Assembly (NCBI RefSeq): GCF_900659615.1
Contig: NZ_CAACUY010000008.1
Location: 1 to 64,000, forward strand
Direction: 5' to 3'
DNA: 64,000 nucleotides
From: Actinomadura fibrosa
GTDB lineage: Bacteria; Actinomycetota; Actinomycetes; Streptosporangiales; Streptosporangiaceae
Part shown: positions 1 through 64,000 of the stretch, piece by piece
Layout: each line of letters opens with the position of its first letter
How positions within the stretch are numbered: position 1 is the stretch's first letter
Program-made: the position numbers and the translations under genes
Notes under the pieces: model-generated
Databases searched by the model: none
The model's input: only the letters and a program-made list of their open reading frames with translations
Told to the model about the DNA's origin: nothing

Positions 1-246
1 ACCGCGCTCGGCGGCCCGGCCCGGGCGATCTGCGACGCGACCGCCCGGCTGCTCGCCCGCGCCCAGGACGCGGGGACCGTCCGCGCCGACGTCGACGCCC
101 GCGACCTGCTGCGGCTCGCCAACGCGATCGGCATCGCCGCCGAGCGCGCCCCCGAGCCCGCCGCGTACGCGGGGCGGATGCTCGCCCTGCTCTTCGACGG
201 CCTCCGGACCGGTGGACGGCCCCCCGACGGCGGTGGCGGACCGTGA
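1..246 (+). CDS. TetR-family regulator, C-terminal fragment
   Basis: The reading frame is open from the first base and stops with TGA at 244-246, so only the last 81 residues are in the window. They form alanine/arginine-rich amphipathic helices of the kind that make the ligand-binding and dimerisation half of TetR regulators (segment DARDLLRLANAIGIAAER and then MLALLFDGLR near the end). The DNA-binding half lies outside. It is followed 46 bp later by an acyl-CoA operon whose leader carries a palindrome, so it may regulate that operon. The family call rests on the C-terminal style only. Confidence 0.6.
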   Translation, partial: TALGGPARAICDATARLLARAQDAGTVRADVDARDLLRLANAIGIAAERAPEPAAYAGRMLALLFDGLRTGGRPPDGGGGP

Positions 247-264
247 TCCGGACCCTTGTCCACT

Positions 265-284
265 AACCAAGCGTGCGCTAGGTT
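265..284. promoter_or_regulatory. Imperfect palindrome, candidate TetR operator
   Basis: AACCAAGCG and CGCTAGGTT form a 20-bp imperfect inverted repeat (8 of 10 pairs match) directly upstream of the start at 293. Sites of the form AACCAAGCGCTTGGTT are common ahead of actinobacterial acyl-CoA metabolism operons controlled by TetR proteins. The assignment to the regulator ending at 246 is inference. Confidence 0.45.
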
Positions 285-292
285 GGCTGGCG

Positions 293-694
293 ATGGACCA
301 GCCGCGCCCCGCCCCGACGCCGAGCCCGCTGACGGCCCCCTACTGGGACGCCTGCCGGCGCGGTGAGCTGGCGCTCCAGCGCTGCTCGGGCTGCGGGCGG
401 TTCGTCCACTTCCCCGAGCCGAGCTGCCCCTACTGCGGCGGCGCCGAGCTCCGCTACGAGACGGTCGGCGGACGCGGCGCCGTGCACACCTTCAGCGTCG
501 TCCACCGCACGTTCCTGCCCGGATTCGCCACCCCGTACGCCGTCGCCTGGATCGACCTGCCCGAGGGCGCCCGGGTGTTCGGCGACGTCACCGGCTGCCC
601 GCCCGAGGACGTCCGGGTGGGCATGCCCGTCGAGGTCCACTTCGCCGACCTCGAAGGTTTCGGTCCTATGCCCCACTGGAGGCCCGCAGCATGA
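293..694 (+). CDS. Zn-ribbon/OB-fold protein (DUF35 family)
   Basis: The 133-residue protein has a rubredoxin-like zinc ribbon near residues 29-49 (CSGC then CPYC) followed by an OB-fold ending in a VHFADLEGFGPMPHWRP tail. This is the layout of the DUF35 family, whose members bind acyl-CoA or partner thiolase-like and hydratase proteins in steroid, fatty-acid and polyketide metabolism. An upstream in-frame start at 212 would overlap the preceding gene and the palindrome at 265-284, so ATG 293 is preferred. Its stop overlaps the next gene by four bases (ATGA), so the two are probably translationally coupled. No partner thiolase is encoded nearby. Confidence 0.8.
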   Translation: MDQPRPAPTPSPLTAPYWDACRRGELALQRCSGCGRFVHFPEPSCPYCGGAELRYETVGGRGAVHTFSVVHRTFLPGFATPYAVAWIDLPEGARVFGDVTGCPPEDVRVGMPVEVHFADLEGFGPMPHWRPAA

Positions 695-1035
695 CCCGCA
701 TAGGCAACGTCCTCTACAGCGCCAAGGACGTGGACGAGGCGGTCCGCTTCTACCGCGACGCCCTCGGCCTCCAGGTGAAGTTCCAGGACGACGACAGGTT
801 CGCGGCCCTGGACGGCGGCGGGACGACGTTCGCGATCGCCGGGCCGGAGGAGGACGTCACCGGCGGCGTGCCCGCGGCGTCGTTCAAGGTCGAGGACGTC
901 CGCGCGACGACCGAGTCGCTCACCGCGGCGGGGGCGACGCTCGTCCGCGGCCCGGAGGAGGGGCCGCACGAGATCCGCGCCGTGCTGCGCGACCCGTCCG
1001 GCAACCCGTTCGTGCTCTACGCGAGCCTCCCGTGA
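691..1035 (+). CDS. VOC-family (glyoxalase/dioxygenase fold) protein
   Basis: At 114 residues this is a single vicinal-oxygen-chelate protein with two beta-alpha-beta-beta-beta modules. The opening around residues 7-27 (VLYSAKDVDEAVRFYRDALG) and the closing DPSGNPFVLYA are the family signatures. The metal ligands are not fully conserved, so it could be an isomerase, a lyase or a binding protein. It starts inside the stop codon of the Zn-ribbon gene and lies 83 bp upstream of the acyl-CoA synthetase, which suggests a role in the same catabolic operon. The substrate cannot be told from sequence. Confidence 0.8.
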   Translation: MTRIGNVLYSAKDVDEAVRFYRDALGLQVKFQDDDRFAALDGGGTTFAIAGPEEDVTGGVPAASFKVEDVRATTESLTAAGATLVRGPEEGPHEIRAVLRDPSGNPFVLYASLP

Positions 1036-1118
1036 GGCCGCGCTGACGCTCCCGTTCACAACGCGTTCCGTCCCCCGCCGCCCGTCCCCACCCCAGCCGG
1101 AGTCGAAGGAGCCGAGCC

Positions 1119-2690
1119 GTGGCGCGAGAGAACTCCCCCTTCAGCAACTACGCCTACGCGATCCTCACCGCGAACGCGCTGCGCACGCCGGACAAGACGG
1201 CGCTGACCTACTGCGGCGACCAGAGCTTCACCTACGACCAGCTCAACCGCAAGGTCAACCGCGTCGCGCACGCGCTGCTCGCCGCCGGGGTCGCGCCCGG
1301 CACCCGCGTCGCGTCGCTGATGAACGAGACCCTGCACGTCGCCGAGGTCTACCTCGCGCAGATGAAGATCGGCTCGACCGTCGCCGCGCTCAACCCCTAC
1401 TGGCCCGCCGACACGCTGCGGCAGGTCGTCGAGCGGTCCGAGTGCACCGCGTTCGTGTACGACGCGACCGTGGACGGGCTGGTCGACGCGATCCGCGCGG
1501 ACCTGCCGAACGTGAAACTGTGGCTGCGCGTCGGCGGCCCCGCCGACGGGACCGTGGACCTCGACGCGCTCGCCGACGGCGCGAGCGAGGCCGAGCCGCC
1601 GCTCGGCGGGTTCGGCAACGACCTGCTGGCGCTGTTCTACACGTCCGGCACGACGGGGCTGCCGAAGGCCGTCATGCACACCCACTTCAGCTCGCTCGCG
1701 TCCGCGCAGATCTGGCTGGACGTGGACCGCGACCAGGACTCCGTCATGGGCACCGGCGCGATCATCTGGGGCATCGGCTTCCCCGCCCTCGTCGGCCCCG
1801 CGTTCTACGCGGGCATGACGCTCGTCCTGGAGCAGGACTGGGGCCCGGCCAACTTCCTCAAGGTCGTCCCGCGCGAGAAGGTCACGCACGTCAGCCTGAT
1901 CCCGAGCTTCTTCTCCGCGCTGCTCGGCTCCGACGACCACGAGGACGCCGACCTGTCGTCGCTCAGGGCGATCGTGCTGGGCGGCGAGCCGCTGCTGCCG
2001 GGGCTGCGCGAGCGCATCATGAAGCGGATGCCGGACGCCGCGATCTACAGCTACTACGGGCAGACCGAGGCGCCCTACACCTGCTTCGGGCGCCAGGACG
2101 ACGGCAGCCAGGACATCTCCTCCTCCGGACGGGCCCGCATGTCGTGCGCGGTGCGGATCACCGACCCGAAGGGGAACCGCGTCGTCGGCGAGGTCGGCGA
2201 GATCAACCTCAGCGGCCCCAACGTCATGGCCGGCTACGACGGCCTGCCCGACAAGACCGCCGAGGTGCTCCACGACGGCTGGTACGTCGGCGGCGACCTC
2301 GGCCGCATGGACGAGGACGGCTTCGTCTACGTGCTCGGCCGCCGCGAGGACTCCATCCTCAAGGGCGGCCAGTGGTCGCAGCCCGCGCAGATCGAGGAGG
2401 CCGCGATCGAGGTCGACGGCGTCGCCGAGGCCGGCGTGGTCGGCGTCCCCGCGCACCCCGAGGGGCAGGACGCCGTCGAGCAGAGGATCCTCCTCGCGGT
2501 CGTGCCGCGCTCCGGCGCGTCCCTGTCCGGCGAGGAGGTCCGGTCCGCGCTCGCGTCCCGGCTGCCCGCCCACCAGGCGCCCGACGCGGTCGTCGTCGCC
2601 GACGAGCTCCCGCATACGCAGGACGCGTCCGGCGGCCCCGGCAAGCTGCTCCGCCGCGGCATCCGCGACCGGTACGCGGACCGCGTGTGA
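1119..2690 (+). CDS. Class I adenylate-forming acyl-CoA synthetase
   Basis: The 523-residue enzyme would activate a carboxylic acid as acyl-AMP and transfer it to CoA. The P-loop-like motif YTSGTTGLPKAV lies near residue 173, the hinge/A8 region is GWYVGGDLGRMDEDGFVYVLGRRED, and the C-terminal catalytic lysine is in GGPGKLLRR near residue 508. The GTG start at 1119 has the ribosome site GAAGGAG at 1105-1111. Length and motifs fit fatty-acid or aromatic-acid:CoA ligases; the chain specificity is unknown. It is followed 76 bp downstream by a second CoA ligase of different chemistry, so the operon may handle two acids or two steps. Confidence 0.88.
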   Translation: MARENSPFSNYAYAILTANALRTPDKTALTYCGDQSFTYDQLNRKVNRVAHALLAAGVAPGTRVASLMNETLHVAEVYLAQMKIGSTVAALNPYWPADTLRQVVERSECTAFVYDATVDGLVDAIRADLPNVKLWLRVGGPADGTVDLDALADGASEAEPPLGGFGNDLLALFYTSGTTGLPKAVMHTHFSSLASAQIWLDVDRDQDSVMGTGAIIWGIGFPALVGPAFYAGMTLVLEQDWGPANFLKVVPREKVTHVSLIPSFFSALLGSDDHEDADLSSLRAIVLGGEPLLPGLRERIMKRMPDAAIYSYYGQTEAPYTCFGRQDDGSQDISSSGRARMSCAVRITDPKGNRVVGEVGEINLSGPNVMAGYDGLPDKTAEVLHDGWYVGGDLGRMDEDGFVYVLGRREDSILKGGQWSQPAQIEEAAIEVDGVAEAGVVGVPAHPEGQDAVEQRILLAVVPRSGASLSGEEVRSALASRLPAHQAPDAVVVADELPHTQDASGGPGKLLRRGIRDRYADRV

Positions 2691-2766
2691 GAAGCCGCCC
2701 GCCGGTCGCAGCGACCCCTCGGCCGGCGGGTCGGCACGCCTTCGGACCCGACGCGCGAGGATGCGA

Positions 2767-4869
2767 ATGACCACACTGCCCGAACACGCCGTCAAGGCGT
2801 GGATCTCCGGCTTCGGGATCGCCGTGCCGCGCGGCGCGGCCGTCCCCGGCCCGGACGCGGTCGAGGCCGCCGCCGCGGACCTGACGCCGCCGCTCGCGGT
2901 GAAGGCGTACGGCCCCGCGCTCGTCCACAAGAGCGACGCGGGCGCCGTCCGCCTCGGCCTGACCTCCGCGCTCGCCGCCGCCGACGCCGCCGCGGAGATG
3001 CGGGCCGCGCTCGCCTCCGCCGGGATCGTCCCCGACGGCTTCCTCGTCGAGGAGCAGGCCGCCGCGGGCGTCGAGGTGATCGTCGGCGCCGTCCGCGACC
3101 CCGCGTTCGGGCCCGTCCTGCTCGCCGGGCTCGGCGGCGTCTGGACGGAGGTGCTCCGCGACACCTCGCTCCGCCTGTGCCCCATCACCGAGGACGACGC
3201 CCGCGCGATGCTGGACGAGCTGCGCGCCGCCGCCCTCCTCGACGGCTTCCGCGGCACCCCGCCGATCGACAAGGACGCCCTGGTCAAGGTCCTCCTCGCG
3301 GTCGGCGGCCCGGGCGGGATCGTCGACACACTCGGCGACCGCCTCACCGAGTTCGAGCTGAACCCGGTCATCTGCGGCCCGTCCGGCGCGGTCGCGGTCG
3401 ACGCCCGCCTCATCGGCCCGGACGAGGCCGCGCTGTCGGACCCCGCGCCGCCTCCCGCGCCGACGCCCGCCCCTTCCGACTTCGACCGCCTGTTCGCCCC
3501 GCGCGGGATCGCCGTCGTGGGGGCGTCCACGAAGAAGCCGAACTTCGGAAACATGTTCCTCCGCTTCTACAGGGCGGCCGGCTTCACCGGACGGCTCGTC
3601 ACCGTCCACCCCACCGCGCCTGAGATCGACGGCGTCCCTTGCGTCCCGTCCCTGGCCGACGCGGGCCCGGACATCGACTACGCGCTGGTCGCCGTCCCCG
3701 CCGACCGGTGCGCCGACGTCGTCCGCAGCGCGGCGGGCATTCCGTTCGTCCAGGTGATGAGCGGCGGGTTCGCCGAGATGGGCCACCCCGAACTCGAACG
3801 GGACCTCACCGCCGCCGCCCGCGCGGCCGGCGTCCGGCTCCTCGGCCCCAACTGCATGGGCGTCTACGCGCCCGCCGGCGGCCAGACCTTCCTCGGCGGC
3901 ACCCCCGGACGCCCCGGCCGCATCGCCGTCATCTCGCAGAGCGGCGGCCTCGCCGGCGAGGTCATCCGGGTCGGCGAGCACCGCGGCCTCGCGTTCTCCA
4001 AGGTCGCGACCGTCGGAAACAGCGCCGACGTCACCCCCGCCGAACTGCTGCGCTACCTGGCGTCCGACCCCGGCACCACCACGATCGGCCTCTACCTGGA
4101 GGACCCCCGCGACGGCCGCGGCCTGTTCGAGGCCCTCCGCGACCTGCGCAAACCCGTCGTCGCCCTCGTCGGCGGCCGCAGCCGCCAGGGCCGCCGCGCC
4201 GCCGCGTCCCACACCGGCGGCATGATCGGCGACGACCGCGTCTGGACCGCCCTCGCCCGCCAGACCGGCGTCACCCTCGTCACCAGCCAGGACGACCTGA
4301 TCGGCGCGCTCGACCTCCTCGACCTCCAGCACGGCCGCGAGGCCCCCGGAACGCCCGACGTCCTCGTCATCGGCCCGAGCGGCGGCGCGTCCGTCCTCGC
4401 CGCCGACGTCTTCGACCGCGCCGGCCTCGACCTCGCCGGACTCCCCGACCCGGCCCGCGACTCCCTGCGCGCCCTCGGCCTCGGCGCGGGCAGCTCCCTC
4501 GCCAACCCCCTGGAGATCCCCGTCGGCCCCGGCGGCGACCCCGGCCTCGTCCGCCGCGCCGTCGCCGCGATCACCGCCGAGCGCCCGTTCGCCGACGTGG
4601 TCGCGCACCTGAACGCGCAGAGCTTCTTCACCTACGGCGACAGCGCCGACGCGCTGCTGGACTACGCACGCGCCATCGGGGACCTTCAGAACGACCTCCC
4701 GGGCACCCGGGTCACTTTCGTCATCCGGAACGGCGAGTACGCGCCGCCCGGCGTGACCGACGACGCCCGGGAGATCGCCAGAAGGGCCGGCGTGCCGGTG
4801 TACCGGACCATGGAGGCCGCCGCAGCCGCGGTGGCCGCGGGCAAGAGGAGCGTTGATGGGGCAGCTTGA
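2767..4869 (+). CDS. ADP-forming acyl-CoA synthetase (acetate-CoA ligase family)
   Basis: This 700-residue protein fuses the two subunits of an NDP-forming acyl-CoA ligase. An ATP-grasp (beta-type) part occupies about residues 1-215 (LAVKAYGPALVHKSDAGAV). A CoA-binding Rossmann domain starts near 236 (FAPRGIAVVGASTKKPNFGN), and the ligase domains carry the phospho-histidine in ASHTGG, His482. The order beta then alpha is the reverse of the usual alpha-beta fusion but occurs in actinobacterial members. ATG 2767 is chosen over ATG 2761 because a GCGAGGA ribosome site then has normal spacing. It would make acyl-CoA with ATP hydrolysed to ADP plus phosphate. Its end overlaps the SDR gene by 14 bp. 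Confidence 0.87.
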   Translation: MTTLPEHAVKAWISGFGIAVPRGAAVPGPDAVEAAAADLTPPLAVKAYGPALVHKSDAGAVRLGLTSALAAADAAAEMRAALASAGIVPDGFLVEEQAAAGVEVIVGAVRDPAFGPVLLAGLGGVWTEVLRDTSLRLCPITEDDARAMLDELRAAALLDGFRGTPPIDKDALVKVLLAVGGPGGIVDTLGDRLTEFELNPVICGPSGAVAVDARLIGPDEAALSDPAPPPAPTPAPSDFDRLFAPRGIAVVGASTKKPNFGNMFLRFYRAAGFTGRLVTVHPTAPEIDGVPCVPSLADAGPDIDYALVAVPADRCADVVRSAAGIPFVQVMSGGFAEMGHPELERDLTAAARAAGVRLLGPNCMGVYAPAGGQTFLGGTPGRPGRIAVISQSGGLAGEVIRVGEHRGLAFSKVATVGNSADVTPAELLRYLASDPGTTTIGLYLEDPRDGRGLFEALRDLRKPVVALVGGRSRQGRRAAASHTGGMIGDDRVWTALARQTGVTLVTSQDDLIGALDLLDLQHGREAPGTPDVLVIGPSGGASVLAADVFDRAGLDLAGLPDPARDSLRALGLGAGSSLANPLEIPVGPGGDPGLVRRAVAAITAERPFADVVAHLNAQSFFTYGDSADALLDYARAIGDLQNDLPGTRVTFVIRNGEYAPPGVTDDAREIARRAGVPVYRTMEAAAAAVAAGKRSVDGAA

Positions 4870-5617
4870 CGGCAAGGTGGCGCTGATCACCGGCGGCGCG
4901 CGCGGCATGGGCAAGTCCCACGTCAGGCGGTTCGTCGCCGAGGGCGCCAAGGTCGTGTTCGGCGACGTCCTGGAGGAGCAGGGCGCGAAGCTCGCCGCCG
5001 AACTCGGCCCAGATGTGCGCTTCGTCCGCATGGACGTCACCGACCCGGCCGACTGGCAGCGCGCCGTCGAGACGGCCACCACGACGTTCGGCGCGCTCCA
5101 CGTCCTCGTCAACAACGCCGGGATCATCCGCCACAAGACCATCGACGAGATGTCCGTCGACGAGTTCCGGCAGATCCTCGACGTCAACCTCGTCGGCCAG
5201 TGGCTCGGCATCAAGTCGGTGACGCCCGCCCTCCGCGAGGCCGGCGGCGGCTCGATCGTCAACGTCTCGTCCACGGAGGGCTTCGTCGGCGCGTCCGGCC
5301 TCGCCGCCTACAGCGCCAGCAAGTTCGCCGTCCGCGGCCTCACCAAGTCCGCCGCCCGCGAGCTCGGCCCGCACGGCATCCGCGTCAACTCGATCCACCC
5401 CGGCGGCGTCCTCACCTCGATGTCCCTCCAGGAGGACGTCGTCGCCAACACCGCCGACAGCGCCGAGGCGTTCATGAGGGCGCTCCCCCTCGGCCGGATG
5501 GGCAACACCACCGAGGTCTCCGGCCTCGTCGCCTACCTCGCGTCGGACGACTCGTCCTACTGCACCGGCAGCGAGGTCCTCGTCGACGGCGGCATGCTCA
5601 CCGGCGCCGGCTACTGA
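4856..5617 (+). CDS. SDR-family NAD(P)-dependent dehydrogenase
   Basis: The 253-residue protein is a classical short-chain dehydrogenase. It has the nucleotide motif TGGARGMG (12-19), NNAG (86-89), Asn111, the catalytic Ser near 138, and YSASK with Tyr152 and Lys156. Asp37 at the end of beta-2 (VVFGDV) favours NAD over NADP. ATG 4856 has AAGAGGAG five bases upstream; the TTG at 4853 is less likely. It overlaps the end of the ADP-forming ligase and closes the operon. Relatives act on hydroxysteroids or 3-hydroxyacyl compounds; the substrate here is inferred only from the CoA-ligase neighbours. Confidence 0.88.
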   Translation: MGQLDGKVALITGGARGMGKSHVRRFVAEGAKVVFGDVLEEQGAKLAAELGPDVRFVRMDVTDPADWQRAVETATTTFGALHVLVNNAGIIRHKTIDEMSVDEFRQILDVNLVGQWLGIKSVTPALREAGGGSIVNVSSTEGFVGASGLAAYSASKFAVRGLTKSAARELGPHGIRVNSIHPGGVLTSMSLQEDVVANTADSAEAFMRALPLGRMGNTTEVSGLVAYLASDDSSYCTGSEVLVDGGMLTGAGY

Positions 5618-5675
5618 CGTGACAGGCCGCCGGCGACGGATGGACCCCCGCGCCGGCGGCCCGCCACGGGCCTCT

Positions 5676-7049
5676 CTACGCGGACCTCTCGGCCCACCCC
5701 TCGACCTTCTCCAGCTGCGCGGCCAGCGAGATAAGCGTCGCCTCATCGGAGTCGCGCCCGAGCAACTGCGCCCCGATCGGCAGACCACTCTTCGTGAACC
5801 CGGCGGGCACGTTGATCCCCGGCCACCCGAGCACATTCCACGGCCACGCATACGGACACGCGCTCGCCGACGCCGACTGCGTCTTCTGATACCCCCACCC
5901 GTCGAACGCACCGACCTTCAATGGCGGCTTGGCCGTCGTAGGCGTGAGCACCACATCGGCATACCGGAAGATGCGCCCGACCTTCCGATGCAGATACGGC
6001 TCCATACGCTTCGCCAAAGGCAGCAGCCGCCGCCCCACCAACCGCCCGATCTGCGCCTCCACCTGCGTACGGGCCTCCGGCTGAGCGTTGGGCATCGCGT
6101 CCAGGACATCGGCGACACCCGCCGTCCCCCGCGGAATCAACCCGAGCCCCACAAGCCCATAGTCGGGATCCGCCGGAAACACCCGGTGCCCCAACTCCGT
6201 CAACCGTCGCGCCAACCGCTCGACCGCGGCCCGGATCTCAGGATCGAGCCTCCCGCTCACCCCGAACGCCGTCCGGAACGAAAGCGCGATCCGCAACCTC
6301 CCCGGATCCCTTCGCGCGGCCTCCTGGAAAGACCGGAGTGGCCTCTCAATCTGATACGCGTCATCGGGATGGCTCCCACTGATGACGTCCAGCAGCAGAG
6401 CCGCGTCCCGGACACACCTCGCCAGCGGACCCCACACCGTGATCCCGTTGAACGGATCCGTCCGCGGATACCCGGACACCCTCCCCCGCTGCGGCTTGAT
6501 CCCCACGAGCCCCGTCCAGGCGGCCGGAATCCGGATCGACCCGGCCCCGTCCGACCCCACGGCACCCGCGACCATCCCCGCCGCCACCGCCGCCGCGCTA
6601 CCCCCCGACGATCCGCCGGGCGTGTACTCCGGATTCCACGGATTCCGCGCGCACCCGAACCCGACCGACTCGCTGAACGGCCACAGCCCGACCTCGCACG
6701 TCGTGGTCTTCCCCACGATGATCGCCCCGGCGGCCCGCAGCTTCCGGACGACCTCCGCGTCCCGCACCGCGACCCGGTGGTCCCCCCGTACCGCGAACGG
6801 CGTCGTCTCCCCCGCCAGGTCCGTGTCGTCCTTGATCGCGACCGGCACTCCCAGCAGCGGCAGCCGCTCCCCCTCCGCCAGCCGCTTGTCGGCCCGCAGC
6901 GCCTCCGACCCGGCGGCCTCCGTCCGGACGACCCGGAACGCCCCCAGACTCTCCTGGCGCCCGATCGCCTCAAGCGAGGTCTCCACCAGATCACTCGACG
7001 AGACCTCGCCCCTGGCGAGCGCCTCCGCCTGCTCCGCGAGCCCTCGCAC
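5676..7049 (-). CDS. Amidase signature family enzyme
   Basis: The 457-residue protein hydrolyses a carboxamide through the Ser-cisSer-Lys triad of the amidase family. Lys73 is in GVPVAIKDD, the Gly/Ser-rich stretch GGSSGGSAAA holds the cis-Ser (about 148), and the nucleophile is Ser171 in SDGAGSIRIP. A longer frame opens at 7100, but that start lies beyond the 30-bp palindrome at 7059-7088. GTG 7049 has GGAGG (7055-7059, minus strand) at correct spacing, so I place the start there. It is divergent from a TetR gene that shares the palindrome. The substrate is unknown; there is no GatB/GatC neighbour, so this is not the tRNA amidotransferase subunit. Confidence 0.87.
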   Translation of the reverse strand: MRGLAEQAEALARGEVSSSDLVETSLEAIGRQESLGAFRVVRTEAAGSEALRADKRLAEGERLPLLGVPVAIKDDTDLAGETTPFAVRGDHRVAVRDAEVVRKLRAAGAIIVGKTTTCEVGLWPFSESVGFGCARNPWNPEYTPGGSSGGSAAAVAAGMVAGAVGSDGAGSIRIPAAWTGLVGIKPQRGRVSGYPRTDPFNGITVWGPLARCVRDAALLLDVISGSHPDDAYQIERPLRSFQEAARRDPGRLRIALSFRTAFGVSGRLDPEIRAAVERLARRLTELGHRVFPADPDYGLVGLGLIPRGTAGVADVLDAMPNAQPEARTQVEAQIGRLVGRRLLPLAKRMEPYLHRKVGRIFRYADVVLTPTTAKPPLKVGAFDGWGYQKTQSASASACPYAWPWNVLGWPGINVPAGFTKSGLPIGAQLLGRDSDEATLISLAAQLEKVEGWAERSA

Positions 7050-7058
7050 GCGCACCTC

Positions 7059-7088
7059 CGCTATCGTTCGTTCGAACGAACGATAGCG
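7059..7088. promoter_or_regulatory. Perfect 30-bp palindrome, TetR operator between amidase and tetR
   Basis: Bases 7059-7088 read identically on both strands, with the core TATCGTTCG/CGAACGATA centred at 7073/7074. It sits between two divergent starts (7049 minus and 7121 plus), the classical place for a TetR operator controlling both the target enzyme and the regulator itself. That the adjacent TetR protein binds here is inference. Confidence 0.75.
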
Positions 7089-7120
7089 AACCCGCTCCAC
7101 CTACGGAAGACTGAGCCCCG

Positions 7121-7498
7121 ATGAGCGCCCGCGACCAGATCCTGAAGGCCACCCTCCGCCTGATCGGCGAGAAGGGCATCGGCGCCGTGACCAACCGGGC
7201 CGTCGCCCGCACGGCCGGCGTCTCCCTCGGCTCCCTGACCTACCACTTCCCGAGCCAGGGCGACCTGCTCCGCGAGGCCCTCCGCACCTTCGTCGACGAC
7301 GAGATCGCCCGCATCACCGCCTACCTGACGGCCCTCGCCGACGCCGACGTCGAACCCGTCCAGGCCGCCGACCACGTCGAGAAGGCCGTCGTCGACCTCG
7401 CCTACGGCCCCGAGCAGATCGCTAACCTCGAACTCCACCTGCACGCCGCCCGCGACCCCGACATGCGCGACGTCTCCGTCCGCAGCGTCGAGGCCTAG
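7121..7498 (+). CDS. TetR-family regulator, truncated
   Basis: The 125 residues hold a complete TetR DNA-binding domain: helix 1 ILKATLRLIGEKG, then the HTH NRAVARTAGVSLGSLTYHFPSQGDLL, residues about 25-50. Only the first part of the ligand domain follows. Usual TetR length is 185-220. The frame ends at TAG 7496-7498, and the next codons continue in frame as HPIVQLTMA, which resembles a TetR helix, before running into the ftsK frame. The gene therefore looks cut by a stop codon plus a junction with ftsK. It may still bind the 30-bp palindrome, but loss of the C-terminal dimer helices would impair dimerisation or induction. It could be a pseudogene. Confidence 0.7.
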   Translation: MSARDQILKATLRLIGEKGIGAVTNRAVARTAGVSLGSLTYHFPSQGDLLREALRTFVDDEIARITAYLTALADADVEPVQAADHVEKAVVDLAYGPEQIANLELHLHAARDPDMRDVSVRSVEA

Positions 7499-7519
7499 CA
7501 CCCGATCGTCCAGCTCACG

Positions 7520-9973
7520 ATGGCGTTCGTCCAACTGCTGGTCAAGCTCTACCAGCTCGCCGCCGTCACCGTGGGCTCGGTGTTCCGCGCCTACGGCACG
7601 AGCGCCCGCAACCTCGACCCCGAGCACCGGCGCGACGGGCTCGGCCTGGCGCTGCTCGGCTCGTCCATCGTGCTGGCCTCGGTCACCTGGTTCCGCCCCG
7701 ACGGCGTCGTCACGGTCGCGCTGGAGAAGGTCGCGCGCGGCGGGCTCGGCATCATGGCGATGGTGCTGCCCGTCCTGCTGGCCCTGCTGGCGTGGCAGAC
7801 GCTCCGCCACCCCGAGCAGTCGGAGGACACCGGCCGCGTCGTGATCGGCTGCACGGCCCTCGGCGTCGGGGTGCTCGGCATCCTGCACATCGCCGCGGGC
7901 GTGCCGTCCCCGGCCGACCACATCAAGGCGGTGCGCGGTGCGGGCGGGGTGGTCGGCTGGCTCGTCTCGGCGCCGCTCGTGGCCGGGCTGAGCGCCTGGG
8001 TGGCGGTCCCGCTGCTGCTCCTGCTGTCCTTCTTCGGGCTGCTGGTGATCACCGCGACGCCGATCGCGAAGGTGCCCGAGCGCTGCGCGGACCTCTGGGC
8101 CGTCGCGACCCTCCAGGGCCGTCCCGAGCGCCCGTCCGGGACCGAGGACGCGGCGGACGCCGAGAAGGCGCCGAAGAAGCGGCGGAGCAAGGCCAAGAAC
8201 GCGAAGGACGCGACAGAGGGTGCCGACGGCGAGCTGGAGGTCGGCGAGCACTCCAAGCCGTACGACACGCCCCTCCTGGAGGACGGCGCCAAGAAGGGGG
8301 CCCGCCCGCAGCGCGACCTCGCCGACGAGCTGTTCGAGCCCGACCCGTTCGGCGGCGACGTGCCGCCGCCCGCGCCGCCGGTCGACGAGGAGCTGCCGCC
8401 GCCCCCTCCCGCCGAGGTCCACGAGGCCCCGCCCGAAGCGCCCGAGGTGCCCGACCCGACGCCCGCGCCGCGCAGCTCCGAGCAGCTCCCGCTGTCGTCG
8501 TCCGGCGAGATCTACCTGCTGCCCGACCCGTCCGCGCTGCGCCCGGGCAGCGTCGCCAAGCCCCGCACCAAGGCCAACGACACCGTCGTCAACGCGCTCA
8601 GCGGCGTGCTGGAGCAGTTCGACATCGACGCGCAGGTCACCGGCTTCACCCGCGGCCCGACGATCACCCGCTACGAGATCGAGCTCGGCCCCGCGGTCAA
8701 GGTCGAGAAGGTCACCGCGCTCACCAAGAACATCGCCTACGCGGTGAAGAGCGCGGACGTGCGGATCATCTCCCCGATCCCCGGCAAGTCGGCGATCGGC
8801 GTCGAGATCCCCAACGTCGACAAGGACATCGTCAGCCTCGGCGACGTGCTGCGCTCGCCCGCCGCGACGAACGAGCACCACCCGATGATCGTCGGGCTCG
8901 GCAAGGACGTCGAGGGCCGCACGGTGGTCGCCAACCTCGCCAAGATGCCGCACATCCTCATCGCGGGCGCCACCGGCGCGGGCAAGTCGACCTGCATCAA
9001 CGGCCTCATCACCTCGGTCCTGATGCGGGCCACCCCGGACGAGGTCCGGATGATCCTCGTCGACCCGAAGCGGGTCGAGCTGACGATGTACCAGGGCATC
9101 CCGCACCTGATCACCCCGATCATCACCAACCCGAAGAAGGCCGCCGAGGCCCTCGACTGGGTCGTCGGCGAGATGGACCGCCGCTACGACGACCTCGCCG
9201 CGTCCGGGTTCCGGCACATCGACGACTTCAACAAGGCCGTCAAGGCGGGCAAGCTCACCGCCCCGCCCGGCAGCGAGCGCGTCTACACCCCCTACCCGTA
9301 CATGCTCGTGATCGTGGACGAGCTCGCCGACCTGATGATGGTCGCCCCCCGCGACGTCGAGGACTCGGTCGTCCGCATCACCCAGCTCGCGCGCGCCGCG
9401 GGGATCCACCTCGTGCTGGCCACGCAGCGCCCGTCCGTGGACGTCGTGACCGGGCTGATCAAGGCCAACGTCCCGTCCCGGCTGGCGTTCGCGACGTCCT
9501 CGCTCGCCGACAGCCGCGTCATCCTCGACCAGCCGGGCGCGGAGAAGCTCGTCGGCCAGGGCGACGCGCTGTTCCTCCCGATGGGCGCCAGCAAGCCCAT
9601 GCGGATCCAGAACGCCTACGTGGCGGAGAAGGAGATCCACGGGATCGTCGAGCACTGCAAGGCGCAGATGGAGGCGGTCTACCGGGAGGACGTCGCCGCC
9701 TCCGGCGGGCCGAAGAAGGAGATCGACGAGGAGATCGGCGACGACATGGACCTGCTGGTCCAGGCGATCGAGCTGGTCGTCTCCACGCAGTTCGGGTCCA
9801 CCTCGATGCTCCAGCGCAAGCTGCGGGTCGGCTTCGCCAAGGCGGGGCGCCTCATGGACCTGATGGAGAGCCGCGACATCGTCGGCCCGAGCGAGGGCTC
9901 CAAGGCCCGCGACGTGCTGGTCAAACCCGACGATCTGCCCGGCGTGCTCGCCGAGCTCCGCGGCGGCGGCTGA
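7520..9973 (+). CDS. ftsK: FtsK/SpoIIIE DNA translocase
   Basis: The 817-residue protein is a septum-anchored motor that pumps chromosome ends into daughter compartments. Four membrane helices lie within residues about 30-190, followed by a Pro/Ala/Glu-rich linker to about 340. The RecA-like motor has Walker A GATGAGKST near 483-491 and Walker B LVIVDELADLMM near 596-607. A C-terminal gamma winged helix (about 754-805, STQFGSTSMLQRKLRVGF) reads KOPS-type sites. The basic N-terminal tail that precedes LDPEHRRDG in other actinobacterial FtsK proteins is missing, and ATG 7520 has no ribosome site. The frame is continuous with the truncated tetR upstream apart from one TAG. The true start is therefore uncertain. 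Confidence 0.93.
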   Translation: MAFVQLLVKLYQLAAVTVGSVFRAYGTSARNLDPEHRRDGLGLALLGSSIVLASVTWFRPDGVVTVALEKVARGGLGIMAMVLPVLLALLAWQTLRHPEQSEDTGRVVIGCTALGVGVLGILHIAAGVPSPADHIKAVRGAGGVVGWLVSAPLVAGLSAWVAVPLLLLLSFFGLLVITATPIAKVPERCADLWAVATLQGRPERPSGTEDAADAEKAPKKRRSKAKNAKDATEGADGELEVGEHSKPYDTPLLEDGAKKGARPQRDLADELFEPDPFGGDVPPPAPPVDEELPPPPPAEVHEAPPEAPEVPDPTPAPRSSEQLPLSSSGEIYLLPDPSALRPGSVAKPRTKANDTVVNALSGVLEQFDIDAQVTGFTRGPTITRYEIELGPAVKVEKVTALTKNIAYAVKSADVRIISPIPGKSAIGVEIPNVDKDIVSLGDVLRSPAATNEHHPMIVGLGKDVEGRTVVANLAKMPHILIAGATGAGKSTCINGLITSVLMRATPDEVRMILVDPKRVELTMYQGIPHLITPIITNPKKAAEALDWVVGEMDRRYDDLAASGFRHIDDFNKAVKAGKLTAPPGSERVYTPYPYMLVIVDELADLMMVAPRDVEDSVVRITQLARAAGIHLVLATQRPSVDVVTGLIKANVPSRLAFATSSLADSRVILDQPGAEKLVGQGDALFLPMGASKPMRIQNAYVAEKEIHGIVEHCKAQMEAVYREDVAASGGPKKEIDEEIGDDMDLLVQAIELVVSTQFGSTSMLQRKLRVGFAKAGRLMDLMESRDIVGPSEGSKARDVLVKPDDLPGVLAELRGGG

Positions 9974-10032
9974 CCGGCGGGTCGGCGGGGACGACCGTAA
10001 CTATTTGAGAATATTGTCGGATTCTGTTCGGC

Positions 10033-10057
10033 GGAACGTTCCACGGCGGTTCCGTGG
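10033..10057 (+). terminator. Hairpin after ftsK, possible terminator
   Basis: GGAACGTTCC (10033-10042) is palindromic and is followed by the stem CCACGG/CCGTGG (10041-10046 and 10052-10057). There is no T-tract, so termination is only suggested by its position between ftsK and the next gene. Confidence 0.3.
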
Positions 10058-10233
10058 CGGAGCGCCGCCGGTTCCCTTCGGGTGGGAGCCTGGCGGGCGA
10101 GAGGATGCCGGAATGATGCGAAATCTTGCCCAGTTTCCAACGTGTTGCCTGTCGCTCAGCGGGCATTGCGGTTTCTAGACTGGTGTCGCAGGAGTGTGGG
10201 GTCGGTCATGGACGCGCTCGAAGGAGGCTCGGC

Positions 10234-10989
10234 GTGAGCATCGGTGAGACCTTGGCGAAGCAGCGTCAGCAGGCCGGTCTCTCGGTGACCCAGGTGAGTC
10301 TCCAGACCCGGATCCGGGAGACCGTCATCCGGGGCATGGAGTCCGACGACTTCTCCGCGTGCGGCGGCAACTTCTACGCCCGCGGCCACATCCGCAGCGT
10401 CTCCCGCGTCATCGGCATCGACCCGGAACCGCTGGTCAGCGAGTTCGACGCCGCGCACGGCGGCGCCCCGCAACCCCTCTCGGCCGCCTCGGCCTTCGAG
10501 CCCGAGCAGCCCGTCGCGTTCCGCGAGCGCCGGTCCCCGAACTGGAGCGCCGCGATGGCGCTCGCCCTCGCCCTCGTCGTGATCTACGGCATCGTCCAGG
10601 TCATCGGGCACGGCGGCGGACGCGAGCAGCGCACCGCCCAGCAGGTCGCCGGGACCCCGGCCGCGCCCGCCGCGCCCCGCCCGTCCGCCGCCGCCCCGCC
10701 GAAGACCGGCGCGCCGGTCGCGGCGCCGCGCCGGAACGTGGAGCTGCGCGTCAAGGCCAGGCGCACCACCTGGTTCAGCGTGCGCGGCGACAAGGGCACC
10801 ACGCTGTACAACGGCGTCCTCCGCGCCGGCCAGGAGCGGCGCTGGACCGCCAAGAAGAAGATCAGCGTCGTGATCGGCGTGGGCGGCAGCGTGCGGCTGA
10901 CCGTCAACGGCAAGGACATCGGCGCGCCCGGGCAGGGCAAGGGCGTGCAGCAGCTCAGCTTCGACCGCAACGACCCCGCGACGACCTGA
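10234..10989 (+). CDS. RodZ-like membrane protein with N-terminal helix-turn-helix
   Basis: The 251-residue protein begins with an XRE-type HTH (residues 4-70: [22 protein letters not shown]). It then has one membrane helix near 108-126 ([19 protein letters not shown]), an Ala/Pro linker, and a C-terminal beta-rich DUF4115 domain (about 168-245). This is the RodZ layout: the HTH domain faces the cytoplasm and links to the cytoskeleton, the tail lies outside. GTG 10234 has AAGGAGG at 10221-10227. Its place between ftsK and rimO/pgsA is conserved in actinobacteria and fits a role in cell shape or division. Confidence 0.85.
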
Positions 10990-11051
10990 GCGGCCCCGCG
11001 AAAGGGCGGCCGCTGGTCGGCGCCACGGCCCGCGCCCATTACCTTAGGGGG

Positions 11052-12461
11052 ATGTCCACTCGCCGCAAGGTCTCACTCATCACGCTCGGCTGCGCCCGCA
11101 ACGAGGTCGACTCCGAGGAGCTCGCCGCACGCATCGAGGACGCGGGCTGGGACCTGGCCGAGGACTCCGGCGCCGCCGACGTCGTGGTCGTCAACACGTG
11201 CGGCTTCATCGAGGCCGCCAAGAAGGACTCCATCGACACGCTGCTGGCCGCGCACGACTCGGGCGCGAAGGTCGTCGCGGCGGGCTGCATGGCCGAGCGG
11301 TACGGCCGGGAGCTGGCCGAGGCCCTCCCCGAGGCCCACGCGGTCATCGGCTTCGACGACTACACGGCGATCGGCGAGCGCCTCGACGACGTGATGGCCG
11401 GGCGCGCCCACGAGGCCCACACCCCGCGCGACCGCCGGACCCTGCTGCCGATCAGCCCGGTGGAACGCACGTCCGCCCCGGGCGTAGCGATCCCGGGCCA
11501 CGGCGGCACCGACCTCCCTGACGGGATCGCGCCCGCGTCCGGCCCCCGGGTGCTGCGGCGGCGCCTCGGCGGCGGCCCGGTCGCCCCGCTGAAGCTCGCG
11601 TCCGGCTGCGACCGGCGCTGCACGTTCTGCGCGATCCCCGCCTTCCGCGGCGCCTACGTCTCCCGCCCCCCGGCGGAGGTGCTGGAGGAGGCCCGCTGGC
11701 TCGCCGGGCACGGCGTCCGCGAGCTGGTCCTCGTCAGCGAGAACTCCACGTCCTACGGCAAGGACCTCGGCGACCTGCGCGCGCTGGAGAAGCTCCTGCC
11801 CGGCCTCGCCTCGGTGGACGGGATCGAACGCGTCCGGGTCAGCTACCTCCAGCCCGCCGAGACCCGTCCGGGGCTCATCGAGGCGATCTGCGGCACGCCC
11901 GGCGTCGCCCCCTACTTCGACCTGTCGTTCCAGCACGCGAGCGGCCCGGTGCTGCGCTCGATGCGGCGGTTCGGCGACCGCGAGCGGTTCCTCGACCTGC
12001 TCGCGCAGATCCGCGCGCTCGCCCCCGAGGCCGGCGTGCGGTCCAACTTCATCGTGGGCTTCCCCGGCGAGTCCGAGGACGACTTCGAGGAGCTCGCCGC
12101 GTTCCTGTCCGCCGCCCGGCTCGACGCGATCGGCGTGTTCGGCTACTCCGACGAGGACGGCACCGAGGCCGCGAACCTGGACGGCAAGCTCGACCCGGCC
12201 GAGGTCGCCCGCCGCGTCGAGGAGCTGTCGAGCCTCGCCGAGGAGCTCACCGCCCAGCGCGCCGAGGACCGCATCGGCACGGAGGTCCGCGTCCTCCTGG
12301 AGGACAAGGCCGGCGACGCCTTCGAGGGGCGCGCCGAGCACCAGGCGCCCGAGGTCGACGGGACCGTCCTCGTCCGCGGCGCCGGCCTCGCCCTCGGCGA
12401 GATCGTCACGGCCCGGGTGACCGGCAGCGACGGCGTCGACCTCGTCGCGGACCTGTCATGA
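11052..12461 (+). CDS. rimO: Ribosomal protein S12 methylthiotransferase RimO
   Basis: RimO is a radical-SAM enzyme that adds a methylthio group to an aspartate of ribosomal protein S12. The 469-residue protein has the MTTase N-terminal domain with Cys14, Cys50 and Cys79 for one 4Fe-4S cluster. The radical-SAM motif CDRRCTFC (Cys186, Cys190, Cys193) binds the second, and a C-terminal TRAM domain recognises the substrate (about 405-465). An extra Pro/Gly-rich stretch (about 138-175) lies just ahead of the radical-SAM motif. The start [14 protein letters not shown] distinguishes it from MiaB, which is also present at 53640. It overlaps pgsA by ATGA, so the two are probably cotranscribed. Confidence 0.95.
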
Positions 12462-13057
12462 TCGCCGGTTCGCCGGAACCGGTCGCCGGCGCGCCGGACC
12501 CGCCCCCGGCGAGCGTCTACAACGTCGCGAACGCGCTGACCCTCGCCCGCATCGTCCTGGTCCCCGCGTTCGTCTGGCTGCTGTTCATGGACGGCACCGG
12601 CTGGCGCCTCGCCGCGTTCGCCGTCTTCGCCGTCGCCTCGATCACCGACAAGATCGACGGCGATATCGCCCGTGCCCGCGGGCTGGTCACCGACTTCGGC
12701 AAGATCGCCGACCCGATCGCCGACAAGGCCCTCACCGGCGCGGCCCTGGTCAGCCTGTCGATCATGGGGGAGCTCTGGTGGTGGGTGACCGCCGCCATCA
12801 TGGTCCGCGAGATCGGCATCACGCTCATGCGGTTCGTCGTGATCCGCTACGGCGTGATCCCGGCCAGCAAGGGCGGCAAGCTGAAGACGATGCTCCAGGT
12901 CTTCGCGATCGGCTTCTACATCCTGCCCGGCCCCCTCGACCCCGTCCGCTGGGTGACGATGGGCGCGGCCCTGGTCGTCACGGTCGTCACCGGCCTGGAC
13001 TACGTGGTCCAGGCGTGGAAGATGCGCCGCACCGCCCGCTCCGGCGACGAGTCCTAG
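12458..13057 (+). CDS. pgsA: CDP-diacylglycerol-glycerol-3-phosphate 3-phosphatidyltransferase
   Basis: The 199-residue integral membrane protein carries the CDP-alcohol phosphotransferase signature, with Asp64, Asp67-Gly68, Ala71-Arg72, Gly81, Asp85 and Asp89 ([12 protein letters not shown] then GKIADPIAD). It condenses CDP-diacylglycerol with glycerol-3-phosphate in phosphatidylglycerol synthesis, or may use a related alcohol such as inositol phosphate. Placement between rimO and cinA is the usual actinobacterial pgsA position. Hydrophobic segments follow at about 32-60, 90-120 and 145-185. The stop codon shares CTAG at 13054-13057 with the convergent thioesterase gene. Confidence 0.93.
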
Positions 13058-13476
13058 AGGCCGAGAAGCTCCGGAGCCGCGGCCAGGGCGCGCCAGCGCT
13101 CACCGGGATCGGGCACGAGCCGCCGCTCCGCCAGATCCATCAGCCCGCCCACACTGCTGATCTCCGCCGCCAGCGCGCCGTCGGCCCGGCGAAGCTCCTG
13201 CTTTATCCGAAACGTCCTGCCCTCGCCCCAAGCGAACGTGCACGTGATGTCCACGTCGTCACCCGCGCGCAGCTCGCGGTGGTAGCGGATGGTGTTCTCC
13301 AGCGTCACCGGCCCGACCCCGGTGGCGATCAGCTCGTCCACCGAGACGCCGGCGGCGCGCAGGCACTCCCACCGGGCATGGTCGCCGTACTGGTGGTAGA
13401 CGGCGCTGTTGAGGTGCCCCTGAGTGTCCAGCTCGTAGGCGCGGACGGTGACCCGCACCGTGAACGGCTCCTTCAC
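13054..13476 (-). CDS. Acyl-CoA thioesterase (hotdog, 4HBT family)
   Basis: The 140-residue protein has the 4HBT opening VRAYELDTQGHLNSAVYHQYGDHARWE (abbreviated family pattern D-x-x-G-H-x-N), where the Asp is the usual catalytic residue. It then follows the single hotdog fold to RRLVPDPGERW. It should hydrolyse an acyl-CoA or aryl-CoA thioester in the cytoplasm. GTG 13476 has GGGAGG just upstream. Its start overlaps the stop of the small gene ending at 13473 (GTGA), so the two form a coupled pair. The substrate is not predictable. Confidence 0.85.
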   Translation of the reverse strand: MKEPFTVRVTVRAYELDTQGHLNSAVYHQYGDHARWECLRAAGVSVDELIATGVGPVTLENTIRYHRELRAGDDVDITCTFAWGEGRTFRIKQELRRADGALAAEISSVGGLMDLAERRLVPDPGERWRALAAAPELLGL

Positions 13477-13790
13477 GATCCCTCCCGCTCCGCGAGCCAG
13501 CCGTGCGACTTCGCGGTGAGGTAACGCAGCCCGTCCCCACCGATCTCGACCCAGTCGCCGCGCGTCCAGCCGCCCGTGGTCTGCGGGGCGAACCCGTGCC
13601 GCCGGAACAGCGCGGACGCCTCCTCCTTGGTGAGCCCGCGACGTCCCCAGTCCCGGATGACCCGAGCGGTCCGCTCGGCCTCGTCCGGCTCGCCGGGTTC
13701 GTCGAGCGCGGCGGCCAGCTCCTCGAAGCCGCGCGCGATCATCCGCAGCCCAACCTGCACCCGACCACGATCCATGGGCGAATCGTACAC
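13473..13790 (-). CDS. Small conserved hypothetical protein upstream of thioesterase
   Basis: I do not recognise the family. The 105-residue protein (or 100 from ATG 13775) begins with a helical part (MIARGFEELAAALDEPGE), then ERTARVIRDWGRRGLTKEEASALFRRHGFAP, which resembles a short helix-hairpin binding unit. It ends with a beta-like tail WTRGDWVEIGGDGLRYLTAKSHGWLAE. No ribosome site precedes either start, so translation could be leaderless. It is coupled to the thioesterase by a four-base overlap. Confidence 0.6.
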   Translation of the reverse strand: MYDSPMDRGRVQVGLRMIARGFEELAAALDEPGEPDEAERTARVIRDWGRRGLTKEEASALFRRHGFAPQTTGGWTRGDWVEIGGDGLRYLTAKSHGWLAEREGS

Positions 13791-13806
13791 CGATCGCTAG
13801 CAATCG
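13791..13806. promoter_or_regulatory. Near-perfect 16-bp palindrome ahead of the thioesterase pair
   Basis: CGATCGCTAGCAATCG matches its reverse complement at 14 of 16 bases and lies immediately upstream of the minus-strand start at 13790. It overlaps a direct repeat of ATCGCTA. It could be an operator; no adjacent regulator is known. Confidence 0.3.
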
Positions 13807-13892
13807 CTAACCGATACCAACACCGACCAGAGGCAAGGAGGATTCCGGAGCTGGATTCGTCAGCTCGCGCCGACCTACGGCATGCTGGCGAG

Positions 13893-14405
13893 ATGAACGC
13901 GCAGGACTTCACGTACGCCGAGGTCGGCGCCACCTACAACGCCGACCGCCCGGACGGCTACAGCCATCTGCGCGTGCGGACCCTCGTGGGCCAGGGACCG
14001 GCGGTCATGCGAAACGCGACCGACGCGCTCATGGAGTTCTGGATGCACCGCGCACTGCCCGTCCGCGTGAACGCCTCCGCCCCCCGCGCCGCGCCAGGCG
14101 TGAGCGTCGAGATCGGCCTGGGCATCGGCCCCTTCCGCGTGAAGGCGCCCTGCCGAATCGACTGGACCCGCGACGAGGAACGCCGCGCCGGCTGGGCGTA
14201 CGGGACACTGCCCGGCCACCCGGAGATCGGCGAAGAGGCCTTCGTCGTCCACCTGGACGACGAAGGCGACGTATGGCTGACGGTAACCGCGTTCAGCCGC
14301 CCAGCAGGAACAGCGGCACGCCTAGCGGGCCCACTCCTCCCAGTGGCCCAACGCGCCTACGCCCGCCGCTGCGGATCCGTCCTACGCCGCCTATCCCGCC
14401 CATAA
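13893..14405 (+). CDS. DUF1990 family protein
   Basis: The 170-residue protein has the features of the DUF1990 family: an N-terminal FTYAEVGATYNADRPDGY, the middle GLGIGPFRVKAPCRIDW, and the late GTLPGHPEIGEEAFVV. The fold is related to START/SRPBCC-like lipid-binding barrels; the role is unknown. The frame is open far upstream (from 13503), but only ATG 13893 gives the family-type N-terminus. It is divergent from the thioesterase pair. Confidence 0.8.
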   Translation: MNAQDFTYAEVGATYNADRPDGYSHLRVRTLVGQGPAVMRNATDALMEFWMHRALPVRVNASAPRAAPGVSVEIGLGIGPFRVKAPCRIDWTRDEERRAGWAYGTLPGHPEIGEEAFVVHLDDEGDVWLTVTAFSRPAGTAARLAGPLLPVAQRAYARRCGSVLRRLSRP

Positions 14406-14773
14406 GGCCCACCCACACCGAAACCCAGCCCCACCCGCCCGGGTGCGCCGCAAGCAAGGCAGACAGGCACGCCACCGGCGATCACACCGCACAAACGATG
14501 GCCCGATGCCAAGAGTCGCGCGGTGCGGGGGTGGTGCGGTGCCGGGGGATGGCGCGGTGCGGACGGTCGCACGGTGCCGGGGATGCGCGTGTGTGAGTGG
14601 TCATGCTTCGTGGGGGCGGGGGCGCTGCGATCGCGTGCGAAGCCAGATCCGAGCTTGCGAGGATCTGATCGCGCAGTGAGCCGCCAGGCGAGCCGGAGCG
14701 ATGCCAGCGATCGCCGCAGTGCCCGTTGAAGGAGGGCCGCCAAGGCCCGACGCCGAGGGCACTGCAATAAAAA
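14406..14773. other. Intergenic region with direct repeats and nested hairpins
   Basis: No convincing gene is seen here on either strand. Around 14515-14600 the motif GCGGTGCGG/GCGGTGCCGGGGATG recurs. Between 14626 and 14765 several inverted repeats are packed: AGATCC/GGATCT (14645-14666), GGGCC/GGCCC (14734-14748) nested inside GCAGTGCCC/GGGCACTGC (14716-14724 and 14757-14765). The region could encode a structured RNA or be a decayed repetitive element. Confidence 0.5.
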
Positions 14774-14816
14774 GGGCCGCGGGGCCACGCCCACCCCGGT
14801 CGTGGTCCCGCGGCCC
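14774..14816 (-). terminator. Strong Rho-independent terminator, minus strand
   Basis: A 16-bp stem (14774-14789 with 14801-14816, one mismatch) is followed on the minus strand by TTTTTATT (14773-14766). It would end transcription coming from the right, yet the only candidate minus-strand gene there is the small frame at 14892-15038. Confidence 0.75.
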
Positions 14817-14891
14817 GGTCTTCGGACCCCGAGTCGATTATCCCTGGAATTGGCCGTGCCTCGCGCCGTGGCAAATGAGTTCTGATTCACA

Positions 14892-15038
14892 CTATGGCCG
14901 GGGCCGCTGGCCGGAGTAGGACCCCGGGACAATGGTAAGGAGGTGGCGGGCGCCGCCGATGTGCGCTTTGGTCGCGCTCCCGTCCACGTGCATGGGCGAC
15001 ACCATCTTGATCCGGGACACAATGCGCGGTTCGCCCAT
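14892..15038 (-). CDS. Possible small protein, 48 residues
   Basis: From ATG 15038 this frame has about 88 % G or C at third positions and a plausible protein-like sequence (MVSPMHVDGSATKAHIGG, then LLTIVPGSYSG). It ends about 75 bp before a good minus-strand terminator. There is no ribosome site before the ATG, and I know no family. It may be a genuine small gene or the tail of a structured RNA transcript. A longer in-frame version from 15140 has less coding-like codon use. Confidence 0.35.
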   Translation of the reverse strand: MGEPRIVSRIKMVSPMHVDGSATKAHIGGARHLLTIVPGSYSGQRPRP

Positions 15039-15220
15039 TTCGTGGCGAGTGAAAAGCGTTATGCGGCGGTGCGGCCCGCTGGCGCGTTCCCTTTCGGCGG
15101 GAGCGGGGCGCGTCCTGTTGCGGTCGCGATCTCCGGTCAACCGGAGCGGCCGCCGGTCCGTCGGGGCCGGGGCGGTGCGCTGTAGATTCGGTGCGCGGAC
15201 CGGGTGAGGATGGGGGCGCG

Positions 15221-16516
15221 ATGCGGGTCGAACTGCTCACGGTCGGGGACGAGCTGCTCCTCGGCGACACGATCAACGGGAACGCGGCGTGGCTCGGGCG
15301 GCGGCTCGCCGACTCGGGGGTCGACGTCACGCGGAGCGTCGTCGTCGGCGACGAGACGGACGTCATCATCGAGGCCGTGACGGCCGCGCTGGGCCGGGCG
15401 GACGCCGTGATCACGACGGGGGGCCTCGGGCCCACCTACGACGACCTCACCCGCGACGCGCTCGCGAAGGCGGCCGGGGTCCCGCTCGTCCGGGACGCGG
15501 GGCTGGAGCGGCGGCTCCGGGAGCGGGCCGCGGCGTCCGGGCGCGAGTTGCAGGCCATGGCGTTCCGGATGGCGGAGGTGCCCGAGGGGGCCGGGCTGCT
15601 GCGCAACTCCGCCGGGACCGCGCCGGGCCTGCGCGTCGAGCTGCCCGGCGGCACGGTCTACGCGCTGCCCGGCGTCCCGTTCGAGATGCGCACCATCGTG
15701 GACGAGGTGGTCCTGCCGGAGCTGGCCGCGCGCGCCGGGCTGCCCGCGGTGGCGCGCCGCACGCTGCGGACCGCCGGGATCTGGGAGTCCGTCGTCGCGA
15801 CGCGGCTCGCCGAGGTCGAGGCGATGGAAGGCGTGAAGCTCGCCTACCTGCCAGAGCCGGGCGAGGTGAAGATCCGGATCACGGCCGCCGCGCCGGACGC
15901 GGCCGGGCGGCTCGCCGCGGCCGAGGCCCGCGTCCGGGAACTGCTCGGGCCGGTGGTGTACGGGGCGGAGGACGAGACGCTGGACCGGGTCGTGCACCGG
16001 CTGCTGGCGGAGCGCTCGGCGACGGTCGCGGTCGCGGAGTCGCTGACCGGCGGGCTGATCGGCGCGGAGCTGACCGCGATGCCCGGTTCGTCCGCCACGT
16101 TCGCGGGCGGCATGGTGACGTACGCGACGGAGCTGAAGGCGCGCCTGCTCGGCGTCCCGGAGGATCTGCTCGCCGAGCACGGCGCCGTCCATCCGGACGT
16201 GGCCGCGGCGATGGCCGCCGGTGTCCGGGACCGGCTCGGCGCCGGCTACGGGCTGGCCGTCACGGGGGTCGCGGGTCCGGAGCCGCAGGACGGCCGTCCC
16301 GTGGGAACGGTCTACATCGGTGTGGCCGGACCTGGAAACTCGCCTACCGTGGTCGGTCCGAGACTGCCCGTGCCCGGGTCCGGTCCGGAGATCCGCGCGG
16401 TCCTCCGGCGGATGACCGTGGTGCACGCGCTTGAACTGCTCAGACGCACGCTGCTGGGGCTTGACGCGGAGGCCGGCACCGGGGACGCTCGGGAAGATCG
16501 GGAAGATCGCGGTTGA
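15221..16516 (+). CDS. cinA: CinA: nicotinamide-nucleotide amidase / pyrophosphatase-like protein
   Basis: The 431-residue protein joins two domains. The N-terminal MoaB/COG1058 domain (1 to about 170: VELLTVGDELLLGDTINGN, ITTGGLGPTYDDLT) and the C-terminal PncC deamidase (about 265-425: VAVAESLTGGLIGAEL, VTGVAGPEPQDGRPVGTVYIG) recycle NAD by-products. ATG 15221 follows a GAGGATGGGG stretch; the in-frame start at 15191 is less likely. A TAGATT -10-like box lies at 15183-15188. It is followed by clgR, as in other actinobacteria. Confidence 0.93.
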   Translation: MRVELLTVGDELLLGDTINGNAAWLGRRLADSGVDVTRSVVVGDETDVIIEAVTAALGRADAVITTGGLGPTYDDLTRDALAKAAGVPLVRDAGLERRLRERAAASGRELQAMAFRMAEVPEGAGLLRNSAGTAPGLRVELPGGTVYALPGVPFEMRTIVDEVVLPELAARAGLPAVARRTLRTAGIWESVVATRLAEVEAMEGVKLAYLPEPGEVKIRITAAAPDAAGRLAAAEARVRELLGPVVYGAEDETLDRVVHRLLAERSATVAVAESLTGGLIGAELTAMPGSSATFAGGMVTYATELKARLLGVPEDLLAEHGAVHPDVAAAMAAGVRDRLGAGYGLAVTGVAGPEPQDGRPVGTVYIGVAGPGNSPTVVGPRLPVPGSGPEIRAVLRRMTVVHALELLRRTLLGLDAEAGTGDAREDREDRG

Positions 16517-16627
16517 TTACAGCGTTACGTTCCGAGCGAACACGAAATCAACGGTCTGCCACGGCCGCCGTCAAGCCGGGTACGGTGGAACCGGCAGATG
16601 GTCCGAACTGAGGGAGGGAGCGAGACG

Positions 16628-16984
16628 ATGGTCCTGCTTCGCCAGCTGCTCGGTGACGTACTGCGGCAGCTGCGGCTGCGCCAGGGACGCACCCTCCGTG
16701 AGGTCTCCGCGGCGGCGCGGGTTTCCCTCGGATACCTGTCCGAGGTCGAGCGCGGGCAGAAAGAGGCCTCCTCCGAACTGCTCTCCTCGATCTGCAAGGC
16801 CCTGGGCGTCCCGCTGTCGCACGTGCTCAGGGAAGTCGCGGATCAACTGGCGCTCGCCGAGCTCCAGCACGAGCCCGTCATGGCGGGCGCGCCGCCGGAG
16901 CACGAGCGGATCGCCGCCGAGAGCATTCCGGAGACGCCCGAGGAGATCACCGGGGACTTCCGCCCGGACATGGTCGCCGCCTGA
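16628..16984 (+). CDS. clgR: XRE-family regulator ClgR
   Basis: The 118-residue protein has a Cro/C1-type HTH at about 8-62 ([37 protein letters not shown]) that matches ClgR, the activator of clp protease and lon genes in actinobacteria. ClgR levels are normally set by Clp proteolysis through a C-terminal hydrophobic tail. Here the tail is DMVAA, ending in two alanines like a degradation tag, which supports the assignment. ATG 16628 has GGAGGGAG at 16612-16619. Location next to cinA is conserved. Confidence 0.88.
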
Positions 16985-17111
16985 TCGCCGGACGCGTTCT
17001 TTGCCCGACGGGGACCGCGGGTGTGCGCGGTCTCACGCATAGACGCGGCATACGAGGGGATGCCTTCCACGTTGTAGCGGATAACCGTAATGACGCGGAA
17101 GGAGCCGAGAG

Positions 17112-17579
17112 ATGGCGGCGGTCAAGAGCCCCCTGTCCGAGGAGTCCAAGAAGACGGTCGCGGAGGCGCTCCAGGCGTCCCTCGTCGATCTGATAGATCT
17201 CGCGCTCGTGGCCAAGCAGGCGCACTGGAACCTGACCGGCCGCAACTTCAAGGTCGTGCACGAGCACCTCGACGAGGTCGTCGACCTGGCCCGGCAGAGC
17301 CAGGACGACGTCGCCGAGCGCGCCGTGGCGATCGGCGCGAACCCCGACGGCCGTTCCCGCACGGTCGCCGACCGTACCGACATCCCGCAGCTTGAGGCGG
17401 GCTACCTGGACGACGACAAGGTCGTCGCCGCGATCACCGACGTCCTGAGCCAGATCATCGGCCGGTTCCGGGAGCGCATCGAGGCCCTCGACGAGCCCGA
17501 CCCCGTGAGCCAGGACCTCCTGATCAGCATCACCGCCGAGCTGGAGAAGCAGCACTGGATGTTCCAGGCGCAGACCTGA
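17112..17579 (+). CDS. dps: Dps-family ferritin-like DNA-protection protein
   Basis: The 155-residue protein forms a four-helix bundle. The inter-subunit ferroxidase signature is visible: His38 in KQAHWNLTG, His50, and DDVAER with Asp65 and Glu69. Dps dodecamers oxidise and store iron and shield DNA under stress. ATG 17112 follows GGAAGGAG at 17098-17105. The leader (17060-17100) is relatively AT-rich with TTGTAGCGGATAAC, a possible promoter. It is closed by a strong terminator, so it is probably monocistronic. Confidence 0.93.
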   Translation: MAAVKSPLSEESKKTVAEALQASLVDLIDLALVAKQAHWNLTGRNFKVVHEHLDEVVDLARQSQDDVAERAVAIGANPDGRSRTVADRTDIPQLEAGYLDDDKVVAAITDVLSQIIGRFRERIEALDEPDPVSQDLLISITAELEKQHWMFQAQT

Positions 17580-17639
17580 TCCCGCCGGTTCCACCCGGCG
17601 CGCCGCGGCGATCCTCGGCGCACGGGCGCGAGCCCGGTG

Positions 17640-17677
17640 ACGGAACGGCCCCGGTCCCTGGACCGGGGCCTTTCCGT
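17640..17677 (+). terminator. Rho-independent terminator after dps
   Basis: A perfect 11-bp stem GGCCCCGGTCC/GGACCGGGGCC (17647-17657, 17660-17670) is extended by ACGGAA/TTCCGT and followed by GTGTTT. It lies 60 bp after the dps stop. Confidence 0.85.
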
Positions 17678-17719
17678 GTTTCGGGCCCGCGGCGGGCCGC
17701 GCCGTGCCGATGATGGGGG

Positions 17720-18226
17720 ATGGCGACCCTCCCGAAGGCCCTCGCGCTCCCCGCCGCGCTGCTCGCCCTGGCCGCGTGCGGCTCCGGGACGCTCGGCGCG
17801 GAACGCCCCTGCACGGCGATCGGCTCCGCGCCCGGCATCGGCCTCAGCGTGCGGGCTCCCGACGCCGCACGGGTGTCCTCGGCGTCGCTGAGGGTCTGCT
17901 GGGACGGGACGTGCCGCGAGCCCGCGCTCGAACTCCGCCCGTCCTCGACCGCCGTGCCGGCGGGTTGCGACGGCGACGGACCGGACGCCGCCTGCGGGGC
18001 GGTCTCGTCGCCGGACGGGGGCAAGACCGGTTTCGCTCAGGTCACCGGCCTGCCGAAGGCGCCGGTGCGGGCCGTCCTCGTGCTCCGCGACGCCCGCGGC
18101 CGCACGGTCCTCGACCGCCGGATCGACCTCACCCCGAAGGCCACGTTCCCGAACGGGCCGCACTGCGGTGAGGGCGGTCCGCAGGCGGCTCTCACCGTGG
18201 CCGGGGGCCGGATGACCGTCCGCTGA
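17720..18226 (+). CDS. Secreted lipoprotein of unknown function
   Basis: The 168-residue protein has a signal peptide and lipobox LALAAC with Cys20. The mature part contains six further cysteines (CTAIG, VCWDGTCRE, GCDGD, AACGA, HCGEG), which suggests disulfides, and a beta-rich core (RAVLVLRDARGRTVLDRRIDL). I do not recognise the family. Its 3' end overlaps the convergent endonuclease-like gene by 35 bp. Confidence 0.75.
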   Translation: MATLPKALALPAALLALAACGSGTLGAERPCTAIGSAPGIGLSVRAPDAARVSSASLRVCWDGTCREPALELRPSSTAVPAGCDGDGPDAACGAVSSPDGGKTGFAQVTGLPKAPVRAVLVLRDARGRTVLDRRIDLTPKATFPNGPHCGEGGPQAALTVAGGRMTVR

Positions 18227-19073
18227 CCGCCCGTCCCGGCTCGGGGGCGGGCGCGGCGGGATGGTGCAGGTCGGCGACGACCGCCGTGTGGTCGGACGGC
18301 CAGACGCCGTCGACCGGACCGGTCCCGGCGCGCCGCACCGCCCGGACCCGTCCGAGGGACCGCGGTCCCGGCAGCCCCACGTGGACGTAGTCGATCCGGA
18401 CCCCGCACGAGCCGTGCGGCGCGGTGTGCGGGTTCGCGGCGTCCCAGGTGGCGGCCGGCGTGCCCGGCGGCGCGTACTCCCAGGCGTCGATGAGGACCTG
18501 GCCCGGGACGGCCGGGCGCGTCCGGTAGCCGCCGAGCAGCCGCATCTCGTCGGAGTCGGGCCAGGCGTTGAAGTCGCCGGTGACGACGGCGGGGAAGGCC
18601 GTGCCCGCGCGGCGCTCGGCGACGAAGGCGGCCAGCGCCCGCACCTGCGCGCAGCGGACCGCCGACTCGCCCGGAGCGCCGTTCAGGTGCGTGGTGAAGA
18701 ACGGGACGCGGTGCCCCGGGGCGTCGACGAGCGCGTGCAGGGCCATCCGGCCGTCGTCCTGGCCGCCGGCCGCGGGCAGCTCCACGGCGGCGCGGTCGGC
18801 GATCGGCCAGCGGCTGAGGACGGCCACCCCGACGTCGAACCCCCACCGCTCGACGCGCTCGCGCCACCGTTCGCGCGGGTCGAACGGGGCCCACGTCCAG
18901 CGCATGCCGAGCGCGTCGGCGAGCCAGGCCGCGAGGTTGTCGCCGCCGCGCCCCCAGACCTCCTGGAGGCCCACGATGTCGGGGGCCTCGTCGCGCAGGA
19001 CGGCGAGGAGCGCGTGGCGCCGCTCGTCCCACGCCTGGAACCGCCACCACACGTTCCACGTCATGACCCGCAT
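18192..19073 (-). CDS. Endonuclease/exonuclease/phosphatase (EEP) family protein
   Basis: The 293-residue protein shows the EEP metal-phosphoesterase motifs: MTWNVWW at the start, VGLQEVW (metal Glu near 43), the GDFNAWPDS box, and the closing WPSDHTAVVADL with the catalytic Asp-His pair. There is no signal peptide. Such enzymes cleave phosphodiesters in DNA, sphingolipids or small molecules; the nearby glycosylase hints at DNA repair but does not prove it. Confidence 0.85.
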   Translation of the reverse strand: MRVMTWNVWWRFQAWDERRHALLAVLRDEAPDIVGLQEVWGRGGDNLAAWLADALGMRWTWAPFDPRERWRERVERWGFDVGVAVLSRWPIADRAAVELPAAGGQDDGRMALHALVDAPGHRVPFFTTHLNGAPGESAVRCAQVRALAAFVAERRAGTAFPAVVTGDFNAWPDSDEMRLLGGYRTRPAVPGQVLIDAWEYAPPGTPAATWDAANPHTAPHGSCGVRIDYVHVGLPGPRSLGRVRAVRRAGTGPVDGVWPSDHTAVVADLHHPAAPAPEPGRAVSGRSSGPRPR

Positions 19074-19133
19074 ACCGCGCCCCTTCCGGCCGCTCGCGCC
19101 CGCGCGCCAGCCCCAGGGTCGCTCAGGGCGGCC

Positions 19134-19937
19134 TCAGGGGCCGGGGGTCCCGGCGGCGGGCTGGCAGCGCGGGCACCAGAACGTCACCCGGTCGCCGACG
19201 TCCGACGCCTGCGCGGCCCGCATGATGCGGGCGCCGCACCGCCGGCACGGCCGCCCGGAGCGCCCGTACACCCAGTGCTCGTGGCCGCGCCGGAGGTCGC
19301 CCGTGGTGATGTGGCCGTGCCGCTCCTTGTTGGCCTCCAGGAGGCGGTGGGAGAGCTCCACCATCGCGGGGAGGTCGGGGACGTCCGCGACGGGCGTCCA
19401 GGGGTTGACGCCGCGCAGGAACAGGATCTCGGCCTTGTAGACGTTGCCGATCCCGGCGAGGACGCCCTGGTCGAGCAGCGCCTCCCCGATGGCGCGGTCC
19501 GGCCGCTCGTCCAGCCGCATGACGGCCTCGGCGGCGAGCTCGGCGCCCCAGTCCGGGGCGAGCAGGTCGGGCCCGAGGTGGCCGACGGCCTTGTCCTCCT
19601 CGGCGGTGCGCAGCAGCTCGACGAGGCCGAGCGAGTAGCCGACCGCCTGCCATTCGGCGTTCGCGAGGACGAGCCTGACCCGGTGGTCGCGGGGGACGGG
19701 ACCGGTCCGGCGGATCTGCCAGCGGCCCTCCATGAGCAGGTGCGTGTGGACGGTCAGGCCGCCCTCGACCCGCACCAGGATGTGCTTGCCCCGCGACACC
19801 GCCGCGAGGACCGTCCGGCCGCGCAGGTCGGCCGTGGCGAGGCGGGGGACCCGGAAGTCGGAGCGCGCCAGCCTCCGCCCGGCGAGCGCCTCGTGCAGGC
19901 GCCGGGCGGCCAGCCAGACGACGTCCCCCTCGGGCAC
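19134..19937 (-). CDS. nei: Fpg/Nei-family DNA glycosylase (endonuclease VIII-like)
   Basis: The 267-residue protein starts PEGD (after the initiator), so Pro2 and Glu3 can act as the Schiff-base nucleophile and acid. It has a helix-two-turn-helix (LLDQGVLAGIGNVYKAEILF) and a C-terminal zinc finger with CRRC and CPRC. It would excise oxidised bases and nick the strand. The GTG at 19937 has a GGAGG site about ten bases upstream. PEGD rather than PELPE groups it with Nei2/Nei1 of actinobacteria rather than MutM. Confidence 0.9.
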   Translation of the reverse strand: MPEGDVVWLAARRLHEALAGRRLARSDFRVPRLATADLRGRTVLAAVSRGKHILVRVEGGLTVHTHLLMEGRWQIRRTGPVPRDHRVRLVLANAEWQAVGYSLGLVELLRTAEEDKAVGHLGPDLLAPDWGAELAAEAVMRLDERPDRAIGEALLDQGVLAGIGNVYKAEILFLRGVNPWTPVADVPDLPAMVELSHRLLEANKERHGHITTGDLRRGHEHWVYGRSGRPCRRCGARIMRAAQASDVGDRVTFWCPRCQPAAGTPGP

Positions 19938-19987
19938 CTCGGCGTCACCTCCGTCCCCTCCTGGGACGGCCCCCGGGATTCACTCCA

Positions 19988-20452
19988 TCATATGAACGAG
20001 GGGCTCTCCCATGCGGAGGGATCCTCGGTGAGCTTGCGGACGGGCTCCGGGAGCTCTCCGGAGGCGATGTGCGCGAGCGTCACCGATTCGAGGATGGACC
20101 GCTCGCTCGCGCGCAGCGCGATCCACACCTCCTGGAGGGAGCGTGCGGGACCCTCGTACCCGACGTGTTCCGGCCGCTCGCCGCGGACGCCGAGCAGCGG
20201 CCCGTCGATCGCGCGGATGATGTCGGCGAGGGAGATCTGCTCGGCCTGCCTCGCCAGCCAGTAGCCGCCCTCGGGGCCCCGCTGGCTCCGGACGAGTCCG
20301 GAGCGGCGCAGCTGGCCGAGGATGTTCTCGAGGAATTTCGGCGGGATCTGCTGGGCCTCGGCGAGCTGGACCGCGGTCACCGGATGACTTCCGGCCACCG
20401 CCAGCTCCGCGGCGGCACGCAGCGCGTAGTCGACCCGGGCGGACAATCGCAT
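19988..20452 (-). CDS. Rrf2-family transcriptional regulator lacking cluster cysteines
   Basis: The 154-residue protein has the Rrf2 winged helix (MRLSARVDYALRAAAELA, then PPKFLENILGQLRRSGLVRSQRG and GGYWLAR). IscR, NsrR and RsrR hold an Fe-S cluster with three cysteines near residues 90-110; here that segment (RGERPEHVGYEGPARSLQEVW) has none, so it belongs to the clusterless, CymR-like group. A GATAATAC box ends five bases before ATG 20452, so the mRNA may be leaderless. It is next to the glycosylase on the same strand, 50 bp apart. Its target is unknown. Confidence 0.85.
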   Translation of the reverse strand: MRLSARVDYALRAAAELAVAGSHPVTAVQLAEAQQIPPKFLENILGQLRRSGLVRSQRGPEGGYWLARQAEQISLADIIRAIDGPLLGVRGERPEHVGYEGPARSLQEVWIALRASERSILESVTLAHIASGELPEPVRKLTEDPSAWESPSFI

Positions 20453-20770
20453 GCTTCGTATTATCCCTTGCCGACCGGACTGGTTGGGCTTACTCGCTCC
20501 CGCCGGCCCCCGTCCCGGCGAGCGGGGCGAGGGCCGCGCGGCCCTCCCGCAGGCGCGCCGACCGGCGGTTCGTCCCCTCGGGGACGCCCGCCATGAGGGC
20601 GGCGGGACGCCGGTGAACTTCGTTCGATCGGGCGGCGCGGACCCCTCCGGCCGTGCGGTGCGCCGCACGGCCGGGTAACGGTCAGGGGGTGGTCAGGGGG
20701 ACGGTCAGGGGGTTCCGGTCAGAGGTCGGACCCGCGTCGGATCACGGGGATCCGGGGCGGGGGAGGCGGG
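20453..20770. other. Spacer between nagZ operon end and the Rrf2 gene
   Basis: No gene is seen. The region has a strong hairpin (20647-20674) and four GGTCAGGGG-type direct repeats at 20680-20730. A promoter for the Rrf2 gene lies at its left edge. Confidence 0.5.
20647..20674 (-). terminator. Hairpin at the end of the sugar-uptake operon
   Basis: CCGGCCGTGCGG and CCGCACGGCCGG form a perfect 12-bp stem with a four-base loop about 100 bp after the nagZ stop on the minus strand. There is no T-tract. Confidence 0.6.
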
Positions 20771-22222
20771 TCAGGAGGTTCCGGTCAGGCCGAGGAGCTC
20801 GGCGGCGGCTTGGGCGTTGGCGGCGGCGGCGCCGTAGGTCGCGAGGTAGGCGGCGGACCCGGGCCGCCAGACCGGCAGGCCCATCTCCACCACGACCGTG
20901 TCCGGGCGGGCCGCCAGGAGGGCGCCGGCGAGCGCGCGCTGGTCGGCGTGCCGGTGCGCGTCGCGGAGCACGACGACCAGGCCGCGTCCCGTGGCACGTT
21001 CCAGCACACGTCCGGCCTCGCCCGCGGCCCCGTCCGCCCGGACGGCGTCGGGCGCCCACGGGCTCAGCCCCCAGGGCGTCGGCCCCACCGCGATGTTGCC
21101 GCCCGCCTTCAGCTCCACCACGAGCGGCGGGGACCCGTTCCAGCCCGGCAGCGAGCCCGTCACGCGGATCGCGCGCCGGGCCGCCTCCAGCCCGGCGGGA
21201 CGGTCGACGGCGGCCGGGACCTGCCCGGCGAGCCAGCGCCGGAGCGCGGCGGTGCGCTCCGCCGCGTCCGCCAGCCGCTCCGGGGCCAGCCGTCCCCCGC
21301 GGACCGCGCCGGTGATCGCCTCCAGCGTGGCCCGCACCGTCTCGGCGTGCTCGTTCGGCCCGAGGCACAGCAGGTCCGCGCCCGCGGCCAGCGCCCGGAC
21401 GGACGCCTCCGGGATGCCGATCTCGCCGCTCGCGCCCTCCATGTCCAGCGCGTCGGTGACGATCACGCCCCGGTAGCCGAGGCGCTCGCGCAGCAGCCCG
21501 GTGATCGCCGCGTGGGAGAGGGTGGCCGGCACCCCGCCGGTGATCGAGGGCAGGTTGAGGTGCCCGGTCATCACCGCGCGGGTGCCGGCCGCGATCGCCG
21601 CCCGGAACGGGACCAGCTCGCGGCGGTCCAGCAGCTCCAGGTCGGCGTCGACGAGCGGGACGGACAGGTGGGAGTCCTCCACGGTGGCCCCGTGCCCGGG
21701 GAAGTGCTTCGCGCACGCCGCCACGCCCGCCTCCTGGGTGCCCGTCACGGCCGCGGAGGCGTGCCGGGCGACCAGCTCGGGGTCCGGGCCGAACGACCGC
21801 GTCCCGATGACCGGGTTGTCGTCGGCCGTGTTGACGTCCACCGAGGGCGCGAAGTTGAGGTTGACGCCGGCCTCGGCCAGCTCGGCGCCCAGCGAGCGGT
21901 ACACCCGCCGGGTCAGCTCCGGGTCGTCCACGGCGCCGAGCGCGGCGTTGCCCGGGTACGGGCTGCCGGTGGCGTGCCCGCCGAGCCGCGTGACGTCCCC
22001 GCCCTCCTCGTCGATGGCGATGAGCGGGTCGCCGGCCTTCCGCATCCGCGCGGTGAGGGCGGCGAGCGACTCCGGGCTCGGGACGTTCCCGGTCAGGGCG
22101 AACAGGGTGACCCCGCCGAGGCCCGCCTCCAGCTCGTCCAGGAGCCAGTCCGGCGCGGTCGCCCCGGGGAAGGACGGGAGCAGCGTGCCGCGCGCGAGCC
22201 GCGCGATCTCGTCGGCGTTCAC
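20771..22222 (-). CDS. Glycoside hydrolase family 3, NagZ-type beta-N-acetylhexosaminidase
   Basis: The 483-residue enzyme has the GH3 TIM barrel with the NagZ loop KHFPGHG followed by DSH (near residue 165), which holds the Asp-His acid/base pair typical of beta-N-acetylglucosaminidases. The nucleophile region is VIVTDALDMEG. A C-terminal alpha/beta domain (from about 330) is present, as in longer actinobacterial members. No signal peptide is seen, so it acts in the cytoplasm. Its GTG start overlaps the permease stop (GTGA). As last gene of the operon it would split imported GlcNAc-containing sugars. Confidence 0.9.
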   Translation of the reverse strand: MNADEIARLARGTLLPSFPGATAPDWLLDELEAGLGGVTLFALTGNVPSPESLAALTARMRKAGDPLIAIDEEGGDVTRLGGHATGSPYPGNAALGAVDDPELTRRVYRSLGAELAEAGVNLNFAPSVDVNTADDNPVIGTRSFGPDPELVARHASAAVTGTQEAGVAACAKHFPGHGATVEDSHLSVPLVDADLELLDRRELVPFRAAIAAGTRAVMTGHLNLPSITGGVPATLSHAAITGLLRERLGYRGVIVTDALDMEGASGEIGIPEASVRALAAGADLLCLGPNEHAETVRATLEAITGAVRGGRLAPERLADAAERTAALRRWLAGQVPAAVDRPAGLEAARRAIRVTGSLPGWNGSPPLVVELKAGGNIAVGPTPWGLSPWAPDAVRADGAAGEAGRVLERATGRGLVVVLRDAHRHADQRALAGALLAARPDTVVVEMGLPVWRPGSAAYLATYGAAAANAQAAAELLGLTGTS

Positions 22223-23070
22223 CCCTTCACCGCCCCGGCGGTCAGGCCCGACACCATGCGGCGCTGGACGAGCAGGAAGAACGCGATGACGGGAATGGTG
22301 AGCAGCGTCGAGGCTGCCATGATGGGCCCCCAGGCGTTGCCGCTGCGGCCGAAGAAGAACTGCAGCATGATCGGCAGGGTGTACTTGTCCTGGTCGTCCA
22401 GGAACGTGAAGGCGAAGATGAACTCGTTCCACGCGGTGATGAACGAGAAGATGCTCGTCGCGACCAGGCCGGGCGCGACCAGCGGGAGCAGGACGCGGAA
22501 GAACGTCCGCAGCGGGCCGGCGCCGTCGATCGCGGCGGCCTCCTCCAGCTCCTTCGGCACGGCCGCGACGAAGCCCCGCAGCATCCAGATGGCGAACGGC
22601 GCCGCGAACCCGACGTAGACGACCACCAGTCCGGGCAGGCTGTTCAGCAGGTCGAGCCGCTTGAGGTCCAGGAACAGCGGGATGACCAGCGCCTCGCACG
22701 GCACCATCTGGACGATCAGCAGCATGATCAGGAACGTGGTGCGGAACCGGAAGCGGAACCGCGCGACCGCGACCGCCGCCATCAGCGCCAGCAGGCTCGA
22801 CGCCACGACGGTGACGACCGCGAGGATCGCGCTGTTGGCGAAGTACTGCCAGAACGACACCTCGGCGATGCCGCCGTTCAGCACCAGGTCGAAGTGGTCC
22901 AGCGTGGGATGCGACGGCAGCGGCTTCGGCGTGCTGCTGAAGATCTCGTTGTTGGGCTTGAACGCGGTGGAGGCCATCCAGAAGACGGGGAACACCGCGA
23001 GGGCGAAGACGAGCAGGCCCGTCCCGTTCAGGGCCGCCTTCCTGATCGTCCTCTTGGCCGACGACGTCAT
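22219..23070 (-). CDS. Carbohydrate ABC transporter permease (MalG/DasC type)
   Basis: The 283-residue protein has six predicted membrane helices and the EAA loop KELEEAAAIDGAGPLRTFFRVLLPL that contacts the ATPase. Its ATG overlaps the stop of the preceding permease (ATGA), and its stop overlaps nagZ. It works with the permease at 23067 and the binding protein at 24123. No ATPase gene lies in the cluster, as in Streptomyces das and ngc operons where MsiK is shared. Confidence 0.92.
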   Translation of the reverse strand: MTSSAKRTIRKAALNGTGLLVFALAVFPVFWMASTAFKPNNEIFSSTPKPLPSHPTLDHFDLVLNGGIAEVSFWQYFANSAILAVVTVVASSLLALMAAVAVARFRFRFRTTFLIMLLIVQMVPCEALVIPLFLDLKRLDLLNSLPGLVVVYVGFAAPFAIWMLRGFVAAVPKELEEAAAIDGAGPLRTFFRVLLPLVAPGLVATSIFSFITAWNEFIFAFTFLDDQDKYTLPIMLQFFFGRSGNAWGPIMAASTLLTIPVIAFFLLVQRRMVSGLTAGAVKG

Positions 23071-24038
23071 CGTGTCTCCCCCTGACGCACCATGACCCGC
23101 ACGTACACGGCCGTGACGATGAGCAGGATCAGCGTGAGCACCAGCGCGATCGCCGAGCCCATGCCGAGCTTCGGGTTCAGCGAGCCGAACGCCTCGGAGT
23201 AGGCGTACAGCGACAGGTTGAACGAGTCCCGGTTCGCCATCCCGGCCATGACGAACAGCTGCGTGAACACCTTGAAGTCCCAGATGATCGACATGACGAT
23301 CAGCACCAGGAAGATCGGCTTGAGGATCGGATAGGTGATCTGCCAGAACGTCCGCCACGGGCCCGACCCGTCCACCCGCGCCGCCTCGTACAGCTCGCCC
23401 GGCACGCTCTTCAGCCCGGCCAGCACCGACACGGCGACGAACGGGCACGCCTGCCACACCACGCACACGGTCAGGACCGTGTACGCCGACAGCGGCGTGG
23501 CGAACCAGTTGTAGTCGTCCCAGCCGCCGCCGACGAGGACGTCCGGGAGCAGGTCGAGGGTCCAGTTGACGAGGCCGCCGGTCGTCCCGAACAGCCAGGT
23601 GAAGATGATCGCCGCGGTGACCGGCGGCGTCGCCCAGGCGACCATGACGCCGCCCGCGACGAAGCTCGACATCCGCCTGCCGAGCTTGTTGAGCAGCAGC
23701 CCGACCAGCGTCCCCACCACCAGGGTCAGCGTGACCGCGACCACGGCGAACAGGACGGTGTGCCGGAGCGTCTGCCAGAAGAACGGGTCGTCGAAGATCG
23801 TGCGGAAGTTCTCGGTGCCGACCGACTCGGCCGGCTCGCCGCGCAGCTGGCGGTTGCCCACCTTCTGGAACGACATGATCCCGATCTGGATCATGGGCCA
23901 GAACATCAGCACGGCGATCACGACCACGGTGGGCGCGATCAGCAGGTACGGCCCGAAGCGGGGCCTGCGGCGCTGGCGCGCCCGGCCGGAGGGTGTCCGG
24001 CCGGGCGCCCTGCGCACCGCGGGAGCGGTGTCGAGCAT
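23067..24038 (-). CDS. Carbohydrate ABC transporter permease (MalF/DasB type)
   Basis: The 323-residue protein has an Arg-rich N-terminal tail (about 1-27), six membrane helices, and the EAA loop GELYEAARVDGSGPWRTFWQI. The first helix is FGPYLLIAPTVVVIAVLMFWP. It pairs with the MalG-type permease, with which it overlaps by four bases. It starts 84 bp after the binding-protein gene, and this gap holds a large hairpin. Confidence 0.92.
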   Translation of the reverse strand: MLDTAPAVRRAPGRTPSGRARQRRRPRFGPYLLIAPTVVVIAVLMFWPMIQIGIMSFQKVGNRQLRGEPAESVGTENFRTIFDDPFFWQTLRHTVLFAVVAVTLTLVVGTLVGLLLNKLGRRMSSFVAGGVMVAWATPPVTAAIIFTWLFGTTGGLVNWTLDLLPDVLVGGGWDDYNWFATPLSAYTVLTVCVVWQACPFVAVSVLAGLKSVPGELYEAARVDGSGPWRTFWQITYPILKPIFLVLIVMSIIWDFKVFTQLFVMAGMANRDSFNLSLYAYSEAFGSLNPKLGMGSAIALVLTLILLIVTAVYVRVMVRQGETR

Positions 24039-24074
24039 GGCGCGGTTCCGATCAGCGGGGACGGGTGGCCTGCG

Positions 24075-24115
24075 GGGCCCGGCCGCCGCCCGCGGTGGCG
24101 CGCGCGGCCGGGCCC
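24075..24115 (-). promoter_or_regulatory. Intercistronic hairpin between binding protein and permease genes
   Basis: GGGCCCGGCCGC (24075-24086) and GCGGCCGGGCCC (24104-24115) form a perfect 12-bp stem. Hairpins at this position in ABC operons usually protect or partly terminate the message so that the binding protein is made in excess. Confidence 0.6.
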
Positions 24116-24122
24116 TCGGGTC

Positions 24123-25391
24123 CTACGGGTTGAGCAGCGTGTTCGCCTGCTCGTTGGCCTTCTTCAGCTCGCCGTCGGCGGGCTTGCCCTGCATGATGGC
24201 CTTCACGGCGTTCGGCAGCACCTTCTTGGCCTGCTCGAACTCGCCCCAGCCCGCGCTGATCGGGGTGAACTTGGTGTTGCCGGCGATCTCGGTGAAGATC
24301 GCGAGCTTCGGGTCGGAGAACTTCACGTCCGAGCGCATCGACGAGAAGCCGCTGTAGTCCGCCCACGCCGCGGCGTTCTTGGCGTTGTTCAGCACCGTGA
24401 TGTAGTCGAACGCCGCGCTCTTGGCCTTGCTGTCCTTCCAGACGGCGAGGTCGGAGCCGCCCGCCATGACCGGGGCGTTGCCCCCGGCCTTGGACGGGAT
24501 CGGGAAGACGCCCCACTTGCCGGCGTCCTTGTCGGAGACCTTCTTCATCTCCTTCAGGGCCCAGCTCCCGTCGATGTACATGCCGAGCTTGCCGAGCGCG
24601 AAGTCGCGCTGCGGGCCCTCCAGCTCGTTCTTGCCGACGTACTTCTCGGGCGCGACCTTCTCCTTGGTGACGAGGCCGGCGTAGAAGTTCACGGCCTCGA
24701 CCGCCTGGGGCTGGTCGAGCTTGCCCGCCCACTTGCCGCCCTCCTTGACGGCGACCTCGCCCCCGTTGCCCCAGATGAAGCTCACGAGCGCGTTCGTCTG
24801 GTCGCTGGGCGCGCCGATCCCGGGCACCTTCTTGGCGTCCTGGACCTTCTTCGCGGCGGCGGTCAGCTCGGCCCAGTTCTTCGGCGGCTGGATGCCGAGC
24901 TCCTGGAACCAGTCCGTCCGGTACCAGACCGCCCGGACGCCGCCGTACCACGGCACCGCGTAGGTCTTGCCGTCGGCCTGGTCGTTGCCGAGGGCCGTCT
25001 TGTTGAGCGTCTTGCCGTCGGCCCAGCCGTTGTACTGGTCGGTGATGTCCGCCAGGCTGCCCTGCTCGATGTGCGACTGGACGTCGGTGTTGCCCAGCTC
25101 GGTGACGTCGGGCCCCTCGCCGCCCGCCGCCGCCTTCTGGAAGGTGGTGGCGACCTGCGGCCACGGGACGTACTTGATCTGGACGTCGGTGCCCGGGTGC
25201 TTCTGCTTGAACTCGGTCTCGACGCCGTCGAGGAACTTGGTCTGCTCGGGCGTCCCGTCGCCCATCATCCAGACCTTGAGCTGCGCCGGGTCCTTGCCCG
25301 CGCCGGACTCGTCCTTGTCGTCACCGCCGCCGCAGGCCGTGGCGGCCAGGGCGATCGCGGCCGTGGCCGCCGCAATCCTGATGTACTTCAC
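24123..25391 (-). CDS. Extracellular sugar-binding lipoprotein (family 1 SBP)
   Basis: The 422-residue protein has the signal LAATAC with lipidated Cys20 and then an acidic linker (GGGDDKDES). The family 1 solute-binding fold follows (LKVWMMGDGTPEQ, GPDVTELGNTDVQ, PVMAGGSDLAVWK). It captures an oligosaccharide outside the membrane for the two permeases. The GTG start at 25391 has AAAGGA at normal spacing. The NagZ partner suggests GlcNAc, chitobiose or muro-sugars; that is inference. Confidence 0.92.
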   Translation of the reverse strand: MKYIRIAAATAAIALAATACGGGDDKDESGAGKDPAQLKVWMMGDGTPEQTKFLDGVETEFKQKHPGTDVQIKYVPWPQVATTFQKAAAGGEGPDVTELGNTDVQSHIEQGSLADITDQYNGWADGKTLNKTALGNDQADGKTYAVPWYGGVRAVWYRTDWFQELGIQPPKNWAELTAAAKKVQDAKKVPGIGAPSDQTNALVSFIWGNGGEVAVKEGGKWAGKLDQPQAVEAVNFYAGLVTKEKVAPEKYVGKNELEGPQRDFALGKLGMYIDGSWALKEMKKVSDKDAGKWGVFPIPSKAGGNAPVMAGGSDLAVWKDSKAKSAAFDYITVLNNAKNAAAWADYSGFSSMRSDVKFSDPKLAIFTEIAGNTKFTPISAGWGEFEQAKKVLPNAVKAIMQGKPADGELKKANEQANTLLNP

Positions 25392-25580
25392 TGGGGGATC
25401 CTTTCCGGCATCGCCTCACGCGGCCTTGTGGCCTGCGCTGCGAGTGGAGCACGGGCCGACCCTTTAGGGTCCATCCATGCCCCCCTCACCGCGCATCGCT
25501 CGCGGGCGCCCTGCACGCCAGTCGGCGCTCTGCGCGCGCCCTCCTCCCGGGTACGGGCCGGTTGGCGCTTGGGCGTAAAC

Positions 25581-25602
25581 TAACAAGAAACTTTCCTAAA
25601 CA
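25581..25602. promoter_or_regulatory. Candidate ROK operator in divergent promoter region
   Basis: The AT-rich stretch TAACAAGAAACTTTCCTAAACA holds the imperfect palindrome AAGAAA-C-TTTCCT within a locally GC-rich 252-bp divergent region between the ROK gene and the sugar operon. Similar TTAGGAAA...TTTCCTAA sites precede sugar operons in actinobacteria. It is therefore a likely site for repression and autoregulation. Confidence 0.55.
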
Positions 25603-25643
25603 AAACCGCCCGTTAGCGGATTGAGACATCGAGGGGTGCCGTC

Positions 25644-26855
25644 ATGGCCAGACGCCCGGGAACGCCGCGGCTGCTGCGTGAGCTGAACGACCGCGCGGCG
25701 CTGGACCTGCTCGTCGGGCACGGCCCGCTGACCCGCGCGCAGATCGGCGAGCGTACCGGGCTGTCCAAGGTCACCGCCTCCCAGCTGCTGTCCAGGCTGG
25801 AGGAGCGCGGGCTCGTCGAGGTCGTCGGCGAGCAGGCCGGCGGCCGGGGCCCGAACGCGGCCCTGTACGCGGTGGTGCCGTCCAGCGCCTACGTCGCCGG
25901 CCTGGAGGTCGGCCCCGACGGCGTCACGGCGGGCGTCGCCGACATCACCGGCGGCGTCGCCGCCCAGGTCACCGTCGACCCGAACGGCGCCGACGACCCG
26001 GTGAAGATGGTGCACAGCGCCGTCGTCAAGGCGTGCCGGTCGGCGAAGGTGGCGCTGTCGAAACTGAGCGCCTTCGTCATCGGGACGCCCGGCGTCGTCG
26101 ACCCGCGCTCCGGCGACGTGCAGTTCTCGTTCGACCTGCCGTCCTGGCACGAGGGCGTCCTCGCGGCCCTGCGGACCGACCTGCGCCGCCCGGTGACCAT
26201 CGAGAACGACGTCAACCTCGCGGCGATCGCCGAGCGCGCCTACGGCGCCGGCCGCGACGCCGACGACTTCGCGCTGATGTGGTTCGACCGCGGCATGGGC
26301 CTCTCGGTGATGCTCGGCGGGCGGCTGCACCGCGGCCGCTCCGGCGGCGCCGGCGAGATCGGCTACCTGCCCGTCCCCGGCGCCCCGCTTCCGCTGGGAA
26401 CGGCCCGGCGCCCCGAGGACGAGGGCGTCACCGAGTCCACGTCCTGGAGCAAGCCCGCCCTCGCCGGCGGCTACGGCTCCCTGGTCGGCGCGGACGCGGT
26501 CCGCGCGCTCGCGCACGCGCACGGCATCGCCGAGCCGACCGCCGTCGACTGCGTCCGCGCGGCCGCCGCGGACGAGGAGCGCGGCGGCGCCTTCCTGGAC
26601 GAGCTCGCCAACCGGATCTCCTACGGCGTGACCTCGGTGAACATCGTCCTCGACCCGGGCCTCGTCGTGCTGTCGGGCAGCCTCGGCCGCGCGGGCGGAG
26701 CACCGCTCGCCACCCGCATCGAACGCATCGTCGGCCGGATCAGCCCCACCCGCCCCACCGTCGCGGTAACGGAAGTGGAGGGAAACCCGGTCCTACGAGG
26801 CGCCCTGCACGCCGCATTGGAACAAGCCAGAGACGACGTCTTCACAGCAGAGTGA
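25644..26855 (+). CDS. ROK-family transcriptional repressor
   Basis: The 403-residue protein has an N-terminal winged helix (residues about 15-60: LVGHGPLTRAQIGERTGLSK) and a ROK sugar-kinase-like domain. The latter shows an ATP-like motif near VAGLEVG, FVIGTPGVVDP, IENDVNLAAIAE and GGAGEIGYLP. The usual ROK zinc CXCGXXGC motif is absent in the region after EIGYLP, where a Pro-rich stretch stands instead; this marks a pure regulator rather than a kinase. It is divergent from the sugar-uptake operon and probably represses it until the sugar or its phosphate binds. Confidence 0.9.
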   Translation: MARRPGTPRLLRELNDRAALDLLVGHGPLTRAQIGERTGLSKVTASQLLSRLEERGLVEVVGEQAGGRGPNAALYAVVPSSAYVAGLEVGPDGVTAGVADITGGVAAQVTVDPNGADDPVKMVHSAVVKACRSAKVALSKLSAFVIGTPGVVDPRSGDVQFSFDLPSWHEGVLAALRTDLRRPVTIENDVNLAAIAERAYGAGRDADDFALMWFDRGMGLSVMLGGRLHRGRSGGAGEIGYLPVPGAPLPLGTARRPEDEGVTESTSWSKPALAGGYGSLVGADAVRALAHAHGIAEPTAVDCVRAAAADEERGGAFLDELANRISYGVTSVNIVLDPGLVVLSGSLGRAGGAPLATRIERIVGRISPTRPTVAVTEVEGNPVLRGALHAALEQARDDVFTAE

Positions 26856-26885
26856 CCGCCCGAACGGGCCCGAACGCACGTGTGT

Positions 26886-26911
26886 GCGCCTCCGCCGGTG
26901 GGCGGAGGCGC
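26886..26911 (+). terminator. Hairpin after the ROK gene
   Basis: GCGCCTCCGCC and GGCGGAGGCGC form a perfect 11-bp stem with a GGTG loop 30 bp after the stop. No T-tract follows. Confidence 0.6.
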
Positions 26912-27419
26912 CCGTACCCGTCATTCGCCGCCGCCCGCGTCGCGGGCGGCCGGCTACCCCGCGGACGCCGTCCCGCTCGGCGGGCACCGTGCCGCTCGGC
27001 CCGGCGCCGCGTCGCTCGATCGGCGTCCCGGCCTATTTCGCGGACGCCGTGTCGACCACGTCCGGGACGTGGCGCCGCGGGTCGTTGAGCGCGCGGTCGA
27101 TGACCGTCTGGCTGATGATCTGACGCTTCCGCCGCTGCGCGGCGGCCCACCGTGCCGTAGGTGTCATGGCGAACCCCGTTCCGCGGTGGCGCTTTCCCCT
27201 TGGCCACCGCAACCCCGTAGGTCCTCATGCTCTCAAACCCGCGGCGTCCAGGGGATCCGTCTGAGGGATGAAGTCGAGGTCAGACCTCCTGCGGAGGCCG
27301 CTCGGACGAGGGTCGTGCGGACGGCGGCGGACCGTCGCGCCGCACACGCTGGGATCATAGGAACGACGGCCCGTACCCGCCCGTTGGGGGAACCATGACC
27401 GAGCGACCGAGGGGGCGCC
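26912..27419. other. Spacer between ROK and SecA2 genes
   Basis: Apart from the possible small minus-strand frame at 27033-27167, I see no gene. The stretch 27180-27400 probably holds the promoter of the SecA-like gene. Confidence 0.4.
27033..27167 (-). CDS. Possible 44-residue small protein
   Basis: The frame from ATG 27167 to TAG 27033 has about 89 % G or C at third positions and a credible helical sequence (RRKRQIISQTVIDRAL, then HVPDVVDTASAK). It lies in an otherwise empty region. There is no clear ribosome site and no known family. It could be a small gene or the remnant of a longer one. Confidence 0.35.
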   Translation of the reverse strand: MTPTARWAAAQRRKRQIISQTVIDRALNDPRRHVPDVVDTASAK

Positions 27420-29750
27420 ATGGCGCTGCGTGACCGGCTGCGGCGCCTCGTCCAGAAGCCCGGGAGCGTCGATCTCGCGCCGTTCCGGGCCGTCGTGGCG
27501 GAGGCGGGCGCGCGCGAGTCCCGCGTCCGCGCGCTGAGCGACGAGGGGTTGACCGCCGCGGTGACCGCCCCTGGCGCCGCCCGGGACGACGCCGAACTGT
27601 GCGCCCTCGGCCGGGAGGCGGCCCGCCGGACGCTCGGCGAGCGCCCGTTCGACGTCCAGCTCATCGGAACGCTCGCCCTACTGTCCGGTCACATCGCGGA
27701 GATGGCCACCGGCGAAGGCAAGACCCTCTCCGGCGCGCTCGCTGCGGCCGGATACGCGCTGCGCGGTCACCGCGTCCACGTCATGTCGGTCAACGACTAC
27801 CTCGCCCGGCGCGACGCCGAATGGATGGAACCGCTCTACACGATGCTGGGCGTGTCCGTCGCCTGGGTGGGGCAGGCGTCCACGCCGGAGGAGCGGCGCG
27901 AGGCGTACCGGGCCGACGTCGTGCACGCGCCGGTCAGCGAGATCGGTTTCGACCTCCTCCGCGACCGCCTCGCCACTGACGAGGCCGCCGTCGTCCTGCC
28001 GGAGCCTTCAGTCGCGCTGATCGACGAGGCCGACTCCGTGCTGGTGGACGAGGCGATGGTCCCGCTCGTCCTCGCCGGCGCCACCGACCTGGACGCGGCC
28101 GACCCCCGGTACGCCGACCTCGTCCGCAGGCTGCGGCCCGGCCTGCACTACGCGACCGACGACGAGGCCCGCACCGTGCAGCTCACCCCGGCGGGCACCC
28201 GCGAGGTGGAGCGCGTCCTCGGCCTCGACCTCTACGCTCCCGAGCACCTCGACACCCTCACCGCGGTGAACGTCGCCCTGCATGCCGAGGTCCTGCTCCA
28301 CCGCGACGTCGACTACATCGTCCGGGACGGCGCGGTGAAGCTCATCAGCGAGTCGCGCGGACGCGTCGCGCTGCTCCAGCGCTGGCCCGACGGGCTCCAG
28401 GCCGCCGTCGAGGCGAAGGAGGCCCTGGAGGCGTCCCCGAGTGGGGAGATCCTCGACTCGGTCACCGTCCAGGAACTGATCGGGCGTTACCCGATCCGGT
28501 GCGGCATGACCGGCACCGCGATGGCCGTCGCCGGTCAGCTCACCGAGTTCTATTCGCTGCAGATCGCCGTGGTGCCGCCGAACCGGCCCTGCGTCCGCGA
28601 GGACGCCCCCGACCGCCTCTACGCGACCGCCGCCGACAAGGAGGTCGCGATCGTCGAGGAGATCGCCGCCGCGCACGCCGCCGGACGGCCGGTCCTGGTC
28701 GGCACCGGCGACGTCGCCGAGTCCGAGCGGCTCGCCCGCCGGCTCTCCCGCGCCGGACTCGACCGGGTCGTCCTCAACGCCAAGAACGACGCCGAGGAGG
28801 CGGCGATCATCGCGGAGGCGGGGGCACCAGGAGCGATCACCGTGTCGACGCAGATGGCGGGCCGCGGCACCGACATCCGCCTCGGCGGCAGCCCCGCCCA
28901 GGCGGCGCCGGGCACCGCCCCGGCCGAGGCGGCCGGCTCGCAGCACGACCGCGTCGCCGCCGCCGGCGGCCTCCTCGTCATCGGGACCGGCCGCTACCAC
29001 AGCAGCCGCCTGGACGACCAGCTCAGAGGCCGCGCGGGACGCCAGGGCGACCCCGGCGGCTCGGTGTTCTTCGCGAGCCTCCAGGACGACCTCGTCACCC
29101 GCTACGCCCCCGACCACAAGGTGAAGGCCGCGGCGGACGACGACGGCCGCATCCGGGACAAGGGCGCCGATTGGGTCGTCGGGCACGCCCAGCGCGTCGC
29201 CGAGGGCGTCGACCTGGAACTGCACCGCAACACCTGGCGGTACAACCACCTGATCGGGCTCCAGCGGCGCGAGGTGCTCGCCGAGCGCGCGGAGGTCCTG
29301 CGCGGCGACCGCGCCGACCGCCTGATGGCCGAGAAGGCCCCGGACCGGCACGCCGAGCTGGTCGGGCTCGCCGGGACGGAGGCCGTGGCCGCCGCCGCGC
29401 GCCAGATCGTCCTGTACCGACTGGACCGCTGCTGGGCCGAGCACCTGGCCTTCCTCGCCGACCTCCGCGAGGGGATCCACCTGCGATCGCTCGGCCGCGG
29501 CCTCGACCCGCTAATCGAGTTCAACCGGGAGGCGGTGCCCGCGGGCAAGCGGATCCTTCCCCGGGCGCGCGCGGAGTCGGTGGAGGCGTTCAACGCGCTG
29601 ACCGTCACCGACGATGGGATCGATCTGGACTCCGCCGACCTGAAGCGCCCCTCGGCGACGTGGACCTACCTCGTCCACGACAACCCGTTCGGCTCCCTGG
29701 ACGAACGCGCCCTACGCGGCCTGATCTCAATGTTCAAGAGCCGCCGTTAA
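27420..29750 (+). CDS. secA2: Accessory preprotein translocase ATPase SecA2-like
   Basis: The 776-residue protein has the SecA motor: Walker A MATGEGKT (95-102), DEADSVLVDEA (202-212), the HVMSVNDYLARRD strand, and the NBD2 motifs VSTQMAGRGTDIRLGG and DDQLRGRAGRQGDPG. It is shorter than housekeeping SecA (about 900-950) and lacks the C-terminal Cys-His zinc tail. This fits SecA2, which exports a small set of proteins in actinobacteria. No SecY2 or accessory Sec partners are near. ATG 27420 follows a GAGGGGGCGCC stretch. Confidence 0.9.
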   Translation: MALRDRLRRLVQKPGSVDLAPFRAVVAEAGARESRVRALSDEGLTAAVTAPGAARDDAELCALGREAARRTLGERPFDVQLIGTLALLSGHIAEMATGEGKTLSGALAAAGYALRGHRVHVMSVNDYLARRDAEWMEPLYTMLGVSVAWVGQASTPEERREAYRADVVHAPVSEIGFDLLRDRLATDEAAVVLPEPSVALIDEADSVLVDEAMVPLVLAGATDLDAADPRYADLVRRLRPGLHYATDDEARTVQLTPAGTREVERVLGLDLYAPEHLDTLTAVNVALHAEVLLHRDVDYIVRDGAVKLISESRGRVALLQRWPDGLQAAVEAKEALEASPSGEILDSVTVQELIGRYPIRCGMTGTAMAVAGQLTEFYSLQIAVVPPNRPCVREDAPDRLYATAADKEVAIVEEIAAAHAAGRPVLVGTGDVAESERLARRLSRAGLDRVVLNAKNDAEEAAIIAEAGAPGAITVSTQMAGRGTDIRLGGSPAQAAPGTAPAEAAGSQHDRVAAAGGLLVIGTGRYHSSRLDDQLRGRAGRQGDPGGSVFFASLQDDLVTRYAPDHKVKAAADDDGRIRDKGADWVVGHAQRVAEGVDLELHRNTWRYNHLIGLQRREVLAERAEVLRGDRADRLMAEKAPDRHAELVGLAGTEAVAAAARQIVLYRLDRCWAEHLAFLADLREGIHLRSLGRGLDPLIEFNREAVPAGKRILPRARAESVEAFNALTVTDDGIDLDSADLKRPSATWTYLVHDNPFGSLDERALRGLISMFKSRR

Positions 29751-29771
29751 GCAACGCGACCGGTGCCGTGC

Positions 29772-30398
29772 TCAAACGGCAGCCGTGGGTTCGGTCGGGC
29801 GGGGGATCAGCGCGTCGGCGGCGGTGCGGGCCAGGGTGGTGGCGTTCTGGATGCCCGCGACGCTGAACGCGATGATCGCGCCCTCGTGCAGGATGAGGAG
29901 CTGCTCGGCCAGCCCGTCCGGTGGCGTGCCGATGGCTCCGTCGCCGATGAGGCGGGTGTAGAGGTCCCGCACCCAGGCCTTCTGCTCGGCGGCGACCTGG
30001 TGGACGGGATGGCCGGGGTCGGGCAGCTCGGCGCAGGCGTTCACCATCGAGCAGCCCCGGCCGCACTCGGTGGCCAGCCAGTCCCCGAGGGCGTCGAACG
30101 TGGCGAGGAGGCGCTCGCGGGGGTCCGGGACGGCGGCGAGCCGCTCGGTCGTGTAGGCGCGCCAGCGCTCGTCGCGGCCGCGGAGGTAGGCGAGGATCAG
30201 CGCGTCCTTGGACCCGAAGCGGTCGTAGACGGTCTTCTTGGTGACCCCGGCCTCGGCGGCGATCAGCTCCATCCCCACCGAGCCGATGCCGCGCTCGTAG
30301 AACAGCTCGCTCGCCACTTCGAGGACGCGCCGCCCCGCGGGCGTGAGCGGACGTTCGCGCACGTCGGACGGCTGGGCACCGGGTCCGGTGACCGGCAT
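29772..30398 (-). CDS. TetR-family repressor of the adjacent EamA transporter
   Basis: The 208-residue protein (from ATG 30398, which has GGAGGAGGAAC upstream) has a TetR HTH near 18-65 (RRVLEVASELFYERGIGSVGMELIAAEAGVTKKTVYDRFGSKDALI in part). Its ligand domain has cysteines in ATECGRGCSMVNACAEL, a pattern seen in regulators that sense electrophiles or thiol-reactive compounds. It is divergent from the transporter and shares a promoter region with two ATACCGGTAT palindromes. Convergent with secA2, 21 bp apart. Confidence 0.87.
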   Translation of the reverse strand: MPVTGPGAQPSDVRERPLTPAGRRVLEVASELFYERGIGSVGMELIAAEAGVTKKTVYDRFGSKDALILAYLRGRDERWRAYTTERLAAVPDPRERLLATFDALGDWLATECGRGCSMVNACAELPDPGHPVHQVAAEQKAWVRDLYTRLIGDGAIGTPPDGLAEQLLILHEGAIIAFSVAGIQNATTLARTAADALIPRPTEPTAAV

Positions 30399-30429
30399 GG
30401 GTTCCTCCTCCGGCAAAGGTAGACCACAA

Positions 30430-30476
30430 GTATACATACCGGTATGGCTACGGTGTAGGTATACCGGTATGTATAC
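30430..30476. promoter_or_regulatory. Twin palindromic operator (ATACCGGTAT x2)
   Basis: GTATACATACCGGTAT (30430-30445) and ATACCGGTATGTATAC (30461-30476) form a perfect 16-base inverted repeat around a 15-base spacer. Each arm also contains the palindrome ATACCGGTAT. It lies between the tetR start (30398) and the transporter start (30488), so it should control both. The site is exceptionally AT-rich for this genome. Confidence 0.8.
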
Positions 30477-30487
30477 CTGGAGGTGCC

Positions 30488-31573
30488 GTGCCCGTCCCGA
30501 AGATCGACGTCCTGCTCGGAGCCGCCTTCGTCGTCACGTGGAGCTCCGGCTTCATCGCCGCCGAGCTCGGCACCCGGAGCGCGTCCGCCGCGACGCTGCT
30601 GGCCTGGCGGTTCCTCATCGCCGCGGCCGTGCTCGCCGCGATCATGGCGCGGCGGCGGCGCCGCGTCCGGGCCCGCGACCTCGGCCTGCACGCGCTCATC
30701 GGCCTGCTCGCCCAGGGCGGCTACCTCTACGGCGTCTTCCTCGCGACGCAGCACGGGGTCAGCGCGGGCGTCAACGACCTGATCACGGCGCTCCAGCCGA
30801 TCGCCGCGGTCGTCCTCGCCGTGCCCGTCCTCGGCCAGCGGATCACCGGGCGGCAGGCCGCGGGGTTCGCCGCCGGGCTCGCGGGCGTCGCGCTCGTCGT
30901 CGGCGGCGACCTGAAGGGCGGGGCGCCCGCCTGGGCGTACGCGCTGCCCGCCGCCGCGATGCTGTGCCTCGTCGGCGCCACGCTCATCGAGCGCCGCACC
31001 CGCCCCTCCGCGGGGATCCCGGAGGCGCTGGCCGTGCAGGCGGGCATCAGCATGCTGCTGTTCACCGGCATCGCGGGCGTGACCGGCGACCTCACGCCGC
31101 CGTCCGACCCCGGCTTCTGGATCGCCGTCGCCATGGTGGTGGTGATGGCGATGTTCGGCGGATACGGGCTCTACTGGGTGAACGTCCGCCGTACGGGGGT
31201 CACGCGCGTCTCCGCCCTGCTCTACCTCACCCCGCCCACGACGATGCTGTGGGGCTGGGCCGCGTTCGGCAACACCCTCACGCCGCTCTCCCTCGCCGGA
31301 GTGCTGGTCTGCGGCGGCGCCGTCCTGCTGATCCTGCGGAGGCCGGCGGATCAGGCGCGCAGCCGCAGCCCGCGCGGAGTGGGATGGAAGCCCGCGGACT
31401 CCAGCGCGGCCGCGAGCGGCGAGTCGCCGATCGACGCGCCGTCGGCCCGCTCCACCGTGAGCTTGCCGAGGACCCCCTCCCGGACGGCGAGCGCGAGCGC
31501 GTCGACCGCGGGTTGCAGGACGTCCGGGTCGTCGTCCCAGGTCAGCAGCGTGCGGCCGCCACGCTCGACGTAG
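30488..31573 (+). CDS. EamA/DMT-superfamily transporter
   Basis: The protein has ten hydrophobic segments in two EamA repeats (VLLGAAFVVTWSSGFIAAELG ... GYLYGVFLATQHGVSAGVNDLI, and AVAMVVVMAMFGGYGLYWVNV). A normal family member would stop near residue 288 (ILRRPAD, base 31350). Here the frame runs on for 70 more Ser/Arg/Pro-rich residues antisense to the lhr 3' end, so the tail is probably unstructured. GTG 30488 has TGGAGGT at 30478-30484. It likely exports a small metabolite or drug under TetR control. Confidence 0.87.
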   Translation: MPVPKIDVLLGAAFVVTWSSGFIAAELGTRSASAATLLAWRFLIAAAVLAAIMARRRRRVRARDLGLHALIGLLAQGGYLYGVFLATQHGVSAGVNDLITALQPIAAVVLAVPVLGQRITGRQAAGFAAGLAGVALVVGGDLKGGAPAWAYALPAAAMLCLVGATLIERRTRPSAGIPEALAVQAGISMLLFTGIAGVTGDLTPPSDPGFWIAVAMVVVMAMFGGYGLYWVNVRRTGVTRVSALLYLTPPTTMLWGWAAFGNTLTPLSLAGVLVCGGAVLLILRRPADQARSRSPRGVGWKPADSSAAASGESPIDAPSARSTVSLPRTPSRTASASASTAGCRTSGSSSQVSSVRPPRST

Positions 31574-34500
31574 AGGGCGAGGCGGCCCTCCACCAGTACG
31601 ACGAGTGCCCCGGCCTTGCGTCCGGGCTTGTGACCACTGGCGACCTCGTCGTCGCGCTCGGGCCAGGGCAGGGCGGCGCCGTACGGGTTGGCGGGGTCGG
31701 CCGCGGCGAGCACCAGAGCGCGGCGCTCGGCCCGCCGGGAGGCTGGCGCGGGCGTCTCCCACAGCGCGGCGAGATCGTCCGGCGGCCCGGCGTCGGACGG
31801 GCGGAGGGCGCGGAGCCGGTCGACGGCGCCGGGCAGCGCGAACTGGGCGGCCCCCAGCCCCTCGACGAAGTAGCCGCGGCGGCACCGCCCGCTCTCCTCG
31901 AACGCGCGGAGGACCGGGTAGACCGCCGAGAACCCGCCCGGTGTCCGCTCGGCGGCCACGGCACCGCGGATCACGATGCCGTACCGCTCCAGCAGCGCCT
32001 CCGCGAGAGCGTGCGAGCGCAGCGTCGCCGTCGTCTCGCGCTCGGGAAGCGGCCACCACCGTCCGGCGACCGTGGGCGGACCCGTCCTGGACGGCAGCAC
32101 CGGACGCCCCCGGCGCGTCGTCCGCGACCGGTGCGTGGGACGGCCCGAGCCGAGCACGGCGCGCAGCGGGGCCAGGGTGTCGTTCGTCAGGTGACCGGCC
32201 CACACCAGATCCCACACGGCGGTGACCAGATCGGCGTCGGAGGTGGTGACCTGGGCGCTCACCCGGTCGGCGAGCGTGCGGAAGAACAGCGCGCCGCCGT
32301 CGCCGAGCGCGTCCAGGACGGCCTGGTGCGCCGGCGTGAGCGTGATCTCCGCGGGCTCCGGCATCAGCAGCGGCGCGGTGTCGGCGAGGTACAGCGACAC
32401 CCAGCCGTCACCGCCCGGCAGCCCGCCCTGCCCGGCCCAGACGACCTCGCCCGCGGACGTCAGCTCGTCGAGCATGGCGGGGGAGTAGCCGGGCACGCGC
32501 GACGGCAGCACCAGCGTCTCCAGCGCGGACGCGGGGACGGCGGCGCCCTGCAACTGCTCGATGGCCTGGATGAGCGCGTCGATGCCGCGCAGCCGCGACC
32601 CGCCCTCGATCCCGTGCCACGTGGGCAGGAAACGCCCGAGCGACTCGGGCGGCGACGGCTCCACCTCGGCCCGCAGCCGCGCCAGCGACCGCCGCCGCAG
32701 CGTCCGCAGCACGCCGGTGTCGCACCACTCGGTCGTCAGCGGACCGGACACGGCCTCCACCGGGAGGAACTCGCCCTCCACGACCCGGCCCGCGCCCGCC
32801 AGCCGCCGCAGCGTCTCCACGACCACGGCGACACCGAGGCCGAAACGCGCCGCGGGCTCCGCCGGACGGAACGGTCCGTGCGTGCGCGCGTAGCGGGAGA
32901 CCAGGTCGCCTAGGGGATCGTCCACGGGTTCGAGGAAGGCCTCGGGCACGCCAACGGGCAGCGGCGCGCCGAGCGCGTCGCGGAGACGGCCCGCGTCCTC
33001 GATGGCGGCCCAGCGCTCCTCGCCGCCGATCCGGACCCGAATCGCCCGCCGCGACGCCTCCAGCTCCGCCAGCCACCGCGACGCCTGGGTGAGCGCACCC
33101 GAAGCGACCACCCCAGAAGCGGCCCCGGGATCGCCAGCACCAGAACCGACATCACCCGTACCAGACACGATCCCGCCTGTACCGGAACCGATGTCGCCAG
33201 TACCAGCCCCAGGACCGCTGGTACCGGAACCGACGTCGCCCGTGCCGGACGCGATCTCGCCTGTACGGGAACCGATGTCGCCAGTACCGGCCTCAGGACC
33301 GCTGGTGCCGGACGCGATCTCGCCTGTACTGGATGCGATCTCGCCTGTGCCGGAAGCTGTGTCGCCGGGGCCTGAGACGGTTCTCGGAGTGCCGAGTTCG
33401 GGCGTGCTCGCTTCGGGCCCTTCCGGGAGGTATCCGGTAGGGGTGGGGGTGATTCGCGCGGCCGTCTCGGACGTGGTGAGCGGGCCGAGTGCTCGCAGGA
33501 GGTCGGCGACGCCCTCCATGTCGCGGGCACGGCGGTCGTTCGCCAGGCGCTGGAGCTCGCGCTCGGTCTCGGCGACGGCGTCCGGGTCGAGCAGCTCGCG
33601 GAGGTCGGCCTGACCGAGCAGCTCGGCGAGCAGCGCCGAGTCGAGGGCGAGGGCCTGGGCACGGCGTTCGGCGAGCGGCGAGTCGCCCTCGTACATGAAC
33701 GCGCCCACGTAGTGGAACAGCAGCGACCGCGCGTACGGGGACGGTTCGGGCGTCTCTACCTCGACCAGCCGAACCTTGCGGCCCGACACGTCCCGCATCA
33801 GCTGGACCAGGCCCGGAACGTCGAAAACGTCCTGCACGCACTCCCGCATCGTCTCCAAGACGATCGGGAACGACGGGTACTTGCTCGCCACCGACAGCAG
33901 TTGCGCGGCGCGCTGGCGCTGCTGCCACAGCGGCATGCGCTTGTCGGGACGGCGTCGCGGCAGCAGCAGGGACCGCGCCGCGCACTCGCGGAACCGGGCC
34001 GCGAACAGCGCCGATCCGCCCAGTTCGTCGACGACGATGCGCTCGATGTCGTCCGCGTCGAACACTGTGAGGTCGAGGCTCGGCGGCTCGTCCATGTCGG
34101 GGATGCGGATGACGATGCCGTCGTCGGCGTGCATGGCCTGGGCGTCCACCCCGTACCGTTCGCGCAGGCGTCCGGCGATGGCCAGGGCCCAGGGTGCGTG
34201 CACGCGCGCGCCCAGCGGCGAGTGGACGACCATGCGCCAGTCGCCGAGCTCGTCGCGGAACCGTTCGACGACCATCGTGCGGTCGTCGGGGACGTGTCCG
34301 GTGGCCTCCCTCTGCTCGCCCACGTAGGACACGAGGTTGCCTGCGGCCCAGGGGTCCAGGCCCGCGGCCGCGACCCGTTCTTGCGCGGCCTCGGCCGGCA
34401 GCCCGGCCAGCTCGCGGGTGAACGCGCCGAGGGCGCGCCCCAGCTCCGCGGGCCGTCCCAGCGTGTCGCCGTGCCAGAACGGGAGCTTGCCGGGCTGCCC

Positions 34501-36486
34501 CGGCGCGGGCGACACCAGGACCCGGTCGGGGGTGATGTCCTCGATCCGCCAGGAGCTCGCGCCGAGCACGAACACGTCGCCGACTCGCGACTCGTACACC
34601 ATCTCCTCGTCGAGCTCCCCGACCCGGGACGATTTCTCCCCGACCAGGAACACGCCGAACAGCCCGCGGTCGGGGATCGTCCCGCCGCTGGTGACCGCGA
34701 GGCGCTGGGCACCGGGGCGCTCGCGCAGGACGCCGGTGACGCGGTCCCAGACGAGGCGGGGGCGGAGCTCACCGAACTCGTCGCTGGGGTAGCGCCCGGC
34801 GAGCATGTCGAGCGTGGCCTCCAGGGCCGACCGGGGGAGCGTGGCGTAGGACGCGGCGCGCTTGACCAGGGTCTCCAGGTCGTCGACGGTCCACTCGTCC
34901 ATGGAGACCATCGCGACGATCTGCTGCGCGAGGACGTCGAGGGGGTTGCGCGGGTAGCGCAGCTCCTCGATCTCCCCGCCGCGCATCCGCTCCGACACCA
35001 CCGCCGTCTGGACGAGGTCGCCCCGGTACTTGGGGAAGATGACGCCCTTGGAGACGGCCCCGACCTGGTGACCGGCCCGCCCGACCCGCTGGAGGCCGCT
35101 CGATACCGATGGCGGCGACTCCACCTGGACGACCAGATCGACCGCTCCCATGTCGATGCCAAGCTCCAGGCTGGACGTCGCCACGACGGCGGGGAGGCGC
35201 CCCTCCTTCAGGGCGTTCTCGATACCGGCCCGCTCCTCCTTGGACACGGAACCGTGGTGCGCGCGGGCGATCTCCATCGGCGCGCCCTTGGACGCCCCCG
35301 CCTGTGCCATCGTCGCGGCGGGGGAGTGGTCCTCGGCCAGGGGCTCGCCGGTGGCCCGCTCGTACGCCAGCTCGTTGAGGCGCCCGCAGAGCCGCTCGGC
35401 GAGCCGCCGCGAGTTCGCGAACACCAGGGTCGAGCGGTGCGCCTCGATGAGGTCGAGGAGGCGGTCCTCCACGTGGGGCCAGATGCTGCGCTGCCGCGGG
35501 TCGGCCGCGCCGGAGTCGTCGACGAAGCCCCCGATCTCGCCCATGTCCTCGACGGGGACGACGATGTCGAGGTCGAACACCTTGTCGGAGGGCGGCTGCA
35601 CCACCCTCGCGGGGCGTGTCCCGCCGAGGAACGCGGCGACCTCGTCCGGGGGACGGACCGTCGCCGACAGCCCGATCCGTTGCGCGGGCCGGTCGAGGAG
35701 GGCGTCGAGGCGTTCGAGGGACAGCCCCAGGTGCGCGCCGCGCTTGGTACCGGCCACCGCGTGCACCTCGTCGACGATCACCGTCTCCACGCCGCGCAGC
35801 GACTCGCGCGCCCGCGAGGTGAGGATCAGGAACAGCGACTCGGGCGTGGTGATGAGGATGTCGGGCGGCTTCACGGCGAGGCGCCTGCGCTCGTCCGCCG
35901 GCGTGTCGCCCGAGCGCATCCCCACCCGGACGTCGGGCTCGGGCAGCCCGAGCCGGCGCGCCGCCTGCCGGATGCCTGTGAGCGGGGCCCGCAGGTTGCG
36001 CTCGACGTCCACCGCGAGGGCCTTCAGCGGCGAGACGTACAGGACCCGGCAACGCCGCAGCGGATCGGCCACCGCCCCTGCCTCGCCCCGCCGCGACGTC
36101 CCAGGACCCGCGCTTGCCGCGCCGGACCGACCGCGTTCGTCGGGCTGGACTGATCCGCCGGGCCGAGAGTCGTCGGCGGGTTCGCCAGGCCGAGCCGATC
36201 CGGGACGTTGCGCGGAAGCCGAGCGCTGGGCGGCGTCGGCGGGTGGGAGGAGCTCGGAAGGAGCCTGCGCGTCTCGCGATCCGTAGGGTTCGGTGGCGAG
36301 GCGGTCGAGGGACCACAGGAACGCGGCGAGGGTCTTGCCGGAGCCGGTAGGCGCGACGACCAGCGTGTTGTCGCCGCCCGAGATCGACTCCCACGCCCCC
36401 GCCTGCGCCGGCGTCGGCGCGGCGAACGCCCCGGTGAACCAGGCGCGGGTCGCCGGGGAGAAGCGTTCTAGCACGTCGCCACCCAT
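31351..36486 (-). CDS. lhr: Large ATP-dependent helicase Lhr
   Basis: The 1711-residue protein is an Lhr superfamily-2 helicase. RecA domain 1 has Walker A APTGSGKT (45-52) and DEVH in VIVDEVHAVAGTKRG; SATVRPPDEVAAFLGG is motif III. RecA domain 2 has ATSSLELGIDMGAVDLV and QRVGRAGHQVG. A winged helix and Lhr-specific domains follow, and the C-terminal half is the long Lhr-C module of actinobacterial forms. Two low-complexity inserts are visible: a Ser/Pro/Gly stretch near residues 105-160, and a heptad-repeat insert near 1039-1115. ATG 36486 is preferred over 36540. It acts in DNA repair (mitomycin response in mycobacteria). Confidence 0.95.
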   Translation of the reverse strand: MGGDVLERFSPATRAWFTGAFAAPTPAQAGAWESISGGDNTLVVAPTGSGKTLAAFLWSLDRLATEPYGSRDAQAPSELLPPADAAQRSASAQRPGSARPGEPADDSRPGGSVQPDERGRSGAASAGPGTSRRGEAGAVADPLRRCRVLYVSPLKALAVDVERNLRAPLTGIRQAARRLGLPEPDVRVGMRSGDTPADERRRLAVKPPDILITTPESLFLILTSRARESLRGVETVIVDEVHAVAGTKRGAHLGLSLERLDALLDRPAQRIGLSATVRPPDEVAAFLGGTRPARVVQPPSDKVFDLDIVVPVEDMGEIGGFVDDSGAADPRQRSIWPHVEDRLLDLIEAHRSTLVFANSRRLAERLCGRLNELAYERATGEPLAEDHSPAATMAQAGASKGAPMEIARAHHGSVSKEERAGIENALKEGRLPAVVATSSLELGIDMGAVDLVVQVESPPSVSSGLQRVGRAGHQVGAVSKGVIFPKYRGDLVQTAVVSERMRGGEIEELRYPRNPLDVLAQQIVAMVSMDEWTVDDLETLVKRAASYATLPRSALEATLDMLAGRYPSDEFGELRPRLVWDRVTGVLRERPGAQRLAVTSGGTIPDRGLFGVFLVGEKSSRVGELDEEMVYESRVGDVFVLGASSWRIEDITPDRVLVSPAPGQPGKLPFWHGDTLGRPAELGRALGAFTRELAGLPAEAAQERVAAAGLDPWAAGNLVSYVGEQREATGHVPDDRTMVVERFRDELGDWRMVVHSPLGARVHAPWALAIAGRLRERYGVDAQAMHADDGIVIRIPDMDEPPSLDLTVFDADDIERIVVDELGGSALFAARFRECAARSLLLPRRRPDKRMPLWQQRQRAAQLLSVASKYPSFPIVLETMRECVQDVFDVPGLVQLMRDVSGRKVRLVEVETPEPSPYARSLLFHYVGAFMYEGDSPLAERRAQALALDSALLAELLGQADLRELLDPDAVAETERELQRLANDRRARDMEGVADLLRALGPLTTSETAARITPTPTGYLPEGPEASTPELGTPRTVSGPGDTASGTGEIASSTGEIASGTSGPEAGTGDIGSRTGEIASGTGDVGSGTSGPGAGTGDIGSGTGGIVSGTGDVGSGAGDPGAASGVVASGALTQASRWLAELEASRRAIRVRIGGEERWAAIEDAGRLRDALGAPLPVGVPEAFLEPVDDPLGDLVSRYARTHGPFRPAEPAARFGLGVAVVVETLRRLAGAGRVVEGEFLPVEAVSGPLTTEWCDTGVLRTLRRRSLARLRAEVEPSPPESLGRFLPTWHGIEGGSRLRGIDALIQAIEQLQGAAVPASALETLVLPSRVPGYSPAMLDELTSAGEVVWAGQGGLPGGDGWVSLYLADTAPLLMPEPAEITLTPAHQAVLDALGDGGALFFRTLADRVSAQVTTSDADLVTAVWDLVWAGHLTNDTLAPLRAVLGSGRPTHRSRTTRRGRPVLPSRTGPPTVAGRWWPLPERETTATLRSHALAEALLERYGIVIRGAVAAERTPGGFSAVYPVLRAFEESGRCRRGYFVEGLGAAQFALPGAVDRLRALRPSDAGPPDDLAALWETPAPASRRAERRALVLAAADPANPYGAALPWPERDDEVASGHKPGRKAGALVVLVEGRLALYVERGGRTLLTWDDDPDVLQPAVDALALAVREGVLGKLTVERADGASIGDSPLAAALESAGFHPTPRGLRLRA
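33138..33372 (-). repeat. 21-bp tandem repeat inside lhr (heptapeptide insert)
   Basis: About eleven copies of a 21-base unit lie in frame. On the minus strand each encodes seven residues of the type GTGEIAS, GTGDIGS or GTSGPGA. The copies differ mainly by third-position and conservative changes, so the array is old or selected. It interrupts the C-terminal part of Lhr between conserved helical regions. Confidence 0.85.
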
Positions 36487-36614
36487 GCCCCCATCCTGCC
36501 TCGCGGGTCCGACAGAACGCGCGGAAGTGGCCCGCGTCACGTCTCCCAGACGTTGTAAGCAAGCACTTGTCTGGGCATGGTCTACGGGAAGGATTCCGCC
36601 CCCAGGGAGTCGCG

Positions 36615-37910
36615 ATGCCCTACGTCCTGCTCGCCCTCGGGATCCTGTTCGTCCTGCTCGCCGCGAACGCGCACGCCCCGCGCCGGCACGCCGCCCTGCT
36701 GGTGCCGAGCTTCTTCGCCGGCTGGCTCACGATCGAACTGGCCCCGCACCTCCTCGTCGCCGAGATCGTCGCGCTCGCGCTCACGGCCGCCTACGGGGGC
36801 CTGGACGGCTGGGCGGGCTGGACCGGGCTCGCCCTCGGGATCCTCGGTGCAGCGGGCACGGCCGCGACCATCGTCGCCGCCCGCCGGACGGTCGTCTCAC
36901 TTCGGGAGAGCGGTGCGCCACTGGACCTCGACCCGGAGGGCGCGCCCCGCTACCCGCTCGCCCACCTGTTCCTGCCGCCGCTGTGCCTGATCCCGCGCCG
37001 CGGCGTCCGGGTGGACCGCAACATCGTCTTCCGGCAGGAAGGGCGGCTGCGCCTCAAACTGGACGTCTACCGGCCCGCCGAAAGCGCATCCGATACCTCC
37101 GGGACCTCGGGGAAGGACCTGCGTCCGGGGCTCATGCAGATCCACGGAGGCGCATGGGTCATCGGCGACAAGCGCGAGCAGGGTCTGCCGCTGCTCAACC
37201 ACATGGCCGTCCAGGGCTGGGTGTGCTTCAACGTCAACTACCGGCTCAGCCCCCGCGCGACCTGGCCCGAGCACCTCATCGACCTCAAGCACTTCGTCGC
37301 CTGGTACCGGGAGCAAGCCGAGGAGTACGGCGCCGACCCCGACTTCCTGTGCGTGACGGGAGGGTCCGCGGGCGGGCACCTCACCGCGATGGTGGCGCTG
37401 ACGGCCAACGTGCCCGAGTTCCAACCCGGCTTCGAGGACGTCGACACGTCCGTACAGGGCGCCGTGCCCTTCTACGGCGTGTACGACTTCGTCGAGGCCG
37501 GGCCCTGGCCCGTCCCCATGGGAGCGACCCCTCTCCTCCAGCGGATGGTGCTCAAACTGCCGTTCGAGGAGAACCGCGAGGCGTATGCGAAAGCATCCCC
37601 GGTCACCTACGTGCGCGAGGACGCCCCGCCCTTCTTCGTCATCCACGGCAGCCGCGACTCGCTCCTGCCGGTGGAGGAGGCACGCCGCTTCGTCCGGCGG
37701 CTTCGCGAGACGTCCAAGGCGCCCGTCATCTACGCGGAGATGAAGGGCGGCCAGCACGCCTTCGACGTCTTCCCCTCCTACCGGACGGCCCGCGTCGTCG
37801 AAGGGGTCGAGCGGTACCTGACGGGGCTGCACCGCCAGTACCGCCAGGGGACGGCCCCGGAAGTCCCGGGCGAGGTCACGGCGTCCTTGGAGGAGCCGAC
37901 CGTCGGATAG
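36615..37910 (+). CDS. Membrane-anchored alpha/beta-hydrolase (HSL-type esterase)
   Basis: The 431-residue protein has three N-terminal hydrophobic segments (residues about 2-85) and then an esterase domain. The oxyanion motif HGGAW starts at residue 177, the nucleophile is Ser251 in GGSAGG, and Asp and His follow in HGSRDSLLP and GGQHAFD. This is the hormone-sensitive-lipase family. The anchor places the catalytic domain at the membrane. ATG 36615 has AGGGAG upstream. It is divergent from lhr and 9 bp ahead of the DUF3046 gene. Substrate unknown. Confidence 0.87.
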   Translation: MPYVLLALGILFVLLAANAHAPRRHAALLVPSFFAGWLTIELAPHLLVAEIVALALTAAYGGLDGWAGWTGLALGILGAAGTAATIVAARRTVVSLRESGAPLDLDPEGAPRYPLAHLFLPPLCLIPRRGVRVDRNIVFRQEGRLRLKLDVYRPAESASDTSGTSGKDLRPGLMQIHGGAWVIGDKREQGLPLLNHMAVQGWVCFNVNYRLSPRATWPEHLIDLKHFVAWYREQAEEYGADPDFLCVTGGSAGGHLTAMVALTANVPEFQPGFEDVDTSVQGAVPFYGVYDFVEAGPWPVPMGATPLLQRMVLKLPFEENREAYAKASPVTYVREDAPPFFVIHGSRDSLLPVEEARRFVRRLRETSKAPVIYAEMKGGQHAFDVFPSYRTARVVEGVERYLTGLHRQYRQGTAPEVPGEVTASLEEPTVG

Positions 37911-37919
37911 CGTGGGCGT

Positions 37920-38114
37920 GTGCGGCTCACAGTTTTCTGGGAACGGATGAACCAGCAGTTCGGCGAGAGCTACGCCGAGAGCGTGGCGAAGGACTACGTC
38001 ATGGCCGAACTGGACGGCCGCACCATCGAGCAGGCCCTCGACGACGGCGTACCCGCCAAGAGGGTGTGGCAGGCCGTCGTCGCGACCTTCGACGTCCCCT
38101 CTACCCTCCAGTAG
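37920..38114 (+). CDS. DUF3046 family small protein
   Basis: The 64-residue protein matches the DUF3046 pattern (MRLTVFWERMNQQFGESYAE in part, then DGVPAKRVWQAVVATFDVP). This family is found in actinobacteria, normally close to recA/recX, as here. The fold is helical; the function is unknown. The GTG start is nine bases after the esterase stop, so it may be cotranscribed. Confidence 0.85.
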   Translation: MRLTVFWERMNQQFGESYAESVAKDYVMAELDGRTIEQALDDGVPAKRVWQAVVATFDVPSTLQ

Positions 38115-38193
38115 CCCACCTGGCGCACCGTTAGCCGTCCCGCCGTACGGTCATGAAGCCCTGCGGACGGTCGGTCTCCCCGGTGGCCCGCCG

Positions 38194-38655
38194 TCAGTAG
38201 ACCGCCACGGCCGTCACGAAGCCGATCATGAGGTTGGCCACGGCCAGCAGGATCGCCGCGGGCTCCAGCTTGTCGTCGGCGTCGTCCGCCAGCGTGCCGA
38301 TCCGGATGCCGACCAGCCGGTCGAAGATCAGCGTGGCGATCGTCTGGGCCACGATGCCGCCGCCGCCGAACACCAGCGTCCGGGTCAGCCCCTCGGCCAG
38401 GTCCCCGCCCGACGCGAAGATCGACACGCCGACGATCAGCCCCACGCCGACGGTGGCGGCGCAGGCCAGCAGCGTCGCGTTCGGGTTGCGGTGCTCGCGG
38501 ATCACCGTGATCAGGCGGCCCGGCGTGGCGAGGTCGGTCATGTAGAAGCCGACGATGAACAGCACCAGGCCGACCCCGGCGTAGGCGAACAGCGCCCCGG
38601 TCCCGTCCAGCAGCACCTGGCCGAGGCCGTCGTCGTTCGCCGCGAGCGTTGTCAT
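38194..38655 (-). CDS. DUF350 (YjfL-type) membrane protein
   Basis: The 153-residue protein has four membrane helices (FAYAGVGLVLFIVGFYMTDL, LLACAATVGVGLIVGVSIF, VFGGGGIVAQTIATLIFDRL in part, and AAILLAVANLMIGFVTAVAVY). The conserved DUF350 Gly-rich second half is clear. In enterobacteria the homologue YjfL sits with a GSP-synthase-like enzyme (YjfC) and a small lipoprotein (YjfM), and the same trio occurs here. AAGGAG precedes ATG 38655 by five bases. It lies 38 bp after the enzyme gene. Function unknown; it is probably the membrane part of the set. Confidence 0.85.
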   Translation of the reverse strand: MTTLAANDDGLGQVLLDGTGALFAYAGVGLVLFIVGFYMTDLATPGRLITVIREHRNPNATLLACAATVGVGLIVGVSIFASGGDLAEGLTRTLVFGGGGIVAQTIATLIFDRLVGIRIGTLADDADDKLEPAAILLAVANLMIGFVTAVAVY

Positions 38656-38693
38656 GGTTCTCCTTAGAAGGCCGCAGGGTGTTGCAGAGCTGT

Positions 38694-39857
38694 CTACGGG
38701 CGCACGGGGATCCGGTGCGGAACGAACGACGAGGTGTCGTCCGTGATGAGGCCGGACGTCTCCCGGATGCCGATCCCCGCCGACTCGTCATGGACGACCC
38801 ACGCGCCGAGCACCGGATGCTCGCCATCGAAGTCCGGCAGCGGGCAGAACTCCTGGAAGACGAACCCCTCCGCGCCGTAGTCACCCGAGGTGCGCTGCTC
38901 GCGCCCGTCCGGCGTGACGATGCGCATGCTCGCCCCCTCCCGGCCCAGCAGTGGTTTCTGGACGTAGGACGTGAGGCCGCCGGGCGTGTTCAGGTACGTG
39001 GGCAGCAGATTGGGATGCCCGGGGAAGAGCTCCCACAGCAGGACCAGAAGCGCCTTATTGGAGAGCACCATCTTCCAGATCGGCTCGATCCAGGACGTAG
39101 GCGCACCGGGGATGTTGCGGGCGAACGGCTCGGAGACGATCCACTCCCACGGGTAGAGCTTGCAGAGCGTGCGGATCTCCTGCTCGTCCAGGTCGACGAA
39201 CCGTTCGCGGCGCGAGTCCCAGCCGATGTCCTCCATGGCGATCGCCACACCCGGCAGGCCCGCCTCCTCGGCGGTCTCCTGCATGTAGGCGATCGTCATG
39301 ACCTCCTCGCCCGTCTCGTCACCGTTCGTCCAGGCGAAGTGCGCCGGACCGTCCGCCACCCTGGGGACGATCTCCTTCCAGCGGGCCACCAGCCGCTCGT
39401 GGATGGAGTTCCACTGGTCGTCCCCGGGGAACGCGTCCTGCAGCCAGTACCACTGGACCACGGAGCTCTCGACCAGCGCGGTCGGGGTGTCGGCGTTGTA
39501 CTCCAGCAGCTTGGCGGGGCCGTTCCCGTCGTAGCGGAGGTCGAAGCGCCCGTACAGGTGGGGATCGCCGCGCCGCCAGGACTCCTCGATCAGCGGCGCC
39601 ACCCACTCCGGGATGCCGAGGACGTGGTAGCGCCCCGTGCTGACGACGTGCTCCACCACCTGGAGGCACATCCGGTGCAGTTCCTCGACGACCTCTTCGA
39701 GCGCCAGCACCTCGTCCATGTCGAAGACGTAGTGCACGGACTCGTCCCAGTAAGGACGCGTCAGATGCTCGGGATGAGCGGTGCGGTGGAAGGCGAGCCC
39801 CTGCGACTCGACCTTCTCGGCCCAGCCGTCCCGGGGCGCGGAGCGGGTACGGCGCAC
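38694..39857 (-). CDS. Glutathionylspermidine synthase-like ATP-grasp ligase (YgiC/YjfC type)
   Basis: The 387-residue protein matches the synthetase domain of glutathionylspermidine synthase. It has GRFDLRYDGNGPAKLLEYNAD (in part) near residue 105 with the metal- and ATP-binding Glu/Asn/Asp. Next come IGWDSRRERFVD and NIPGAPTSWIEPIWKM, and then KPLLGREGASM with the ATP-grasp lysine. True glutathionylspermidine is not expected in actinobacteria. The YgiC/YjfC group is thought to ligate an amine or peptide to an unknown carboxylate. GTG 39857 starts 3 bp after the lipoprotein stop, so the three genes form an operon. Confidence 0.87.
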   Translation of the reverse strand: MRRTRSAPRDGWAEKVESQGLAFHRTAHPEHLTRPYWDESVHYVFDMDEVLALEEVVEELHRMCLQVVEHVVSTGRYHVLGIPEWVAPLIEESWRRGDPHLYGRFDLRYDGNGPAKLLEYNADTPTALVESSVVQWYWLQDAFPGDDQWNSIHERLVARWKEIVPRVADGPAHFAWTNGDETGEEVMTIAYMQETAEEAGLPGVAIAMEDIGWDSRRERFVDLDEQEIRTLCKLYPWEWIVSEPFARNIPGAPTSWIEPIWKMVLSNKALLVLLWELFPGHPNLLPTYLNTPGGLTSYVQKPLLGREGASMRIVTPDGREQRTSGDYGAEGFVFQEFCPLPDFDGEHPVLGAWVVHDESAGIGIRETSGLITDDTSSFVPHRIPVRP

Positions 39858-39860
39858 CGG

Positions 39861-40259
39861 CTAGCTCCCGCTCCGGCCGCCGCCGCCGAACCCGCCGCGG
39901 CTCAGCGTGTGCCCGCTGCTCGACTTGATCTTGCCTTTGCTGGGCCTGTAGGAGCTCCCGCCCGACACGTAGCCGCTGGAGTTGCGCTTGCCGCCGTAGT
40001 ACCAGAAGTACTGCCCGTACGAACTCGTCGCGGACCGGTTGATGGCGTTGACATCGCAGTACCTGTCCGGAACCACCCGGTACCCGCCCTTGGTCTGACC
40101 GACGGCGGGGGCGTAACGGTCCACGCACCAGGCGGTCGTCGACTTGGACCCGCAGGCGACCAGCGTCAGCGACAGGGCGCCCAGCATCCCCACCTTCACG
40201 GCACGGGAACTGAGACGGCGAGCGGACTCCTGTGGCGGCAAAGGGAACACGTCCTTCAA
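39861..40259 (-). CDS. Small Gly-tailed lipoprotein of the DUF350/GSP-synthase operon
   Basis: The 132-residue protein has a hydrophobic segment ending in the lipobox LTLVAC (Cys36 from TTG 40259, or Cys16 from an internal GTG about 20 codons later; the start is uncertain). The mature part has WCVDRYAP, a YRVVPDRYCD motif, aromatic SYGQYFWYYGG, and a C-terminal tail SRGGFGGGGRSGS. The tail resembles the RGGFG ending of YgiB/YjfM proteins that accompany YgiC/YjfC. It may be the substrate of the ligase encoded next to it; that is inference. Confidence 0.75.
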   Translation of the reverse strand: MKDVFPLPPQESARRLSSRAVKVGMLGALSLTLVACGSKSTTAWCVDRYAPAVGQTKGGYRVVPDRYCDVNAINRSATSSYGQYFWYYGGKRNSSGYVSGGSSYRPSKGKIKSSSGHTLSRGGFGGGGRSGS

Positions 40260-40415
40260 AACGAGACGGCGGCCGCCCGGAAGGTTCCGGACGGCATGGT
40301 CGGACGCCCTCGTGAGGCAGGTTCCGAACGCGCGAAGCCATAGCCTAGGGGCGGCACGACTTGAGACGGAAGCACCCCATATTCCGGTTCCGTCACATCG
40401 CGGGCACCGCCGGTG

Positions 40416-41285
40416 TCAGTCCGGAACCGGCAGATGCGCGTACAGGTCCATGGCGTCCACGGACGAGGGCAGATCGCTGACCTGGCCGTCGCCCACCTCG
40501 ACCACGCGCCACGCGCCGTCCCTGCGGCGCGCCAGGTCCGTCGTGATGAAACGGCACCCCAGCGCCCGCACCGCCGGCGCCACCGCGTCCAGCTCGGGGT
40601 CGGGCTCCACGTCCGGACTGTCGGGATGGGGCCCCACCAGGGCCGGCTCCCCGTCCACCCACCAGACGCGCGCCTCCCCCTGGCCGTCGTAGTCCTCGTA
40701 CTCGCGCACGACCAGGCCGCCCGCCAGGTAGTCGTCCTGCAAGGCGATCATCTTGGCGGCGATGTCCCGCAGCTGCGCCAGGTTCTTCACGTCGGGCACG
40801 AAGCACGCCTCGTCCCACTCGTGCTTGCGCGACTTCACGTAGTCCTTGATGATCGCGGGCCCCGCCTTCAGCGGCCGGACCAGCTCGCCCAGCTCGTTCA
40901 GGTCGCCCGGATCCTGGCCCGGCGCCAGCGGCCGCCACACGCTCTGCGGGGTCAGCCCGGCGAACGTGTCGTGCCAGCCCGGCAGCTCGTGCGCGCGACG
41001 ATAGTCGTCCGGATGAGTCAGCAGCACCGTACCGCGGCGCTTCATGAGAGTGGCGATCGCGGCATACTGGTCGCCGGTGACCATCCAGCCGCGGTACCAG
41101 ACGGCGCCCAGATCCGAGGGCACCGCGCGCACCGCCCCTTCCACGTCCCCGCGCCGCAGCGCGTCGTGGTCGATCAGAGCGATCTCGCCGTAGTGGTCCC
41201 GCACGGCCGCGGCCTCGCGGGAGAAGTGGGGGTCAACGCGCCGGGGATGGAGCGGATCGACGCAGAAGAGAACGGTCAGCGTCAT
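40416..41285 (-). CDS. ATP-grasp protein (R2K-type, former DUF4343)
   Basis: The 289-residue protein has an N-terminal alpha/beta part (TVLFCVDPLHPRRVDPHF) and an ATP-grasp core with the paired lysines of the R2K type (PAIIKDYVKSRKHEWDEACF). It also shows VVREYEDYDGQGEARVWWVDG, and the late metal-binding WRVVEVGDGQVSDLP. It probably ligates an amine or peptide to a carboxylate. GGAGGG precedes ATG 41285. It lies 156 bp upstream of the lipoprotein gene on the same strand, and divergent from recA. Confidence 0.8.
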   Translation of the reverse strand: MTLTVLFCVDPLHPRRVDPHFSREAAAVRDHYGEIALIDHDALRRGDVEGAVRAVPSDLGAVWYRGWMVTGDQYAAIATLMKRRGTVLLTHPDDYRRAHELPGWHDTFAGLTPQSVWRPLAPGQDPGDLNELGELVRPLKAGPAIIKDYVKSRKHEWDEACFVPDVKNLAQLRDIAAKMIALQDDYLAGGLVVREYEDYDGQGEARVWWVDGEPALVGPHPDSPDVEPDPELDAVAPAVRALGCRFITTDLARRRDGAWRVVEVGDGQVSDLPSSVDAMDLYAHLPVPD

Positions 41286-41378
41286 GATGGAACCCTCCGT
41301 GGACGGCGCCAGCGTACGGGGTTCCGCCCCTGGAACGCACGGTGAATCCCGTCCCAAAACGGCATTCGGAAAGATGAT

Positions 41379-41392
41379 CGAACGAATGTTCG
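41379..41392. promoter_or_regulatory. LexA (SOS) box upstream of recA
   Basis: CGAACGAATGTTCG contains the actinobacterial LexA consensus GAAC-N4-GTTC exactly. It lies 138 bp before the recA start and 94 bp before the divergent ATP-grasp start. It should give DNA-damage induction of recA and could also affect the divergent gene. Confidence 0.85.
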
Positions 41393-41529
41393 GTAAGGTG
41401 GTCCGCGACCCGGGACGCCGTCCGCGTCCGCGCCCGGGTTGCGAAAGTGTCGGTGGCCCGCCGTAACGTCGCCCTCGACATCGCAAGCAGCGGCCGAGAG
41501 CCGACAGTTCACGACGAGAAGGACATCTC

Positions 41530-42651
41530 ATGGCAGCGAACGACCGGGAGAAGGCTCTCGAGACCGCACTCGCCCAGATCGAGCGTCAGTTCGGCAAGGG
41601 CTCGGTCATGCGGATGGGCGAGGAGGCGCGGGCACCGGTCGAGGTGATCCCCACCGGCGCGATCTCCCTCGACATCGCCCTCGGCATCGGCGGCCTGCCC
41701 CGCGGCCGCGTCGTCGAGGTGTACGGCCCCGAGGGCTCCGGCAAGACCTCCATCGCCCTGCACGCGGTGGCCAGCGTCCAGCGCAAGGGCGGCATCGCCG
41801 CGTTCGTCGACGCCGAGCACGCCCTCGACCCCGAGTACGCCGCCAAGCTCGGCGTCGACATCGACGCGCTGCTGGTCTCCCAGCCCGACACCGGCGAGCA
41901 GGCGCTCGAGATCACCGACATGCTGATCCGCTCCGGCTCCATCGACATCGTGATCATCGACTCGGTGGCGGCGCTCGTCCCCCGCGCCGAGATCGAGGGC
42001 GAGATGGGCGACAGCCACGTCGGCCTCCAGGCCCGGCTGATGTCGCAGGCGCTCCGCAAGCTCACCGGCGCGATCAACCAGACCAAGACGACCGTCATCT
42101 TCATCAACCAGCTCCGCGAGAAGGTCGGCGTCATGTTCGGCTCCCCGGAGACCACCACCGGCGGCAAGGCGCTGAAGTTCTACGCCTCCGTCCGCCTCGA
42201 CGTCCGCCGCATCGAGACCCTCAAGGACGGCACCGAGGCCGTCGGCAACCGCGTCCGCGTGAAGGTCGTCAAGAACAAGATGGCCCCGCCGTTCCGCGTC
42301 GCCGACTTCGACCTGCTCTACGGCCAGGGCATCAGCCGCGAGGGCGGCCTGATCGACCTCGGCGTCGAGCACGGCTTCGTCCGCAAGTCCGGCGCCTGGT
42401 ACACCTGCGACGGCGACCAGCTCGGCCAGGGCAAGGAGAACGCCCGCAACTTCCTCAAGGCCAACCCCGACATGGCCGACGGGATCGAGAAGCGGATCAA
42501 GGAGAAGCTCGGCATCGGCCCGAAGGTCGACAAGGAGGCCGAGCCCGCCGCCGCGGACGCCGCCCCGCCGGCCCCGGCCCCGGCCGCCGCCCCCGCGAAG
42601 GCCGCCGCCGGGAGGAAGCCCGCCAAGGCCGCCAAGTCGGGTGATTCCTGA
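41530..42651 (+). CDS. recA: Recombinase RecA
   Basis: RecA forms ATP-dependent filaments on single-stranded DNA, drives strand exchange and triggers LexA cleavage. The 373-residue protein has Walker A GPEGSGKT (66-73), Walker [12 protein letters not shown], the L1/L2 loops ([31 protein letters not shown] in part), and an Ala/Pro/Lys-rich C-terminal tail after about 335 instead of the acidic enterobacterial tail. ATG 41530 follows GAGAAGGA. An SOS box precedes it, and recX follows after 175 bp. Confidence 0.98.
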
Positions 42652-42826
42652 CCGCGAATCCCCCGATACGGGTGACTCTTGACGAAGAGTGAGCGATGAT
42701 CTCGTGTGTAGGGCGGCGGCGCCTTACCCGGCACCGTCCCACCGGTGCGCGGACCTTCCCCGATGGCGCCGCCGCTCCCGAGGGCCCGCCCCCTGACCCG
42801 TCACACCCCGTCACCCGGGCCGCGCC

Positions 42827-44788
42827 ATGACCCGCTCCCCGGACGACCCCGCCAACCCCTGGCTCCCGGACTCCCCGGACACCTCACCGGAGGAGTCCGC
42901 GCCCCTGCCGTGGAACGCCCCGGCGCCCCCACCCCCCACGCCACCCTGGAGCACCCCCGAGACAAACCCCTGGACCACCGAACAACCCACCCCAGGGGCC
43001 CCTCCCACCAAGCCAAGCTCCACTGCCCCGAACGCCTCCGGGCCATCCGGCTCTAAGGCGCCGACCTCATCTGAGGCGGCTGCGGCCGAGCCTTTGCCCT
43101 TCCAGGTCGTGAAGGGCGATGCGAACCCCTGGGCAGCCACCCCCATCCCCGTGGTCGCGCCATCCGAGCCTGACGACGCCGAAACCACGCCGCCAACAGC
43201 GTCCACTCCGGCTACCACCGCACAGCGCGACAAACCCGGCCGCGTAGCCACCCCGTCCAGCGACCGCACGGAATCACCGACGACCAAACGCCCCGCCCAT
43301 CCAACACCCACCCCCGAAGGACCGGCCCCCGAAGGGCGCGCCCCCGGGGGATCCGTTCCCGAAGGACCCGTTCCCGAAGGACCCGCTCCCGAAGGGCGCG
43401 CCCCCGGGGGACCCGCTCCCGGAGGACCCGCTCCCGGAGGACCCGCTCCCGGAGGATCTGCTCCCGGGGGATCCGCTCCCGGAGGGCCCGTCCCCGGAGA
43501 ATCCGCTTCCGGGGGACCTGCTTCCGAAGGATCCGCTCCCGGAGGATCCGTCCCCGGAAAATCCGCTCCCGGGGGACCTGCCCTCGAAGGGTCCGTCCCC
43601 GAAGGACTCGCTCCCGGAGGATCCATCCGCGAAGGATCCGCCTCCGCGTCGTCGCCTTCGGGGCCCTCACTCCTGGGCCCGTCCGTGCCCGCTGAGTTCG
43701 CGGCTGGCCGTACTGCGTCTGACTCGTCCGCCCCCGCTCGTCCAGCGCCTGATTTGCCCGCGCCTGGCTCGTCCGTGGCTGACTTGCGGGTGGCCGGGGG
43801 ATCTGGCGGCTCTGGCGAGTCGAGGGATGGCGGGGAGAGGGGACCTTCTGACGGCTCGTTGTCGGTCGGGCGTTCTGGCCGGGGGACGAGCGGGCGTGGG
43901 CGTCGTTCCCGCGAGGCGTCACTTGGTGAGCCGAGTGCTTCGTATCAGGACGAGTCGGGTGTCGCCGGTGGTTCTTCTGCTGGCGAGGTTCCGGCGGGTG
44001 AGGCTTCGCGAGGTGAGGTTGGTGCTCGTGGGGCTCGTGGTGGGACTGCGAGGCGGCCGAAGGGAAGCGCTTCTGGACGAGGTGGGCGGCGTCGTGGAGG
44101 TGCGGCATCCGCAGGTGAGGGCGTTGGCGGCCGTTCTGCGGGTGGTGGTGCGTTCGGGGGTGCGGGCAGCGTTTGGGGGCCCGAGGGCTCCGGTGCTGGC
44201 GGGAAGAAGCGTCAGCGGACGGGTGGGCGCGGGCGTGGTGAGCCGCGCGAGGGAGATCGTGAGGAGCAGGGGGGCGGCGGGTCCGATCCTGAGGCGAAGG
44301 CCCGGGAAATCTGCCTGCGGCTGCTCGCCATGTCGCCGCGTACTCGGGCGCAGTTGGCGGACGCGTTGCGGCGCAAGGGGATCCCCGATGAGGTGGCCGA
44401 GCTCGTTCTATCGCGGTTCAGCGACGTCGGGCTCATCGACGACGAGGCGTTCGCCCAGGCGTGGGTGCAGTCACGGCATGCGGGGAAGGGGCTCGCGAAA
44501 CGGGCCCTGGCCGCGGAGCTCCGGCGGCGCGGGGTTGCCGACGAGACCGTGAACGACGCGGTCGAGTCGCTCGACCCGGAGCAGGAGGAGCAGACCGCGC
44601 GCGCCCTGGTCGACCGGAAGCTCCGTAGTACGCGGGGTGTCGAGCCGGCCAAGCGCATGCGCCGCCTGGTGGGCATGCTCGCTCGTAAGGGGTATCCGCC
44701 CGGCCTGAGTTACCGGGTGGTCAAGGAGGCGCTCGCGGACGAGGGCGCCGATCTCGACGACGTTCCCGACGCGTCGCCCTTCGACTGA
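42827..44788 (+). CDS. recX: RecX regulatory protein with a very long repetitive N-terminal extension
   Basis: Residues about 493-646 are a full RecX domain of three-helix repeats (REICLRLLAMSPRTRAQLAD, LSRFSDVGLIDDEAFAQAWV, RRLVGMLARKGYPPGLSYRV). It should cap or inhibit RecA filaments. Typical RecX proteins are 150-270 residues; this frame is 653. The extra 490 residues are a Pro-rich start (PANPWLPDSPD), about 22 copies of a five-residue APGGP/VPEGP repeat (about 163-273), and a Gly/Ser/Arg-rich segment with less biased codons. No ribosome site precedes ATG 42827, so a later start cannot be ruled out. Confidence 0.85.
   Translation: MTRSPDDPANPWLPDSPDTSPEESAPLPWNAPAPPPPTPPWSTPETNPWTTEQPTPGAPPTKPSSTAPNASGPSGSKAPTSSEAAAAEPLPFQVVKGDANPWAATPIPVVAPSEPDDAETTPPTASTPATTAQRDKPGRVATPSSDRTESPTTKRPAHPTPTPEGPAPEGRAPGGSVPEGPVPEGPAPEGRAPGGPAPGGPAPGGPAPGGSAPGGSAPGGPVPGESASGGPASEGSAPGGSVPGKSAPGGPALEGSVPEGLAPGGSIREGSASASSPSGPSLLGPSVPAEFAAGRTASDSSAPARPAPDLPAPGSSVADLRVAGGSGGSGESRDGGERGPSDGSLSVGRSGRGTSGRGRRSREASLGEPSASYQDESGVAGGSSAGEVPAGEASRGEVGARGARGGTARRPKGSASGRGGRRRGGAASAGEGVGGRSAGGGAFGGAGSVWGPEGSGAGGKKRQRTGGRGRGEPREGDREEQGGGGSDPEAKAREICLRLLAMSPRTRAQLADALRRKGIPDEVAELVLSRFSDVGLIDDEAFAQAWVQSRHAGKGLAKRALAAELRRRGVADETVNDAVESLDPEQEEQTARALVDRKLRSTRGVEPAKRMRRLVGMLARKGYPPGLSYRVVKEALADEGADLDDVPDASPFD
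43312..43645 (+). repeat. 15-bp tandem repeat within the recX extension
   Basis: About 22 copies of GGACCCGCTCCCGGA-type units lie in frame and encode five-residue blocks such as PAPGG, SVPEG and RAPGG. Variation includes CCCGAAGG versus CCCGGAGG and CCCGGGGG, so copies have diverged but kept frame. Confidence 0.85.
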
Positions 44789-45730
44789 CGGATGCCGTCG
44801 GCGGGCTGAGGGGCGGTTCAGTCGACGATCCACCGTGTCGTCGGTCATCGACGAGCGAACGGTCGAGCCTCCGCCGTGTCGTCGGTCATTGGCGGGCGGA
44901 CGGTCGCGGGGCCGGGGTGTGGTCGCTTATTGGCGGGCGAGCGGTCGCGGGGCCGTGGTGTGGTCGGTCATTGGCGGGCGGACGGTCGAGCTTCCGCCGT
45001 GTCGTCGGCTATTGGTGGGCGGACGGTCGCGGGCCGTGGTGTGGTCGGTCATCGACGAGCGGATGGTTGTGGGGCCGTGGTGTGGTCGGTTATTCGGGGT
45101 CGCCGGGTGGCGGTCATTGGCGGGTGAGCGGTCGCGGGGCCGCTTTGGGGCGGTCATTGGCGGGCGGACGGTCGCGGCCGTGGTGTGGTCGGTTGTTGGC
45201 GGGCGAGCGGTCGCGGGGCTGCCCTGGGGTGGTTATGGGCGGGGGGTGGCACCAGCTGCGGGGGGAGGGGTGGGCTGTCGGCTTTCCTCGGGATGAACGT
45301 GGGGCGACACGCCGGGGAATGACGGGAAGGCTGACGCTGGATGACCCCGGCCTGACAGGGGCGGGGTCGCGACGCGGCAGGTCGGACGTGCGGGCGGGGT
45401 CAAGGGGGCCGGTAAGGAACTCCTCACGCGGCCGTTCGGTTAGTCCGGAATGCCCGGGGTTTGCTTGCTCATTACCTCCGTGCCGCTTACCGTTACGGCA
45501 GTGAGGAGTTACTCCGCGTCTCGCGGATTGCTATACGACCGGGCACGTTCGAGCAGCTGAGAGGCATCAGGGACAGGTTCGTTGGCCGCGTTCGGCCGAG
45601 TCGCCGGGGAGCGCCCGTGGGCGTGGCCCGGTGATGTCGTGCACCCGAGCGTCCCGCCGGGACGCGAGTAAGTCCTCGCAAGGCAGGGCCCTGACTCCGG
45701 GTGGGCCCGCGGCGAGGAAGGATCTGCCTC
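44789..45730. other. Non-coding recX-rny spacer, 942 bp
   Basis: No gene is supported. The left half is the 41-bp minisatellite; frames here shift with each repeat. The right part (45250-45730) includes the rny leader and a possible promoter near 45465-45500, where base composition becomes less GC-rich (TTGCTTGCTCATTACC). Confidence 0.6.
44840..45245. repeat. 41-bp minisatellite between recX and rny
   Basis: About ten head-to-tail copies start at 44840, 44881, 44922, 44963, 45004, 45044, 45085, then (after a shortened copy) 45109, 45149, 45188 and 45229. The consensus begins GTCGGTCATTGGCGGGCGGA and continues with CGGTCGCGGGGCCGTGGTGTG. Two sub-types alternate: one ends in GCCTCCGCCGTGTC, the other in GGGGCCGTGGTGTG. 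The 41-base period is not a multiple of three, so the array is not coding. Confidence 0.9.
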
Positions 45731-47305
45731 ATGGAGAGCGTCCTGCTGGGTGCAGCGCTGCTGGTGACCCTGGTCGCTCTCGTCATCGTCATCCTGCGGC
45801 GGCCCGGGGGCCTGCCGGGCAGGGGGGCGGCGGAGGTGGCCCAGGCCCACGGTGAGGCGGACGAGGTCAGGGCCAAGGCCAAGCTCGACGCGCAGGACGT
45901 CCTGGAGAAGGCCGAGCGGCAGGCGCAGCAGATCGCCGCCACGGCGCGCGCGGAGCTGGAGGAGGAGGCCCGGGCCCTCCGGGACGATCTGCGGACGCTC
46001 AGGGAGGATCTGGAGCGCCGCGAGACGCGCCTGGCCGAGCGGGAGCAGCGGCTCGACGGCGAGATGCGCCGCCTGGAGGAGTGGTCGGGACGGCTCGCGG
46101 AGGCCAAGAAGGCCCTGGAGGCGCGCAAGGCGGAGCTGGCCGAGGTCGAGGAGGAGCGGCGGCGGGTCCTGGAGCAGGCCGCCGGTCTCACTGCGGACCA
46201 GGCCAAGGGCGAGCTGGTCGCGGCGATCGAGAACCAGGCGAAGCGGGAGGCCATCCCGATCATCCGGGAGATCGAGAACTCGGCGCGCGCCGAGGGGGAG
46301 AAGCGCGCGCGCAAGATCGTGACTTTGGCGATCCAGCGGGTCGCGAGCGAGCAGACGGCCGAGTCCGTCGTGTCGGTGCTGCACCTGCCGAGCGACGAGA
46401 TGAAGGGCCGCATCATCGGCCGCGAGGGCCGCAACATCCGCGCGTTCGAGACGACGACGGGCGTGAACCTCATCATCGACGACACTCCAGAGGCCGTGCT
46501 CCTGAGCTGTTTCGATCCGGTGCGCCGGGAGGTCGGCAGGCTCACCCTGGAGAAGCTCGTCCTGGACGGCCGGATCCACCCGCAGCGGATCGAGGAGATC
46601 TACGAGCGCAGTAAGAGCGACGTGGAGCAGCTGTGTGTGCGCGCGGGCGAGGACGCCTTGGTGGAGGTGGGCATCGCCGACATGCATCCGGAGCTCATCG
46701 CCCTCTTGGGGCAGCTCCGGTATCGGACGTCGTACGGGCAGAACGTCCTGAAGCACCTCATCGAGTCCGCGCACATCGCCGGGGTGATGGCGAGCGAGCT
46801 GCGGCTGCCGGTGGAGGTCGCCAAGCGGTGCACGCTGCTGCACGACATCGGCAAGGCCCTCACCCACGAGGTGGAGGGCAGCCATGCGCTGATCGGAGCG
46901 GAGATCGCACGCCGCTACGGTGAGCACGAGGACGTGGTGCACGCGATCGAGGCCCACCACAACGAGGTCGAGGTCCGGACGGTGGAGGCCGTGCTCACCC
47001 AGGCCGCCGACGCGGTCAGCGGGAGCCGGCCGGGGGCGCGCCGCGAGTCGCTGGAGGCCTACGTCAAGCGGCTGGAGCGGCTGGAGGAGATCGCCCGGGA
47101 CCGGCACGAGGGCGTGGAGAAGGTCTTCGCGATGCAGGCGGGCCGGGAGATCCGGGTGATGGTCAAGCCGGACTCGGTCGACGACATCCAGGCGCAGGTC
47201 ATCGCGCGCGACATCGCCAAGCAGGTCGAGGACGAGCTGACCTATCCGGGGCAGATCCGCGTGACCGTGGTCCGGGAGTCGCGGGCGATCGAGTTCGCCC
47301 GCTGA
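45731..47305 (+). CDS. rny: Ribonuclease Y
   Basis: The 524-residue endoribonuclease starts mRNA decay at the membrane. It has an N-terminal membrane helix (SVLLGAALLVTLVALVIVIL), a long coiled coil (about 45-200), a KH domain (GRIIGREGRNIRAFE), and the HD domain with LLHDIGKALTHE and the HHNEV motif. ATG 45731 follows GGAAGGA; an in-frame start at 45701 is less good. Position after recX is conserved in actinobacteria. Confidence 0.95.
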   Translation: MESVLLGAALLVTLVALVIVILRRPGGLPGRGAAEVAQAHGEADEVRAKAKLDAQDVLEKAERQAQQIAATARAELEEEARALRDDLRTLREDLERRETRLAEREQRLDGEMRRLEEWSGRLAEAKKALEARKAELAEVEEERRRVLEQAAGLTADQAKGELVAAIENQAKREAIPIIREIENSARAEGEKRARKIVTLAIQRVASEQTAESVVSVLHLPSDEMKGRIIGREGRNIRAFETTTGVNLIIDDTPEAVLLSCFDPVRREVGRLTLEKLVLDGRIHPQRIEEIYERSKSDVEQLCVRAGEDALVEVGIADMHPELIALLGQLRYRTSYGQNVLKHLIESAHIAGVMASELRLPVEVAKRCTLLHDIGKALTHEVEGSHALIGAEIARRYGEHEDVVHAIEAHHNEVEVRTVEAVLTQAADAVSGSRPGARRESLEAYVKRLERLEEIARDRHEGVEKVFAMQAGREIRVMVKPDSVDDIQAQVIARDIAKQVEDELTYPGQIRVTVVRESRAIEFAR

Positions 47306-47343
47306 GGTTCCGCGCGAGAACGCCCGTCAACGGGAGAACGCCC

Positions 47344-47368
47344 GTCAACGGGAGGGCGTCCCGTTGAC
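47344..47368 (+). terminator. Hairpin after rny
   Basis: GTCAACGGG and CCCGTTGAC form a perfect nine-base stem with loop AGGGCGT, 39 bp after the rny stop. The left arm is part of a duplicated GAACGCCCGTCAACGG. No T-tract follows. Confidence 0.55.
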
Positions 47369-47432
47369 AGGCGTCAACGGTCTGTGGGCCGCGCTGTGCT
47401 CGGCCCGGCACTGGCCGGGGCCCCGGCATCAC

Positions 47433-47515
47433 CTGGGCTGAGGCGTGCTCAGCCCAGCCGTGACTGCGGCGTGGTCAAGCCCGGCCGTGACTGAGGCGTG
47501 CTCAGCCCAGCCGTG
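47433..47515. repeat. Three-copy 26/27-bp direct repeat with hairpin
   Basis: CTGAGGCGTGCTCAGCCCAGCCGTGA occurs at 47438 and 47491, with a variant (CTGCGGCGTGGTCAAGCCCGG...) at 47464. CTGGGCTGA/TCAGCCCAG (47433-47441, 47449-47457) makes a nine-base hairpin at the left edge. It lies between the convergent rny and peptidase genes and may act in transcription termination of either. Confidence 0.7.
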
Positions 47516-47521
47516 GGGTGC

Positions 47522-49513
47522 TTAGCCGACCGTGAGGTCGATCGGGTCGACGCCGCGCGGCTCGAACCCGAGGGTCTGGCCGTAGAAGGCGAGCTCGGCC
47601 TCCAGGCACGCGATGACGGTGTCCGCGCGACGGAACCCGTGCGACTCGCCCTCGAACGTGAGGTAGGCGTAGGGCATCTTCTTCGCGGCGAGCGCCACCG
47701 CGAAACGCTCCGACTGGTCCGGCGGCACCACCGGGTCGTTCAGGCCCTGGAGGAGGAGGACGGGGCAGGACGTGTGCTCGGCGCGGTTCAGCGGCGAGCG
47801 CTCCTCGTAGGCCCGTTCGAAGCCGGGCAGGGGGCCGATCAGGCCGAAGAGGTAGTGCGACTCGAAGTCGTGGGTCGCCTCGGCGAAGCTCTGCAGGTCG
47901 CTGATGCCGTAGTAGGACGTGGCGGCCTTGAACACGTCGGTCTGCGTGACCGCCGCGAGCGTCGTCCAGCCGCCCGCGGACCCTCCGCGGATCGCGAGGC
48001 GCGCCGGGTCGGCGATACCGCCCTCGACGAGGGCCTGGGCGGCGGCCACGGCGTCCTCCACGTCCACGACGCCCCACTGGCGGCGGAGGCGTTCGCGGTA
48101 GGCGCGGCCGTAGCCGGTGGAACCGCCGTAATTGACGTCGATGACGCCGATGCCGCGGCTGGTGAAGTACGCCCGCTCCAGGTCGAGGACCTTGGACACG
48201 CGTCCGGTGGGTCCGCCGTGGACGAACACGACGTACGGCGGCAGCTCGCCTTCCGGGGCGACCGCCTCCGGGTTGGTGGGCGGGAAGACGTAGGCGTGGA
48301 CGGGACGCCCGAACGGTCCTTCGAGGCGTTCGGCGCGCGGCTTCGACAGGTACGCGACGTCCGGCAGCTCGGGGAGCTCGCGGCGGAGCCCCTCGACCCG
48401 GCCGGTGGTGGTGTCGACCCGGACCACGGACGGCGGGATGTCCGGCCCTCCGGCGATGCCCACGATGGTGGTGCCGTCGGCCGACAGCTGCGGCTGCCAG
48501 TGCTCGTACGGGACCTCCAGGTCGATGAGATCGAGCGTCTCCGGGTCGTAGATGCCGAGCCGCAGGTCGCCTTCACCGTGCAGGACGGCGAGGCGCCCGT
48601 CGCCGAGGAGCGCGTAGGGCATGCCGCCGAGCTGCCATAGGGCGCCGGTGAACTCCTCCTCCGCCGGGTACAGCGCCTGAGGCGATTCGCCGTGGAGGCC
48701 CACTTGGTAGATGTTCCACCAGCCGGGCCAGTCGGAGATGACGTAGAGGGTCTCGTCGTCATTCCAGAGGGGCGCAACGGCGGATTCGGTGAGCCCGCCC
48801 TTGACCGTGCGGGGCGCGACGGTGACACCGTCCTCGATCGCGGCCACGCGGACTTCGGTGCCGTCCCACGGCATCCGGGGGTGGTTCCACTGCACCCAGG
48901 CCAAGTGCCCGCCACCGGGGGACGGGGCGGGGCTGGCGTAGAAGTGCGCTCCGGTCACCAGTTCGCGGATGGCGGCGGCGTCCTCGGCGGCACTGCCGTC
49001 CAAGGGGACGGCGACGATGGCGCGCCTGATGCCCGCCGCGCCCTCCTCGCCCTCAGGGGCCGTGGCGATGTGCCCTTCGCACACGCACCAGATCTCCGTC
49101 CCGTCCGGGGACAGCACGAAGTCGGCATACCGCAGGCCCGCCGGGACGGCCGGCTCCGGAGTCAACGGGTACGGCTTCGGATCGCCCGGGTCCAGCCGGT
49201 GCAGGCGCTGGTCCTCATAGTTGGAGAACACGAGTGACCAGCCCTCGGCGGTACGGATCGGCAGGTACGACCGCCCTCCGTACTCGTGGACGCGGGTGCG
49301 CGCGTCCCAGGGGGCCTGGAGCAACTCCGTCCGGTGACCGCCCCTGAGGTGGACCACCGTGGTCCGCCCGCCCTCTTCGGGCCGGGTCTCCTGCCACCAC
49401 ACGTCATCGCCCACGACGGTCGGGAAGCTGAGGCGCAGCCGGGCGCGGGCGACATCGGCCGCGGAGATGGGAGAGGGCCAGGAGCCGTAGGGGAGGGTCG
49501 CACGAGCGGTCAT
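47522..49513 (-). CDS. Prolyl oligopeptidase family (S9) serine peptidase
   Basis: The 663-residue protein has an N-terminal beta-propeller (about 40-390) and a C-terminal peptidase domain. The oxyanion segment VFVHGGPTG, the nucleophile in GGSAGG, Asp in GLNDPVVPP and His in EGESHGFRR complete the triad. No signal peptide is visible, so it is cytoplasmic and probably cleaves short peptides or acyl-peptides. It stands alone, convergent with rny. Confidence 0.92.
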   Translation of the reverse strand: MTARATLPYGSWPSPISAADVARARLRLSFPTVVGDDVWWQETRPEEGGRTTVVHLRGGHRTELLQAPWDARTRVHEYGGRSYLPIRTAEGWSLVFSNYEDQRLHRLDPGDPKPYPLTPEPAVPAGLRYADFVLSPDGTEIWCVCEGHIATAPEGEEGAAGIRRAIVAVPLDGSAAEDAAAIRELVTGAHFYASPAPSPGGGHLAWVQWNHPRMPWDGTEVRVAAIEDGVTVAPRTVKGGLTESAVAPLWNDDETLYVISDWPGWWNIYQVGLHGESPQALYPAEEEFTGALWQLGGMPYALLGDGRLAVLHGEGDLRLGIYDPETLDLIDLEVPYEHWQPQLSADGTTIVGIAGGPDIPPSVVRVDTTTGRVEGLRRELPELPDVAYLSKPRAERLEGPFGRPVHAYVFPPTNPEAVAPEGELPPYVVFVHGGPTGRVSKVLDLERAYFTSRGIGVIDVNYGGSTGYGRAYRERLRRQWGVVDVEDAVAAAQALVEGGIADPARLAIRGGSAGGWTTLAAVTQTDVFKAATSYYGISDLQSFAEATHDFESHYLFGLIGPLPGFERAYEERSPLNRAEHTSCPVLLLQGLNDPVVPPDQSERFAVALAAKKMPYAYLTFEGESHGFRRADTVIACLEAELAFYGQTLGFEPRGVDPIDLTVG

Positions 49514-49863
49514 ACCAGGAATCGTCCCGCATACGGGGAGGGGTTGGGGCCATGACGGGCCGTTTGACTTCGGAAAGATACATGCCGATCACTGGGCAAC
49601 CCGCGGGTAACAGGAGCCTCTGGGGACTCTGCTGCCGCACGGGAGGCCCTCAGTCCGTCTGGGTGTCGCGGTCGAACGTCCCAGGCTCTCAGTAAGGCTC
49701 TGGCCGCCGTGCCGGGCACGATGAACAAGCGGCGGAAGTCATGAAGAGCATGGAATGCGGTGAAGCGCCGGGAACAGGTGGGGGCGGCGGGCGGAAGTGC
49801 CGCAGAACACGGAAGGGTGCCACCGAGAGCGGTGGCACCCTTCCGTGTACTCGTCGCGACGGA
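49514..49863. other. Spacer between peptidase and glu operon
   Basis: No gene is supported here. It holds the peptidase promoter on the left and the strong glu operon terminator on the right. Confidence 0.5.
49808..49847 (-). terminator. Terminator of the gluABCD operon
   Basis: CACGGAAGGGTGCCACCG and CGGTGGCACCCTTCCGTG form a perfect 18-bp stem with an AGAG loop. It lies 17 bp past the stop of the last glu gene. The T-tract is weak, but the stem is the strongest in the window. Confidence 0.85.
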
Positions 49864-50865
49864 TCAGAGGGTTCCCGTCGACCCGGCCTGGGCCGCCAGC
49901 GACACACCGGCCGCGGGCGGCGCGCCGACGTCCCCGCCCATCGTCTTGGCGGCCGTCTTGCGGCTGCGGCGGCTGCGCGCCTCCAACCACGTGGCCAAGC
50001 GGCTCACGGACATGTTGACCGCGATGTAGATCACCCCGACCACGACGCCCGCCTGGATGATGTTGTTGTTGTAGTTGGGCGGCACCTGCTTGAAGCCCGC
50101 CTGCAGCAGTTCGGAGTAGGCGATGATGAAGCCGAGCGCCGTGTCCTTGAGCAGGACGACGAGCTGGCTCACGATCGCCGGCATCATCACCGTGACGGCC
50201 TGCGGCAGCAGGACGAGCCGCAGGACGCCGTTCTTGCGCAGGCCGATGGAGTAGGCGGCCTCCGCCTGTCCCTTCGGGATGGACAGGACGCCCGCGCGGA
50301 CGACCTCGGCCAGGACGGAGCCGTTGTACATCACCAGCCCGAACACGACCGCGGCGAACGCGGGCACGGTCACGGTCCCGGCGTTGATCTCCACGCCGAA
50401 GACGGAGAGGAAGTTGTCCACGACGACGCGCTGCAGCGTCCCGAACTGGGACTCGGCGATGCTGGGGCTGATCTTGTTCGGGACGAAGAAGGCCAGGAAG
50501 ATCAGGATCAGGAGCGGGATGGAGCGGAAGAACTCCACGACGGCCGCGGCCGGGATCCTGATCCACCAGTGGTCGGAGAGCCGGGCGAGCCCGAAGACGA
50601 CGCCGAACAGGAGGGCCAGGACGGAGGCGACGGCCGCCGCCTTGAGCGTGTTCCCGAGCCCGGGCAGGATCAGGTTGTCCCAGACCTCCCACTTGGTGAA
50701 CGGGCTCCAGAGCTTCCCCTCGAACTGGCCCTTCTCCTTGAACCGCCAGAGGAGCGCGGCCGCGATGGCGATCAGCACGATCGACGCGACGACGGCCAGG
50801 ATCCTGTGCCGCGCGCGTGCGCGGGGCCCCGGCGCGTCGAACAGGACCGTTGCTTCCTTGCTCAC
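49864..50865 (-). CDS. gluD: Glutamate-type ABC transporter permease GluD
   Basis: The 333-residue permease has the HisM-type amino-acid permease fold (about 70-290). Its extra N-terminal helix (ILAVVASIVLIAIAAALLWRF) is typical of GluD, and the EAA loop GQAEAAYSIGLRKNGVLRLVLLPQA is visible. A polar C-terminal tail follows. GTG 50865 overlaps the gluC stop (GTGA). It works with GluA, GluB and GluC to import glutamate or a related polar amino acid. Confidence 0.92.
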   Translation of the reverse strand: MSKEATVLFDAPGPRARARHRILAVVASIVLIAIAAALLWRFKEKGQFEGKLWSPFTKWEVWDNLILPGLGNTLKAAAVASVLALLFGVVFGLARLSDHWWIRIPAAAVVEFFRSIPLLILIFLAFFVPNKISPSIAESQFGTLQRVVVDNFLSVFGVEINAGTVTVPAFAAVVFGLVMYNGSVLAEVVRAGVLSIPKGQAEAAYSIGLRKNGVLRLVLLPQAVTVMMPAIVSQLVVLLKDTALGFIIAYSELLQAGFKQVPPNYNNNIIQAGVVVGVIYIAVNMSVSRLATWLEARSRRSRKTAAKTMGGDVGAPPAAGVSLAAQAGSTGTL

Positions 50866-51545
50866 CGCGCCACCGCCATCCGCTTGTGCAGCCATCCGAA
50901 GAAGAACCCGGTCGGCAGCGTGAGGATCATGAACCCGACGGCCACGCCGATGAACAGCGGAAGCGCGCCGCTGGTGAACGACGGCTGGTCGAGGAGCGTC
51001 TTCATCACGAGCGCCGTCTCGGCGTAGCTCGCCGCGGCCGCCACCGTCGTGTTCTTGATCATCGCGATGTAGACGCTGCCCAGCGGTGCGACGACCGCCC
51101 GGAACGCCTGCGGGAGGATGATCATCCGCAGCGACTGCGTGAAGGTGAGGCCGATCGAGCGCGCCGCCTCGGCCTGGCCGAGCGGGACGGTGTTGATGCC
51201 GGCGCGGAGCGACTCGCAGACGAACGCGGCGGTGTACCCGGACAGCCCCAGGACCGCCCACCAGTAGTAGGTGACGGACGAGGTGTCGGAGAACTTCAGC
51301 GCCAGGACGTCGTTGAGGCCGAGGCTGCACATCAGCAGCACCAGGGTCAGCGGCGTGTTGCGCAGGATGTTCACGTAGACGGTGCCGAAGGTCCGCAGCA
51401 CGCGGATCGGAGCGACCCGGAAGCTCGCCAGGACCGTGCCCAGGATGAGGGAGAGCACCGCCGCGGCGGCCGCGAGGCGCACGGTCGCCCAGAATCCTTC
51501 GAGGATCTGGTCGAAGTTGTCGAAGAACGGTCCGAAGTCAAACAT
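50862..51545 (-). CDS. gluC: Glutamate-type ABC transporter permease GluC
   Basis: The 227-residue permease has five or six membrane helices. The EAA loop is GQAEAARSIGLTFTQSLRMIILPQA. LRNTPLTLVLLM is the conserved amino-acid permease signature. It starts 98 bp after gluB, and this gap holds a strong hairpin. It overlaps gluD. Confidence 0.92.
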   Translation of the reverse strand: MFDFGPFFDNFDQILEGFWATVRLAAAAAVLSLILGTVLASFRVAPIRVLRTFGTVYVNILRNTPLTLVLLMCSLGLNDVLALKFSDTSSVTYYWWAVLGLSGYTAAFVCESLRAGINTVPLGQAEAARSIGLTFTQSLRMIILPQAFRAVVAPLGSVYIAMIKNTTVAAAASYAETALVMKTLLDQPSFTSGALPLFIGVAVGFMILTLPTGFFFGWLHKRMAVAR

Positions 51546-51586
51546 TGCTCAGCTGTTCCATGGCGTTCCAGCGGGTCGGGGCCGGA

Positions 51587-51623
51587 CCGGCCGGCTCCGG
51601 GCGGACGCTCCGGAGCCGGCCGG
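51587..51623 (-). promoter_or_regulatory. Intercistronic hairpin between gluB and gluC
   Basis: CCGGCCGGCTCCGG (51587-51600) and CCGGAGCCGGCCGG (51610-51623) form a perfect 14-bp stem. It probably stabilises or partly terminates the message after gluA-gluB, which gives more binding protein than permease. Confidence 0.65.
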
Positions 51624-51643
51624 CACGACAGGCTCGGCGTGGA

Positions 51644-52513
51644 TCAGGCGCAGCCTTCCATCTGGGGAACCGTCGTGACGAGCTTCAGCCCGGTGCCCGC
51701 GAAGTGCTTCTCCAGGTAGGTCTTGGCCGAACCGTCCGAGTACATCGACTGGATGGCGGTGTTGACGGCCTCGCAGGTCTCCTTGTCGCCCTTCTTGATG
51801 CCGACGCCGTACTTCTCGTCGGTGAAGGGGGCGTTGATGACCTTGAAGGAGCCCTTCTGCTGGTTGGCGAACCCGGCGAGGATCAGGTCGTCGGTGCTCA
51901 CCGCGTCCAGCGCCCCGGCCTTGAGCTTGGCGGTGCACTCGGAGTAGCTGGCCGCGTCCACCAGGGTGACGCCCTTGATGTTGAGCTTGCCGTCCGGCGG
52001 GCCCTCGGTGATGCGGCGGAAGGAGTTGGAGCCGGCGGCCTTGCAGAGCTTCTTGCCCTTGAGGTCCTCCGGCTTCTTGATGGAGGTGTTGTCCGCCTTG
52101 ACCATCGTGTCCTGGTGGGCGACGTAGTACGGGCCGCCGAAGGTGATCTGCTGCTTGCGGGCGTCGGTGATCGAGTAGGTGGCGACCACGAGGTCGACCT
52201 GGCCGCCGCCGAGGAACGACTCGCGGTTGGCGGAGGTCGTCTCCTTGAACGTGATGCCGCTCTCGGGCACGCCCAGCTTCTGGGCGATGTACTTGGCGAC
52301 GTCCACGTCGAAGCCGTCGAAGGTGCCGTCGGGCTTCTTCAGGCCGAGCGCCGGCTGGTCGAACTTGATCCCGATCGTCAGCTTCTTGTCGTCCTTGGCC
52401 TTCTGGACGACGGTCTTCGCCTCGGTCTTCTCGGTGTCGCTGCCGCAGGCGCTGAGCGCCATGGACAGGGCCACGCCCGCGCCGATGAGGGCGCCGAAAC
52501 GACGTACTCGCAT
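51644..52513 (-). CDS. gluB: Glutamate-binding lipoprotein GluB
   Basis: The 289-residue protein has signal MALSAC with lipid Cys23. The amino-acid-binding fold follows: LTIGIKFDQPALGLKKPDGT in part, GFDVDVAKYIAQKLG, RESFLGGGQVDLVVATYSIT in part, and GPYYVAHQDTMV. It captures glutamate or a similar acid outside the membrane. Confidence 0.92.
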   Translation of the reverse strand: MRVRRFGALIGAGVALSMALSACGSDTEKTEAKTVVQKAKDDKKLTIGIKFDQPALGLKKPDGTFDGFDVDVAKYIAQKLGVPESGITFKETTSANRESFLGGGQVDLVVATYSITDARKQQITFGGPYYVAHQDTMVKADNTSIKKPEDLKGKKLCKAAGSNSFRRITEGPPDGKLNIKGVTLVDAASYSECTAKLKAGALDAVSTDDLILAGFANQQKGSFKVINAPFTDEKYGVGIKKGDKETCEAVNTAIQSMYSDGSAKTYLEKHFAGTGLKLVTTVPQMEGCA

Positions 52514-52554
52514 GCTCTCGTCTACCTCTGCTTCCGTGCGGAGCCCCGCGGCTC

Positions 52555-53358
52555 TCAGTGCGTGAGGATCTTGGAAAGGAAGTCCTTCGCGCGGTCGGTG
52601 CGCGCGTTGGTGAAGAACTCGTCGGGCGTGTTCTCCTCCACGATCTGGCCGTCGGCCATGAACACGACCTTCTGCGCCGCCCGGCGGGCGAAGCCCATCT
52701 CGTGGGTGACCACGATCATCGTCATGCCGTCCCTGGCCAGGCCGGTCATGACGTCGAGCACCTCGTTGACCATCTCGGGGTCCAGCGCCGAGGTGGGCTC
52801 GTCGAACAGCATCACCTTGGGCTTCATCGCGAGGGAGCGGGCGATCGCGGCGCGCTGCTGCTGTCCGCCGGAGAGCTGTGCGGGGTACTTCTGGGCCTGG
52901 TTGGCGATGCCGACCCGGTCCAGCAGCTCCATGGCGTGCTTCTCGGACTCCTGCCTGCCCTGCTTGCGGACCTTGATCGGCCCGAGCGTGACGTTCTCCA
53001 GGATCGTCTTGTGGGCGAACAGGTTGAACGACTGGAACACCATGCCCACGTCGGCGCGGAGCCTCGCGAGATCCTTGCCCTCCTTGGGCAGTTCCTTGCC
53101 GTCCACGAGGATGGTGCCGCCGTCGATCGGCTCCAGCCGGTTGATGGACCGGCAGAGCGTCGACTTGCCGCCGCCCGAGGGGCCGATGACGACGACGACC
53201 TCACCCCGGTTCACGGTGAGGTTGATGTCCTTGAGGACGTGGAGCTCGCCGAAGTGCTTGTCGACGTGCTCCACCACGACGAGCGGCCCGGCGCCCGGGA
53301 TCGCGTCGTCCGGCCCGTCGCCCTTGGTGAGCTCGGGCCCGCCTTCGCTGTCCGTCAT
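52555..53358 (-). CDS. gluA: Amino-acid ABC transporter ATPase GluA
   Basis: The 267-residue ATPase has Walker [10 protein letters not shown] (59-67), Q-loop [13 protein letters not shown], signature [17 protein letters not shown], Walker [15 protein letters not shown] and switch His in VVTHEMGF. The ATG at 53358 gives an extra 25-residue polar head before the core. An upstream GTG at 53421 is possible, but neither has a clear ribosome site. It is the first gene of gluABCD. Confidence 0.92.
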
Positions 53359-53639
53359 GCGCCCGGACTTTACGTCATCCGCGTTGACCGGCAAGCCTCC
53401 GAGCGGTACCGATACGATCACGAAAACCCATGTAGGCGGGCGGATTCGCGGCTTCGAGCATGATCGTTGAGGTGGGTGGGGCGCGGCGCGTCGCCCGTTC
53501 CGTGACGTATCGGTGACCGTTCGGTGATCATGCGGCGGCGGCCGGGCCGATCACGGTGGGCGACCAGTGGACGATCTTGGTCGGGCGGGTCCGCGACGAC
53601 GCGCGGCCCCGCTACCGACGCGTACCCTTGGGGACTGTC

Positions 53640-55184
53640 ATGAGTGCGCCTACTGAGACAGGCCCCCGCACGTACGAGATCCGTACCTACGGGTGCCAGA
53701 TGAACGTCCACGACTCCGAGCGGCTGTCCGGGCTCCTGGAGTCGGCCGGGTACGTACGCGCCGGCGATGCCGAACCGGATGTCGTCGTGTTCAACACCTG
53801 CGCGGTGCGGGAGAACGCGGACAACCGGCTGTACGGCAACTTGGGGCATTTGCGGCCCGTCAAGGATGGGCACCCCGGCATGCAGATCGCCGTGGGCGGC
53901 TGCCTGGCGCAGAAGGACCGCGACACCATCGTCAAGCGGGCCCCTTGGGTGGACGTCGTGTTCGGCACCCACAACATCGGGTCGCTTCCCGCGCTGCTAG
54001 AGCGTTCTCGGGTGCAAGACGAGGCGCAGGTGGAGATTGAAGAGTCCCTGGTGACTTTTCCCTCGACACTGCCCACGCGGAGGGAGTCGCCTTACGCGGC
54101 CTGGGTGTCCATCTCCGTCGGGTGCAATAACACCTGCACGTTCTGCATCGTCCCGTCGCTGCGGGGCAAGGAGCGCGACCGGCGTCCTGGGGAGATCCTG
54201 GCCGAGGTCGAGGCGCTGGTGGGCGAGGGCGTCTTGGAGATCACGCTGCTCGGCCAGAACGTCAACGCCTACGGTTCGGGCTTCGGTGCGCTGGCCGGGG
54301 CGCCGGACGAGGTGCGGGCCATGACGGCGGGCGGTCAGTCCGCGTTCGCGGGGCTCCTGCGCGCCTGTGGCGGCGTGGACGGCCTGGAGCGGGTCCGGTT
54401 CACCTCCCCGCACCCCAAGGACTTCACCGACGACGTCATCGCCGCCATGGCCGAGACGCCGAACGTGATGCCGTCACTGCACATGCCGTTGCAGTCCGGC
54501 TCGGACCGGGTCCTGCGGGCCATGCGCCGCTCGTACCGGCAGGACCGGTACCTCGGGATCATCGACAAGGTCCGGGCCGCGATCCCGGACGCGGCGATCA
54601 CCACCGACATCATCGTGGGCTTCCCGGGGGAGACCGACGCCGACTTCGAGGAGACCCTGCACGTGGTCCGCGAGGCGCGGTTCGCGTCGGCGTTCACGTT
54701 CCAGTACTCCAAGCGTCCCGGCACGCCCGCCGCCACGATGGACGGGCAGCTGCCCAAGGAGGTCGTCCAGGAGCGGTACGAGCGGCTCATCGCCCTCCAG
54801 GAGGACATCTCCTGGGCAGAGAACAAGAAGCAGCTCGGCCGCACCCTGGAGGTCCTCGTGGCCGAGGGGGAGGGGCGCAAGGACGACGCCACTCGGCGCC
54901 TGTCCGGCCGTGCGGCCGACAACCGCCTCGTGCACTTCCGGGCGCCGGAGGTTCCGGTCCGCCCCGGGGACATGGTCACCGTCGAGGTCACCTACGCGGC
55001 GCCGCACCATCTGGTCGCGGACAAGCCCGTGCAGGACGTCCGCCGTACGCGTGCGGGCGATGCCTGGGAGGCGCGCCAGGGCAAGGCGGAGGACGGGCTC
55101 AAGGGCGTTTCGCTCGGCATACCCTCCATCGGCCGGCCCGCGCAGCCCGTCCAGGCGGCGTCCGGCTGCTCGACCTGCCCCTGA
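53640..55184 (+). CDS. miaB: tRNA-2-methylthio-N6-isopentenyladenosine37 synthase MiaB
   Basis: MiaB is a radical-SAM enzyme that adds the methylthio group to i6A37 of tRNA. The 514-residue protein has Cys19, Cys54 and Cys88 for the auxiliary cluster, CNNTCTFC (Cys162, Cys166, Cys169) for the radical cluster, and a TRAM domain (about 400-460). A C-terminal tail to residue 514 ends SGCSTCP, a possible metal-binding addition. The substrate prenyl group is made by miaA, 1.2 kb downstream. ATG 53640 gives the family-type N-terminus ([17 protein letters not shown]). Confidence 0.95.
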
Positions 55185-55233
55185 GGCGCGGCAGGGTCGG
55201 GCAGGACCTGCCCGGAGGGATGGAGGAAGCTGC

Positions 55234-56016
55234 GTGCTGATCTCGGCTGCGGTGTGCCCGCACCCGCCCGTTCTCGTGCCCGCCATGGCGGGCGAGGCGG
55301 CGCCGGAGCTGGACGGTCTGCGGGCCGCGTGCGACGAGGCCGTCCGGGGTCTCGGGGTCGCGTACGCGGACGCCGGGGTCCGTCCGCCCCGCCTGCGGGC
55401 CTCCACCGTGGACGTTCTGTTCGTCGTGGGCGGAGCCCAGGAGACCCGCGCTTACGGGCAGGACGCGTACGCGACGCTCCGTCCCTACGGTCTCGACTGG
55501 ACGAGCCCAGTGGGCGACGGAGCGGAGGCTACGGAGGCTCTGCCGTTGTCACTCAGCATCGGGCACTGGCTACTACGCCGTCAGGAGGCCGGGGCAGGCG
55601 CCCGCTACCAATCGGTAGCGTTCGACGCGGAGCCCGAGGAGTGCCTTCGGCTCGGACGGCACCTGGCCGAATCCGCGGAGCGGGTGGCACTTCTCGTCAT
55701 GGGTGATGGTTCGGCGTGCCGTTCCGAAAAGGCACCCGGATATCTCGATGAGCGGGCCGAGCCCCATGACGCGGCGGTGGCGCGCGCGCTGGAGAAGGCG
55801 GACATCGACGCTCTGGCCGCGCTGGATCCCGGTCTCGCCCACGACCTCTTGGCGGCCGGGCGGGCGGCGTGGCAGGTCCTCGCCGGTGCGGCCGGAGCCC
55901 GTGGAGGCTCGGGCCGCACCGGCGGATTCACGGGTCGGCTGCTCGCCGACGAGGCTCCGTACGGAGTGGGTTATCTCGTCGCCGCCTGGCGGAAGGAGCA
56001 GCGGACGGGCGCCTGA
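55234..56016 (+). CDS. Class III extradiol dioxygenase subunit B-like protein
   Basis: The 260-residue protein has the class III extradiol dioxygenase (LigB/MEMO) fold: an N-terminal SAAVCPHPPVLVPAMAGE with the metal-ligand His, LFVVGGAQETRAYGQ, and LLVMGDGSACRSEKAPGYL. Several catalytic residues of true dioxygenases are replaced, so the activity is uncertain. Actinobacteria keep this gene between miaB and miaA. GTG 55234 has GGAGG at 55222-55226. Confidence 0.85.
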   Translation: MLISAAVCPHPPVLVPAMAGEAAPELDGLRAACDEAVRGLGVAYADAGVRPPRLRASTVDVLFVVGGAQETRAYGQDAYATLRPYGLDWTSPVGDGAEATEALPLSLSIGHWLLRRQEAGAGARYQSVAFDAEPEECLRLGRHLAESAERVALLVMGDGSACRSEKAPGYLDERAEPHDAAVARALEKADIDALAALDPGLAHDLLAAGRAAWQVLAGAAGARGGSGRTGGFTGRLLADEAPYGVGYLVAAWRKEQRTGA

Positions 56017-56056
56017 GGGGTGTCCCCTCGGCGCTCGGACGGATCGGGGCGCCCCG

Positions 56057-56278
56057 TCAGTGGGGCGCGTTCGGGCCCGGCATCCCCTCGTCGGACTGCG
56101 GCCCCATGCCGCCGGACTTGTCGATGTAGTCGCCGGCCTTGCCCTGGGCCATGTCCGTCTTGTCGGCGTACTTGCCGCCGGTCCTCTGGTCGAACATGTC
56201 CCCGCCCTTGTCGACGGCCTTCTTCGCCTTGTCGGGGTGCTGGCCGAGCATTTCCTTGACCTTGTCGACTATGGACAT
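56057..56278 (-). CDS. MT0933-type antitoxin-like small protein
   Basis: The 73-residue acidic/basic protein has the pattern of the Mycobacterium MT0933/Rv0909 antitoxin-like family: VDKVKEMLGQHPDKAKKAVDKGGDM in part, then QRTGGKYADKTDMAQGKA. A ribosome site GGGGGG lies six bases before ATG 56278; ATG 56284 is also possible. No toxin partner lies near, so it may act as a stand-alone stress or DNA-associated protein. Confidence 0.8.
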   Translation of the reverse strand: MSIVDKVKEMLGQHPDKAKKAVDKGGDMFDQRTGGKYADKTDMAQGKAGDYIDKSGGMGPQSDEGMPGPNAPH

Positions 56279-56373
56279 CGTCATCCCCCCGGATCCCTCG
56301 GTTCGGTGGCGCCGCGGTCAAGCGGACGCCCTGGCGGGACGATCCATACCCGTTCTGTTGCAACAATTCGCCT

Positions 56374-57279
56374 GTGACGTCACCAGTTGTGATCGCCGTG
56401 GTCGGAGCGACGGCGGCCGGCAAGTCCGACCTCGCCGTGGAGCTCGCCCTCCGCCTGGGCGGTGAGGCGGTCAACGCCGACTCGATGCAGCTCTACCGGG
56501 GGATGGACATCGGCACGGCCAAGCTGACCGCCGATGAGAGACGCGGCGTCCCGCACCATCTGCTGGACGTCTGGGACGTGACCGAGACCGCGAGCGTCGC
56601 CGAGTACCAGCGGCTCAGCGCCGATGTCATCGCAGGGGTCCGCGCGCGAAACCGGGTGCCGATCCTCGTCGGCGGATCCGGCCTGTACGTGCGCGCCGCA
56701 CTGGACCACCTGGAGTTCCCCGGGACGGACCCGGCCGTCCGCGCCCGCCTGGAGGACGAGTTGGCAGAGGTGGGTTCCGCTGTACTGCACGAGCGGCTGA
56801 GCCAGCTCGACCCCCCTGCCGCGGAGGCGATCCTGCCGAGTAACGGGCGGCGGATCGTCCGCGCCCTGGAAGTGATCGAGATCTCCGGGCGTCCGTTCAC
56901 CGCCACGATGCCGGAGCACCGCTACAGGTACGACTCCGTCGTCCAGATAGGGCTGAACGTGCCTCGCGACGAGCTGGACGAGCGGATCGCCCTGCGGGTG
57001 GAACGGATGTGGGACGCGGGTCTGGTGGACGAGGTCCGCGAGCTGGACAAGAAAGGGCTGCGGGACGGGCTGACCGCTGGACGGGCCCTCGGTTACGCCC
57101 AGGTACTCCGGTTCCTGTCAGGGGAGTGGACGGAGGAGCAGGCCAAGGCGGAGACGATCCGGGCCACTCGCCGCTTCGCACGCCGCCAGGAGTCGTGGTT
57201 CCGGCGCGATCCGCGCGTCCACTGGCTTCCCTACGACGCCCCCGATCTGGCGGAACGAGCCATGGACCTGGTGCGGTGA
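56374..57279 (+). CDS. miaA: tRNA dimethylallyltransferase MiaA
   Basis: The 301-residue enzyme transfers dimethylallyl from DMAPP to A37 of tRNAs reading UNN codons. The P-loop is GATAAGKS (11-18), Asp in NADSMQLYRGMDIGTAK is catalytic, and TIRATRRFARRQESWFRRD is the tRNA-binding helix. GTG 56374 gives the family N-terminus. It provides the substrate for MiaB. Confidence 0.95.
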   Translation: MTSPVVIAVVGATAAGKSDLAVELALRLGGEAVNADSMQLYRGMDIGTAKLTADERRGVPHHLLDVWDVTETASVAEYQRLSADVIAGVRARNRVPILVGGSGLYVRAALDHLEFPGTDPAVRARLEDELAEVGSAVLHERLSQLDPPAAEAILPSNGRRIVRALEVIEISGRPFTATMPEHRYRYDSVVQIGLNVPRDELDERIALRVERMWDAGLVDEVRELDKKGLRDGLTAGRALGYAQVLRFLSGEWTEEQAKAETIRATRRFARRQESWFRRDPRVHWLPYDAPDLAERAMDLVR

Positions 57280-57284
57280 CGCTA

Positions 57285-57320
57285 CGGGCCGTCCTCCGGT
57301 GCCGGGCCGTCCTCCGGTGC
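57285..57320 (+). repeat. 18-bp direct repeat ahead of dapF
   Basis: CGGGCCGTCCTCCGGTGC is repeated twice without gap (57285-57302, 57303-57320) between the miaA stop and dapF. It may reflect slippage; a role in dapF expression is not shown. Confidence 0.8.
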
Positions 57321-57357
57321 CGGGATGGCCTCCCAGGTGAGGCAATACGATCGAAGG

Positions 57358-58179
57358 ATGCGGTTTGTTAAGGGGCATGGCACCGAGAACGACTTCGTGA
57401 TCCTGCCCGACCCGGACGGCGCCCTCGAACTCACGGCGGACGCCGTGGCGCGGCTGTGCGACCGGCGGGCCGGGATCGGCGCCGACGGCGTCCTGCGGGT
57501 CGTCCGGACGAAGGCCACCGAGTTCGACGGCGCGGGCGCCGAGTGGTTCATGGACTACCGGAACGCCGACGGCGGCATCGCCGAGATGTGCGGCAACGGG
57601 GCGCGGGTCTTCGCGCGCTACCTGGTCGACGCGGGCCTCGCCGAGCCCGGCGAGTGGGACATCGCCACCCGCGCGGGCCTCCGCCGCGTGACGCTGGGCC
57701 CGTCCGGGGACGTCAGCGTGGACATGGGCCCGCCGGAACTGCTCGGCACGGGCGAGGCGTCCATGGCCGGCGAGACCTTCGCGGGCGTGCGCGTGTCCAT
57801 GGGCAACCCGCATCTCGCCTGCCGTGTGGACGGGCCGGTCACCGCACTGGACCTTTCGCGCGCCCCCCATTTCGACCCGCAGGTCTTCCCGGACGGCGTG
57901 AACGTCGAGTTCTTCCGTGCCGTCGGCGAGCGGCACCTGGAGATGCGCGTGTACGAGCGCGGTTCCGGTGAGACGCGCTCCTGCGGTACGGGCACCGTCG
58001 CGGTGGCGGCGGCCGCCGCATCGGAGCAGGGGACCGGGCGGATGTCCCTGCCGGAGGGGGAGTGGACCGTGGACGTTCCCGGTGGACGTGTGACGGTCAC
58101 CCTTGACGGCAGGACCAGTCACCTGAAGGGCCCCGCGGTCCTCGTAGCGGACGGCGAGACCCGTCCCGGCTGGCTCTGA
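57358..58179 (+). CDS. dapF: Diaminopimelate epimerase
   Basis: The 273-residue enzyme converts LL- to meso-diaminopimelate for lysine and peptidoglycan. Cys78 in EMCGNGARV and Cys209 in RSCGTGT are the two acid/base cysteines. KGHGTENDFVILPDPDG in part and the GNPHLA loop are family signatures. ATG 57358 follows GAAGG; the in-frame ATG 57325 is less good. A CAATAC -10-like box ends about 12 bases before the start. Confidence 0.96.
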   Translation: MRFVKGHGTENDFVILPDPDGALELTADAVARLCDRRAGIGADGVLRVVRTKATEFDGAGAEWFMDYRNADGGIAEMCGNGARVFARYLVDAGLAEPGEWDIATRAGLRRVTLGPSGDVSVDMGPPELLGTGEASMAGETFAGVRVSMGNPHLACRVDGPVTALDLSRAPHFDPQVFPDGVNVEFFRAVGERHLEMRVYERGSGETRSCGTGTVAVAAAAASEQGTGRMSLPEGEWTVDVPGGRVTVTLDGRTSHLKGPAVLVADGETRPGWL

Positions 58180-58460
58180 CGCACCCCTACCGACCTGGGG
58201 TTCGACCCTGTTTCGGCTCGTCCCGGCTCGATCGGGACAACGGTCCCTCTGCACCGGGACCGGGGACGGCATAACTTTCTTCTTGCACACCCTCTGGTGA
58301 ATGGCCCGTACGGACCGGGATGGGAGCCCCGGCGCCGTACGGAGCCCGAGGGCCGGTGGCGACCTTCTTGGCGGGGGGCGGTCACCGGCCCTCCCACCGG
58401 GAGGGGTTCCTCGACAGAAGCCCGCGGCGCGGCTCGCGGAAGCGGCTCGCAGGAGCAGGC

Positions 58461-60422
58461 CTAGGAGAGCGCCCCGTTGACGGGGAGCCGGGCGCGGACG
58501 AGGGTGCCGCCCTTCGGCCCGGGGCCCACGGTGCAGGATCCACCGAGTTCGGCGGCGCGCTCGCGCATGGAGGACATGCCGATGCCGGAACGCATGCTCA
58601 TCGGCAACCCCACCCCGTTGTCGTTGACGGTGACGTGGAGGTCGCCGTTCAGGTACAGCCTCACCACGGCCGAGTCGGCGTTCGCGTGCCTGTGCACGTT
58701 GGTGAGGGCCTCCTGGACGATCCGGTACGCCGCCACCTCCGCCGCGGCGGGCAGGTGCTTGAGGTCGCCCTCGACATGAACGTCCACCTTCGGGCCGTCT
58801 CCGGTGGCGACGACCCCGCCCAGCGCTTGGATGGCCCCAGCCAGGCCGAGGTCGTCCAGGGCGGGTGGGCGCAGCCCGTAGACGAGCTCGCGGATGTCGC
58901 CGATGGTGCGTCCCATGGTCGCCCGGAGGTTCTCCAGGAGCGCGTCCACGGCCTGTGGGTCGGTCTTGAGGGTGATGCGGGCGGCGTCCACGGTCATGGC
59001 GAGGCTGGCCAGCGTGGGCCCGAGGCCGTCGTGCAGGTCGCGGCGCAGCCGGCGGCGCTCTTCCTCGCGCGTGCGCAGGATGTGCTCGCGGGAGCGCTGC
59101 ACGTCGGCGGCGAGCCGGGCCGCGTTGGCCAGTTCGGCGAGGTTGCGGGCCAGGATGCCCGACAGGCGCGTGTCGGGCGGGCGGGTGACCCCGAACAGCA
59201 GCCGGCCGACCGGTTCGCCGTGCCACACCAGCGGGATGAGCTGCGGGCGGTCGCCGAGCACGCCGTCCTCGGCGGAGATCGTGCGGCCGTCGCGGTCCAG
59301 CACCTCGATCACGACGCCGGTGGCGTGCAGCGCCGAGCGCGCCACGTCGGCGGCGACGGCCAGGGCCGCGGCGGGGTCGGCGGCGGTCTGGAGCCGACGG
59401 TTGAGGCGGTCGGCGATCCGGTACGGGTCGCGCTCGCCGTGGATCAGCCCGTCCACGGCCCGCTGGAGCCGCCGCCGGACCGGCTCGAACACCGCGCCGG
59501 CCGCGATGGCCCCGACCAGGCCCGCCAGGGTGCCGCGCCCGGCGACCAGCAGGCTCGCGCCGCCGACCAGCGCGAAGTACACGCCGGTGATGACCACGAC
59601 GAGCCCGGCGTAGACCAGCGTGCGGCTGACGACCAGGTCGATGTCGTACAGGCGGTAGCGGGTGATGGCGATCGCGACGCACAGCGGGATCGCCACGATG
59701 GTGATGTTGCGGAGCGGGTCGCCGATCGGGCTGTTCTCGCCGACGTAGATGATCCCCAGGGCGATGATGCCGGGGTAGACCACCCAGGCGATCTGCCGCC
59801 GGACGTCGGGCGAGGACCGCACGAACCGCACCAGCACCGATGCCAGGCTGCCGGCCAGGGTGGCGATGATCAGGACGCTGATCGGCACCGGGATGTCGGC
59901 GAAGGAGTAGACCGACACCCCGTTGTGGAAGCGCCGCACGTCCGGGTCGATCGTCAGGTGCACGCACACCACGGCCGGGACCGCGCACGCCATCAGCAGG
60001 ACCGGCTTGAACCGCCGCGACACCAGCCGCCCGTCGGGGAAGATCAGCGGCAGGATCAGGGTCAGCACGTAGGTGTCGATCGCCCATAGCCACGTGCCGA
60101 GCCAGGTGAAGAACCCCGCCCCGGCCCAGTGGTGCAGCTCGAACCACGGCCCCAGGTTCAGCGTCAGGACGTAGGCGCCGGCGCTGACGCCCGAGCCGAG
60201 CATCACCCAGGCGACCCGCAGCCCCGGCCGGTACCGCAGCAGGATCGCGGCCGTCGGGGTCCACACCAGCGCGACGACGATCTCCGGATGCCACCACACC
60301 AGCCGTCGGCCGGCGGGCAGGAAACCGCCGAGGATCAGCGACGCGGTCACGGCCACGACCGCCGCCAGGGCGAGCGTGAACGCCGTGCGTCCCGCCCTGC
60401 GGTCGTGCTCCACCGTGTCCAT
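58461..60422 (-). CDS. NarL-type sensor histidine kinase, orphan
   Basis: The 653-residue protein has seven or eight membrane helices in its first 290 residues (FTLALAAVVAVTASLILGGFL, ISVLIIATLAGSLASVLVRFV and others). A GAF-like region follows (about 330-430), then the HisKA_3 box RRRLRRDLHDGLGPTLASLA with His464, and a HATPase domain (NDNGVGLP, GIGMSSMRERAAELGG). GGGGAG precedes ATG 60422. No response regulator is adjacent, so its partner lies elsewhere. The membrane part resembles sensors of envelope stress; the signal is unknown. Confidence 0.9.
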   Translation of the reverse strand: MDTVEHDRRAGRTAFTLALAAVVAVTASLILGGFLPAGRRLVWWHPEIVVALVWTPTAAILLRYRPGLRVAWVMLGSGVSAGAYVLTLNLGPWFELHHWAGAGFFTWLGTWLWAIDTYVLTLILPLIFPDGRLVSRRFKPVLLMACAVPAVVCVHLTIDPDVRRFHNGVSVYSFADIPVPISVLIIATLAGSLASVLVRFVRSSPDVRRQIAWVVYPGIIALGIIYVGENSPIGDPLRNITIVAIPLCVAIAITRYRLYDIDLVVSRTLVYAGLVVVITGVYFALVGGASLLVAGRGTLAGLVGAIAAGAVFEPVRRRLQRAVDGLIHGERDPYRIADRLNRRLQTAADPAAALAVAADVARSALHATGVVIEVLDRDGRTISAEDGVLGDRPQLIPLVWHGEPVGRLLFGVTRPPDTRLSGILARNLAELANAARLAADVQRSREHILRTREEERRRLRRDLHDGLGPTLASLAMTVDAARITLKTDPQAVDALLENLRATMGRTIGDIRELVYGLRPPALDDLGLAGAIQALGGVVATGDGPKVDVHVEGDLKHLPAAAEVAAYRIVQEALTNVHRHANADSAVVRLYLNGDLHVTVNDNGVGLPMSMRSGIGMSSMRERAAELGGSCTVGPGPKGGTLVRARLPVNGALS

Positions 60423-60984
60423 CGCGCGCTCCCCGCCACCAAAGTAATGGAATGTTAAAACTTCCTGCTCCCTGTCCTGGAGTCGAAGGGGCGTCCGCCT
60501 CAGGACAGCGGGACCCCTCACTGCGGAGACTGTTCTCGTCGCGGAACGTGGACACGAGCCGCGGCGGTCCTCGCGGGAACCGGGAGGAAGCATTGGAAGT
60601 GCAGGTCAGAGGCCATCGGGCGCGCTGGGACCCGGCCCCGGGCGGCACGCTTCCCACCGGTGCCCGGCCGCACGGCGCGGGCGGCTGCTCCCGAGCTCAC
60701 ACAGGGGCGGGTTCGGAGCGCCGCCGGTGCCGACGGGTTAGGGGCGACCGAAATATCGGATGACCTTCGTATCGGCCATGCCGAGGGCACGGTAACGGTC
60801 ATGACGCAATCTCCTGCGGCCGGCGGCGCACGCACGCGTTGGGACGCCCGTCGAGGGCACGGCGAGCACGGCGATGACCATGAATCGCATGGCCGGACGT
60901 CCGGACGTCCCTCGGTGGCGCGGTCGTACCCTGTCGTGGCACGGCCTCATGGTTGCGTGAACAGGGGTGTTCGGTCGAGTCCAG
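60423..60984. other. Spacer between histidine kinase and TetR genes
   Basis: No gene is supported. Minus-strand frames at 60518-60802 and 60738-60890 are open, but codon bias is poor. A perfect 16-bp palindrome GGACGTCCGGACGTCC lies at 60895-60910 and could be a binding site. Confidence 0.4.
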
Positions 60985-61596
60985 TCAGCCGAGCCGAGTC
61001 AGGACACTTGCCCGCGAAAGGGCCAGAACGCCGCGCTGCATCTCCTCAGGCGTGACATCGCCGAAGAGGAGGAACTGCAGGATGAACCCCGGCATGAGCC
61101 CGAAGAGCGTCTTGGTGACGGCCTCGACATCGGTGTCGGGAGGCAGCAGGCCCGACTCGACCAGGCGGCCGACGTAGCTCTTCCAGGTCTCCCGTAGGGC
61201 GGTCACGTTCTTCCGGACGTAGCGGCCCAGCTCGGGGTCGTACAGCGCGAGGCTCCACGCCTGGGGGGCGAGCCGCAGCGGGCCGTCCGGGCCGGCGAGA
61301 CCGACGATCTTGGTCGCGAGCCGGACGGCCATCTCGTCCAGGGGGAGGACCGGGTCCTGGAGCGCGAGGTCGCTGAAGCAGGTCTGCAGGTCGCCGACCA
61401 CCGTGGACATGATCGCGTCGATGATGCCGTTCTTGCTCTTGAAGTACCGGTAGACGGCGCCGGCCGAGAGCCCCGACTCCGCGAAGATGTCCTGCATGGA
61501 CGTCTCGCGGATGCCCTTGCGGACGAAGCAGGCGCGCGCGGCGTCGAGGATCTGGCGGCGCCGCCGCTCCAGGTGCTCCTCGCTGACTCTCGGCAT
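60985..61596 (-). CDS. TetR-family regulator
   Basis: The 203-residue protein has a TetR HTH (LERRRRQILDAARACFVRKG in part, then IFAESGLSAGAVYRYFKSKNGI) near residues 8-55 and a full ligand domain. The ligand domain has SLALYDPELGRYVRKNVTAL and the end MPGFILQFLLFGDVTPEEMQRG. It is divergent from the membrane protein at 61696. GAACG-type palindromes lie between the two, so it is probably a local repressor. Confidence 0.9.
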   Translation of the reverse strand: MPRVSEEHLERRRRQILDAARACFVRKGIRETSMQDIFAESGLSAGAVYRYFKSKNGIIDAIMSTVVGDLQTCFSDLALQDPVLPLDEMAVRLATKIVGLAGPDGPLRLAPQAWSLALYDPELGRYVRKNVTALRETWKSYVGRLVESGLLPPDTDVEAVTKTLFGLMPGFILQFLLFGDVTPEEMQRGVLALSRASVLTRLG

Positions 61597-61612
61597 GCGG
61601 CCAATATAAAAC

Positions 61613-61624
61613 GAACGTCCGTTC
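61613..61624. promoter_or_regulatory. Candidate TetR operator 1 (GAACGTCCGTTC)
   Basis: GAACG-TC-CGTTC is an inverted repeat 17 bp upstream of the tetR start and just before a TTGACA box (61625-61630) on the plus strand. A related half-conserved site, ACGAACATTCCTT, lies at 61670-61682, close to the membrane-protein start. Both could be bound by the TetR protein. Confidence 0.6.
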
Positions 61625-61695
61625 TTGACAAGGACGCGGGGCGCTGCGACGCTGGGGCACATAAGAGAACGAACATTCCTTTTATGGAGGCGGCC

Positions 61696-62691
61696 GTGAA
61701 GTCCTCCCTCGTCCAGCGCGCCCTCGGCATCGCCGTCGGGGCGGCGCTCCTGCAACTGCTCATGATCACCGCGTTCGCGTGGCCGTCCGCGCGGATCGCG
61801 CCGCGCGACGTCCCGATCGTCGTGACCGGCCCGGGCGCCGCCGCGGTCGCCGACCGGCTGGAACGCGAGCAGCCCGGCGCGTTCTCGGTCCGGACGCGCC
61901 GGGACGAGGCCGCCGCGCGCGCGGCGCTCGCCGACCGCGACGCCTACGGCGCCATCGTCACCACGCCGTCCGGGCCCAAGGTGCTCACCGCGTCCGCGGC
62001 CTCGCCGATGGTCGCCCAGCAGCTCGGGCTGATGGCCCAGAAGCTGGCGGCGGCCCAGGGCGGCGCGTCCGCCGCCCCCGCAGCGCCCGTCCAGGACGTG
62101 GTCGCGGCCGACGCCGACGACCCGCGCGGCGCCGGGTTCGGGGCCCTCGTCCTCCCGCTGGTCATGTCCGGCATCGCCGCCGCGGCCCTGCTGACGCTCG
62201 CCGTCCCCTCGATCGCGGCGCGGACGGTGGGCGCCGTCGTGTTCGCCGTCCTGGGCGGGCTCGGTTCGGCGGGCATCGCGCAAGGGTGGCTTTCGCTGCT
62301 TCCCGGCTCGTACCTGGCCGTGGCCGGAGTGATGGCGCTGGCCATCCTGGCGGTCTCGGGCACCGTCGTGGGGCTGTCGGCCGCTCTCGGACGCGCGGGG
62401 ATCGGCGTCGGAGCCCTGCTCCTCCTGCTGCTCGGCAACCCCCTGTCGGCCGCCACGTCGGCGCCTGAGCTGCTTCCGCAGCCGTGGGGTGACCTGGGTC
62501 AGCTCCTCCCGCCCGGGGCGGCGGTGAGCCTGCTCAGGGCCACGGCGTTCTTCGACGGCGCCGGATCGGCCGGGCCGCTCGCCGTCCTGGCGGCCTGGGT
62601 CGCGGCCGGTGCGGCGCTGCTGGTCGTGGGCGGTCTCCGCGGCCGCGCGGCGAAGCAGACCGTGGCCGAGCGAGAGCCCGTCATGGCGTAG
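61696..62691 (+). CDS. Multi-pass membrane protein, ABC-2/YhgE-Pip-like
   Basis: The 331-residue protein has one N-terminal helix (ALGIAVGAALLQLLMITAFAW) and an external domain of about 100 residues. It then has a run of five helices (VLPLVMSGIAAAALLTLAV ... LAVLAAWVAAGAALLVVGGL). This topology is that of YhgE/Pip or ABC-2 type export proteins; no ATPase is adjacent. GTG 61696 has GGAGG five bases upstream; the in-frame ATG 61684 lies within that ribosome site. Control by the divergent TetR suggests efflux of a toxic compound. Confidence 0.75.
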   Translation: MKSSLVQRALGIAVGAALLQLLMITAFAWPSARIAPRDVPIVVTGPGAAAVADRLEREQPGAFSVRTRRDEAAARAALADRDAYGAIVTTPSGPKVLTASAASPMVAQQLGLMAQKLAAAQGGASAAPAAPVQDVVAADADDPRGAGFGALVLPLVMSGIAAAALLTLAVPSIAARTVGAVVFAVLGGLGSAGIAQGWLSLLPGSYLAVAGVMALAILAVSGTVVGLSAALGRAGIGVGALLLLLLGNPLSAATSAPELLPQPWGDLGQLLPPGAAVSLLRATAFFDGAGSAGPLAVLAAWVAAGAALLVVGGLRGRAAKQTVAEREPVMA

Positions 62692-62734
62692 TTTTCGCCG
62701 TCCCCTGGACTCGTGCCGAGGCCGGGATTGAAAC

Positions 62735-62761
62735 GGGGCTCGCCCGGTCCGGGCGAGCCCC
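62735..62761 (+). terminator. Terminator after the membrane-protein gene
   Basis: GGGGCTCGCCCGG and CCGGGCGAGCCCC form a 13-base inverted repeat around a single T, 44 bp after the stop; GTTTCC follows four bases later. Confidence 0.75.
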
Positions 62762-62834
62762 GGCGTTTCCTCCGCGCCGTACGTGATGGGTCAGTAGCAT
62801 TCTGTGACCATCGCATGTGCCGGGGAGGAGGAAC

Positions 62835-63836
62835 ATGGCGGCGTTCCTGCTGCGCCGGCTGGTGAACTACACCGCCCTGGTCGTCCTGGCGGCGAGCCTC
62901 GCCTACCTGCTCGCCGCCGCCGCGCTGAAGCCGCGCGCCAACTTCGAGGACCGCGCCCCCCGCCCGCCCGAGGCGGTCGTGGAGGCGCAGCTCACCCGGC
63001 TCAACCTCAACGACCGCACGCCCCTCGCCGACCGGTACCGCACCTGGGCCGGCGGCGTGCTCCACGGCGACTTCGGACGCACCTGGCAGGGGGAGCCGGT
63101 CACCGCCGAGCTGTGGCGGCGCCTCGGCGTCAGCCTGCGGCTCCTGCTCGCCGGGGCCGTCCTCGGGAGCGCGTTCGGGATCCTGCTCGGCGCCTACGCG
63201 GCCATCGCGCGCGGCCGGGCCGCCGACCGGCTGATCACGGTCGGCTCCTCCCTGCTGCTGGCCGTGCCCGTGTTCGTGCTCGCGGTGCTGCTGCAGATCG
63301 TCGCCGGCAAGGCCAACGACGCCACCGGCCTGCGGGTGTTCGAGTGGGTCGGCGAGTCGACGCCGGGCGCGTCCGACGGGCCCTTCGGCCCGCTCGGCGG
63401 GCTCGGCGACCGGTTCCGGCACCTCCTGCTGCCCACCGTCACGATCGCCCTCGCGCAGTTCGCCCTCTACAGCCGCTACCAGCGCAGCATGATGCTGGAC
63501 GTCCTCCAGGCCGACTTCGTGCGCACGGCCCGCGCGAAGGGGCTGCGGCGGCGCGCCGCGCTGCTGCGGCACGGGTTGCGCACGGCGCTGATCCCGATGA
63601 CCACGTACTTCGCCTACACCTTCGGCCTGCTGCTGCTCGGCGGCGTGTTCACCGAGAAGGCCTTCGGACGGCACGGCGTGGGCGAGTGGCTCGTCGACTC
63701 CATCAGCCGGGGCGACGTCAACGTGGTCGCGGCCGTCAACTGCCTCGCCGCGTGCGGGGTCCTGCTCGCGGGGCTCGTGTCGGACGTCCTCTACGGGGTC
63801 CTCGACCCCCGGGTCCGCACCGGGGCGGCCGTGTGA
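62835..63836 (+). CDS. Oligopeptide-type ABC transporter permease (DppB/OppB)
   Basis: The 333-residue permease has an N-terminal helix (LVVLAASLAYLLAAAAL), an outer loop with LNLNDRTPLADRYRTW and the GDFGRTW motif, and the EAA-like ADFVRTARAKGLRRRAALLRH loop. RHGLRTALIPMTTYFAYTFG in part closes the family pattern. ATG 62835 has GGGGAGGAGG upstream. Its stop is followed by a GTG that opens the next gene with a four-base overlap. It would import peptides, nickel or sugars together with the following genes. Confidence 0.92.
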   Translation: MAAFLLRRLVNYTALVVLAASLAYLLAAAALKPRANFEDRAPRPPEAVVEAQLTRLNLNDRTPLADRYRTWAGGVLHGDFGRTWQGEPVTAELWRRLGVSLRLLLAGAVLGSAFGILLGAYAAIARGRAADRLITVGSSLLLAVPVFVLAVLLQIVAGKANDATGLRVFEWVGESTPGASDGPFGPLGGLGDRFRHLLLPTVTIALAQFALYSRYQRSMMLDVLQADFVRTARAKGLRRRAALLRHGLRTALIPMTTYFAYTFGLLLLGGVFTEKAFGRHGVGEWLVDSISRGDVNVVAAVNCLAACGVLLAGLVSDVLYGVLDPRVRTGAAV

Positions 63837-64000
63837 CCGCGGACGTCGTCACGTGCGCCACCGAGCACGACTCCCGCGGCGGTCCCGGGCAGGGTCCGGA
63901 CGAGGAGTTCGCCTGGAGATCCGGCACGCTCTTAGGGCGCGCCATCCGGACCGCGGCGCGCGCGCGGTGCGTGGCACGCAGCCGGCGGGCCGTCGCGGGT
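63833..64000 (+). CDS. Probable OppC/DppC permease, 5' fragment
   Basis: The GTG at 63833 overlaps the OppB stop (GTGA) and the frame is open to the window end for 56 codons. The sequence is polar, then basic (RTAARARCVARSRRAVAG), which is the usual cytoplasmic head before the first helix of OppC permeases. Codon 34 is TTA, very rare in such genomes. The assignment depends on operon order, since the membrane part lies outside. Confidence 0.6.
   Translation, partial: MTADVVTCATEHDSRGGPGQGPDEEFAWRSGTLLGRAIRTAARARCVARSRRAVAG

Follow-up and report, generated by a model that had tools for sequence, protein, structure and literature searches.

Escherichia coli carries two ATP-grasp ligases of one family, YgiC and YjfC, each encoded directly downstream of its own partner gene (ygiB and yjfM, respectively), and in the yjf operon a DUF350 gene (yjfL) is also present. 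RefSeq names both enzymes peptide--spermidine ligase, the title of a cited 2023 paper credits them with that activity, and a published passage describes YgiC as lacking bifunctional glutathionylspermidine (GSP) synthetase activity. The earlier sequence-only reading of the locus described here, which called these proteins little characterised, is thus outdated: an activity is on record, while the natural substrate is named in no paper found by our literature search. Envelope operons of a related kind appear in passages of Ravi et al. (2024; PMC11237479) on PspA and polyamines, in which DUF350, DUF1190, DUF4247, DUF2617 and DUF4178 are listed and no common C-terminal tail is mentioned. Our search likewise found no paper joining an RGGFG tail to these ligases, and Pederick 2023, Iyer 2009 and Li 2019 (Biochem J) may already propose YgiB or YjfM as the substrate.

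A three-gene cassette in Actinomadura fibrosa

The cassette found in the window (the whole 64,000-nucleotide stretch of DNA that was analysed, from the soil actinobacterium Actinomadura fibrosa) consists of three genes, encoding a surface lipoprotein, a YgiC/YjfC-type ligase and a DUF350 membrane protein (Table 1). It shares with the operons in the passages of Ravi et al. the combination of a GSP-synthetase-related ligase, DUF350 and a surface lipoprotein and, unlike them, shows neither a PspA nor a CesT/Tir gene. With the E. coli systems it shares a ligase of the same family and an upstream partner with an RGG[F/Y]G tail and a Gly end (TRGGFG...SMGG in YgiB, SRGGYG...HWGG in YjfM); it differs from them in a partner body that is not DUF1190, in the lack of a PspA-family, YjfI or YjfK gene, and in gene order, which is partner-ligase-DUF350 here and DUF350-partner-ligase in yjf. 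All four minus-strand genes claimed from the sequence alone, these three and an R2K-type ATP-grasp gene upstream, are real, as judged by their frames and, for DUF350, the ligase and R2K, by Pfam matches. Only 3 nt separate the lipoprotein stop codon from the GTG start of the ligase, and scanning the region for promoters and terminators returned nothing above chance.

Table 1. Positions of the cassette genes, their parts and neighbouring features in the window.
Feature	Position	Strand	Basis
DUF350 (YjfL-type) membrane protein, third cassette gene	38194..38655	-	PF03994, E 4e-19
YgiC/YjfC-type ATP-grasp amide ligase, GTG start	38694..39857	-	PF03738, profile 1-371 of 371, E 3.7e-153
Partner lipoprotein	39861..40241 (longest frame from 40259)	-	translation, relatives' starts, profile match
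C-terminal tail RGGFGGGGRSGS, proposed recognition site; terminal carboxylate, proposed ligation site	39864..39899	-	conservation, disorder in model
Presumed lipobox L-V-A-C, cysteine codon 40152-40154	40152..40163	-	translation, standard motif definition
R2K_3 ATP-grasp enzyme, neighbour, judged outside cassette	40416..41285	-	PF14243, E 5.9e-46
SOS/LexA-type palindrome GAACGAATGTTC, assigned to recA/R2K	41380..41391		pattern scan

The ligase (387 aa) aligns to the full PF03738 profile over residues 12-383, carries no amidase family, and matches YgiC (PDB 7uk8, E 4.9e-91, 43% identity) and YjfC (7uk6, E 3.6e-83, 41% identity). Seven residues that we take to belong to the ATP-grasp active site (R104, D106, E119, N121, K268, K301 and R365) are invariant in nine ligase sequences including YgiC and YjfC. 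GspSA and TryS, which by sequence share the ATP-grasp synthetase fold over their C-terminal part (PDB 3o98, 2vob), serve as a model for the chemistry of the ligase; unlike them, it has no amidase domain and scores 123.9 bits against the cut-off of 882 for the bifunctional GSP synthetase equivalog (NF007801). The DUF350 protein scores 69.4 bits against the PF03994 cut-off of 26.

For the lipoprotein, the 156-nt gap to the R2K gene reported earlier holds for the longest frame, but TTG at 40241 is the more likely start, because relatives begin MPPQ... and the profile match also starts there. Counted from this codon the partner has 126 aa, with RR in the n-region, a hydrophobic stretch, the sequence LVAC that we read as a lipobox, two conserved cysteines (Cys 39 and 62, invariant in 32 relatives) and the C-terminal tail, whose translation ends SRGGFGGGGRSGS rather than in the SRGGFGGGG first given. 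A simple lipobox pattern occurs in 22 of 80 relatives (the best 80 of 583), and the remainder look like single-pass membrane proteins. Pfam gives no family for the window lipoprotein at E up to 1, and its assignment to DUF1190 was rejected, since PF06693 does not match it whereas YgiB and YjfM do match. The predicted partner structure (mean pLDDT 64.3) has no PDB match at E 0.001, and its tail comes out disordered in the model, with pLDDT below 50 at residues 117-126. When the profile of 32 actinobacterial partners was compared with that of 15 DUF1190-type or phage/plasmid partners, no more than 34 columns could be aligned, all of them N-terminal, so homology of the bodies is unsupported and the common tail may be either inherited or convergent.

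Pairing of the ligase with a tailed partner

Of 150 genomes of the order, 86 carry the ligase; a partner matches strongly (E at most 3.2e-15) in 85 of these and in none of the 64 genomes without the ligase, when at most 28 first-look candidates were scored per genome. In the single exception (G137) the contig ends just past the ligase, and two weak matches in ligase-less genomes (E 1.2e-5 and 2.4e-4) adjoin the DUF350 genes of those genomes. Ligase and partner are strictly paired. DUF350 follows the ligase immediately, in the same orientation, at 69 of the 90 ligase loci of the order, being absent at 21, and at 61 of the 80 loci kept in a broader scan (the best 80 of 583).

As had been proposed, the partner has a conserved tail, which is its most conserved part. 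Besides the window, the loci used were 51 fetched from the 89 at which relatives carry the ligase, and the best 80 of 583 kept in the broader scan. GG[hydrophobic]G near the C-terminus with a Gly, Ser or Thr end was found in the frame ending at the ligase at all 131 readable actinobacterial loci, a count in which some genomes appear twice (126 distinct ligases) and the partner frame was picked from one to three candidates per locus with the motif preferred; the same rule fitted 65 of 9,047 control frames, which include non-coding ones. A stricter RKST-GG-hydrophobic-G form was found at 130 of the 131 loci and in 16 of the 9,047 control frames. Among the 126 distinct ligases the last tail residue is Ser in 79, Gly in 46 and Thr in one; actinobacterial tails thus end mostly in Ser, and most proteobacterial and phage partners end in Gly.

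In the A. fibrosa genome the number of DNA sites with coding capacity for RGGFG is 36, close to the 29 for a reversed control pattern. Thirty of the RGGFG sites were fetched and 26 parsed, among which the sole frame longer than 50 codons that both has the site within its final 45 residues and ends in Gly, Ser or Thr is the window lipoprotein; frames of 28 and 47 codons satisfied the same site and end rule, and two longer frames carry the site near an end that is Arg or Ala. Both the tail count at the ligase loci and the co-occurrence count exceed chance.

The tail is common to YgiB, YjfM and phage proteins, and it is kept on differing protein bodies and with two types of anchor. It was found on a neighbouring secreted protein in 10 of the 12 phage-collection records opened (of 134 to 136) and in 7 of the 11 plasmid records opened (of 164); the pair of phage Motura has a gene for homospermidine synthase next to it. 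With distant ligases, the exact motif is missing and the Gly end kept in partners of Pseudomonas phage phiPMW and Bacillus phage PJN02, and in those of a B. subtilis plasmid, Rhizobium and Deinococcus, while an Azospirillum ligase (26% identical) had no such partner among the genes looked at. This recurrence of the enzyme-and-tail pair in other bacteria and phages points to attachment of a small amine to the tail end by the enzyme.

The R2K gene, recA and a sister operon

By its Pfam R2K_3 match the R2K gene belongs to the R2K.3 family, which passages of Burroughs et al. (2015; PMC4431377) associate, in some bacteria, with GNAT or R2K.2 genes, with no link to recA or a YgiC-type ligase described there. 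The sequence-only reading had placed two amide-forming enzymes beside a tailed secreted protein, that is, a four-gene system in which the R2K and YgiC-type ligases would act together on the tail. The four genes are indeed codirectional here, in 10 readable sister genomes of the genus and in Actinocorallia, and the predicted R2K structure resembles RimK/ArgX/PsnB-type ligases, yet nothing connects R2K to the tail, and it lies within 5 kb of just 12 of the 90 ligase loci (11 of them within the genus, the twelfth in another). In the broader scan it occurs at 11 of the 80 loci (the best 80 of 583), each with recA in the same stretch, and at six of eight fetched loci without the cassette it still sits between recA and DUF3046; of the other two, one has neither neighbour (L022) and one is cut by a contig end (L018). 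Because its linkage to the ligase is sparse and it stays beside recA where the cassette is absent, we judge from gene neighbourhood that R2K is a recA neighbour outside the cassette, and consider joint action of the two enzymes on the tail very improbable. What stands of the original proposal is one amide ligase strictly paired with a conserved-tail partner. The SOS box claimed near recA was found as a palindrome between recA and the R2K gene. One other GAAC-N4-GTTC occurs in the window, at 61613, and a LexA-type box was present in the recA/R2K intergenic region at 16 of 17 loci scanned, cassette-less loci included. In the pattern scan this box, upstream of R2K/recA, is the only one of the region, with none at the cassette's own promoter. 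SOS control of the cassette, a chance raised by the sequence-only reading, might still come about through read-through from R2K.

With regard to the amine, the AdoMet decarboxylase SpeD (PF02675) has no match in this genome or in 14 others of the genus, and matches occur in 11 of the 86 ligase genomes versus 8 of the 64 ligase-less ones. Spermidine made by the classical route is therefore unsupported here, although uptake or another route could supply it. The one SpeE-like (spermidine-synthase-like) match of the genome lies inside a sister operon of DUF4247, DUF350 and SpeE-like genes, which corresponds to the DUF4247/DUF2617 set in the passages of Ravi et al. (PMC11237479). Its tail ends in RGGGxGxGK at 21 of 21 loci, with tails picked by motif preference and 3 of 20 located by searching the full stretch for the pattern (of the 78 DUF350 loci that lie apart from a ligase, 20 were retrieved). 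These tails suggest a match between the end of the tail and the chemistry of the enzyme.

A proposed C-terminal capping pathway and its alternatives

We favour, with a probability of about 0.55, the reading that the cassette makes an amine-capped surface protein, the YgiC-type ligase coupling an amine to the carboxylate at the very end of the tail while the protein is still inside the cell. A membrane lipoprotein would be made with a flexible tail and the end RGGFG...Gly/Ser, and the cytosolic ligase would recognise this tail, its inferred substrate, through RGG[F/L]G. It would then activate the terminal carboxylate to an acyl phosphate and join it to the amine, by analogy with glutathionylspermidine synthetase acting on the C-terminal Gly of glutathione. 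Since the mature tail is outside the cell and ATP inside, ligation would have to precede export, after which the capped protein would remain anchored and expose its cationic end on the outside. The membrane protein DUF350 would belong to the same pathway, and the amine would be polyamine-like (for E. coli the RefSeq name gives spermidine).

The ligase might instead make a soluble peptide-amine or other small amide, with the lipoprotein as a sensor or regulator whose tail binds the ligase and stays unmodified. GSP synthetases do produce small molecules, RefSeq gives the substrate of YgiC and YjfC as just 'peptide', and a passage of Li et al. proposes glutathionylhomospermidine for phage Motura; a docking motif, however, would need neither its position at the very C-terminus nor a last residue limited to Gly, Ser or Thr, and the score against the bifunctional equivalog is far too low, so we hold small-amide synthesis to be unlikely. 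The description of DUF1190 as a metal-chelating lipoprotein in passages of Ravi et al. (PMC11237479), together with the modelled disorder, would fit a Gly/Arg-rich tail that functions by itself (in metal, nucleic-acid or lipid binding, folding or sorting) while the ligase acts elsewhere in the pathway. That the tail is kept on unrelated bodies with two anchor types, and that no strong-score partner occurs without a ligase in 64 genomes, makes such autonomy decidedly unlikely. The motif, being short and exposed at the C-terminus and ending in small residues, could also be a degradation or protease-processing signal, for which C-terminal degradation tags are a known precedent, with amidation of the end blocking or timing that step; the cassette holds no protease gene, and we give this idea very little credence.

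Amine capping before export and the sister operon may be parts of one general, tail-coded modification of bacteria and phages, a tentative view that we put somewhat below even odds. An envelope protein with a freely changing body and an RGGxG tail would carry a last residue whose chemistry matches the adjoining enzyme: a Gly/Ser carboxylate for the ATP-grasp amide ligase, a terminal Lys (RGGGxGxGK) for the SpeE-like, aminopropyl-transferase-like enzyme. DUF350 would be the membrane partner of both, and phages would use the ligase-tail pair to change the envelope of their host during infection. Because the tail accompanies the ligase on unrelated bodies, with two anchor types, in several phyla and in phages, it is a candidate for the missing substrate, one that mass spectrometry could test directly on YgiB or YjfM from E. 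coli, and the sister operon supplies a second, independent prediction, a modified terminal Lys. If true, the synthetase gene that phage Motura carries next to its homospermidine synthase gene would be reinterpreted, and envelope proteins would be subject to C-terminal amine capping tied to stress operons.

The R2K gene as part of the recA neighbourhood

The gene set read from the sequence alone was borne out, and comprises a DUF350 membrane protein, a full-length GSP_synth-type ligase, a lipoprotein and an R2K_3 ATP-grasp enzyme (see table). The ligase shares 43% and 41% identity with Escherichia coli YgiC and YjfC, both with solved structures, and the residues corresponding to the metal- and ATP-binding site of glutathionylspermidine synthetase do not vary among nine aligned relatives. 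The lipoprotein, probably starting at TTG 40241, ends in SRGGFGGGGRSGS.

These four genes had been proposed to form one set; they prove instead to be two units. The ligase occurs at 90 loci in 86 of 150 genomes of the order. DUF350 is the next gene downstream, in the same orientation, at 69 of these loci and likewise at 61 of 80 named loci (the best 80 of 583 from the collection's bacteria and archaea), the share in the window's own genus being only 6 of 12. R2K lies within 5 kb of the ligase at only 12 of the 90 loci (11 in the same genus and one in Actinocorallia). Eight R2K loci without an adjoining cassette (partner lipoprotein, ligase and DUF350) were fetched: six keep the order recA-R2K-DUF3046, one lacks both neighbours, and one is truncated where its contig ends. 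Its rarity near the ligase and the retention of this order without the cassette place R2K in the recA neighbourhood, and the cassette is located between R2K and DUF3046 in the window's genus and close relatives. At 16 of 17 loci scanned, cassette present or not, the interval separating R2K from recA contains a LexA-type box; at the seventeenth the match falls within the recA hit. The predicted R2K_3 structure matches RimK-like ATP-grasp ligases, DcsG best, and an R2K enzyme with a possible SOS link would merit separate study. The frame after recA has a long, repetitive, Pro/Gly/Ala/Glu-rich first part, followed by what is presumably a RecX domain.

Coordinates of the gene sets discussed (L numbers, fetched loci; G000:C66, a contig of the window genome)
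Feature	Locus	Coordinates	Strand	Remark
DUF350, ligase, lipoprotein, R2K_3	window	38194-41285	minus	
R2K_3 gene with LexA-type box	window	40416-41530		divergent from recA, LexA-type box between
Frame after recA	window	42827-44788	plus	653 aa
DUF4178-DUF2617-DUF4247-DUF350-SpeE-like operon	L062 (G000:C66)	5119-8780	minus	holds the genome's second DUF350 gene
Ligase and Gly-tailed secreted protein	L146-L148, L151, L163-L169			phage records
Homospermidine synthase, tail lipoprotein, ligase in a row	L148 (Achromobacter phage Motura)	803-3628		
Ligase in two annotated pieces, next to a tail protein	L157 (Curtobacterium plasmid pCff1)	3399-4582		

A conserved tail beside the ligase

At all 131 readable loci the frame ending at the ligase carries GG[FYLWAMVI]G among the 45 C-terminal residues, the last of which is Gly, Ser or Thr; the same rule holds for 65 of 9,047 other frames of those loci, the choice of partner frame having leaned toward the motif among one to three candidates per locus. 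Among 126 distinct ligases the commonest forms are RGGFG (87) and RGGLG (24), mostly 7 to 10 residues before the C-terminus, and the last residue is Ser (79), Gly (46) or Thr (1). The conserved tail residues anticipated by the sequence-only reading were thus found, the tail being the conserved part of the partner and the remainder variable: only two Cys, one Tyr, one Gly and the motif's three Gly are invariant in the aligned family. A simple lipobox pattern is present in 22 of the 80 partners from the best 80 of 583 loci; those without it resemble proteins that cross the membrane once, a basic stretch preceding the membrane segment.

The co-occurrence that was expected across relatives holds for ligase and partner, which are inseparable. 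A partner profile matched 87 of the 150 genomes, including 85 of the 86 with a ligase (each at E 3.2e-15 or better); the sole exception is G137, whose contig stops right after the ligase. Two ligase-less genomes gave weak matches (E 1.2e-5 and 2.4e-4), adjoining their DUF350 gene. Some ligase genomes also hold extra partner copies, unlinked (G106, G113, G122, G142, G148, G034) or in tandem (G120:C15, G123:C24), and a single ligase may therefore act on several tails.

The tail also recurs on other protein bodies. Just upstream of their ligases in E. coli, YgiB ends TRGGFG...SMGG and YjfM ends SRGGYG...HWGG. Both match Pfam DUF1190, as does an Ochrobactrum phage partner and, weakly, those of phages Motura and Lazarus; no DUF1190 match was found for the window protein or for one partner each from Streptomyces, Deinococcus and Bacillus. 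Of 11 plasmid loci opened, seven have the strict motif in a ligase neighbour (downstream of the ligase in two), Rhizobium and Deinococcus loci have near forms, and the Bacillus subtilis partner has a Gly/Ser tail ending GFGG; at an Azospirillum locus, with a ligase 26% identical, the tail was not found among the genes read. On pCff1 the ligase gene looks broken, given its two-piece annotation.

Phages, a sister operon and the proposed chemistry

A strict tail is present in the neighbouring protein in 10 of 12 phage-collection records opened; the phiPMW and PJN02 partners have a less strict Gly/Ser tail that terminates in GG. Bacterial housekeeping genes flank one of the ten records, L149, which is probably host DNA rather than phage. 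In DSS3_VP1 tail protein and ligase are at opposite ends of the linear record and would be neighbours only in a circularly permuted genome. T4-like phages carry the pair close to rI, rIIA or a lysozyme-inhibitor-like gene.

Ligases of the YgiC/YjfC-type family join a C-terminal carboxylate to an amine. The partner tail is disordered in the structure model, and a disordered tail with a fixed recognition motif and a small last residue would fit a ligase substrate. Ligation of the tail to an amine would precede export, since ATP is inside the cell and the tail end outside. RefSeq names YgiC and YjfC peptide--spermidine ligase, and the title of one cited paper reports that activity for them. As to the amine used here, AdoMet decarboxylase had no match in the window genome or the other 14 genomes of the genus, and matched in 11 of 86 ligase genomes versus 8 of 64 others. 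For the Motura cluster, Li et al. proposed glutathionylhomospermidine as product; the position of the tail protein gene between synthase and ligase genes suggests instead homospermidine on the lipoprotein.

In the sister operon of the window genome the DUF4247 protein ends FRGGGPGSGK. At all 20 further loci fetched, the protein in this place ends RGGGxGxGK and the SpeE-like gene was matched, the protein body being matched by tblastn at only four. The aminopropyltransferase-like enzyme is paired with a terminal amine and the amide ligase with a terminal carboxylate, which suggests tails tailored to their neighbouring enzymes. A simple aminopropyl transfer is disfavoured because an AdoMet decarboxylase match is missing from most of these genomes, being present in 19 of the 150. 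Ravi et al. (PMC11237479) described such operons, the portion of their text examined making no mention of tails.

The window pair is thus of the same kind as YgiBC/YjfMC, but with a different partner body. As far as a partial literature survey shows, the tail rule is new, as is its reach into phages and the DUF4247 operon.
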